This document shows positions 1 through 34,957 of a DNA stretch of 34,957 bases, in pieces (the stretch's first letter is position 1; each line of letters starts with the position of its first letter). The DNA comes from Alphaproteobacteria bacterium. Its GTDB lineage: Bacteria > Pseudomonadota > Alphaproteobacteria > Micropepsales > Micropepsaceae. A model generated the notes under the pieces. That model was given only the letters and a program-made list of their open reading frames with translations, was not told the origin of the DNA and ran no database searches. The position numbers and the translations under genes are program-made. Where the stretch lies: positions 1 through 34,957 of the forward strand of contig JAEUML010000037.1 of the NCBI GenBank assembly GCA_016792785.1, given 5' to 3'.

Positions 1-2
1 CG

Positions 3-1832
3 GTGCGCGAGCGGCTACGGCTTTATCAGGCGGTTCGGGGGGCGTCCTTCCTGGACTGTTCGCCGGATGGGCGGGGCCGTCTCCTTCAGACGCGGTTCGG
101 CGAGACGAACCAGTTGCACCGCGTCGAGGCGCCGGTGGGCATGCGCCGGCAAATCAGCTTCTACGACGAGCCGGTCAACGTCGCGCTCTACCGGCCTGGC
201 AACTGGCCGGCGCGCACGCTGATGTTCAGCCGCGACACGGGCGGGGACGAACTCTTCCAGCTTTACCTCTTGAACGACCGCAACGGCGACGTCGTGCGGC
301 TTTCGGACGGCAAGACGCGCAACACGGACGCGGTGTTCTCGCGCGACGGCAAGTGGGTGGCCTGGACGAGCGTGCCGTCGAACTCGGCGCGCTATCGCAT
401 CATGGTCGCGGATGCGTCCGACCCGAAGGCGGCGCGCGCAGTGTTGGAGGAGGACGGCAGTTGGAGTTCGGCCGATTTCTCACCCGACAACCAGACGCTG
501 GCGGTCACGCGCGACGTGTCGGTGAGCGAGCAGCAGCTTTGGCTCGTCGATCTCACGAACGGGCGCAAGGAGCAGATCAAGCCGTCGCCCGTGAAGATCT
601 TCCGAGGATCGCCGAAATTCTCGCCGGACGGGAACGCGCTCTACTACATCTCAGACGAGGATTCCGAGTTTCGACGCGTCGTGCGCTATGACTTGCGCAC
701 GGACGAGGAAGACGTGCTGACCGACAAGCTCGCTTGGGACGTCGAAACGATCGAGATGGCGCCGAACGGGCGGCTGCTTGCGGTGACGGTGAATGAAGGC
801 GGCACGGCGCGGCTCTATCTGATGGATGCGCGGCGCGGCAAGCTGACGGCGGGGCCGAAGCTGCCGCCCGGCGAGGTCGAGAACGTGCGCTTCAGCGCGG
901 ACAGCCGGCGCCTCGGCTTCTCGCTGAACGGCACGGCGGGGCGCGACGCCTATGTTTGGAATTTGGGCAAGGGCGCGCCGGTTGCTTGGACCGACAGCGA
1001 GATCGGCGGGCTGGACAAAGCCGACTTCGTGGCGCCGTCGCTCGTCGAATACGACACGTTCGACGAGGTCGACGGCAAGAAGCGTCGCATCTCGGCCTTC
1101 GTCTACAAGCCGAAGGAGCCGGGCCGCTATCCGGTGATGCTCTCCATCCACGGCGGGCCGGAGGCGCAGTTCCGGCCAAACTTCAACGCGTTCATCCAGT
1201 ACCTGGTGCAGGAACTGAAGATCGCAGTCGTGGCGCCGAACGTGCGCGGTTCGACGGGTTACGGCAAGTATTTCGTCGAGCTCGACAACGGCATGAAGCG
1301 GATGGACTCGGTCAAGGACATCGGTGCGACGCTCGATTGGATCGCCAAGCAGAGCGATCTCGATGCGCGGCGGGTTGCGGTCTATGGCGGGTCCTATGGC
1401 GGGTTCATGTCGTATGCGTCGATGATCGAATACGGCGACCGGCTTGCGGCGGGCATCAGCGTCGTCGGCATCTCGAACTTCGCGACGTTCCTCACGAACA
1501 CGAGCGGCTATCGGCGCGACCTGCGCCGTGTCGAATACGGCGACGAGCGCGATCCCAGAATGCGCGAGTTCCTGGAGCGCATCTCGCCGCTGACGAATGT
1601 CGCCAAGATCAAGAAGCCGATGCTCATCATCCAGGGCGCGAACGATCCGCGCGTGCCGACCTCGGAGGCCGCGCAAATGCTGAAGGCGATCCGTGCAAAC
1701 GGGGCGGAGGCTTGGTACATCCTGGCCAAGGACGAGGGGCACGGCTTCCAGAAAAAGTCGAACCGCGACGTGCAGAACGCGGCGATCGCCTCGTTCCTGA
1801 AGCAGAAATTGCTGGGGCAGAGGCTGGATTAG
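3..1832 (+). CDS. S9 family (prolyl oligopeptidase-type) serine peptidase, probably 5'-truncated
   Basis: Serine peptidase of the prolyl oligopeptidase / acylaminoacyl-peptidase group, which cleaves short peptides. The N-terminal half (about residues 1-330) carries repeated blades of the form FSPDG...L, as in the WD40-like beta-propeller that covers the active site. The C-terminal third is an alpha/beta hydrolase. The catalytic triad is visible: Ser464 in the nucleophile elbow GGSYGG, Asp548 in GANDPRVP and His580 in DEGHGF; an oxyanion-type HGGPE motif lies further upstream. Numbering starts at the GTG at position 3. The family is usually somewhat longer at the N-terminus and no signal peptide or ribosome site can be seen, so the true start is probably outside the window. 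The next gene on the same strand starts about 90 bases downstream. The family call is firm; the exact substrate is not known. Confidence 0.93.
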   Translation: MRERLRLYQAVRGASFLDCSPDGRGRLLQTRFGETNQLHRVEAPVGMRRQISFYDEPVNVALYRPGNWPARTLMFSRDTGGDELFQLYLLNDRNGDVVRLSDGKTRNTDAVFSRDGKWVAWTSVPSNSARYRIMVADASDPKAARAVLEEDGSWSSADFSPDNQTLAVTRDVSVSEQQLWLVDLTNGRKEQIKPSPVKIFRGSPKFSPDGNALYYISDEDSEFRRVVRYDLRTDEEDVLTDKLAWDVETIEMAPNGRLLAVTVNEGGTARLYLMDARRGKLTAGPKLPPGEVENVRFSADSRRLGFSLNGTAGRDAYVWNLGKGAPVAWTDSEIGGLDKADFVAPSLVEYDTFDEVDGKKRRISAFVYKPKEPGRYPVMLSIHGGPEAQFRPNFNAFIQYLVQELKIAVVAPNVRGSTGYGKYFVELDNGMKRMDSVKDIGATLDWIAKQSDLDARRVAVYGGSYGGFMSYASMIEYGDRLAAGISVVGISNFATFLTNTSGYRRDLRRVEYGDERDPRMREFLERISPLTNVAKIKKPMLIIQGANDPRVPTSEAAQMLKAIRANGAEAWYILAKDEGHGFQKKSNRDVQNAAIASFLKQKLLGQRLD

Positions 1833-1925
1833 ACCCGGCCTGCGACTGCTGGTAAATTGCACCGCATTCCATGGGGTGGGGCGGATCGTCATGAGCATTG
1901 TCGCTTATCTTGCCGTCGATTGCGG

Positions 1926-4900
1926 TTGAGTTCGGCCGTGCGCGTATTCGCGTTGCTCTTTGTCGCGGCCGCGGCGGTGTTTGCGCCGCACGCGCCTGTC
2001 GCGTCGGCGGCCGAACCTGCGACAGCCGCGCAAGACACGCGCAGCGACGAGCAGAAGCTGCTCGATCTCGTCGGCTTCCTGCGCCGCGACGGAAAGTTCG
2101 ACGAAGCGCGCAAGCTGGCGGAGAAAGGTCTTGCGATTGTCGAGAAGCACTGGGGCCCGGACAGCGAACGTGCGGCGCGCTGGCTGACGCAATTGGGGCT
2201 GACGCTTGCGGCGGAAGGGAAGTACGCGGAAGCGGAAGTTCCCTTGAAACGGGCGCTCGCGATCTACGAAAAGAAGTACGGACCGGATGCGGTGCAGACG
2301 GGCGAGGCGCTCGGCGATCTCGGCTCGCTCTACATGTTGCAGGGGCGTCTTGGCGAAGCCGAGCCGCTGTTGAAGCGGGCGCTTGCCGTCATCGAACGCG
2401 CGCGGGGCCCGGATCACGCCGATACGGCAAACGCGCTCACGAATCTGGGGCTTCTATACATGGCCCAAGCGCGGTTGAAGGAAGCGGAGCCACTGCTGAA
2501 ACGCGCTTTGGCCATCAATGAGAAGGCGAACGGCCCCGATCACCCCGACACCGCCACATCGTTGAACAACTTGGCTGAGGTCAATCGCGACCTTGGACGC
2601 TATGCGGAAGCAGAACCGCTATTGCGGCGGGCGCTTGCGATCGATGAAAAATTGAGCGGGCCAGATCATCCCGAAGTGGCGATCGTCCTCTCAAATCTCG
2701 CGTTGGTCTGTCAGTTGCAGGAGCGCTACGCGGAAGCAGAGTCACTCTATCGGCGGGCGCTGGACATCCGGGAGCGGGCGCTCGGTGATCATCGCGATAC
2801 CGCGGTGTCGCTCAGCAATCTCGCGTCGCTTCTCGTCGATCAGGGTCGATTTGACGAGGCGGAGCCGCTTTTGCGGCGCGCTCTTTCTGTTGTCGAGAAG
2901 GTGCTGGGTCCCAACCATTCGGATACAGGGCTCTATGCGAATGGTCTTGCTGTGCTTTATCGCGCGCTGGGCCGCCGCGACGAGGCACGAGGCCTGCTTG
3001 AGCGCGCGCTCGCGATCTTCGAACGGGCGCTCGGCCCCAATCATCCCTTCACGGCCACGGCGCTGAACAATCTGGGCGAGGCCTATCGGGATGACGGCCG
3101 CGCGGCCGAGTCCGAGACGATGTTCAAGCGTGCGCTCGCAATTCTCGGCAAACTCTATCCGGAGGATCACCCGCAGATCATTGCGACGCGGGCCAATCTC
3201 GGCGGCACCTATCTTTTCTCCAACCGCTACTCCCTGGCGGAAGCGGAGTTCCGCCAGACACTCGTCAGCCTCGAACGAACCTTACCGAGCGACCATACCC
3301 AGATCGGCATGGCGAACTATTGGCTGTCGCGCAGCCTGCTGGAACAATCGAAACCCGAGGAGGCGGCTTTGCGCGGCCGGCGCGCCGTCGACATCATCGC
3401 GGCCGCCAAGGCGCGGGCGGCGGCGCGCGTGCTCAGCGGCGGCTGGCAGGATCAGTTCGTCTACGATCACGTGTTCGACCTGCAAGTGCGCAACACGTTC
3501 GCGTTGTCGCTGAAGCGGCCGCAAGAGGCCGATGCACTGAGAGCGGAAGCGTTTGAGGCCGCGCAACGTGTCGCGTTCGACGACACAGCACGGGCGGTCG
3601 CGAACACGGCCGCTCGATTTGCAGCGAGACGGGACGGTTTGGCGCGACTGTTGCGCGAGCAGCAGGAGAAGATCAGCCAGCTCGCGGCGCTGGATCGGCA
3701 GCTCGCGAACGCTCTTGGTTCCAACCAGCCCGAAGTCAGGGCGCAAGCCGCAGCGCTCAGGCGCGATAGCGAAGTGATCAGCGGCCGGCTGCGCGAACTC
3801 GATGCCACGCTTCGGCGTGAGCATCCGGCCTACGGCGATCTCGCCATCCCGAAGCCTACGAGCGCTGCCGAAACTCAGTCGCTGCTCGGGCCCGATGAGG
3901 CGGTCGTCGTGTTCCTGACGCTTGAGGAAGCGACGGTGGTGTTTGCGGTTTCGAGCACGCAAGTCGGTTGGGCGGTGACGCCGGGACCGATTGCCGAGCT
4001 TTCGGAAAGGATCGCTACGCTTAGGCGGCAGCTTGAGCCAGACCGCTGGCAGTCGTCGATGATGCCGTTCGATCGGGCGCTGGCGCACCGGCTCTATCGC
4101 GATCTGTGGGCGCCGGTCGAAGGTGTCGTCAAGGACAAGGCGCAGGTGTTTGTCATCCCGACCGGGCCTTTGACGAGTTTGCCGCTGTCGGTGCTGGTCG
4201 CGGAGGCGCCGGCCGGCGGCGTTGCGGGCGATGCCGACCCGGCGGTGTTGCGCGAAACGGCCTGGCTTGCGAAGCGTCATGCGCTTGCGACGCTGCCTTC
4301 GCTCTCAAGCCTAAAAGCGTTGCGCGTCTATGCCGGAAGCAAGTCCGCGAGCGAGGCCTTTGCTGGGTTCGGCGACCCGGCGTTCGATGAGCGCATCGCG
4401 AGCAGGCAGGCGCCGCACGGTTCCGCTGAACCGCTGGCCGCGTCACCGGTCGACTTGCCGGTTCACCGATTCCCGTTGATCGGTTCGCCGCACACGTTTC
4501 TTCAGGGCGAGACGCGCCCCCGGCTGTCGCTGTCGCGCGGCGAGGGCTTCGATCTGCGTTTGCAAGGGACACAAACGCTGGCCGCGGTCGGCGGCACGGC
4601 TGCGCCATTGTCGCAAAAAGGAACCCGCAGCGTCGCCAGTCTGTTTCGCGGGACGGAGCCCAATCTCGACGAGCTCCGGCGTTTGCCGCCGCTGCCGGCC
4701 GCGGGCAACGAACTGCGCGCGCTTGCCAAGGCGCTCGGCGCGGCGGAGGGCGATCTCTATCTGCGCGAGCGCGCCACGGAGGCGCGGGTGAAGTCGCTCG
4801 ACTTGTCGAAGAAGCGGGTCATCGCGTTTGCGACGCACGGGATGATGGCGGGCGATCTGGGGCTCGGCGAGCCCGGGCTTGTGTTCACGCCGCCTTCGAC

Positions 4901-5282
4901 GGCGAGCGCTCTTGACGATGGTTATCTCGCAGCGTCGGAAGCGGCGGGTCTCAATCTCGCGGCGGATTGGATCATCTTGTCCGCGTGCAATACGGCTGCG
5001 GGCGATGTTCCGGGCGCGAAGGGTTTGTCGGGCCTTGCACGCGCTTTCTTCCTCGCGGGCGCAAAGTCGTTGTTGGTGTCGCATTGGTCCGTCTGGGACG
5101 ATGCCGCACAAAAGCTGACGACGGAAACCGTTCGGAACTTCCAAGCCAACCCGCAGGCGGGCCGTGCGCAAGCGTTGCGGCAGTCGATGCTTGCGCTGAT
5201 GAACGATCAGAGCGCGCCGCGCTTTGCGCATCCGGCGGCTTGGGCACCGTTTGTGCTCGCTGGCGAAACGCGCGCTCGCTAA
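1926..5282 (+). CDS. Exported TPR-repeat protein with C-terminal CHAT (caspase-like) protease domain
   Basis: Large TPR-CHAT protein (1118 aa from the TTG at 1926). Residues 1-29 look like a signal peptide: an Arg, a long Ala/Val/Phe core and an ASA-A type cleavage site. About ten kinesin-light-chain-type 42-residue TPR units (GPDHPDTA...LNNLA...EAEPLLKRALAI) fill roughly residues 45-510. A helical, coiled-coil-prone linker follows, and the CHAT domain (about 650-1115) ends the protein. The caspase/separase-type dyad is present: His971 in FATHGM and Cys1021 in LSACNTAAGD. The family contains peptidases activated through their repeat domains; whether this one cleaves proteins is inferred. The start is uncertain: TTG 1926, GTG 1938 and TTG 1857 are in frame and none has a strong ribosome site; 1926 and 1938 keep a clean signal peptide. 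The stop overlaps the convergent small gene by 4 bases. Confidence 0.88.
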   Translation: MSSAVRVFALLFVAAAAVFAPHAPVASAAEPATAAQDTRSDEQKLLDLVGFLRRDGKFDEARKLAEKGLAIVEKHWGPDSERAARWLTQLGLTLAAEGKYAEAEVPLKRALAIYEKKYGPDAVQTGEALGDLGSLYMLQGRLGEAEPLLKRALAVIERARGPDHADTANALTNLGLLYMAQARLKEAEPLLKRALAINEKANGPDHPDTATSLNNLAEVNRDLGRYAEAEPLLRRALAIDEKLSGPDHPEVAIVLSNLALVCQLQERYAEAESLYRRALDIRERALGDHRDTAVSLSNLASLLVDQGRFDEAEPLLRRALSVVEKVLGPNHSDTGLYANGLAVLYRALGRRDEARGLLERALAIFERALGPNHPFTATALNNLGEAYRDDGRAAESETMFKRALAILGKLYPEDHPQIIATRANLGGTYLFSNRYSLAEAEFRQTLVSLERTLPSDHTQIGMANYWLSRSLLEQSKPEEAALRGRRAVDIIAAAKARAAARVLSGGWQDQFVYDHVFDLQVRNTFALSLKRPQEADALRAEAFEAAQRVAFDDTARAVANTAARFAARRDGLARLLREQQEKISQLAALDRQLANALGSNQPEVRAQAAALRRDSEVISGRLRELDATLRREHPAYGDLAIPKPTSAAETQSLLGPDEAVVVFLTLEEATVVFAVSSTQVGWAVTPGPIAELSERIATLRRQLEPDRWQSSMMPFDRALAHRLYRDLWAPVEGVVKDKAQVFVIPTGPLTSLPLSVLVAEAPAGGVAGDADPAVLRETAWLAKRHALATLPSLSSLKALRVYAGSKSASEAFAGFGDPAFDERIASRQAPHGSAEPLAASPVDLPVHRFPLIGSPHTFLQGETRPRLSLSRGEGFDLRLQGTQTLAAVGGTAAPLSQKGTRSVASLFRGTEPNLDELRRLPPLPAAGNELRALAKALGAAEGDLYLRERATEARVKSLDLSKKRVIAFATHGMMAGDLGLGEPGLVFTPPSTASALDDGYLAASEAAGLNLAADWIILSACNTAAGDVPGAKGLSGLARAFFLAGAKSLLVSHWSVWDDAAQKLTTETVRNFQANPQAGRAQALRQSMLALMNDQSAPRFAHPAAWAPFVLAGETRAR

Positions 5283-5458
5283 TCGTCCGAACGGCGCGTC
5301 ATCGCGCGGGTGAGGATGAAGAGAACGAAGGCGACGGCGGCAAGCGCCAGGACCGCATTCCAACCGCCAAAAATCGACTGGGCAACGGTGCCGACCACCA
5401 TGTTGGCGAACCAGAGAATGAAATCCCAGGCGCGACCAAAGAAGTACATCAGGTCCAT
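5279..5458 (-). CDS. Small two-helix membrane protein (hypothetical)
   Basis: 59-residue protein, not assigned to a family. It has two predicted membrane segments (about residues 8-30 and 34-52) separated by a short Gly-Gly turn, and ends in a basic/acidic tail (TRAMTRRSDD). The ATG at 5458 is preferred over the in-frame TTG six bases upstream because AAAAGGGG lies six bases before the ATG and directly abuts the TTG. It is convergent with the TPR-CHAT gene, with a 4-base overlap of the two stops, and divergent from tesB. The clear ribosome site and membrane pattern support a real gene; the function is unknown. Confidence 0.65.
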   Translation of the reverse strand: MDLMYFFGRAWDFILWFANMVVGTVAQSIFGGWNAVLALAAVAFVLFILTRAMTRRSDD

Positions 5459-5568
5459 CGGCAACCCCTTTTCGCGATCGAGGGGACGCCATGGCGCATT
5501 GCGCGCGCCGGTCGTCAGCCCCTAACAGTCAGCCCACCGAAGCCCATATGGGGTGATTGTGGCGAAAT

Positions 5569-6429
5569 ATGAACAGCTCAATTCAAGAAGTGCTGGATTT
5601 GCTCGATCTCGAGGCGATCGAGGTCAACATTTTCCGGGGCGTGAGCCCTAAGGACCGCTGGCAACGCGTGTTCGGGGGCCAGGTATTGGGCCAAGCGCTG
5701 GTCGCCGCCTACCGCACGGTTGAAGAGCGCGTGTGTCATTCGCTTCACGCTTATTTTATCAGGCCGGGCGATCCCAAGGTGCCGATCCTCTACGAAGTCG
5801 ACCGGTCGCGCGACGGCAAGAGCTTTGCGACGCGGCGGGTCGTCGCGATCCAGCACGGCGAGCAGATCTTCAACATGGCCGTGTCTTTTCAGGTGCCGGA
5901 GCAGGGGCTCGAGCATCAGTTCGACGCGCCGAAGGTGCCCGCGCCCGAAGGTCTTGAGACGGAGGAGCAGCGGCGGCGCCGTCTTGCGCACACGTTGCCC
6001 GAGGCAATCCGCCAGCATGTGACGCGCGATAACCCGATCGATGTGCGCCCGGTCGAAGACGAAGACGATTTGATGAATCCGAAGAAGGCGCCACCCTTTC
6101 AGCACGTTTGGCTGAAAGCGAAGGGCGCGATGCCGAGCGAACTTGCGATGCACCAGTGCGTGCTTGCCTATGCGTCGGACATGACGTTGCTCGACACGTG
6201 CCTCATTCCGCACGGGATCAGCTGGTATTCGGGGCGGCTGCAGTCGGCGAGCCTCGACCACGCGATGTGGTTCCATCATCCGTTTCGTGTCGACGAGTGG
6301 CTGCTCTATGCGCAGGACAGCCCGAGCGGGGCGGGCGCGCGCGGCTTCAATCGCGGCAGCGTTTTCACGCGGGACGGAAAGCTGGTCGCGTCTGTGGCGC
6401 AAGAAGGGTTGATCCGGGTACGCAGCTGA
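5569..6429 (+). CDS. tesB: Acyl-CoA thioesterase II
   Basis: Cytoplasmic double-hotdog thioesterase that hydrolyses medium- and long-chain acyl-CoA to free fatty acid and CoA. It has 286 residues, the same length as E. coli TesB. From the ATG at 5569 the catalytic positions fall at the same numbers as in E. coli: Asp204 (ASDMTLLD), Ser228 in place of Thr (SLDHAMWFH) and Gln278 (VAQEGL). This supports the ATG at 5569 over the upstream GTG at 5557. The N-terminal hotdog carries the family-typical RVFGGQVLGQAL and HAYFIRPGD stretches. No obvious partner gene is adjacent; it appears to be a single-gene unit followed by a 281-base non-coding stretch. Confidence 0.95.
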   Translation: MNSSIQEVLDLLDLEAIEVNIFRGVSPKDRWQRVFGGQVLGQALVAAYRTVEERVCHSLHAYFIRPGDPKVPILYEVDRSRDGKSFATRRVVAIQHGEQIFNMAVSFQVPEQGLEHQFDAPKVPAPEGLETEEQRRRRLAHTLPEAIRQHVTRDNPIDVRPVEDEDDLMNPKKAPPFQHVWLKAKGAMPSELAMHQCVLAYASDMTLLDTCLIPHGISWYSGRLQSASLDHAMWFHHPFRVDEWLLYAQDSPSGAGARGFNRGSVFTRDGKLVASVAQEGLIRVRS

Positions 6430-6710
6430 TCAGGCGAGTTTTTCGGCGTGCCTGCAGCCTTGGCGGGAACTCGCGACCTGCCACAATTAGTACTTTGTTA
6501 AGACCTGGCCCCTAAGGTTTGACTCATTAGTAAGCCGGCTTCCCCAAGGCCGGTCACGAGTCCCCCGCCGGCCGAGTCGTCCCCCATTCATCCGGCTCTC
6601 CGGCAAAGTAGGCGGCCACGCAGCAACCCCCATTGCTGATGGGACCGGGCGTGGACGAACCCAGCGTCCACGCCCCCGCCTGTTTCTTGTTCCCGTCGTA
6701 TTTCAGGACC
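6430..6710. other. Non-coding stretch between tesB and the single-pass protein gene
   Basis: About 280 bases without a convincing gene. It holds a 7-bp inverted repeat just after tesB (GCGAGTT at 6434-6440, AACTCGC at 6468-6474, 27-base loop, no T-run, so not a clear terminator). It also holds the CtrA-like promoter element at 6487-6516 and a GANTC methylation-type site (GACTC) at 6521-6525. In-frame TTG 6633 and ATG 6639 could extend the next gene into this region. Confidence 0.5.
6487..6516 (+). promoter_or_regulatory. CtrA-like box and putative promoter for the single-pass membrane protein gene
   Basis: TTAG-N7-TTAA at 6487-6501 is one mismatch from the alphaproteobacterial CtrA consensus TTAA-N7-TTAA. 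The block CCCTAAG at 6510-6516 follows. Read as a promoter: -35 TTAGTA, an 18-base spacer, -10 CCTAAG. The arrangement matches 21 of 30 bases with the region upstream of the Flp pilin gene (14111-14140). A GACTC (GANTC, CcrM-type) site follows at 6521. Binding by CtrA is inferred from the motif only. Confidence 0.45.
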
Positions 6711-7364
6711 ATGTTAACGGCTGCAACCAGTCGTGGTCCCGTTCCCGTGCGCCCGGAAGACGCCCTTGCTTCGAGCTTTTCCGGCGCGTCTTCGCCGGGA
6801 CGGTTCGGCATGGCGTTTGGCGCTGCGGTCGTTCTGCACGTCGTTGCTCTGTGGGCGTTGGCGCATTCGATTTGGTTCGAGTTTCCGCTGGAGATTCGAA
6901 GCGAGCCGAAGATCGTCGCCGTCGCTGCGCGCCTGACGCCGCCGCCGCCGGATGTCGAGGCATTCGGTCCGGTCGATGTGATCGCCACCTTGCCGCGGTT
7001 CCGGCCGCGCGCGCCGGCGCTCGTACCGCAGCGGCAGAAGCGCGAAGGCGATCCGGCGCTCGCGATCTGGACTTATCTCTGCAACCGAGATGGCGAGCTC
7101 AGTACCGCGGCGCGCGTCGGCTGTCCGACAGATTTCGGCCTCGTTGACATGGGCCTGTTCGATCCGTTGAACCGTACCGGCGATGTCGGCGCGCTGTTCG
7201 GTGCGGACACGGCGACGATGTCGCTGGACGAGGCCGCCAAGAAGAAGGGCTGGCTCAAGCCGAAACCGGGATGGGCGGCCGACGGTGCGCGCGCCAAAGA
7301 CAGCAGCGTCGGGCCGGGTCACGATCCGTTCGTGTTTCTGCCCGGATACAAACCAATCAAGTAA
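6711..7364 (+). CDS. Single-pass membrane protein with Pro-rich periplasmic stalk (hypothetical, TonB-like layout)
   Basis: 217-residue protein with no recognised family. It has an N-terminal cytoplasmic part, one membrane helix at about residues 33-56 (rich in Ala/Val/Leu and ending in Trp-Phe), a Pro-rich segment (TPPPP at 76-80, then PRFRPRAP) and a C-terminal region with two cysteines (Cys124, Cys138) that could form a disulphide. The layout resembles TonB/TolA-like energy-transducing or stalk proteins, but no TonB C-terminal motif is visible. The ATG at 6711 is chosen because it leaves a short N-terminus; ATG 6639 and TTG 6633 are alternatives, and no ribosome site settles it. It ends 4 bases before the convergent receptor-like gene. 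Its upstream element resembles that of the Flp pilin gene, which suggests co-regulation. Confidence 0.7.
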   Translation: MLTAATSRGPVPVRPEDALASSFSGASSPGRFGMAFGAAVVLHVVALWALAHSIWFEFPLEIRSEPKIVAVAARLTPPPPDVEAFGPVDVIATLPRFRPRAPALVPQRQKREGDPALAIWTYLCNRDGELSTAARVGCPTDFGLVDMGLFDPLNRTGDVGALFGADTATMSLDEAAKKKGWLKPKPGWAADGARAKDSSVGPGHDPFVFLPGYKPIK

Positions 7365-7368
7365 GACT

Positions 7369-10023
7369 TCAGTGTGCGGCGGCGTGGCGTTGGCGCTCGG
7401 CGTCGCCCGCGCGCGCCAAGGCGGCGGCGATGTTGTTCAGCCGCTCGATCGATTCGAACACGGTGTGAATAGCGGCGTCTGACTTGCGTTGGTCGCCGTG
7501 TTCATCGGCCGCGCGCTCGGTCGGGCTCAAGCTGTCGCTGACGTCTTTGAAGCGTGCGGCCACGGCCGATTGGGCGAGGTGTTCTGCGCGCGTCTCCAGG
7601 CGGGCAATCAGCTGCACGAGGGCGTCGAGGTCGGCGGTCGCGGTGTCGACCGGCAGCGGCTCGGGCGGCGCTTCGTCGTAAGCGGCGGGTTCGGGCGCGT
7701 TCGCGAAGTAGGAGAAGAGCGACTCCGCGCGGGCGCCTAGGTCAATCGCCGCTTCGCGCAGGGCGGGACCTTCGGTGACGCCGGTCGACTGCGAGCGCGC
7801 CGCTATCGTGCGCAAGCCGCTTGTGATCGCGTGCAGCTCACCGCGCAGCGCTTCCGACGCGGGCGCGACCGCGGCTGCGCGGCTTTCGATTTCCTCCGCA
7901 TGGCGATCGAGCGCCTTGCCCATATTCTTCAGGCGCGCGGCGCGGTCGGCGTTGGCGGCGAGCTTCTTCACTTCCGCAGCAAAGGCGCCCAATGCGTCCT
8001 TCAGCGATTGCGTTTGATCGAAACGCGACTGCGCGGCGTTCATTTCGGCGGCGAGGTTCTTCAGGCGCGCCATGATCTCGTTGCCCGGCACGTCGGCGAG
8101 CGTCACGCGCTTCTGCTGGGGTTCGTCGACCGCCGCCTTGGCAGTGAGGAACGGCATGTCGGCGCCGGCGAGCAGGCGATCCTCCGTCAGACGCACTGCA
8201 AGGTCGCGGATTTCGGCGCGGATCGTGTCGGCTTGCGCCTGCAGCGCTTTCGCTAGGTCTTCGACGATCGGCGTCGGGGCTGCCGGCGCTGGGACGGCCG
8301 GTTTGTCGAGGTGTGCCGCGATGCGGTCGAGGCGCGCGATCGCTTCGGAAAGTTGGTTCTGCGTGGCTGCCGCTTCGCCCAGCGTGCGCTGGGCTGCGCC
8401 GACGGCTTGGACCGCTTGTGCGGACGATTCTTGGCGGACGGTCGCGTCGTCGCGGAACAGGCGCAGCACGTCTTCGAAGTCGGCGACCGATTTCGACATG
8501 CGCGCTTCGGCCTCTGCCGTGCGCTCGCCCAACGCACCCTCGGCGCTTTTCAATGCCGCGACCGTGTCGCCTGCGCGTTCGTGCAGCTTGGCCAGGATCA
8601 GCGTCAGATGCTGTTCCAGATTGTCGAGTGCGGTCAGTTTCTGCGTCAGGCGCTCGTCGGTCGTGCCGACAACGTCGCTCAAGCGGGCGGCAAGACTGCG
8701 AACCGTGTCGCCCGTGTTCGCGGCGTCGGACGAGATCTTGTCGCACGCGGCGAAGAATGCGCCTTGGATCGATTGGGCGTCGGTCGCGACGCGTTTCAGC
8801 GCGCCGCTGGCCGCGGAGAGTTTGCTTGCGGCGGCGGACGTCTTGTCGCGTGCGGCAGTGAACGACTGTTCGATCGCGCTGCCGGCGGCGCCGAGGTGGG
8901 CCGCGACCGCGTCGAGGCGCGAGGCGTGCTCGTTCGTCGCCGCGCCGAGTTTGGCGGTCGAGGCGCGGATGTCGGCAACGGCTGCGTTCGCTTCCGTGCT
9001 CAACGCCTTGGCGGCGTCGCCGAAGCCTGCGTTCGATTGCGCGAGCTTCTGCACGGTCGTTTCAAATTGGCGGCGGTTGTCGTCTTGGAGGCGCACGATG
9101 CCGTTCGATGCGTCTTTCAATGCATCGGTCGCTGAGGTGACGTCGGCGACGAGCCTTTCGAACAGGACAGACGCCTTGCCGTCGAGCGTTACGTGGATCT
9201 GGCCTTTCTCGGCCAGCGCTTTGAGTGCGCTCGTTTCGGCGAGGCCGCGGCGGACCTTTTCGCCGGCGCGCGCGAGGGCGCCGAATTCGTCTTTGCGCTC
9301 GGTGCCCCAGATTTTTTGACCGACGGCGCCGTCGCCGACCGAGCCCAGGCTGTGCTCCAACGCTTTCAGCGGTTGGATGATTCCCAATTGCAACAGTCCG
9401 GCGACGATCAATAGTCCAAGCACGATAAGAACGACGACGGCGATGACGAGGACTTGGCTCCAGTTCAACACCGACGCCGCGCCGCCCAGGCGATGCTCGA
9501 TGTTCGCCTGGCGCAAACGGTCAAGCGCGCTGCGCAAGGAAAGGTATGTGGCCTCGAGCTGCGGCGTTTGCGGCAGCGCGTTCAAGGCCTCCATGCCCGG
9601 GCTGCCACGCAACGCTGCGTCTCCCAATGCCGGGGCGATGCGGGAAATATGGGCGAAGGCCTCGGTGACTGCGGCGGCTTCGTTCAACGCGTCGCCCGCG
9701 AGCGGGTCGCCGGCGTAGAGCGCGCGCAGGGTGCTAAGGGCGTGGGCGGCTTTGGCGACGTCTTGGGCGAGGCGGGGCTTGGCCGCCGCGTTACCCGTCA
9801 GACGGTAGTTGCGATAGGTTTTGAGAAACCCGCCGTAACCCAATGATTTTTCTATATTTGCGATTGCGGCGCCGGCCTGGCGGTGGTGCGCGGCTGGGTC
9901 CTTTAGGTCGCGCTGAACTTCGCTGACGTAGCCGACGAAATACGCGCCGCCCACGATCAGGGCGGCGGCGACAATGGCTGCCGCCGCGCATAACGCGCGA
10001 CTGGTCGACGAAAGCGTGCGCAC
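7369..10023 (-). CDS. HAMP-domain membrane protein with long cytoplasmic coiled coil, chemoreceptor-like without signalling tip
   Basis: 884-residue protein from a GTG at 10023 with a GGGGG ribosome site. It has a first membrane helix at about residues 9-31, then a periplasmic helical sensor of about 155 residues that includes IEKSLGYGGFLKTYRNYRL (58-75), similar to the IGYGG-type four-helix sensors of chemoreceptors and cyclases. The second helix is at about 189-214 and a HAMP domain at about 212-262 (IIQPLKALE ... DEFGAL). The remaining 600 residues are Ala-rich heptad-type coiled coil. The conserved chemoreceptor hairpin tip (the E-x-Q-T-N-L-L-A-L-N-A type motif) is not found, and neither is a kinase, GGDEF or phosphatase domain. 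It may be a structural or signalling scaffold. The small gene upstream (10107-10334) is on the same strand, 83 bases away. Confidence 0.85.
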   Translation of the reverse strand: MRTLSSTSRALCAAAAIVAAALIVGGAYFVGYVSEVQRDLKDPAAHHRQAGAAIANIEKSLGYGGFLKTYRNYRLTGNAAAKPRLAQDVAKAAHALSTLRALYAGDPLAGDALNEAAAVTEAFAHISRIAPALGDAALRGSPGMEALNALPQTPQLEATYLSLRSALDRLRQANIEHRLGGAASVLNWSQVLVIAVVVLIVLGLLIVAGLLQLGIIQPLKALEHSLGSVGDGAVGQKIWGTERKDEFGALARAGEKVRRGLAETSALKALAEKGQIHVTLDGKASVLFERLVADVTSATDALKDASNGIVRLQDDNRRQFETTVQKLAQSNAGFGDAAKALSTEANAAVADIRASTAKLGAATNEHASRLDAVAAHLGAAGSAIEQSFTAARDKTSAAASKLSAASGALKRVATDAQSIQGAFFAACDKISSDAANTGDTVRSLAARLSDVVGTTDERLTQKLTALDNLEQHLTLILAKLHERAGDTVAALKSAEGALGERTAEAEARMSKSVADFEDVLRLFRDDATVRQESSAQAVQAVGAAQRTLGEAAATQNQLSEAIARLDRIAAHLDKPAVPAPAAPTPIVEDLAKALQAQADTIRAEIRDLAVRLTEDRLLAGADMPFLTAKAAVDEPQQKRVTLADVPGNEIMARLKNLAAEMNAAQSRFDQTQSLKDALGAFAAEVKKLAANADRAARLKNMGKALDRHAEEIESRAAAVAPASEALRGELHAITSGLRTIAARSQSTGVTEGPALREAAIDLGARAESLFSYFANAPEPAAYDEAPPEPLPVDTATADLDALVQLIARLETRAEHLAQSAVAARFKDVSDSLSPTERAADEHGDQRKSDAAIHTVFESIERLNNIAAALARAGDAERQRHAAAH

Positions 10024-10106
10024 TGATCCCCCGGCGGCCCCGCCGCCCGCGCTAATGATTCGTTCACGCAGTTTAAGGGACGGAGCGGGCCCGAGGCGAG
10101 TTGCCG

Positions 10107-10334
10107 TTACATCACGCGAGCGCGTTCAATGCGTTCGACGACGGCGTCGATGCGCGCCATGACGGCGCCCAAACGCAGGATCGCGGTTTCGTTCGCGCCG
10201 CGCCAAGCCGAGAGATGACGGCGCAACCCTGAGCTCAGCGCTTCGAGTTCGTCCACTTCGCCGTGAAGCGCGGGCGAGAAGTTCGCTTCGACTTTTTTTT
10301 GGTTCTTGGACGTCGTCGCGTGGGCGGTGGTCAT
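10107..10334 (-). CDS. Small helical protein (hypothetical)
   Basis: 75-residue protein of unknown function. A basic, Thr/Ser/Lys-rich N-terminus is followed by an amphipathic helical region (about residues 20-75) with charged heptads and RIDAVVERIERA near the end. There is no membrane segment and no cysteine. The ATG at 10334 is chosen because a purine-rich GGGAGAAGAAA tract lies upstream of it; the frame extends further upstream, but that extension runs into the terminator hairpin of the tadE-like genes. It is co-directional with the large HAMP coiled-coil gene downstream, so the two may be cotranscribed; both are helical. Confidence 0.6.
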   Translation of the reverse strand: MTTAHATTSKNQKKVEANFSPALHGEVDELEALSSGLRRHLSAWRGANETAILRLGAVMARIDAVVERIERARVM

Positions 10335-10354
10335 TTTCGTTTCTTCTCCCGCTC

Positions 10355-10394
10355 GAAAAAAAGCGTGCCGTCGAATGTCGATCGACGGCACGCT
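10355..10394 (-). terminator. Rho-independent terminator of the tadE-like operon
   Basis: Perfect 13-bp inverted repeat, AGCGTGCCGTCGA at 10362-10374 and its complement at 10382-10394, with a 7-base loop. On the minus strand it is followed by a run of seven T (10362-10356). It lies 37 bases beyond the stop of the second TadE-like gene, so it ends the minus-strand pseudopilin transcript. Confidence 0.9.
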
Positions 10395-10431
10395 AAACGC
10401 GACAGGTAAAGAGTGCGTAAGTTTCGCGACG

Positions 10432-10959
10432 CTATTGGCGCAACACCTGCGTCGATCGGCGCGGCTTCAAATAAAACGTGTCGCTCACCGTCATGCCGTC
10501 GGTGAGATACATGCCGAACAGCGTTTTGTAGGTGAAGCTCACTTCGGCCATAATGATCCCTTGGTTGTCGGGAACGATGTCGTCTGGGACCGTGATCGGC
10601 GATCCTTCCGAGTAGGCGGAGGTGTTGCGGGCATCACTCCACGCAACCGTGGTTTCACCGTCGGAATCGGCGACGACCGACGTGATGCGAACTTGCGCAT
10701 CGGCGGGATTGAACGGACGCAGGACCACGTCGAGCGCGCCCATGATGTCAGAAATTTCAGTGTCGTCGATCACTGTGTCCTGCGCGACAAGGTCGGCGGC
10801 GGCAGATGCGACGTTTGCAACTTTGCGCGCGGCCAGAATGTAGTTCGAGATTTCGGCGATGCCGAAGAATGTGGCCAACATGATAGGCAGGATCAGTGCG
10901 AATTCGATCGCGGACATGCCTCCGTCGGCGCGGCGAAAGCTCTTGAAGAACCGGTTCAT
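10432..10959 (-). CDS. TadE-like minor pseudopilin of the Flp/Tad pilus (second copy)
   Basis: 175-residue TadE-family protein. A basic N-terminus (MNRFFKSFRRADGG) precedes the conserved pseudopilin-type segment MSAIEFALILPIML, where the invariant Glu lies five residues after the likely Gly-Met junction. A hydrophobic helix then leads into an extracytoplasmic domain of about 130 residues. TadE/TadF proteins are processed by the prepilin peptidase and needed for Flp pilus assembly. The ATG at 10959 is chosen: it follows the stop of the first TadE-like gene by 11 bases and has AAGG at suitable spacing; a longer in-frame extension would overlap that gene. A strong terminator follows. It could equally be called TadF. 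Confidence 0.85.
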   Translation of the reverse strand: MNRFFKSFRRADGGMSAIEFALILPIMLATFFGIAEISNYILAARKVANVASAAADLVAQDTVIDDTEISDIMGALDVVLRPFNPADAQVRITSVVADSDGETTVAWSDARNTSAYSEGSPITVPDDIVPDNQGIIMAEVSFTYKTLFGMYLTDGMTVSDTFYLKPRRSTQVLRQ

Positions 10960-10970
10960 GGGCGCCGCCT

Positions 10971-11525
10971 TCAGTTGTTCAGGATCGAGCCGAACGGCTC
11001 GTTGCGGAATGCGATCGTCGCCTCGAGCAGGCGGTGTCCTCCGGCCATGTTGACGAACTGAGTGCCGACGGTCGGCGTCATCATGGGCCAGCTGTAGAAC
11101 GCGCGAACGACGACCACGTCGCCGGCCGCGCCCGGGTCGAAGGTCAAGTTGCCGGTCATGTTGCCGTTGCCGTCGAGGGCGGCCGGGAACTGCACGCCGC
11201 CGAAGCCCGAGTACTTGCGCACGTCGAGACCCAGGCGCGCGTCGCAACCGAGCAGCATCGAGATTTCGTTGCACACAAGCGTGCGGAACTGCGCCGCCGT
11301 CATATTGGCGGCCTGCGCTTGACCCGTACGTATTTGCCGCGCGGCCGCGACGAGGCCGTTTTCGAGCGTGGTCGACGCGAAGAAAATTAAGGCCACGTCG
11401 AAGATTGCGTAGAGCAGGAGAAAGAACGGCATCGCGACCATGGCGAATTCGACCGCGGTGGCGCCACCGTTCGCGCGCTTGAAACGGCTCAAGAACAGCA
11501 TCGTCCTCGGCATCATCAGAAGCAT
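10971..11525 (-). CDS. TadE-like minor pseudopilin of the Flp/Tad pilus (first copy)
   Basis: 184-residue TadE-family protein. The N-terminus is basic (RFKRANGG) and is followed by ATAVEFAMVAMPFFLLLYAI, the pseudopilin signature with Glu in the +5 region and a long hydrophobic helix (about residues 20-50). The extracytoplasmic domain carries two cysteines, in TLVCNE and LLGCDA. The ATG at 11525 has AAGGGAG six bases upstream. It is first in a two-gene minus-strand operon and divergent from the TadG-like gene across a 302-base promoter region. A role in pilus assembly is inferred from the family and the neighbouring cpa genes. Confidence 0.87.
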   Translation of the reverse strand: MLLMMPRTMLFLSRFKRANGGATAVEFAMVAMPFFLLLYAIFDVALIFFASTTLENGLVAAARQIRTGQAQAANMTAAQFRTLVCNEISMLLGCDARLGLDVRKYSGFGGVQFPAALDGNGNMTGNLTFDPGAAGDVVVVRAFYSWPMMTPTVGTQFVNMAGGHRLLEATIAFRNEPFGSILNN

Positions 11526-11827
11526 GACGCGCTCCCTTCCCGGTTCATCGCACGCGTCGCTTCAGGCGCACGCCGATCACCAAACGACAAGGCTCTATCA
11601 TCAACGGGTCGGCCCGTGAAGGTGATGTTCAAGTTACGCTGAATAATGTACTAACATTTGCACCCTGTTTCTTTGTGGCACAAATTTTCCTTTGTTACTT
11701 TATTCACTTCTTACTTGTCTCTTCATGTTTTCTTAAGTCCTGGAAACGCATTCTGTGCCCAAAGTGTGCAGAAGCTCGTTTCAACGGGCCGTCGTTTCGT
11801 CACGGGTACAAGGTAGGAGCGAAAGCC
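11526..11827. other. Divergent promoter region between tadE-like operon and tadG-like gene
   Basis: 302 bases without a gene, notably AT-richer than the surroundings between 11630 and 11750. It must hold promoters for both directions, but no unambiguous -35/-10 pair could be assigned. It contains a perfect 13-bp palindrome, TTTGTG-G-CACAAA, at 11672-11684. The plus-strand frame of the TadG-like gene stays open back to 11675, but the ATG at 11828 with its GGAG site is the better start. Confidence 0.5.
11672..11684. promoter_or_regulatory. Palindrome TTTGTGGCACAAA, possible operator
   Basis: Perfect inverted repeat of six bases around a single G, in the AT-rich divergent region between the tadE-like operon and the tadG-like gene. 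Its position suggests a dimeric regulator site serving one or both directions. No specific regulator is implied. Confidence 0.3.
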
Positions 11828-13324
11828 ATGTTGCGCTCGATCACGCGCGCTTTCAGCGCGGCGGCTCGGAAATTCCGGGCATCGGAAAAAGGCAATGTCG
11901 CGATGATCTACGCGCTTGCTTTGCTGCCGTCGATGGCGGCGGTAGGCTCTGCGGTCGATCTGACGCGTGCGATGGTCGTCAAGATGCGGCTCGGCGAGGC
12001 GCTCGACGCGGCGGGTCTCTCCGTCGGCGGCACCGTCGGTCTCAGCGGTCCGGAGATGACCGCCAAGGCGCAGAAATTCTTCTACGCCAACTATCCCGAC
12101 AATGAACTCGGCACAGTGACGGCGTTGACGGTCACTGCGTCGGGACAGAATCTTGTGACGGTTGCCGGCACCGCGCGCGTCGACACGGCGTTCATGGGCT
12201 TGTTCGGAATCACCTATCTCGACGTGTCGGTGAACGTCGAAGTGACGCGCGAGTCCAAGGGCCTCGAGATCGCGCTTGTGCTGGACAACACCGGTTCTAT
12301 GGCCTCGAACGGCAAGATCGGCGCGCTTCGGTCGGCCACGACCGAGCTCATCGGCATTTTGTTCGGCGATCAGAACACGCCGTCGCACTTGAAGATGTCG
12401 TTGGTGCCGTTCTCGCAGACGGTCAGGGTCGATACGGTGCAGTTCTTGAACAACGGCTGGATGGACACTCAAGGCTTGTCGCAGTACGCGCGGGTGAACT
12501 TCAACAACAACATGTATGCCTTCGCGGTTTGGCCAACGATGAGCAACAAGAGCTGGGGCGGCTGTCTGGAAGCGCGTCCGGCGGGCCTTGAAGAGACGGA
12601 CGATGCACCGGATGCGAGCGACCCGAACACACTGTGGGTGCCGTATTTCGAGCCGGACGGGCCGAACAACCCGCCGTATTCCGGGTACACGACTTACGTC
12701 AACGACGGCGTTACGGGCGACCAGGATACGCGCCTGAAGAACGCCGCGAAGTATATCGGGCAAAACAGAACGAACCCAAACAGCGACTGCAACATGCAGC
12801 GGATCCTGCCGCTGACGAACAACAAGTTGTCGCTGCAGAGCTACGTTTCGGGCATGATCTCGACCGGCTACACGCACATCGCGATCGGCGCCGCCTGGGG
12901 CTGGCGCACGCTGTCGCCGACGGCGCCCTATACCGAGGGTTCCGACTACGGCGATCCGGAGTGGACGAAGGCGATGGTGTTCTTGACCGACGGTTTGAAC
13001 ACGATCGACAGCAACGGCACCTGGCACCGGTCGAACTACACCGCGTACAACTACCTCATCCGCGGTACGCTCGGCACGACGAACGCGGCCACGGCCGAGG
13101 CCAACCAGGATACGCGTACGCGCACGGTTTGTACGCGCATCAAGGACGCCGGCATCCGCATCTACTCGATCTTGCTCGAGGAGGACTCGACGCGCGCGAA
13201 GAACCTTATGCGCGACTGCGCGAGCGATCCGTCGCTCTACTTCGAGTCGCCGACGTCGGCCGAATTGACGCCGGTGTTCCAAGCGATCGCGCAAGACTTG
13301 TCGAATCTGCGCCTCAGCCAATAA
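11828..13324 (+). CDS. TadG-like pilus assembly protein with von Willebrand factor A domain
   Basis: 498-residue TadG-type protein. An N-terminal membrane helix (about residues 24-46) lies in a TadE-like context (ASEKGNVAMIYALALLPSMA). A VWA domain follows from about residue 148 to the end. The metal-binding site is visible as D153-x-T155-x-S157 in LDNTGSM, and a second Asp is at 388 (FLTDG). A long insertion rich in Asn, Tyr and Gly (about 220-350) holds several cysteines, as in other TadG homologues. The ATG at 11828 is chosen for its GGAG upstream and the compact basic N-terminus; an open frame continues upstream but starts in the AT-rich promoter region. TadG is a Tad-locus protein thought to anchor or assemble the pilus at the envelope. 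A terminator follows. Confidence 0.88.
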   Translation: MLRSITRAFSAAARKFRASEKGNVAMIYALALLPSMAAVGSAVDLTRAMVVKMRLGEALDAAGLSVGGTVGLSGPEMTAKAQKFFYANYPDNELGTVTALTVTASGQNLVTVAGTARVDTAFMGLFGITYLDVSVNVEVTRESKGLEIALVLDNTGSMASNGKIGALRSATTELIGILFGDQNTPSHLKMSLVPFSQTVRVDTVQFLNNGWMDTQGLSQYARVNFNNNMYAFAVWPTMSNKSWGGCLEARPAGLEETDDAPDASDPNTLWVPYFEPDGPNNPPYSGYTTYVNDGVTGDQDTRLKNAAKYIGQNRTNPNSDCNMQRILPLTNNKLSLQSYVSGMISTGYTHIAIGAAWGWRTLSPTAPYTEGSDYGDPEWTKAMVFLTDGLNTIDSNGTWHRSNYTAYNYLIRGTLGTTNAATAEANQDTRTRTVCTRIKDAGIRIYSILLEEDSTRAKNLMRDCASDPSLYFESPTSAELTPVFQAIAQDLSNLRLSQ

Positions 13325-13346
13325 ACAAGGGCGTTCCAGACAAAGA

Positions 13347-13385
13347 AGAAGGCCCGGCAGGTGACTGCCGGGCCTTCTCGCTTTT
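13347..13385 (+). terminator. Terminator between convergent tadG-like and CpaC-N-like genes
   Basis: Perfect 14-bp inverted repeat, AGAAGGCCCGGCAG at 13347-13360 and its complement at 13365-13378, with a GTGA loop, followed by CGCTTTT. It lies 22 bases after the tadG-like stop. On the minus strand the stem is followed by TCTTTG, so it may also act for the convergent gene. Confidence 0.85.
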
Positions 13386-13407
13386 CGGGGGAATGAGTTG
13401 CGTGCGA

Positions 13408-13890
13408 TTACTTGCGCTGCGAAGAGAGTTCGGCGGCCTTGCTGGAGATCTCGACCTTGCGGTCGGCGTCTTGCGCCATTCCCTGCATCGCGAGGTCGCC
13501 CTGGGTGACGGTGCGTTCGCAGTGCACCGAGCATGCGAGGTTTTGCTGACCTGAGGGACCGCGATAAAGTGTGACCTGTTGCGACATCGGAGCGCCGACC
13601 GTCACCAGCGTGTTGATGACTTCGTTGCCTTCGCCGTCGATGGCGACGATGTTCGTGTTGCCGAACATGCGGCCCTGCACGTAAACGGTGCGATCGTTGA
13701 CCAGAAGTGCGTCCGCAATCGCGGCATTGCCGACGACGACCGTCTTTGCCGGGCGATCGAGACGAACCACCGTCGCCTGGTCATAATCGACGCGCATTTG
13801 CGGACGTTCGGCCGATTCATCGGCGCCGGCCGGCGCCGACAGAATGGTGAGCGCGGCTGCGGTCATGAGAGCGGCGCGGAAGGCGGTCAT
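13408..13890 (-). CDS. Stand-alone pilus-assembly (secretin N-terminal-like) domain protein
   Basis: 160-residue exported protein. The signal peptide is residues 1-23 (MTAFRAALMTAAALTILSAPAGA). The mature part resembles the N-terminal pilus-formation domain of CpaC: compare VVRLDRPAKTVVVGNAAIADALLVNDRTVYVQG here with the IIELPEDARDVLVSNPQVVDAVV region of the cpaC product in this window. A C-terminal extension carries two cysteines (NLACSVHCER) and a helical tail. There is no secretin domain. The ATG at 13890 has CGGAG seven bases upstream. It is convergent with the tadG-like gene and divergent from flp. A periplasmic accessory role for the secretin is inferred. Confidence 0.82.
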   Translation of the reverse strand: MTAFRAALMTAAALTILSAPAGADESAERPQMRVDYDQATVVRLDRPAKTVVVGNAAIADALLVNDRTVYVQGRMFGNTNIVAIDGEGNEVINTLVTVGAPMSQQVTLYRGPSGQQNLACSVHCERTVTQGDLAMQGMAQDADRKVEISSKAAELSSQRK

Positions 13891-14218
13891 GGCGTTCTCC
13901 GAGTGACGGTTCCCTGGTCGGGGAGGTTGGCGCAAAGCGATTAAGGATGTCTGAACCCTGAATACGGACGGCGTCCGGCGGAAGCTGTGCGAATTTGAAA
14001 CATAGCGGCGTTCGATGGTTCTGTTTTTCTTTTCTGTGCTAACTCAATGTTAGGGACGAACGTGTTTTTTCTATTGTGGATTGGCGGAATACCTCTCGAA
14101 TACAGCCGCTTTAATACTTCGTTAGGTGCGTCTCCCTAAGCTCCCCCTGTTTGCGCGAGCAGCTCGCTAGAAGCTGCGCGGGTAAACGGTGCAGTGGTGT
14201 CAATTGAAGGAGGCCTCA
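13891..14218. other. Divergent promoter region upstream of the Flp pilin gene
   Basis: 328 bases without a gene, AT-richer between 13990 and 14130. It contains the hyphenated palindrome CTAAC-N5-GTTAG (14039-14053), the CtrA-like element at 14111-14140 and a small hairpin in the presumed flp leader (GCAGCT around 14158-14163, AGCTGC around 14171-14176). The flp start has a strong AAGGAGG ribosome site. Confidence 0.5.
14111..14140 (+). promoter_or_regulatory. CtrA-like box and putative promoter of the Flp pilin gene
   Basis: TTAA-N7-TTAG at 14111-14125 is one mismatch from the CtrA consensus TTAA-N7-TTAA. CCCTAAG follows at 14134-14140. Read as a promoter: -35 TTAATA, an 18-base spacer, -10 CCTAAG, giving a leader of about 70 bases. 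In Caulobacter the pilin gene pilA is directly activated by CtrA, so the position fits. The same element occurs at 6487-6516. Confidence 0.55.
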
Positions 14219-14380
14219 ATGAGCCGCTTTGTAACTCGCTTTCTGAAAGACGAATCGGGCGCGACCGCCATCGAATACGGTCTGATCGCCGCTCTGATCG
14301 CCGTTGTGATCATCACCGCGCTGACGACCGTGGGTACGAACCTGACGGGTACGTTCACGGACGTCGCCGCGAAGCTCTAA
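14219..14380 (+). CDS. Flp/Fap-type pilin (major Tad pilin)
   Basis: 53-residue prepilin, the major subunit of the Flp pilus (pilA in Caulobacter). The leader is basic (MSRFVTRFLKDESG) and ends at Gly14; the prepilin peptidase should cut before Ala15. The mature N-terminus ATAIEYGLIAALIAV carries the invariant Glu19-Tyr20 pair of the Flp motif. The hydrophobic helix runs to about residue 40 and the tail is short. The ATG at 14219 has AAGGAGG six bases upstream. A dedicated strong terminator follows 45 bases after the stop, so the pilin is probably made from its own abundant short transcript, separate from cpaA and cpaB-tadC. Confidence 0.96.
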   Translation: MSRFVTRFLKDESGATAIEYGLIAALIAVVIITALTTVGTNLTGTFTDVAAKL

Positions 14381-14424
14381 GACTGTTCGCGTCGCGCGTT
14401 CGCGCGCGTCGCGTGCAGCTTTGG

Positions 14425-14469
14425 AAAAGGCCGCCAGCCCCGCTTGCGCAGGGCTGGCGGCTTTTTTTT
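14425..14469 (+). terminator. Rho-independent terminator of the Flp pilin gene
   Basis: 11-bp perfect stem, GCCGCCAGCCC at 14430-14440 and its complement at 14451-14461, with a 10-base loop. Eight T follow (14462-14469) and four A lie on the other side, so the stem can extend. This is a strong intrinsic terminator placed between the pilin gene and cpaA. Confidence 0.95.
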
Positions 14470-14504
14470 CGCGGTTCCCGCGAAGGCATGAGGCGACGCT
14501 AAGA

Positions 14505-14518
14505 ACCCTTAAGAGGGT
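14505..14518. promoter_or_regulatory. Hyphenated palindrome upstream of cpaA
   Basis: ACCCT-TAAG-AGGGT, an inverted repeat of five bases around TAAG, 58 bases before the cpaA start. The centre reads TTAA, followed seven bases later by GTAA, so it also loosely resembles a CtrA box. It is a weak candidate for a regulatory site. Confidence 0.25.
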
Positions 14519-14575
14519 AGTAAGACGGCGAGCTTAGCTTGTGCTGTCCGGTCGTCTCGGACGGGGGCAGGCGTT

Positions 14576-15079
14576 ATGTTCGAACCGGTCTTGCTAACGT
14601 TGGTCGGCGCCGTCGTGTTGGCGGGGGCCGTCTATGACGTAGCAACGCTCACCATTCCGAATTGGATATCTCTCGTTCTTCTCGCGCTGTTTCCTGCGGT
14701 CGCGCTAGCCGCGGGTCTGACCTGGGCAGAGGCTGGCATTCACGTCGCGGTCGGATTTGCAGCGCTTCTTGCGGGGATCGGCCTTTTTGCGGCGGGGCTT
14801 ATCGGCGGCGGCGATGCGAAGCTCTTTGCAGCGGTCGCTCTCTATGTCGGCGCCGGGGGCTTCGGTCAGTACGTGTTTGCCGTCGCGCTCGCAGGCGGTG
14901 CATTGGCATTGCTGCTGATGGCGGCGCGGCGCCTTGCGCTGTTCGTTGACGTCGAGCGGTTGAAATCTCTCAAGCATCTCGTGATGAGCGGCGCGGGCAT
15001 TCCCTATGGGATTGCGATCGCGGCCGGCGGGCTCATCGTTCTTCCAGCGACGCGGCTGTTCGCTGCGTCTTCTTTCTAG
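14576..15079 (+). CDS. cpaA: Prepilin peptidase CpaA/TadV
   Basis: 167-residue inner-membrane aspartic peptidase of the GxGD type (A24 family) that removes the leader of the Flp prepilin and the TadE/TadF pseudopilins. The two catalytic aspartates are visible: Asp21 in VYDVATLTIPNW and Asp80 in GGGDAKLFAA. About six membrane segments are seen (around residues 3-20, 31-48, 55-75, 80-95, 97-116 and 143-160). Like other CpaA/TadV proteins it lacks the N-terminal methylase domain of PilD-type enzymes. The ATG at 14576 has a G-rich ribosome site. It lies between the flp terminator and a 152-base gap before cpaB. Confidence 0.93.
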   Translation: MFEPVLLTLVGAVVLAGAVYDVATLTIPNWISLVLLALFPAVALAAGLTWAEAGIHVAVGFAALLAGIGLFAAGLIGGGDAKLFAAVALYVGAGGFGQYVFAVALAGGALALLLMAARRLALFVDVERLKSLKHLVMSGAGIPYGIAIAAGGLIVLPATRLFAASSF

Positions 15080-15135
15080 ATCGTCAGCCGACGGACAAAA
15101 TCAAAGGACACACCTTCTGCATTGTTGGATCGATG

Positions 15136-15170
15136 TTAAGTCCACGCTTACCACATTAACCATAGCTTGA
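15136..15170 (+). promoter_or_regulatory. CtrA-like boxes upstream of cpaB
   Basis: The cpaA-cpaB gap holds TTAA at 15136-15139 and TTAACCAT at 15156-15163. The second is extended by TTGA after seven bases (15167-15170), giving TTAA-N7-TTGA. TTAACCAT is a known CtrA half-site form in Caulobacter. The position 62-96 bases before cpaB would suit a promoter for the cpaB-tadC operon. No clear -10 could be assigned. Confidence 0.4.
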
Positions 15171-15231
15171 GACTTGGCCGTTAGAACTTCGAGAAAAGCA
15201 GGGCAAAGGGCAGGGGTTAGGAGAGAAAGCC

Positions 15232-16044
15232 ATGAATTTGACGCGGATCCTTATTCTCGCCGGTGCGTTGGGCGCCGCCGCCGTCGCCGCCTTCCTGGCG
15301 CGCGGCATGATGGGCGGCCAAAACCAAGCGACGGCTGCGACCAATGTCGAGATGACGGAAATTCTCGTCGCCTCGTCTGCCATCGAAGTCGGCGCGAAGA
15401 TCAAGCCGGGCGATCTCAAATGGCAGGGCTGGCCGAAGGCGGCCGTCGATCCGAGCTTCGTGGCCAAGCACACGGCGCCGCAAGCACTCGAAGATATGAC
15501 GGAAGGCTCGGTCGCGCGCGTGCCGCTTGCGACCGGCGAACCCGTCACCGGGCAGAAGGTCATCAAGGCCGACGGCGCCGGGTTCATGGCTGCCGTGCTT
15601 ACGCCGGGCAAGCGCGCCATTGCCGTGAAGCTTAAGCCGGAAAGCGGTGCGGGCGGCTTCATTCTGCCCAACGATCGCGTCGACATCATCATGACCCGCA
15701 AGATCGGCAACGACGAGATGGGTATTCCGGCCTACCGCGCGGCGACCGTGCTGCGTGACGTGCGCGTTCTCGCTGTCGACCAAACCTCGGAAGACGCCGG
15801 CGACAACAAAGCGATCGTGGGTAAGACCGCGACGGTCGAACTCAGCGCGCAGCAGGCCGAAATTCTAGCGCTTGCCGAAGCGATGGGCGACTTGTCGTTG
15901 TCGCTGCGGTCGTTGACCCAGTCCGACAAGTCCAATGAAGACGACAATGCGAAAGCAAAAGGGCTCGGCGGCGATGACGAGAACCGCGTCGTCGTCCTGC
16001 GCTTCGGCATTCCGAGCCAAGTATCGCCCAACGCGAAAGAGTAA
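15232..16044 (+). CDS. cpaB: Flp pilus assembly protein CpaB (RcpC)
   Basis: 270-residue CpaB/RcpC family protein. An N-terminal membrane or signal helix (residues 4-24) is followed by a SAF-type domain (about 42-110: EILVASSAIEVGAKIKPGDLKW, then GEPVTGQKV) and a C-terminal RcpC domain (about 120-235) with AVKLKPESGAGGFILPNDRVDII. CpaB is a periplasmic component associated with the secretin channel. The ATG at 15232 has TAGGAG upstream. It is first in the operon cpaB-cpaC-cpaD-cpaE-cpaF-tadB-tadC; cpaC starts 11 bases after its stop. Confidence 0.94.
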   Translation: MNLTRILILAGALGAAAVAAFLARGMMGGQNQATAATNVEMTEILVASSAIEVGAKIKPGDLKWQGWPKAAVDPSFVAKHTAPQALEDMTEGSVARVPLATGEPVTGQKVIKADGAGFMAAVLTPGKRAIAVKLKPESGAGGFILPNDRVDIIMTRKIGNDEMGIPAYRAATVLRDVRVLAVDQTSEDAGDNKAIVGKTATVELSAQQAEILALAEAMGDLSLSLRSLTQSDKSNEDDNAKAKGLGGDDENRVVVLRFGIPSQVSPNAKE

Positions 16045-16055
16045 CAGGTGAAGCC

Positions 16056-17543
16056 ATGAAGTTTGCCCGCCTTCTGACGATCGCCGCGCTTGCCGCGTGC
16101 TTCTCTCTGCCTGCCGTGGCCGACGGCGACGGCAAGGACCGTGTGACGCGGCCGGAGCCGACGCAGAAACTGCGTATCCGTCCGGGCGGAAGTGGGCCGC
16201 AATCGCATCACCTCAATCTCGGCATCAACAAGGCCGTGATCATCGAGTTGCCTGAAGACGCTCGCGACGTGCTGGTGTCGAACCCGCAGGTCGTCGATGC
16301 CGTCGTGCGTACGCCGCGCCAGGTCTACGTCGTAGGCATGAAGGCGGGTCCGGCGAACGCGTTCTTCTTCACGGCAAGCGGCAAGCAGCTCTTGAATCTG
16401 GAAATTCGCGTCGAGCGCGACATGCCGGAACTCAAGAGCTTGATCGAGCGCAACGTCAAAGGCGCGGACATCACGGTCGAGACGATCAACGACAACGTCG
16501 TGATCAACGGCTCCGTCAAGAACGCGTCGGACGCCGAAGCGGCGCGCCAGATCGCAATGCGCTATGTCACCGATCCGGACAAGCAGCTCAAGAAAGACGC
16601 GGTGGTCAACCGCGTTGCCATTCGCGGCGGCGACCAGGTGATGGTGCGCGTGCGCGTGGCCGAAATGCAGCGTTCGCTTGCCAAGCAATTCGGCGTCGAT
16701 CTGACGGCGGCGTTCGACGTCGGCAAGAACCTGCCGATTTCGCTCAGCAGCTCCAATCCCTTCTCTCTCCTCGGCCAGGCGCTGTCGTCGTCGACAGCCT
16801 TCAACTTCGGCAATCTCAAGGGTGGCAACTCGGTCGAGGCGATCGTCAAGGCGTTCGAACGTTCGGGCCTGATCCGCACGCTCGCGGAACCGAACCTGAC
16901 GGCGGTGTCCGGCGAGTCAGCCAAGTTCCTTGCCGGCGGCGAGTTCCCGGTACCGGTGGCGCGCGATCGCGACGGCAACGTGCAGATCGAGTTCAAGCCG
17001 TTCGGCGTCGGTCTGGGCTTTACGCCGGTCGTTCTGTCCGAAGGACGCATCAGTCTGCGGATCTCGACCGAAGTGTCGGAGATCACGGGTGAGAATGCGT
17101 TCGTCAGCCAAGGCGGCCTTGCCGTCGACTCCGACGGCAATCTGATCCAGGTGCCCGGCATCACGATCCCGGGCCTGCGCGTGCGCCGCGCCGAAACGAC
17201 GGTCGAGTTGCCGTCGGGTGGCAGCATGGTGATGGCGGGTCTGCTGCAGCAGTCGATGAAGCAGAACATCGACGGCATTCCGGGGCTCAAGAACCTGCCG
17301 ATCCTGGGTTCGCTGTTCCAGAGCCGCGACTTCCAGTCGGGCGAAACCGAACTCGTCGTGATCGTGACCCCGTATCTCGTCGAGGCGACCTCACCCAAGA
17401 ACCTCGCCCTGCCGACGGACGGCTTCGTTCCGGCAAGCGATGCGGAAACCATCCTGCTGTCGCGGTTGAATGCCGTCTATGGAAACAAGGGTGCGCCTGC
17501 GCAGGGATCCCTGAAGGGACCTGTCGGGTTCATCGTTCGCTAA
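16056..17543 (+). CDS. cpaC: Outer-membrane secretin CpaC (RcpA) of the Flp pilus
   Basis: 495-residue secretin that forms the outer-membrane channel for the Flp pilus. The signal peptide is residues 1-22 (KFARLLTIAALAACFSLPAVA). The pilus-formation N-domain spans about 45-120 and a BON-like segment about 130-180. The secretin domain covers about 240-460, with the diagnostic GGEFPVP, VGLGFTPVVL, GGSMVMAGLLQ and ETELVVIVTPYLV stretches. The ATG at 16056 is preceded by CAGGTGAAGCC. It lies 11 bases after cpaB, and cpaD follows. The N-domain is related to the stand-alone protein at 13408-13890. Confidence 0.96.
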   Translation: MKFARLLTIAALAACFSLPAVADGDGKDRVTRPEPTQKLRIRPGGSGPQSHHLNLGINKAVIIELPEDARDVLVSNPQVVDAVVRTPRQVYVVGMKAGPANAFFFTASGKQLLNLEIRVERDMPELKSLIERNVKGADITVETINDNVVINGSVKNASDAEAARQIAMRYVTDPDKQLKKDAVVNRVAIRGGDQVMVRVRVAEMQRSLAKQFGVDLTAAFDVGKNLPISLSSSNPFSLLGQALSSSTAFNFGNLKGGNSVEAIVKAFERSGLIRTLAEPNLTAVSGESAKFLAGGEFPVPVARDRDGNVQIEFKPFGVGLGFTPVVLSEGRISLRISTEVSEITGENAFVSQGGLAVDSDGNLIQVPGITIPGLRVRRAETTVELPSGGSMVMAGLLQQSMKQNIDGIPGLKNLPILGSLFQSRDFQSGETELVVIVTPYLVEATSPKNLALPTDGFVPASDAETILLSRLNAVYGNKGAPAQGSLKGPVGFIVR

Positions 17544-17595
17544 CGCTGTGCCAGAGCAAGAATTTGGAAATTACCGAAAGCTTAGGATGACCGTC

Positions 17596-18297
17596 ATGAT
17601 CCGCACCGCTTCCCTTCTCACCCTCGGCGTCGCCGGCATCGCCCTTGTCGGCTGCACCAAGCCACCGCTGACGAACGGCGCGAAGCAATTCGTGGACGTC
17701 GAAACGGCGTACCCGATCACGGTCGAACCGCAGGTCGCGACGCTGGTTGTCAAGGTCGACGATGGGCTGCAGAGCCTCGGACGCGGTGAAGACCAGCGGG
17801 TTCAAGCCTTCGTCGCGCAATGGAAGGCGCGGGGGCAGGGTATTTTGAACGCCGCTTCGCCCAGCGGCACCACGAACCAGGCGGCGACGGCTTCGGCGCT
17901 GGCGCAGATCAAGAAGGTTCTGGCAGCGAACGGCGTCAACGACAATTCGGTGCAATACACCTCGTACAAGCCGGCCGAGGGCGATGCGCAAGCCCCAATC
18001 ACGCTGAGCTTCGTCACCTACGTCGCGAGTGCGGCAGAGTGTGGTTCGAACTGGAGCGAGAATTTGGCTTTCGCGCCGCGCAACACGCCTTGGCCGGAAT
18101 TCGGCTGTTCGTCGCAGCACAATTTCGCCGCGATCGTCGCCGATCCGCGCGACCTGACCGAGCCGCGCACCAGCGATCCGGTGGATGCGATGCGGCGCTC
18201 AACCGTCTTTGACAAGTACCGCGCGGGCCAGCCCACGCGGACAGCGGACGAGTCCGATGCCGACAGCGGCAAGGTCAGCACCGTCGCGCCGAATTGA
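17596..18297 (+). CDS. cpaD: Pilus assembly lipoprotein CpaD
   Basis: 233-residue CpaD family protein, an outer-membrane-associated lipoprotein that works with the secretin CpaC. The lipobox LVGC places the modified cysteine at Cys20, directly after a hydrophobic signal core. The C-terminal part has family-type features (CGSNWSENLAF ... FGCSSQHNFAAIVADPRDL). The ATG at 17596 is chosen over ATG 17587 and GTG 17548 because TTAGGA sits eight bases before it and it gives a standard lipoprotein signal. It lies 52 bases after cpaC and 31 bases before cpaE in the same operon. Confidence 0.92.
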   Translation: MIRTASLLTLGVAGIALVGCTKPPLTNGAKQFVDVETAYPITVEPQVATLVVKVDDGLQSLGRGEDQRVQAFVAQWKARGQGILNAASPSGTTNQAATASALAQIKKVLAANGVNDNSVQYTSYKPAEGDAQAPITLSFVTYVASAAECGSNWSENLAFAPRNTPWPEFGCSSQHNFAAIVADPRDLTEPRTSDPVDAMRRSTVFDKYRAGQPTRTADESDADSGKVSTVAPN

Positions 18298-18328
18298 TGT
18301 GAGCGAAAGCGTTTAGGAGCCAAAAGCG

Positions 18329-19591
18329 ATGACCAAGAATAACGCTCCCGACAAGAACGATGCCCCGTTCGGCGCGGCCGTGCAGGACCGTCCGGTCCCG
18401 CGTATTTCGATCCATGCGTTCTGCGAACAGCCGGATACGGGCGCGGTGATCCAGCGGGCCGGTCAAGACCGGCGGTTGGCGAAAGCTCATTTGACCGTGC
18501 ACATGGGCGGCATCTTCGGCGCGGTCGAGTATTTCCAAGATTCCTCGACGCCGAACGTCATCATGGTCGAAACGCGCGAGCAGGGCACGGCGATTCTCAC
18601 CGAGCTCGAAAAGCTCGCACATGTGTGCGACCCGGGAACGAAGGTCGTCGTCATCGGCGGTTCAAACGACATCACGCTCTATCGCGAGATGATCCGCCAG
18701 GGCGTAAACGAGTACATGGTCTCGCCGCTCAATCCGCTGCAGGTGATCGAGGCGATCGCGTCGCTTTACCACGGTCCGGCGACCGCGCCGGTCGGCAAAG
18801 TCTTTGCCTTCGTGGGCGCGCGCGGCGGCACGGGTTCGTCGACGGTCGCCCACAACACGGCGTGGGCAATCGCGGAAGATCTGCACATCGCCAGCACGAT
18901 CGTCGATCTGGACGTTCCGTTCGGCACGACGGGCCTCGACTTCAACCAAGACACGGGCCAAGGCATTGCCGAGGCGCTGACAAGCCCCGACCGCCTGGAC
19001 GACGTTCTTCTCGACCGTTTGTTGATCAAGCACACGAGCAAGCTCAGCCTGTTCGTTGCGCCGGCGCAACTCGACCGCGAGGCGACCTTCGCGCCGGAGG
19101 CGATCGAAGCGGTGCTCGATGTGGTACGGCAGGCCTCGCCCTGCGTGATCGTCGACGTGCCCCATGTCTGGGCACCCTGGGTGAAGCACGTGCTGACGGC
19201 CGCCGATGAAATCGTCGTAACGGCGACCCCCGATTTGGCGAGCTTGCGCAACGGCAAGAACATCTACGACCTGCTCAACCAATCGCGGCCTAACGATAAG
19301 CCGCTGAAGGTGGTTCTCAATCAGGTCGGCATTCCGCGGCGGCCCGAGATCCCCGTGAAGGACTTTGCCGAGGCGATGGGCGCCGAGCCCGCGCTTGTGC
19401 TGCCGTTCGATCCGCAAACGTTTGCGACAGCCGGCAACAATGGGCAGATGGTCGGCGAACTCAACGCGCAATCGCGCGCGGCGCAGGGCTTTCGCGAGTT
19501 GGCGCAGAAGCTCACCGGTCGCGAGCCGCGCGTCGAGGCGAAACCGTCGAACAAGCTCAGCTTCGACTTCCTCAGGCGGAAGAAGGCCTGA
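18329..19591 (+). CDS. cpaE: Pilus localisation ATPase-like protein CpaE (TadZ)
   Basis: 420-residue CpaE/TadZ protein of the MinD/ParA superfamily, which in Caulobacter sets the polar site of pilus assembly. Residues about 25-145 form a receiver-like domain without an obvious phospho-acceptor motif; 155-400 form the ATPase-like domain. The P-loop is atypical: GARGGTGSST (residues 163-172), with Arg and Ser where classical KGGVGKT has its two lysines. A Walker-B-like stretch STIVDLDVPFGTTGLD is present. The ATG at 18329 has TTAGGAG upstream. It lies between cpaD and cpaF, 6 bases before cpaF. Confidence 0.93.
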   Translation: MTKNNAPDKNDAPFGAAVQDRPVPRISIHAFCEQPDTGAVIQRAGQDRRLAKAHLTVHMGGIFGAVEYFQDSSTPNVIMVETREQGTAILTELEKLAHVCDPGTKVVVIGGSNDITLYREMIRQGVNEYMVSPLNPLQVIEAIASLYHGPATAPVGKVFAFVGARGGTGSSTVAHNTAWAIAEDLHIASTIVDLDVPFGTTGLDFNQDTGQGIAEALTSPDRLDDVLLDRLLIKHTSKLSLFVAPAQLDREATFAPEAIEAVLDVVRQASPCVIVDVPHVWAPWVKHVLTAADEIVVTATPDLASLRNGKNIYDLLNQSRPNDKPLKVVLNQVGIPRRPEIPVKDFAEAMGAEPALVLPFDPQTFATAGNNGQMVGELNAQSRAAQGFRELAQKLTGREPRVEAKPSNKLSFDFLRRKKA

Positions 19592-19597
19592 TAGCGC

Positions 19598-21052
19598 ATG
19601 TTCGGTAAGCGTCCCGGAGCAGGTGATGTAGCAGCGCCGCCGCGGCCCAAACCCGCGGCGTCAGCGCCTGCGCCCACGCCGTCGACCGGCGCGCCGCCGC
19701 CGGCAGCGGCTGCACCGAAGCCGCGCGGATATGAACCGCCGCCTGCGCCGCCGCCGATCGCGGTCGACAGCCGGTCGGAGCAGTACTACGAAATCAAGAC
19801 GACGATTTTCAACGCGCTGATCGACACGATCGATCTGGCGCAGCTCGCGCAGCTCGACGCGGAATCCGCGCGCGAGGAAATCCGCGACATCGTCAACGAA
19901 ATCATCGCGATCAAAAACGTCGTGATGTCGATCGCCGAGCAGGAACAGTTGCTGGGCGACATATGCAACGACGTTTTGGGCTACGGACCGCTCGAGCCGT
20001 TGCTCGCGCGCGACGACATCGCCGACATCATGGTCAACGGTGCGGAGCGCGTGTTCATCGAGGTCGGCGGCAAAGTGCAGCTGACGAATATCCGCTTCCG
20101 CGACAATGCGCAGCTGATGAACATCTGTCAGCGCATCGTGAGCCAGATCGGCCGCCGCGTCGACGAAAGCTCTCCGATATGCGACGCGCGTCTGCCCGAC
20201 GGTTCGCGCGTCAACGTGATCGCCCCGCCGCTCGCGATCGATGGGCCCACGCTCACGATTCGTAAGTTCAAGAAAGACAAGCTGAAGATGGCGGACCTGG
20301 TCCGCTTCGGTTCGATTTCGCCGGAAGGCGCGACCGTGCTCAACGTCATCGGCAACTGCCGCTGTAACGTCTTGATCTCCGGAGGTACGGGTTCGGGGAA
20401 AACGACGCTGCTCAATACGATGACGGCGTTCATCGACATCGACGAGCGCGTCATCACCTGCGAAGACGCGGCCGAACTTCAACTGCAGCAGCCGCACGTT
20501 GTTCGTCTCGAAACGCGCCCGCCGAACCTCGAAGGCACAGGCGAGATCACCATGCGCGATCTCGTCAAGAACTGTCTGCGTATGCGTCCGGAACGCATCA
20601 TCGTGGGCGAGGTTCGCGGACCCGAGGCGTTCGACTTGTTGCAGGCGATGAACACGGGCCACGACGGCTCTATGGGCACGCTGCACGCGAACTCGCCACG
20701 CGAAGCGCTGCAACGCGTCGAATCCATGATCACAATGGGCGGCTATAATCTGCCGTCGAAGACGATCCGCGAAATGGTCACAGGCGCGATCGACGTGATC
20801 GTGCAAGCCGCGCGCCTGCGCGACGGTTCGCGCCGCATCACGCACATCACCGAGGTCATCGGCCTCGAAGGCGACGTCGTCATCACGCAGGACCTGTTCC
20901 TCTACGAGATCACCGGCGAAGACGAGCACGGGCGCGTCAAGGGACGTCACGTATCGACAGGGATATCGCGGCCCGCGTTCTGGGACCGCGCCAGATATTA
21001 CAATCGCGAGAAAGAGCTGCTCGAGGCGCTCGAAGCGGCCGCCGCAAAATAA
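19598..21052 (+). CDS. cpaF: Flp pilus secretion ATPase CpaF (TadA)
   Basis: 484-residue type II/IV secretion ATPase that powers pilus extension (and, in related systems, retraction) at the inner membrane. The N-terminal 50 residues are an Ala/Pro-rich linker. The Walker A motif GGTGSGKTT is at residues 262-270 (Lys268). Next come the acidic ITCEDAAEL, the Walker B region [11 protein letters not shown] and the His-box GTLHANSP. The length fits CpaF with its extended N-terminal domain. It lies 6 bases after cpaE and 33 bases before tadB in one operon. The ribosome site is weak. Confidence 0.97.
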
Positions 21053-21085
21053 GGGAGGTGGGGCGAAGAGCTCCGCAAGGCCGCC

Positions 21086-22081
21086 ATGGACCAATCGACA
21101 CTGATGCTTCTGGGCATCGCGCTCACCGTCGCGCTCGCCGTTGGCGGGGTTGCTTTCGCTTTCTTGGGAAGCGGTTCCGACAAGGCGAACAAGCGCGTCG
21201 CGGCGGTGTCGCGCGGCACGGGCCGCGCCTCCGTCGCCAAAGGCGCAGAGGCCGTCGGCGAATCGAACGCCAAGCGCCGCAAGCAGGTTCAAGAGACGCT
21301 CAAAGAGATCGAGCGCAAGCAGGAAGCGGTCAAACAGCGCCCGACGCTGGGCGCCATGCTGGACCAAGCCGATTGGAACATCGACGCGAGGATGTTCCAC
21401 ATGATCACCGGGGGTGTCGCCTTGGTGACGGTCTGTGCGTTCCTTTTCTTCGGCTACGCTTGGTATGTGGCGATCGGTATCGGCTTTGCGGTGGGTCTTG
21501 GTTTGCCGCGCTGGTTGCTCGGGTTCACGATCAACCGCCGCAAGAAGGCGTTCTCGAAGGAGTTCGCGAACGCGATCGACGTGATCGTGCGCGGCGTCAA
21601 GGCGGGTCTGCCGCTCAACGAGTGTCTCAAGATCATCGCCAATGAAACGGCTGAACCCGTCGGTCCGGAGTTCCGGCAGATCGTCGAGGGCTTGAAGGTC
21701 GGCGTGACGCTCGAAGACGGTTTGAAGCGCATGTACGACCGCATGCCGATTGCGGAAGTGAATTTCTTCCAGATCGTGCTGACAATTCAGCAGAAGACCG
21801 GCGGCAATTTGTCGGAAGCGTTGGGCAACCTGTCGAGCGTGTTGCGCGACCGCAAACGTCTGCACGGCAAGATCCAGGCGCTGTCGTCGGAAGCGAAGGC
21901 CTCGGCCGGCATCATCGGTTCGCTGCCGATGGTCGTGATGGGGCTCGTGTACTTCACGACGCCCGAGTACATCGCGCTGCTGTTCACGGAGCGGTTCGGC
22001 AACTTCCTGCTGCTGTGCTGCGCGGGGTGGATGTCGGTCGGCATCTTCGTCATGAAAAAAATGATCGATTTCAAGTACTGA
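21086..22081 (+). CDS. tadB: Flp pilus inner-membrane platform protein TadB
   Basis: 331-residue type II secretion F-domain protein, part of the inner-membrane platform that couples CpaF to the growing pilus. It has an N-terminal membrane helix (about residues 7-28), a basic cytoplasmic stretch, two central helices (about 108-150), the T2SSF domain at about 165-290 (FANAIDVIVRGVKAGLPLNE ... TGGNLSEALGNLS) and two C-terminal helices (about 270-325). The ATG at 21086 has GCAAGG upstream. It precedes tadC by 13 bases; TadB and TadC form a pair in all Tad loci. Confidence 0.95.
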   Translation: MDQSTLMLLGIALTVALAVGGVAFAFLGSGSDKANKRVAAVSRGTGRASVAKGAEAVGESNAKRRKQVQETLKEIERKQEAVKQRPTLGAMLDQADWNIDARMFHMITGGVALVTVCAFLFFGYAWYVAIGIGFAVGLGLPRWLLGFTINRRKKAFSKEFANAIDVIVRGVKAGLPLNECLKIIANETAEPVGPEFRQIVEGLKVGVTLEDGLKRMYDRMPIAEVNFFQIVLTIQQKTGGNLSEALGNLSSVLRDRKRLHGKIQALSSEAKASAGIIGSLPMVVMGLVYFTTPEYIALLFTERFGNFLLLCCAGWMSVGIFVMKKMIDFKY

Positions 22082-22094
22082 GGGAACGGCCGCG

Positions 22095-23069
22095 ATGATG
22101 AAGTTTATCGATCTGCTGTTCGACCGGGAGTTGGTCGTATCGGTCTTGGCGGCGGTCGCGGTGTTCGCGACCATCGTCACGTTGGCCTATCCGTTGCTCG
22201 CCTCCGACAAGCTGGCCTCTCGTTTGAAGAGCGTGGCGACGCGGCGCGAGGAATTGCGCCGCATTCAGCGCGAGGCGCTCAACAAGAAGGGCCAGAACAC
22301 GGGGCAGCTGCGCTCGACACCGGTCGGCTTCATGAAGCAGACCGTCGAGAAGCTGAACCTGCGCAACATTCTCGAATCGCCCAACACGAAGGAGAAGCTG
22401 TCGCGTGCGGGCTATCGCGGACAGGCCGCGATTTACGCCTTCATGTTCTTCCGCTTCGTGATGCCGTTCATCGTCTTCTTCGGACTGGTCATCTATCTGT
22501 TCTTGATGTCGACCTACGATCTGCCGGCGATCGGCAAGATCGGCATCGCGTTCGGCGGCGCGTTTGTCGGGTTCTACCTGCCCGACCTTTACGTGCAGAA
22601 TATCATCGACAAGCGCATGAGTTCGATCCTCAAGGCGTTTCCCGATGCGCTCGACCTGATGCTGATCTGTGTCGAATCCGGCATGTCGGTCGAAGCGGCG
22701 TTCAACAAGGTGGCGTCCGAAATCGGCAGCCAGTCGGTCGAACTCGCGGAAGAATTCGCGCTGACGACGGCGGAGTTGTCCTACCTGCCGGACCGCCGTC
22801 AGGCTTATGAAAACCTCGGTAAGCGCTGCGCGCATCCAGGTGTGCGGGCGGTTTGTACGTCGCTGATCCAGGCGGAGCGTTACGGCACACCGCTCGGTAC
22901 GGCGCTGCGCGTCATGGCGCTCGAAAATCGCGAGATGCGCATGATGGAGGCCGAGAAAAAGGCCGCGTCGCTGCCCGCCAAGTTGACGGTGCCCATGATC
23001 GTGTTCTTCCTGCCGGCGCTGTTCATCGTCATTTTGGGCCCGGCTTCGATCAAGATCATGAATCTCTGA
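22095..23069 (+). CDS. tadC: Flp pilus inner-membrane platform protein TadC
   Basis: 324-residue type II secretion F-domain protein, the partner of TadB. Membrane helices are at about residues 14-34, 115-150 and 295-320. The F-domain is at about 170-290 (FPDALDLMLICVESGMSVEAAFNKVASE ... LIQAERYGTPLGTALR). The ATG at 22095 has AGGGA upstream; ATG 22098 is an equal alternative. It is the last gene of the cpaB-tadC operon and a strong terminator follows 25 bases after its stop. Confidence 0.95.
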   Translation: MMKFIDLLFDRELVVSVLAAVAVFATIVTLAYPLLASDKLASRLKSVATRREELRRIQREALNKKGQNTGQLRSTPVGFMKQTVEKLNLRNILESPNTKEKLSRAGYRGQAAIYAFMFFRFVMPFIVFFGLVIYLFLMSTYDLPAIGKIGIAFGGAFVGFYLPDLYVQNIIDKRMSSILKAFPDALDLMLICVESGMSVEAAFNKVASEIGSQSVELAEEFALTTAELSYLPDRRQAYENLGKRCAHPGVRAVCTSLIQAERYGTPLGTALRVMALENREMRMMEAEKKAASLPAKLTVPMIVFFLPALFIVILGPASIKIMNL

Positions 23070-23094
23070 TCTCGCGGCTATTGCGACCTTCACG

Positions 23095-23130
23095 AGGGCC
23101 CGAAGGAAACTTCGGGCCCTTCTTCTTTTT
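23095..23130 (+). terminator. Rho-independent terminator of the cpaB-tadC operon
   Basis: 11-bp perfect stem, AGGGCCCGAAG at 23095-23105 and its complement at 23110-23120, with a stable GAAA tetraloop, followed by TCTTCTTTTT. It ends the plus-strand pilus operon. Confidence 0.93.
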
Positions 23131-23150
23131 GGGAGCCGCACCAATGAGAA

Positions 23151-23178
23151 GGGCCGCAGCCCTCGCGGGATGCGGCCC
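23151..23178 (-). terminator. Possible terminator hairpin of the tadD-like gene
   Basis: Eight-bp stem, GGGCCGCA at 23151-23158 and TGCGGCCC at 23171-23178, with an inner CCC/GGG pairing in the loop. On the minus strand it is followed only by TTCTCATT, so the T-run is weak. Its position 25 bases beyond the minus-strand stop suits termination of the tadD-like transcript. Confidence 0.5.
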
Positions 23179-23203
23179 CAGATATCGTCGAGATGTATTG
23201 CCC

Positions 23204-24349
23204 TCAGTGCGAGGCGTTAGCCACCGAGACCTGCGGCGAGCGGCGGTAGACGTCGTACGACTTGCGGAGCTTCGGGGCGGCGGGCGACGGCATGTTCGCG
23301 GCGATCGGCCTTGGCGCGGCGGTCGCCTTCTCGGTGTCGGACGGCGTTGCCTTCGGCTGCGCGTCGCCTTCGTCGGCGATCGGCGCCATCATGAAAGGTG
23401 CCGGCTTCGGCGCTGGTGCCTCCTCCGCCTTTGGCGCGGCGGGCACTTCGGCCTTGGCTTCTTCCGTTTCCTCCGAGATCGCAGCGACGGGTGCGGCTGT
23501 CGGCACCGGCGCTGCGCTAGGCTCGGCGGCAGGTGCGGGGACCGCAGGCGGAGGGGCGAGCGGCGCCACGTTGATCTGCGCGTTGCGGGCGTCGAGCTGG
23601 CGCAGGACGGCGATGTTGTTCGTCGCTTCGCCGGGCGGCAGATCCTCGCGGGCAAGCTGCTCGGCCTCGACGACATTGCCCTTCAACGTTTCGACCATCG
23701 CCAGATTCTGGCGCATTTGCGCGGTCGCGTCGGGGCGGGCGACCAAGCGGCGGAACGTCAGTTCAGCCTGATCGATGCGGCCTTCGAGCACCATCGACAT
23801 CGCGATGTTGCTCTCGACGATCGGGTTGCCCGGCGAAAGCGTCAGCGCCGCTTGGTAGAGCTCGCGGGCGGCCGCATGGTTGCCGGTCTGGTCGAGTGCG
23901 ACGCCGTAGGCCGACAGCGTCGTCCAATCGTCGCCCTTCATTTGGGCCGATCGTGACAGGAACGGCAGCGCATCCTTCGCCCTGCCGGCCGCGGTCAGCG
24001 CCTTGCCGTACTCGGCCAGCACTTGCGTGTCGTCCGGCGCCTTCATCACGACATCTTTCAGCACCGAGACGGCCTGACGGGCGCCACCCATCATCCTGAG
24101 ATTGCGGGCGAAATTCAGCGCCGCAGTCGTGTCTTCGCGGTTCGCCTCGTACTTCGCGCCCCAATAAGCCGCGCCGCCGAGATGATCCTGCGTGTCGGGG
24201 GCGGCGGCGTTGAGGGCGGCGGCCGTGCGTTCCGAGTTCTCGGACATCGTCGCCGAGCCGCCGCATCCGGCCAAAACTGTGGCCGCGGCGGCTGCGATCG
24301 CAATCCGGCTCGCCGAGCGCAGAAGATTGCGGCTGAGATAGAGGCCCAT
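23204..24349 (-). CDS. TadD-like TPR lipoprotein of the Flp/Tad pilus
   Basis: 381-residue TPR lipoprotein of the TadD type, a probable pilotin or assembly factor for the secretin. The signal sequence has a long Ala core and lipobox LAGC with the lipidated cysteine at Cys29. About five TPR-type helical hairpins lie at residues 60-240 (AYWGAKYEANRED, VLAEYGKALTAAGR, AYGVALDQTGNHAAA, NIAMSMVLEGRIDQA). A Pro/Ala/Glu-rich low-complexity tail occupies about 260-381. The ATG at 24349 is chosen because it begins the lipoprotein signal; an open frame runs much further upstream but overlaps the divergent TAXI gene. It is convergent with the cpaB-tadC operon, which supports its pilus role. Confidence 0.85.
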   Translation of the reverse strand: MGLYLSRNLLRSASRIAIAAAAATVLAGCGGSATMSENSERTAAALNAAAPDTQDHLGGAAYWGAKYEANREDTTAALNFARNLRMMGGARQAVSVLKDVVMKAPDDTQVLAEYGKALTAAGRAKDALPFLSRSAQMKGDDWTTLSAYGVALDQTGNHAAARELYQAALTLSPGNPIVESNIAMSMVLEGRIDQAELTFRRLVARPDATAQMRQNLAMVETLKGNVVEAEQLAREDLPPGEATNNIAVLRQLDARNAQINVAPLAPPPAVPAPAAEPSAAPVPTAAPVAAISEETEEAKAEVPAAPKAEEAPAPKPAPFMMAPIADEGDAQPKATPSDTEKATAAPRPIAANMPSPAAPKLRKSYDVYRRSPQVSVANASH

Positions 24350-24538
24350 GGGAAGTGTCACCCTTCGCTCGCTTGGATGCGGCACGGTCGCGAGAAGGCG
24401 CAGTCGGCCGCAGGTTGATGCGGACCTAATTTCGCCGCAAAGCGGATAACAAATGTTTAAGCATAATAGCGAGTTACCGGCGCTTCCCGCTGCCAGCGCC
24501 CCTAGCGTATAAGGCGGCATGAACTGAGGATCACCCTC

Positions 24539-25561
24539 GTGACGATGAGAGCGCGCCGGCTGATACGTGCGCTGGCTGCGGTTGCCGCCGTTCTCGTCGC
24601 TGCGCCTTCGCCGGCGCAAGTTCCTCCTCCCGAAGCGCAGCGCATTTCGTTTCAGATCGCGACCGGCCCGGTTTCGGGGACCTATTTGCGCGTCGGTGAA
24701 GCGATCGCGCGCATCATCAGCAATCCGCCGGGCCTTGCGCGCTGCGAAGTCGAAGGAGTTTGCGGGCCCGAGGGGTTGATCGCGACGACGCGTTCGTCGT
24801 CGGGCTCGATCGTGAACGCTGCGTACGTAAATAGCGGGCGCGTGAAGTCGGCCATCGTGCAAGCCGACATCGCGGCGGCAGCCTACGCAGGCGACGGGCC
24901 GTTCCGCCAAGGCGGGCCGTTGGACAATTTGCGCGTCATCGCGCGGCTCCACGATGAAACGCTGCATCTCGTCGTCGGCACGCGATCGCGGATCAAGAAG
25001 TTCAGCGATCTTTCCGGAAAACGCGTCGCGATCGATTCCAACAAGTCGGCGACGAACCACACGGTGCGGTCGCTTCTTTCGGTGTCGGGCGTTTCGGTGC
25101 GCCGGCTGCGGCTGTCCTATCAACCGGCCGAACAGGCGGTGCGCGATCTGCGCGACGGCAAGATCGACGCGTTGTTCGTCATCGGCGTCGCGCCGGTCGC
25201 GGGCATTGACGGGTTGGTCCGCCGTGGTCAGGCGCGCGTCATCGGGCTCGACAGCGCCGCCGTGGCGGCGCTCGCCAAGAAGCAGCCGATGATGAGCCGC
25301 TACGAACTGCCCGCCGACACGTATCGCGCGTCGCGCACGGTCGTGACCCTGAACGTGGCGAGCCTTTGGCTTGTCAACAAGTCGCTGCCGGATGACATCG
25401 TGCAGGGAATCCTGCGTTCGCTGTGGAATCCGGCGAACCGCGGTGAGTTGCTGCGGCTCGGCAAAGCCGCGCGGTCGATCGACGTGGCGAAGGCGGCAGA
25501 GAACCTTCCGCTTCCGCTGCACCGGGGGGCGGAGCGCTTCTACACGGAAGCTGGCCGCTGA
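24539..25561 (+). CDS. TAXI family TRAP-type solute-binding protein
   Basis: 340-residue periplasmic binding protein of the TAXI (TRAP-associated extracytoplasmic immunogenic) family. The signal peptide is residues 1-27 (RLIRALAAVAAVLVAAPSPAQ). The family-type start of the mature protein, FQIATGPVSGTYLRVGEAIARII, is present, along with DLSGKRVAIDSNKSATNHTV and a middle segment with LRDGKIDALFVIG. TAXI proteins bind small acids such as glutamate in the systems studied; the ligand here is unknown. The GTG at 24539 has GAGGA eight bases upstream. No TRAP permease (fused 4TM-12TM) gene is nearby; the gene 5 bases downstream encodes a DUF1648-like membrane protein. Confidence 0.9.
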   Translation: MTMRARRLIRALAAVAAVLVAAPSPAQVPPPEAQRISFQIATGPVSGTYLRVGEAIARIISNPPGLARCEVEGVCGPEGLIATTRSSSGSIVNAAYVNSGRVKSAIVQADIAAAAYAGDGPFRQGGPLDNLRVIARLHDETLHLVVGTRSRIKKFSDLSGKRVAIDSNKSATNHTVRSLLSVSGVSVRRLRLSYQPAEQAVRDLRDGKIDALFVIGVAPVAGIDGLVRRGQARVIGLDSAAVAALAKKQPMMSRYELPADTYRASRTVVTLNVASLWLVNKSLPDDIVQGILRSLWNPANRGELLRLGKAARSIDVAKAAENLPLPLHRGAERFYTEAGR

Positions 25562-25566
25562 CGATC

Positions 25567-26154
25567 GTGGCGGCGGGGGCGACGAAGCAACCTTTCTTCA
25601 CCTACGCCCTGATGGCGGTGCTGGGCGCTGTGCCGACTGCGCTTGTCACGCAGTACTACGGCGTGCTGCCGCAGCGGCTCGTCATCCAGTGGGACACGTT
25701 CGGCAATATCACGGTCATCGGCACGCGGCCGGGGACTGTGCTCATGGTCGCCACTGTCGCGGGTTTGGTAGCGCTGACCGGCATTGTGGTGACGCTGTTT
25801 CAGAACCGGACGCTTGTCGAACTTGGGTTGCGGCGGGCGTTCTTGGCCTTGAATATGGCGCAGATCGTGGCGATCAATCTCGTGTGCGCGATGCTCGTCA
25901 ATGACGCTTTGGGGCTGCGGCTCAAGGTGAAGCCGATGGTCGCGCCGGCGATGGCGGTTCTGTTGTTCGCGGGCGGGATATTGTTCTGGCGGATGCAAAA
26001 GGGACTCGCGCGGGTCGCGGGCGGTGTGTTTATGGCTGGCGGCTTGCTGCTGCTGGTGGGCAGCGCGATCGCGGCGGACGCGGCCGTCGGGTATTTCACG
26101 TCGGCACTGGCGCTTCTGGCCATGACGGCAATCGCCTTGCCGCAGCAGCGGTGA
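25567..26154 (+). CDS. DUF1648-like multi-pass membrane protein
   Basis: 195-residue membrane protein with about five helices (around residues 10-30, 55-78, 90-112, 120-142 and 150-190). The segment after the first helix, YYGVLPQRLVIQWDTFGN, resembles the DUF1648 signature (LP..I..HW...G). DUF1648 domains occur in SdpI-like immunity or signal proteins, but the assignment is by eye. The GTG at 25567 is five bases after the TAXI gene stop, so the two are probably translated from one message. The function is unknown. Confidence 0.7.
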   Translation: MAAGATKQPFFTYALMAVLGAVPTALVTQYYGVLPQRLVIQWDTFGNITVIGTRPGTVLMVATVAGLVALTGIVVTLFQNRTLVELGLRRAFLALNMAQIVAINLVCAMLVNDALGLRLKVKPMVAPAMAVLLFAGGILFWRMQKGLARVAGGVFMAGGLLLLVGSAIAADAAVGYFTSALALLAMTAIALPQQR

Positions 26155-26192
26155 CATTGGCGACGGTAGCCCGAAGCGGCTAAGGTCGCGCC

Positions 26193-27578
26193 ATGAGCAT
26201 CAGCGACATCTTCACACAAGCCGCGCAAGGCGCGGTTCCCATTCACGCCGTCGCGCAATCGGGCCTCGAGGCGGCGCTTGCCGGACCTCTCGAAGCGCAC
26301 GCGAAGTGGCTCAAGGCCTCAGGCTTCACCGCCGCCTCGGGCAAGGTTCAGTTGCTGCCTGGCGCGGACGGCGCCATTGCCGGTGTCGTGCTTGGGCTTG
26401 GCGCGGACGACGATCCGCTCGCGTTTGGCGCGTTGCCTTCCCACTTGCCGGCGGGGACTTATGCGATCGCATCCGCTCTACCGGGCGCGAGCGCCACGAT
26501 GATGGCGCTCGGTTGGGCGATGGGTACGTACGCGTTCACGAAGTACAAGGCTCAGGAACGCGCGAAGATGCGGCCGGTGCTGGCATGGCCCGCGGGTGCG
26601 GACAAGGCGCAGGTGACGCGGATTGCCGGCGGGTTGTTCCTTGCGCGCGATCTCGTCAACACGCCAGCGAACGAGATGGGGCCCGCGGAACTTGCCGCTG
26701 CCGCCGAGAAGCTCGCGCGCGAGCATGGTGCGCGCTTCTCGGTGATCGAGGGACACGCGCTGATCGAGCGCAACTATCCGATGATTTGGGCGGTCGGCGC
26801 GGGTTCGCCGCGGTTGCCCCGGCTCGTCGACTTTCGATGGGGTGATGAGGCGCATCCGCGCGTCACGTTGGTCGGCAAGGGCGTGTGCTTTGATTCGGGC
26901 GGCTTGGATATCAAGCCGTCGAGCGCGATGGCGACAATGAAGAAGGACATGGGCGGGGCGGCGGCCGTGCTCGGCATTGCGCACATGGTGATGGACGCGA
27001 AGCTGCCGATCGCGCTTCGCGTGTTGATCCCTGCGGTCGAAAACAGCGTATCGGGTGAGGCGTATCGTCCGGGCGACGTGTTGAAGAGCCGCAAGGGATT
27101 GACCGTTGAGGTGGGCAACACGGATGCCGAGGGCCGCCTCGTGCTCGCCGATGCGCTCGCCGAGGGCGATGCGGACGCGCCTTCGCTCATGATCTGCATG
27201 GCGACGCTGACCGGGGCGGCGCGGGTTGCGACCGGGTTCGACCTGCCGCCGTTCTTCACGCAGGACGAAACGCTTGCGGCCGATCTGATGCGCGTGTCGC
27301 AAGCGGAGAGCGATCCGATGTGGCGGCTGCCGTTGTGGCGCGGCTATCGTGGGCTGATCGAGGGCAAGGTCGCGGACCTGACGAACAATCCGGACTCGGC
27401 CTATGCGGGCGCGATCACGGCCGCTCTGTTCCTCGAGCGCTTTGTCGAGAAGGCCAAGAGCTTCGCGCATTTCGACATCGCGGCATGGAACGACCGGGCA
27501 AAGCCCGGACGGCCGCTCGGCGGCGAAGCGCAGGCGATCCGGGCGATCTTTGCGCTGCTCAAGGCGCGCTATCAGTAG
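26193..27578 (+). CDS. Leucyl aminopeptidase family protein (M17)
   Basis: 461-residue cytosolic dizinc aminopeptidase of family M17 (PepA/PepB type), which releases N-terminal residues such as leucine from peptides. All active-site positions are recognisable: Lys229 and Asp234 (GKGVCFDSGG), Asp252 (MKKDMGGAA), Asp311 and Glu313 in the family signature NTDAEGRL, and Arg315. Their spacing equals that of bovine and E. coli leucine aminopeptidase. The N-terminal domain (residues 1-150) is shorter and divergent, as in the alphaproteobacterial subgroup. The ATG at 26193 has AAGG seven bases upstream. Its end overlaps the convergent hydroxyacid dehydrogenase gene by 7 bases. Confidence 0.95.
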   Translation: MSISDIFTQAAQGAVPIHAVAQSGLEAALAGPLEAHAKWLKASGFTAASGKVQLLPGADGAIAGVVLGLGADDDPLAFGALPSHLPAGTYAIASALPGASATMMALGWAMGTYAFTKYKAQERAKMRPVLAWPAGADKAQVTRIAGGLFLARDLVNTPANEMGPAELAAAAEKLAREHGARFSVIEGHALIERNYPMIWAVGAGSPRLPRLVDFRWGDEAHPRVTLVGKGVCFDSGGLDIKPSSAMATMKKDMGGAAAVLGIAHMVMDAKLPIALRVLIPAVENSVSGEAYRPGDVLKSRKGLTVEVGNTDAEGRLVLADALAEGDADAPSLMICMATLTGAARVATGFDLPPFFTQDETLAADLMRVSQAESDPMWRLPLWRGYRGLIEGKVADLTNNPDSAYAGAITAALFLERFVEKAKSFAHFDIAAWNDRAKPGRPLGGEAQAIRAIFALLKARYQ

Positions 27579-28510
27579 CCGCGGTCGAAGTCGACCAGGT
27601 TCTCCGGCGGCAGTCCCCGATCCATGCGGCGGATCGTGTCGGCGACATGGCGCATGAACGAAGCGGGATCCGTCATTGCCGCGACGTGCGGCGTCACCAC
27701 AATTTTCGGATGCGCCCAAAGCGGACTCGCTTCCGGCAGCGGTTCGGTCTGAAAGACGTCGAGCGTGGCGCCCGCGAGATGGCCGCTGTCGAGTGCGGCG
27801 ATCAAGTCTTCTTCGATCAGATGGCCGCCACGCGCGCAATTGATCACAGCTGCGCCCTTCGGTAGTTGCGCGAACGTCTTTGCGTTCAGGATGCCGCGCG
27901 TCGCGGGCGTCAGCGGCAAGAGGCAGACGAGGATGTCGGCCTCAGCAAGGAAGGGCACAAGGCCGCTTTCGCCGTGGAACGTGCCCACGCCTTCGACGTG
28001 CTTTGGCGTCGCGCTCCAGCCGGATAGGCGATAGTTCAGCGCCCGCAACGCTGTTGCCGCGGCCTGACCCAAAACGCCGAAACCCAAGATGCCGACGCGC
28101 ACGCTGTCCGCGCGCGGCGCCGCGATCTGGCGCCACTTGTGCAACTTCTGTAACGAGGCGAGGTCGCTCATACGGCGATGCCAATAGAGCGTGTGGAGCA
28201 CGACGTACTCCGTCATGCCTTGGCTCAGCGTATCGTCGACGACGCGTGACAGGGGCACGTGGCGTGGATAGGTCGGATCGGCGACGATGCCGTCGACACC
28301 TGCGCCCATCGAAAAGACGACCTTCAGATTTGGATAGCGCTTGAGCGCGCCGGGCTTCGGCCTCCAAGCGACGCAATAGGCGATGTCGTCCGGCGCGGCC
28401 TCTTCTTCGGCGACGCGGATATCGAGTTCCGGAATCAGCCGGCGCAGGTGATCGGTCCAGATCTCATGGCGATAGCCGGTTGCCTGAAACAGCAATGCGC
28501 CTTGGGGCAT
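27572..28510 (-). CDS. D-2-hydroxyacid dehydrogenase, glyoxylate/hydroxypyruvate reductase A-like
   Basis: 312-residue NAD(P)-dependent dehydrogenase that probably reduces glyoxylate or hydroxypyruvate. The length equals E. coli GhrA and the catalytic residues fall at the same positions: Arg227 (INCARGG), Glu256 (QTEPLP) and His275 (VTPHVA). The nucleotide-binding motif GILGFGVLGQAAA is at 140-152. The substrate-side motif SMGAGVDG is at 67-74, also GhrA-like. The ATG at 28510 is well placed. It is a single-gene unit on the minus strand. The exact substrate is inferred from the subgroup. Confidence 0.92.
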   Translation of the reverse strand: MPQGALLFQATGYRHEIWTDHLRRLIPELDIRVAEEEAAPDDIAYCVAWRPKPGALKRYPNLKVVFSMGAGVDGIVADPTYPRHVPLSRVVDDTLSQGMTEYVVLHTLYWHRRMSDLASLQKLHKWRQIAAPRADSVRVGILGFGVLGQAAATALRALNYRLSGWSATPKHVEGVGTFHGESGLVPFLAEADILVCLLPLTPATRGILNAKTFAQLPKGAAVINCARGGHLIEEDLIAALDSGHLAGATLDVFQTEPLPEASPLWAHPKIVVTPHVAAMTDPASFMRHVADTIRRMDRGLPPENLVDFDRGY

Positions 28511-28581
28511 GAGCGGTTCGATCCCGAGCGATGTCTTTGTCGCTCAGGATGGTCCGCGTGCGGACGAAAAAGCAAATCGGC

Positions 28582-29388
28582 CTAGTGGCCGCCGCTGCCC
28601 GCGGGTTTGGCCGGCGCCGGTGTTGCCGGTGCAGGTGACGCCGCCGGGGTCGCAGGTGCGGGTGCGGCAGGCGTTGTCGCTCCGGGTGCCGCGGGTGTCG
28701 TCGCCGGCGCGGCGGGAGCCGTGCCGCCAGCCGCGGGCGGCGTCGCCGTGCCTTCGGCTGGGACTGTTCCCGGCGGCGGCGCCTGCAATTCGCCTGCGGG
28801 TTCGCTGCCCTCGGCGGGTGCTGTCGGTGCAGGCTCAACGGGTTTCGGCGGCGGGACGGCCATCGGCGCGTCCGACAGCGTGCGTAGATAAGCGATCAAG
28901 TTTACGCGGTCGCTCTGCTTCGACAGACCCGCGAACGCCATCTTGGTTCCCGGAATCGCGACCTTGGGGTTCTTCATGAACGCGTACATTTCTTCATAGC
29001 CCCAGTCCTTGTCGGCGAGCGCCGTCATGGCCGGAGAGTAGGCAAAGCCCGCGATGTGCGCGTGCTTCGCACCGATGATGCCGTATAGGTTGGGACCGAT
29101 CTTGTTCGGACCGCCTTTCGTGAAGTCGTGGCACTGCAAGCAGCGCTGATGCACCTTCTCGCCGGCCGCGACGTCTGCTGCCGGAATCACGGTGCCCCAA
29201 TCGGGTGTGACGTCAGCCTCGGGCGTACCGCCCGCGGGGCCGGTCGTTTCCGTCACCGCCACTTCCATGCCCGGCTTTTCGGATTTGTGCGGCTTCATCA
29301 GCATGCCGACGCCGATGTTCAGCGCCACCACGAACAACGCCGTTCCCAGGATTGCACCGAAGATCTTGTTCCACTCGAAGGAATCCAT
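28582..29388 (-). CDS. Membrane-anchored cytochrome c (CycM-like) with Ala/Pro-rich tail
   Basis: 268-residue class I cytochrome c of the alphaproteobacterial CycM/c552 type, an electron carrier in the respiratory chain. An uncleaved N-terminal anchor helix (residues 8-30) is followed by a linker. The haem domain (about 65-173) has the haem-binding CLQCH (Cys83, Cys86, His87) and the axial Met150 in GTKMAFAG. Residues 174-268 are a low-complexity tail of Ala, Pro, Thr and Gly, not part of the usual CycM. The ATG at 29388 has AAGGA seven bases upstream. It is divergent from kdsB, an arrangement I associate with alphaproteobacteria. Confidence 0.93.
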   Translation of the reverse strand: MDSFEWNKIFGAILGTALFVVALNIGVGMLMKPHKSEKPGMEVAVTETTGPAGGTPEADVTPDWGTVIPAADVAAGEKVHQRCLQCHDFTKGGPNKIGPNLYGIIGAKHAHIAGFAYSPAMTALADKDWGYEEMYAFMKNPKVAIPGTKMAFAGLSKQSDRVNLIAYLRTLSDAPMAVPPPKPVEPAPTAPAEGSEPAGELQAPPPGTVPAEGTATPPAAGGTAPAAPATTPAAPGATTPAAPAPATPAASPAPATPAPAKPAGSGGH

Positions 29389-29564
29389 AGAGCAATCCTT
29401 GGACAGAAGGGCGGGCAGACGGCAGGCGGCTTTGAGGACCCGCTCGCACGAACGCGCATTGAGGGGTGAGAGCGGCGAGACAATAGCGGGGGCGACTTTC
29501 GGGTCATTGCGGCGGAACGTCGCATTTTGGCGCGCGGCGGAAGCCTAGAACACACTCCGTGACA

Positions 29565-30314
29565 ATGAGCGATCCCCTGATCCTAATTCCGGCACGCATG
29601 GCCTCGACACGGCTTCCAGGTAAGCCGCTCGCGGACATTCATGGCCAGCCCATGATCGTGCACGTCTGGCGCCGCGCCTGCGAGTCAGGTGCAGGCCGCG
29701 TTGCGGTCGCGGGCGCGGAGGTCGAGATCGTCGATGCGGTCAAGCGTGCGGGCGGCGAAGCGGTGCTGACGAAGCCTGAGCATCCGTCGGGGTCGGACCG
29801 CATTTTCGAAGCGGCGTCCCTGGTCGATGCGGCGCGGCGGCACGATGTGATCGTCAACGTGCAGGGGGATTTACCGACGCTTGATCCCAGACTCGTGAGC
29901 GGCGTCGCCGAGGCGTTGACGGCGTCCGGCGCCGACATCGCAACGCTCGCCGTCGAAATCAAAGTCGAGGACGAACGCACGAATCCGAACGTGGTGAAGG
30001 CTGTTGTCGCGCTGCCGCGCGGCGCCAATACGGGACGCGCGCTCTATTTCACGCGAGCAACTGCGCCCTCAGGCGAGGGGCCGCTTTATCATCACATCGG
30101 CATCTATGCCTATCGGCGCGCGGCGCTGGAGCGTTTCGTGGGGCTCGCGCCGTCGCCGCTCGAGATGCGCGAGAAGCTCGAACAGTTGCGCGCGCTGGAA
30201 TCGGGTATGACGATCGCGGTGCGCATCGTGGATGCGGTGCCGCTCGGCGTCGACACGCCGGCGGATTTGGAACGGGCCCGCGCAGCACTCGCGCCCAAGG
30301 GAGGCAAGCGATGA
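29565..30314 (+). CDS. kdsB: 3-deoxy-manno-octulosonate cytidylyltransferase (CMP-Kdo synthetase)
   Basis: 249-residue cytosolic enzyme that activates Kdo with CTP for lipopolysaccharide core synthesis. The nucleotide-binding start [19 protein letters not shown] is at residues 6-24. [11 protein letters not shown] and the metal-site region [11 protein letters not shown] (GDL where E. coli has GDE) follow, then HIGIYAYRR and [11 protein letters not shown]. The ATG at 29565 gives the usual KdsB N-terminus; GTG 29559 is an alternative and neither has a clear ribosome site. Its last codons overlap pheA by 4 bases (ATGA), so the two are translationally coupled. Confidence 0.95.
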
Positions 30315-31171
30315 ACGCGAAGGCCAACACGATCGCCTTTCAGGGCGAGGCGGGGGCGAATTCGCACCTCGCCTGCCGCGAGGTTTTTCCCGCGATGACT
30401 GCGCTGCCGTGCCAGACGTTCGAAGACGTGTTCGCGGCGGTGAAGGAGGGTCAGGCGCGGCTTGCGATGATTCCGATCGAGAACTCGCTCTACGGCCGTG
30501 TGACCGATATCCATCACTTGTTGCCGGATTCGGGTCTTTACATCACGGGCGAGCACTTCTTGCCTGTGCATCACCAACTGATGGCGATGAAAGGCGCAAA
30601 GCTCGACGGCTTGAAGTCGGTGATGAGCCAGGCGCCCGCCTTGGGGCAGTGCCGCAACATCATCCGCTCACTGGGCCTCAAGATGATCGTCGGCGCCGAC
30701 ACCGCGGGATCGGCACGGCACATCGCCGAGCTGAAAGATCCGACGATCGCGGCGCTCGCCTCTTCGCTTGCGGCAGAGATCTACGGGCTCGACATTTTGA
30801 AGGCGAACGTCGAGGACGCGGCGCACAACACAACGCGCTTTCTCATCATGTCGGGCGAGCCGGACGACGCGGAGCATGGCACGGGACCGGTCGTGACCAC
30901 GTTTGTCTTCCGCGTGCGCAACGTACCGGCCGCGCTCTACAAGGCGATGGGCGGGTTTGCGACGAACGGCGTGAATATGACGAAGCTCGAGTCCTATCAG
31001 CTTGAAGGTTCGTTCAACGCAACGCAGTTCTACGCCGACATCGAAGGCCACCCGGAAGAACGCAACGTGCGCCTCGCGCTCGAAGAGTTGCAGTTCTTCA
31101 CGTCACATATGCGGATTCTGGGTGTCTACCCGGCGCACGCATATCGCAAGGCGGTCGCGGCTGCGCTCTAG
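30311..31171 (+). CDS. pheA: Prephenate dehydratase
   Basis: 286-residue stand-alone prephenate dehydratase, which converts prephenate to phenylpyruvate in phenylalanine synthesis. The catalytic domain (about residues 5-185) starts with [14 protein letters not shown], continues with [10 protein letters not shown] and ends with the catalytic TRF motif at 175-177 (NTTRFLIM). A C-terminal ACT regulatory domain (about 196-275) contains the [15 protein letters not shown] stretch, the region that binds phenylalanine for feedback inhibition. There is no chorismate mutase domain, unlike the E. coli PheA. The start ATG overlaps the kdsB stop. Confidence 0.96.
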
Positions 31172-31209
31172 GTGCGGTTCCCACCATGATGACGGACGCA
31201 TAGATCGAT

Positions 31210-31860
31210 ATGAAGCCTCTGCTGGTCTTGTCGGCGGGTGTGATCATGGCGACAGTCCTGATTGAGGTTGGGAACGGCGGCGGGTTCTTCCGTCCTTATT
31301 TCGGCGATATTCCGGCGACAGTTGGGGTTTTGCTCGCGTCGGCGGCGGGGGGCGGCGCGATGTGGTTTCTCAACGTCCGCCGATGGTTCTCGGTTCATCA
31401 GAGCGGCAGGGGATGGCGCGGCTTTGTCGCTTCCGCTTTTGTTGCGACGCTGCTGGCAGCGGTCGCAATCGGCGTCGATTTCACCGTGGGCATCGAGGTT
31501 GCGAACGTTCCGCCGCCGTGGTCGCTGGCTTTTTATCCGGTGATGGCGTTTGTCGCTGAAGTCGTGTTTCACCTACTGCCGCTCGCGCTGTTGCTTGCAG
31601 CGGCGAGCGCGCTTCGCGTGTCGAAAGAGGTGTCTGTTTGGAGTGCGATGGCGCTCTCTTCGCTGATCGAGCCAACGTTTCAAATCGCGGGCGACAGCGC
31701 CGGGTGGCTCGCAGCTTATGTTTGGTTGCAGGTTTGGGCGGTCAACGCGACGCAGCTTTACGTGTTTCGCCGTTTTGGGTTCGTGTCGATGTATCTCGTG
31801 CGGATTGTGTACTACCTGCACTGGCACATCGTTTGGGGCGCGCTGCGGCTTACAGTTTGA
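31210..31860 (+). CDS. CPBP-like (CAAX protease-like) multi-pass membrane protein, degenerate motif
   Basis: 216-residue integral membrane protein with about six helices. Parts resemble the CPBP/Abi intramembrane protease fold: an acidic residue followed by His in FVAEVVFHLLP (around residue 120), LSSLIEPTFQ (around 155) and a C-terminal YYLHWHIVWG (around 205). The canonical EExxxR motif is not intact (only one Glu, no Arg), so catalysis is doubtful. The ATG at 31210 lacks a strong ribosome site. It follows pheA by 38 bases and may be cotranscribed. The alternative is an unrelated membrane protein; the function is unknown. Confidence 0.6.
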   Translation: MKPLLVLSAGVIMATVLIEVGNGGGFFRPYFGDIPATVGVLLASAAGGGAMWFLNVRRWFSVHQSGRGWRGFVASAFVATLLAAVAIGVDFTVGIEVANVPPPWSLAFYPVMAFVAEVVFHLLPLALLLAAASALRVSKEVSVWSAMALSSLIEPTFQIAGDSAGWLAAYVWLQVWAVNATQLYVFRRFGFVSMYLVRIVYYLHWHIVWGALRLTV

Positions 31861-31889
31861 ACGATGTGCGACCCGGACTCGCGGCAGCG

Positions 31890-32840
31890 TCAACCCTCTT
31901 CGATCCAGCTCTTCACCAGTTGATGGGCGATGGCGAGGGGCGGGGGGAGGCGGAGGTCGCCTTTGCCGCGCTTTTCGAGCGCGTCTTTCACTTCGGCGCG
32001 GGTGAACCAGCGGGCATCGGAGAGTTCGGTCATGTCGACCGTGACGTCGGTCGTTGTGGCCCGTGCGAAGCAGCCGATCATCAGTGACGACGGATAGGGC
32101 CAAGGCTGCGTCGAATGGAACAGTACGTCGCCGATTTTGATGCCCGCTTCTTCGGTCAGTTCGCGGGCGACCGCTTCTTCGATCGTTTCGCCGGGTTCGA
32201 CGAAGCCTGCAAGCGCGGAATAGAAACCGGCCGGCCATTTCTCCTGGCGGCCGAGCAGGCAGCTGTCGCCGTGGAGCGCCAACATAATCACGACCGGGTC
32301 GGTGCGCGGGAAGTGCTCGGTGTTGCAGGCCACGCAGTAGCGCTTGTAACCGGCGTCGGCCTGCGACGTGGGGCCGCCACAATTGGCGCAGAAGCCGTGG
32401 CGTTGGTGCCAATCGATGATCGACTTTGCTTGCGCCAGGATCGCCGCGTCGCCGGGATCGATTTCTTCGGCCACTGTGCGCAGGTCCGCGAAGTGGCCGA
32501 GGCCCGCTAGTACGCCGTCGGCGCTGGGGTCCGGGCCGCCCGACACGTCGATCGCGAAGTGCGGCATGTCGCGCATGACGCCCAGAAAGACCGTCGTGGC
32601 GCCCGGGCGCATCAGCGGCAACGCGAGTTCGGCCGTGATCCAGCCAGCCTCGCGCCGGCCCTCACGGTTCTTGATCAGGAAGGGCATCAGTTTCCAGATC
32701 GGAATGAACAGCGTGCGTTTGTCGGCCAGCGCACCGGCCAGCCATTCCTGGTTCGTGCGCAGATGGGCCGCGCGGTCGAGCGGCGAATTCGCGAAGACGT
32801 TGGGATTTTTTGGCAGGACCAGGCTCATCGACCGCAGCAC
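31890..32840 (-). CDS. nudC: NAD(+) diphosphatase (Nudix, NADH pyrophosphatase)
   Basis: 316-residue NudC that splits NAD(H) to NMN(H) and AMP; the E. coli enzyme also removes NAD caps from RNA. An N-terminal NUDIX-like domain (about 20-130) is followed by a zinc ribbon (Cys151, Cys154, Cys169, Cys172), then the Nudix box GFVEPGETIEEAVARELTEE with AGI (residues 212-234). The NADH-specific motif TQPWPYPSSLM, matching SQPWPFP of the family, lies just beyond (244-254). The GTG at 32840 has GGAAAGG five bases upstream; ATG 32828 is an alternative with a poor site. It is convergent with the CPBP-like gene and divergent from the SRP RNA gene. Confidence 0.94.
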   Translation of the reverse strand: MLRSMSLVLPKNPNVFANSPLDRAAHLRTNQEWLAGALADKRTLFIPIWKLMPFLIKNREGRREAGWITAELALPLMRPGATTVFLGVMRDMPHFAIDVSGGPDPSADGVLAGLGHFADLRTVAEEIDPGDAAILAQAKSIIDWHQRHGFCANCGGPTSQADAGYKRYCVACNTEHFPRTDPVVIMLALHGDSCLLGRQEKWPAGFYSALAGFVEPGETIEEAVARELTEEAGIKIGDVLFHSTQPWPYPSSLMIGCFARATTTDVTVDMTELSDARWFTRAEVKDALEKRGKGDLRLPPPLAIAHQLVKSWIEEG

Positions 32841-32910
32841 TCACGCCTTTCCACAGGAATGTGGGGCGCGACTTTGCACGCCGCCCCCGCCCGCCGCAAC
32901 GCCCCAAACC

Positions 32911-32941
32911 TTGCCTTTCGCGGGGACGCGCCTGATATAGT
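32911..32941 (+). promoter_or_regulatory. Putative promoter of the SRP RNA gene
   Basis: -35-like TTGCCT at 32911-32916 and -10 TATAGT at 32936-32941, with a 19-base spacer. The -10 ends seven bases before the first paired base of the RNA at 32949. The long spacer is suboptimal, but the position relative to the RNA start fits well. Confidence 0.55.
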
Positions 32942-32948
32942 CCTCCTC

Positions 32949-33044
32949 GGGAGGTTGGCGGCGGGCGAGTCCCTCGCCAACCCGGTCAGGTCCGGAAGGA
33001 AGCAGCCGTAACGAGTTTCGGCTCGGGTCGTTCACCAGCCTCCC
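32949..33044 (+). ncRNA. ffs: Signal recognition particle RNA (4.5S, bacterial small type)
   Basis: 96-base SRP RNA that binds Ffh (protein SRP54) and directs membrane proteins to FtsY. The universally conserved core GGTCAGG-TCCGGAAGGAAGCAGCC, with its GGAA tetraloop, is at 32984-33007. The ends pair: GGGAGGTTGG at 32949-32958 with CCAGCCTCCC at 33035-33044. The size fits the small (about 100-base) Gram-negative form. It sits directly upstream of dnaX. Confidence 0.96.
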
Positions 33045-33050
33045 ACCTTT

Positions 33051-33070
33051 GCTCCCGCTTGCGCGGGAGC
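33051..33070 (+). terminator. Hairpin between SRP RNA gene and dnaX
   Basis: Perfect 8-bp stem, GCTCCCGC at 33051-33058 and GCGGGAGC at 33063-33070, with a TTGC loop, seven bases after the SRP RNA. Only TTCGGTG follows, so it is a weak terminator at best; it could be a processing or attenuator structure in the dnaX leader. Confidence 0.4.
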
Positions 33071-33105
33071 TTCGGTGGGCGCGGCCCACCAACGCGGATT
33101 CACGG

Positions 33106-34884
33106 ATGGCGAAGAAGGACAAGGGTTCGGACGCGGGCGCGGACGAACCGGGCCTCGGATTGACGGGCGGCGTGGCGAAGGGCGAGGGCGCCTATCGCGT
33201 TCTCGCGCGCAAATACCGGCCGCAAAATTTCGAGGACGCGTTCATCGGCCAGTCGGCAATGGTGCGCACGCTGGGCAATGCGTTCGCGAGCGGCCGCGTC
33301 GCGCATGCCTTTATGCTGACCGGCGTGCGGGGCGTCGGAAAAACGACGACGGCGCGCATTGTCGCCAAGGCGTTGAACTGCATCGGGCCCGACGGCAAGC
33401 GGGGCGAGCCCACGATCGCGCCCTGCGGCGTGTGCGAGCCTTGCCGCTCGATCGCCGAGTCCCGCCACGTCGACGTTTATGAAATGGACGCGGCCTCGCG
33501 CACCGGCATCGACGACATCCGCGAGATTGTCGAAGGTGTGCGCTATGCGCCGGCGGAGGCGCGGTTCAAGGTCTACATCATCGACGAAGTGCACATGCTG
33601 TCGAAGGCCGCGTTCAACGGTCTGCTCAAGACGCTGGAAGAGCCGCCGCCGCATGTGAAGTTCATCTTCGCCACGACCGAAATCCGCAAGGTGCCGATCA
33701 CGGTGCTGTCGCGTTGCCAGCGTTTCGATCTGAAGCGCGTGACGTTGGACGAGTTGGCCGCGCATCTCGCGTTCGTGTGCGAGAAGGAAAAGCAGCCGGC
33801 CTCCGACGCGGCGCTGCGCCTGATCGCGCGAGCGGCGGAAGGTTCGGCGCGCGATGCGCTGTCGCTGCTCGACCAGGCGTTCGCTCATGCCGGGGGGGCT
33901 GCGATCGAGGAAGAGCCAGTGCGGGCGATGCTGGGCCTTGCCGACCGCGGGCGCGGGCTTGAGTTGTTCGAGAAGTTGATGCGCGGGCAGATCGCAGAGG
34001 CGCTGAGCGAGTTTCGCGGACAGTACGATTCCGGGGCCGATCCGCTCGCCGTACTGCAGGACTTGACGCAGATCTGCCACGAGGCGACGCGCGCAAAGGT
34101 CGTGCAGGGTGCTGGCGGGGCGGCGGCCGAAGACGCGAAGAAGCTCGGCGAGATCGCGGGCAAGCTGACCGTGCCGCAGTTGGCGCGCACTTGGCAGCTT
34201 CTCTTGAAGGCATTGACCGAAGTGCAGACCGCGCCGGATGCGGCCGCCGCGACGGAGATGGCGTTGATCCGCATCGGCTACGCCGCGGAGTTGCCGCCGA
34301 CCGATCAACTCGTGCGGAGCGCGGGGTCCGCGCCTGCGGCATCGTCTTCACCGCGTGGCATCCAGGGGGCGTCACCACCGCCCGCGCCGCCGCCGTTGCG
34401 CATGACTGCGCGCGGTGAGCCCGCGGCGGCGGTGAGTGCGCCCGCGACGATTGCGGCGCCTGCCCCCGCCGGGCCGCGTGCGAGCGTTGCCGACTTGCGC
34501 GCCGTCGTGGCGCTCGCGCGTGACGCGCGCGAGGCGCGGCTTGTGCATGCGCTCGAGAACTGGGTCCATCTTGTGAAGTTCGAGCGCGGGCGGATCGAAA
34601 TTCGCCTGAACCCGAAAGCGCCGCCGGGGTTTCCCGGCGAGCTTTCCGACAAGCTCGCGAAGTGGACGGCTGAGCGGTGGGTCGTTTCGGTGTCGAGCGC
34701 CGAGGGTGAGGCCACGATCAGCGACCAGAACGAAGCGGCGGACCAAGCGCGGCGCGCTTCGGCGGCGCAGGACCCGCTTCTGAAAGCGGCGATGGCGGCG
34801 TTTCCGGGCGCGCGCATCGTCACCGTGCGCGACCGCGACGAATTCGCGAGCGAAACCGACAGCGAGACCAGCGAGGGGTCATGA
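33106..34884 (+). CDS. dnaX: DNA polymerase III subunit gamma/tau
   Basis: 592-residue clamp-loader ATPase that opens the sliding clamp and couples polymerases at the fork. The AAA+ module spans about residues 30-380: Walker A GVRGVGKTT with Lys79, the zinc-binding cysteines Cys92, Cys107, Cys110 and Cys113, Walker B IIDEVHML and the sensor/arginine-finger motif LSRCQRFD. A Pro/Ala-rich linker (about 415-470) leads to a C-terminal tau region (about 475-560) resembling the polymerase-contacting domain. The ATG at 33106 is chosen because the frame upstream lies in the hairpin after the SRP RNA; the ribosome site is weak. The stop overlaps the ybaB start (ATGA). No E. coli-type A-AAA-AAG slippery site is seen. 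Confidence 0.96.
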   Translation: MAKKDKGSDAGADEPGLGLTGGVAKGEGAYRVLARKYRPQNFEDAFIGQSAMVRTLGNAFASGRVAHAFMLTGVRGVGKTTTARIVAKALNCIGPDGKRGEPTIAPCGVCEPCRSIAESRHVDVYEMDAASRTGIDDIREIVEGVRYAPAEARFKVYIIDEVHMLSKAAFNGLLKTLEEPPPHVKFIFATTEIRKVPITVLSRCQRFDLKRVTLDELAAHLAFVCEKEKQPASDAALRLIARAAEGSARDALSLLDQAFAHAGGAAIEEEPVRAMLGLADRGRGLELFEKLMRGQIAEALSEFRGQYDSGADPLAVLQDLTQICHEATRAKVVQGAGGAAAEDAKKLGEIAGKLTVPQLARTWQLLLKALTEVQTAPDAAAATEMALIRIGYAAELPPTDQLVRSAGSAPAASSSPRGIQGASPPPAPPPLRMTARGEPAAAVSAPATIAAPAPAGPRASVADLRAVVALARDAREARLVHALENWVHLVKFERGRIEIRLNPKAPPGFPGELSDKLAKWTAERWVVSVSSAEGEATISDQNEAADQARRASAAQDPLLKAAMAAFPGARIVTVRDRDEFASETDSETSEGS

Positions 34885-34957
34885 AGAACATCGGCGACTT
34901 GATGAAGCAGGCGCAGCAGTTGCAAGCGCGCTTTCAGGAAGCGCAAGAGCGCGTCAA
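34881..34957 (+). CDS. YbaB/EbfC family nucleoid-associated protein, truncated by window end
   Basis: Only the first 25 codons are present, starting MKNIGDLMKQAQQLQ and continuing as a Gln/Arg/Glu-rich helix. This is the typical N-terminus of the YbaB/EbfC DNA-binding family. The ATG overlaps the dnaX stop by 4 bases. dnaX-ybaB(-recR) is a conserved order in proteobacteria, which supports the call; the rest of the gene lies outside the window. Confidence 0.9.
   Translation, partial: MKNIGDLMKQAQQLQARFQEAQERV

Follow-up and report, generated by a model that had tools for sequence, protein, structure and literature searches.

The window (the whole stretch of DNA that was analysed, 34,957 nucleotides) carries tesB, a putative small RNA gene, an optional single-pass protein, an opposite-strand coiled-coil gene, tadE, tadG, flp and cpaA-F, in that order. 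Upstream of tesB lies a gene for a TPR-CHAT protein of 1141 aa (1857–5282, + strand), with no close copy at that place in the relatives examined, and towards the other end of the window a bacterial small SRP RNA (RF00169, 54.9 bits) was found at 32950–33046 on the + strand, directly before a dnaX-like gene (33049–34884). The features between tesB and flp that concern this study are the following.

6487–6501, + strand: CtrA-type box TTAGTACTTTGTTAA of the putative RNA promoter; columns TTA, TTTG and TAA show little or no variation across 12 genomes
6510–6516, + strand: -10-like element CCCTAAG; C-T-A kept 10–11 nt from the box in 12 genomes
6525–6686, + strand: predicted structured small RNA, modelled over 162 positions (covariance models R1/R2); 182 bits in its own genome
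6711–7364, + strand: single-pass protein of unknown function, an optional neighbour of the RNA
7369–10023, - strand: membrane/coiled-coil protein, convergent with the RNA, a candidate target
10027–10032, - strand: the G-run GGGGGA, complementary to UCCCCC in the RNA, immediately before the GTG start codon of the coiled-coil gene
14111–14140, + strand: promoter of the flp pilin gene, made up of a CtrA-type box and a -10-like element; the half-site (G)TTAR is conserved near -108 in relatives
14219–14380, + strand: Flp pilin gene, first of the tad cluster (Pfam Flp_Fap, 5.4e-22)

An earlier note on this DNA had described a Flp pilin and an unknown protein at 6711–7364, both of which are present (the pilin with the Flp_Fap match listed above), and a 30-bp element shared by the regions upstream of them. 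The two copies of the element, TTAGTACTTTGTTAAGACCTGGCCCCTAAG at 6487–6516 and TTAATACTTCGTTAGGTGCGTCTCCCTAAG at 14111–14140, are identical at 21 of 30 positions (13/16, 1/7 and 7/7 in its consecutive parts). Shuffling the window gave an expectation of 0.00 matches for the joint pattern, and when the whole genome (3,955,106 bases, 383 contigs) was scanned with a relaxed pattern the two copies were the only sites without mismatch; a third site in the same scan of 3.96 Mb, situated on another contig, has three mismatches. Both elements consist of a CtrA-type box, TTAR-N7-TTAR, followed by a -10-like CTAA. The spacing between box and -10 element is too short for an ordinary -35/-10 pair and so fits an activator sitting over the -35 region, which is the arrangement given for most CtrA-activated promoters in the abstract of PMC11264516. 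A simple terminator and promoter scan gave no match, its T-run and sigma-70 rules being stricter than the features present.

When the RNA promoter was compared among relatives the box was found in 12 genomes (the genus and G016) as TTA(G/A)-N7-(T/G)TAA, followed after 10–11 nt by a C(C/T)TA-like element, while in G018 the geometry of the box is not kept. At flp the second half-site and the -10 element are kept at about -108 from the start codon and the first half-site varies. The GANTC site noticed at 6521 exists as GACTC (6521–6525) but is retained in only a few of the relatives examined, and a CcrM site was rejected as a conserved part of the promoter. Behind the -10-like element the start of transcription is inferred to lie near 6523. 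The predicted 5' end of the RNA carries TTAGTAA (6527–6533), which repeats TTAGTA of the box and is kept in most of the genus.

CtrA is encoded in the genome (G000:C206:31220) and is 85% identical to the C. crescentus CtrA sequence used as query. GcrA is also encoded, with a perfect TTAA-N7-TTAA box upstream of its gene (C177:11213). Upstream of ctrA itself (G000:C206, before 31220) the sequence GATTAAGCTTTGTTAAACATTACCACTTAGATTCG combines a CtrA-type site with a -10-like element behind it, is conserved in the genus and is probably an autoregulated promoter; the site is TTAA-rich and its -10 spacing is similar to that of the two elements in the window. The box at 6487 is one mismatch away from the ideal TTAA-N7-TTAA, its first half-site being TTAG instead of TTAA throughout the genus, which could mean that another response regulator binds there and that the likeness to a CtrA site is coincidental. 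This is quite improbable given the same architecture before flp, the TTAA-rich site before ctrA and the perfect box before gcrA. The form of a CtrA-activated promoter, as earlier suggested, is borne out at both elements by box and -10 architecture, by conservation and by the presence of ctrA and gcrA, and we judge it likely, without having computed a figure, that CtrA controls the promoter at 6487.

The earlier note had taken this promoter to mark the protein at 6711–7364 as a member of the CtrA regulon. When the upstream regions of homologues of the protein were analysed, about 165 bases behind the box turned out to be nearly identical in the relatives, and this conserved block has the properties of a structured RNA. 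Its elements are given below.

6535–6553, + strand: hairpin H1 with loop CCCCA at 6542–6546; 4/5 outer pairs changed on both sides
6562–6566, + strand: single-stranded linker CCCCC (within GUCCCCC); unpaired probability 0.95–0.99 in the G005 copy
6567–6604, + strand: hairpin H2 with loop UCCCCCAUUCAUC at 6580–6592; 98.5% of cells paired, three pairs changed on both sides
6610–6681, + strand: closing helix AGGCGG/CCGCCU enclosing H3 and H4; pairs nearly invariant, which is consistent with the helix without proving it
6621–6638, + strand: hairpin H3 with loop CCCCCA at 6627–6632; 4/6 pairs with changes on both sides
6647–6675, + strand: terminal hairpin H4 with ACCCA in the loop; 11 pairs, 100% paired, six of them changed on both sides

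H4 is followed by a U-rich tail at 6683–6689, and the 3' end of the copy in G018 reads CCGCCTTTTTT. The fold of the window copy has a z of -3.8, and for the G005 copy the ensemble prediction gives the C-runs of H1, the linker, H2 and H3 unpaired probabilities of 0.91–1.0. On the model alignment 18 of 41 pairs are changed on both sides, a number that none of 500 shuffles reaches, with a covariation score of 0.302 against 0.135 ± 0.015 in the shuffles; when the partner was slid at most four such pairs appeared, and the share of cells that pair fell from 96.7% to about 40% with the partner shifted by one base. A plain MAFFT alignment has 13 pairs changed on both sides, and this is the safer count, since the model alignment, unlike the plain one, was fitted to the structure. 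The alternation of U-G, U-A and C-G in H2 indicates that the + strand is the one that acts as RNA. A protein-coding origin of the block was discarded, as its indels are not multiples of three and its changes are compensatory. No Rfam family matched the window copy or four homologues above the gathering score. That the block encodes a small RNA is by our own judgement, not by calculation, nearly certain, and this RNA, as far as the sequences tell, is previously unrecorded.

The DNA of the block is 79–95% identical in ten relatives and 69% identical over part of the copy in G016. A DNA search detected it in every one of the 11 genomes of the genus and, as a weak match, in one additional genus, and a search with the covariance model added a third genus, giving 13 genomes (11 of the genus, G016 and G018) with one copy each. 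No copy was found by the model in the other 83 of 96 genomes of the order, in a search with strict filters and 30 candidates scored per genome, so that remote copies may be missed. A second, partial match in G008 (E 0.06, beside a tRNA-like stretch) was taken as chance. An exact-pattern search of 84,980 species genomes returned 52 stretches, ten of them in genomes already known to carry the RNA; eight others were scored with R1 (four were also inspected) and gave no convincing copy, the best E being 0.79, and the remaining ones, mostly from Actinobacteria and other distant phyla, are presumed to be chance matches.

An alternative reading of the block is a cis-acting 5' leader, an attenuator or riboswitch of the protein at 6711–7364, and in six genomes (G000, G009, G002, G005, G007 and G010) the protein does follow the RNA at a short distance and on the same strand. 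In five others (G001, G003, G008, G016 and G018) the RNA is present without an adjacent protein, and in the first four of these the next gene is convergent; in G001 and G003 a distant homologue of the protein is encoded on a separate contig, with different surroundings and without a box. The protein also evolves much faster than the RNA (homologues 33–64% identical, against 79–95% for the RNA DNA) and the 3' end of the RNA is a terminator-like hairpin, so that a leader is highly improbable. That the box marks the protein, which has no Pfam or NCBIfam match, as a regulon member is not supported, a structured RNA lying behind the box and persisting in five genomes where the protein is not adjacent; as target of the promoter the protein is either mistaken or secondary. 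Since the RNA is kept where the protein is absent it stands alone, and since no homologue of the protein and no tesB turned up near the RNA of G018 (where the contig stops before flp) it is neither the leader of the one nor the tail of the other. The conserved product of the 6487 promoter is, from sequence comparison, the RNA, and if the protein gene is transcribed along with it, this would happen by read-through.

The C-runs of the RNA direct attention to G-runs near start codons. The ctrA leader has GGGG near the start codon, and its ribosome-binding site, GCGAGGGGAGA, is identical in all eight genomes, G016 among them, in which the start of ctrA could be read (G007 was left out of the count, as its match began inside the gene and the sequence is not leader). 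Among 529 genes of a 540-kb contig, called by a simple procedure of our own, the core GAGGGGAG precedes only one, ctrA, while GGGG precedes the start of 15.5% and GGGGA that of 6.2%. A scan of duplex energies did not single out ctrA, which ranked between 63 and 235 of 529 depending on the loop. In the gcrA leaders no GGGG is conserved ahead of the start; the start itself reads ATGGG in most genomes, with GGG(G) following the AT of the ATG.

A second candidate is the convergent gene at 7369–10023, whose product of 884 aa contains a very long coiled coil and two stretches that probably lie in the membrane, and belongs to no confident family. The place of the gene between the RNA and the tad genes is conserved in relatives, and GGGGA occurs within 22 bases before its start in 8/8 orthologues, a feature of only this one of 45 syntenic groups and of 7.6% overall, although the significance is post hoc as the G-run was noticed before the test; in G001 and G003 the G-run is further from the assigned start. 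A longer complementary site was tried and rejected: 17 nt at about 527505–527522 of G005:C2, directly before a gene for a zinc-ribbon-like membrane protein, are complementary to the linker of the RNA and gave no match among the other genomes that were searched. For the H2 loop, complements gave many scattered matches, above the reversed control in 7/7 genomes, and no conserved site was established among the minority that were followed up. The G-runs may simply be strong Shine-Dalgarno sites. Pairing of the RNA with them is plausible, somewhat above even by our uncomputed judgement, and ctrA and the coiled-coil gene are each a possible target, judged in the same way at somewhat below even.

The RNA adjoins the tad/flp locus wherever the contigs permit a check, a neighbourhood conserved in at least two genera and probably in three. 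It could thus be that the RNA chiefly regulates the mRNAs for pilus assembly and not the cell cycle, as the conserved GGGGA at the coiled-coil gene and a GGGG at cpaA in 4/9 would also allow. Most tad genes are without a G-run and the linkage may be plain synteny, and we regard a chief role in pilus assembly as rather unlikely.

Taken together, the observed conservation, structure, stand-alone position, promoter architecture and G-runs in candidate sites are best read as a CtrA-activated, stand-alone and trans-acting small RNA that pairs with G-run ribosome-binding sites, with those of ctrA and the coiled-coil gene as candidates, a reading to which we give a probability of roughly 0.55. The element at 6487 would be the promoter of this RNA, located between tesB and the tad pilus locus, and CtrA~P would act on its box as at the flp promoter. 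The transcript would start near 6523, end at about 6690 after the H4 hairpin and expose CCCC or CCCCC in three hairpin loops and one linker, and these C-runs would pair in trans with G-runs of ribosome-binding sites. The most likely targets would be the ctrA mRNA, giving feedback on the regulator, and the mRNA of the neighbouring coiled-coil gene. The transcript, its activation by bound CtrA, its pairing and the direction of its effect are what we infer. More tentatively, the RNA may represent a new CtrA-driven family with multiple C-loops, placed by the tad locus in at most three genera and of an origin independent of the Caulobacter RNA CcnA, with feedback on ctrA translation and a link between the cell cycle and the membrane coiled-coil protein beside the tad locus.

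To our knowledge only a small number of RNAs have been described for the CtrA circuit. In Caulobacter the RNA CcnA has a promoter with a CtrA box, and its CCCC loop contacts GGGG in the leaders of ctrA and gcrA (PMC8959179). The RNA described here resembles CcnA in having a box of the CtrA type some 20 nt upstream of its presumed start, a length of about 165–180 nt, a predicted exposed CCCC loop and a G-run in the ribosome-binding region of ctrA. It differs in being located beside the tad locus and not at hemE and the origin, in having three C-loops and a C-linker as against the single Loop A described for CcnA, and in gcrA, where no conserved GGGG precedes the start. Box position (about -22, against -23 in CcnA), length (182 nt in CcnA), CCCC loop and G-run of the ctrA leader could even suggest a direct orthologue of CcnA, relocated from the origin. 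CcnA however overlaps the origin beside hemE, while here hemE is on other contigs or, in G018, about 370 kb away, R1 has no match in the 4-kb hemE loci and the model none in the 83 other genomes of the order, which makes direct orthology unlikely. On paper the RNA thus works like CcnA, compared by description and not by sequence, while the test for CcnA by location failed.

Regulation by C-rich single-stranded loops is also a feature of the PmaR sRNA of Agrobacterium tumefaciens, which is spoon-like with one large loop and has other targets, the part of the source at hand (PMC6234868) mentioning no CtrA box. The flp promoter resembles that of Caulobacter pilA, where a CtrA-type site lies at about -35 before a Flp-type pilin; one box was identified for flp while several upstream sites are described for pilA in the title and abstract of PMC11264516. 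The reading of the locus is corrected here, the conserved product behind 6487 being an RNA and not the unknown protein. In the case of CcnA a deletion was not possible, given its overlap with the origin (PMC8959179). An RNA of CcnA design located away from the origin could be deleted, which would open the proposed tuning of CtrA translation by C-loop RNAs to a direct test.
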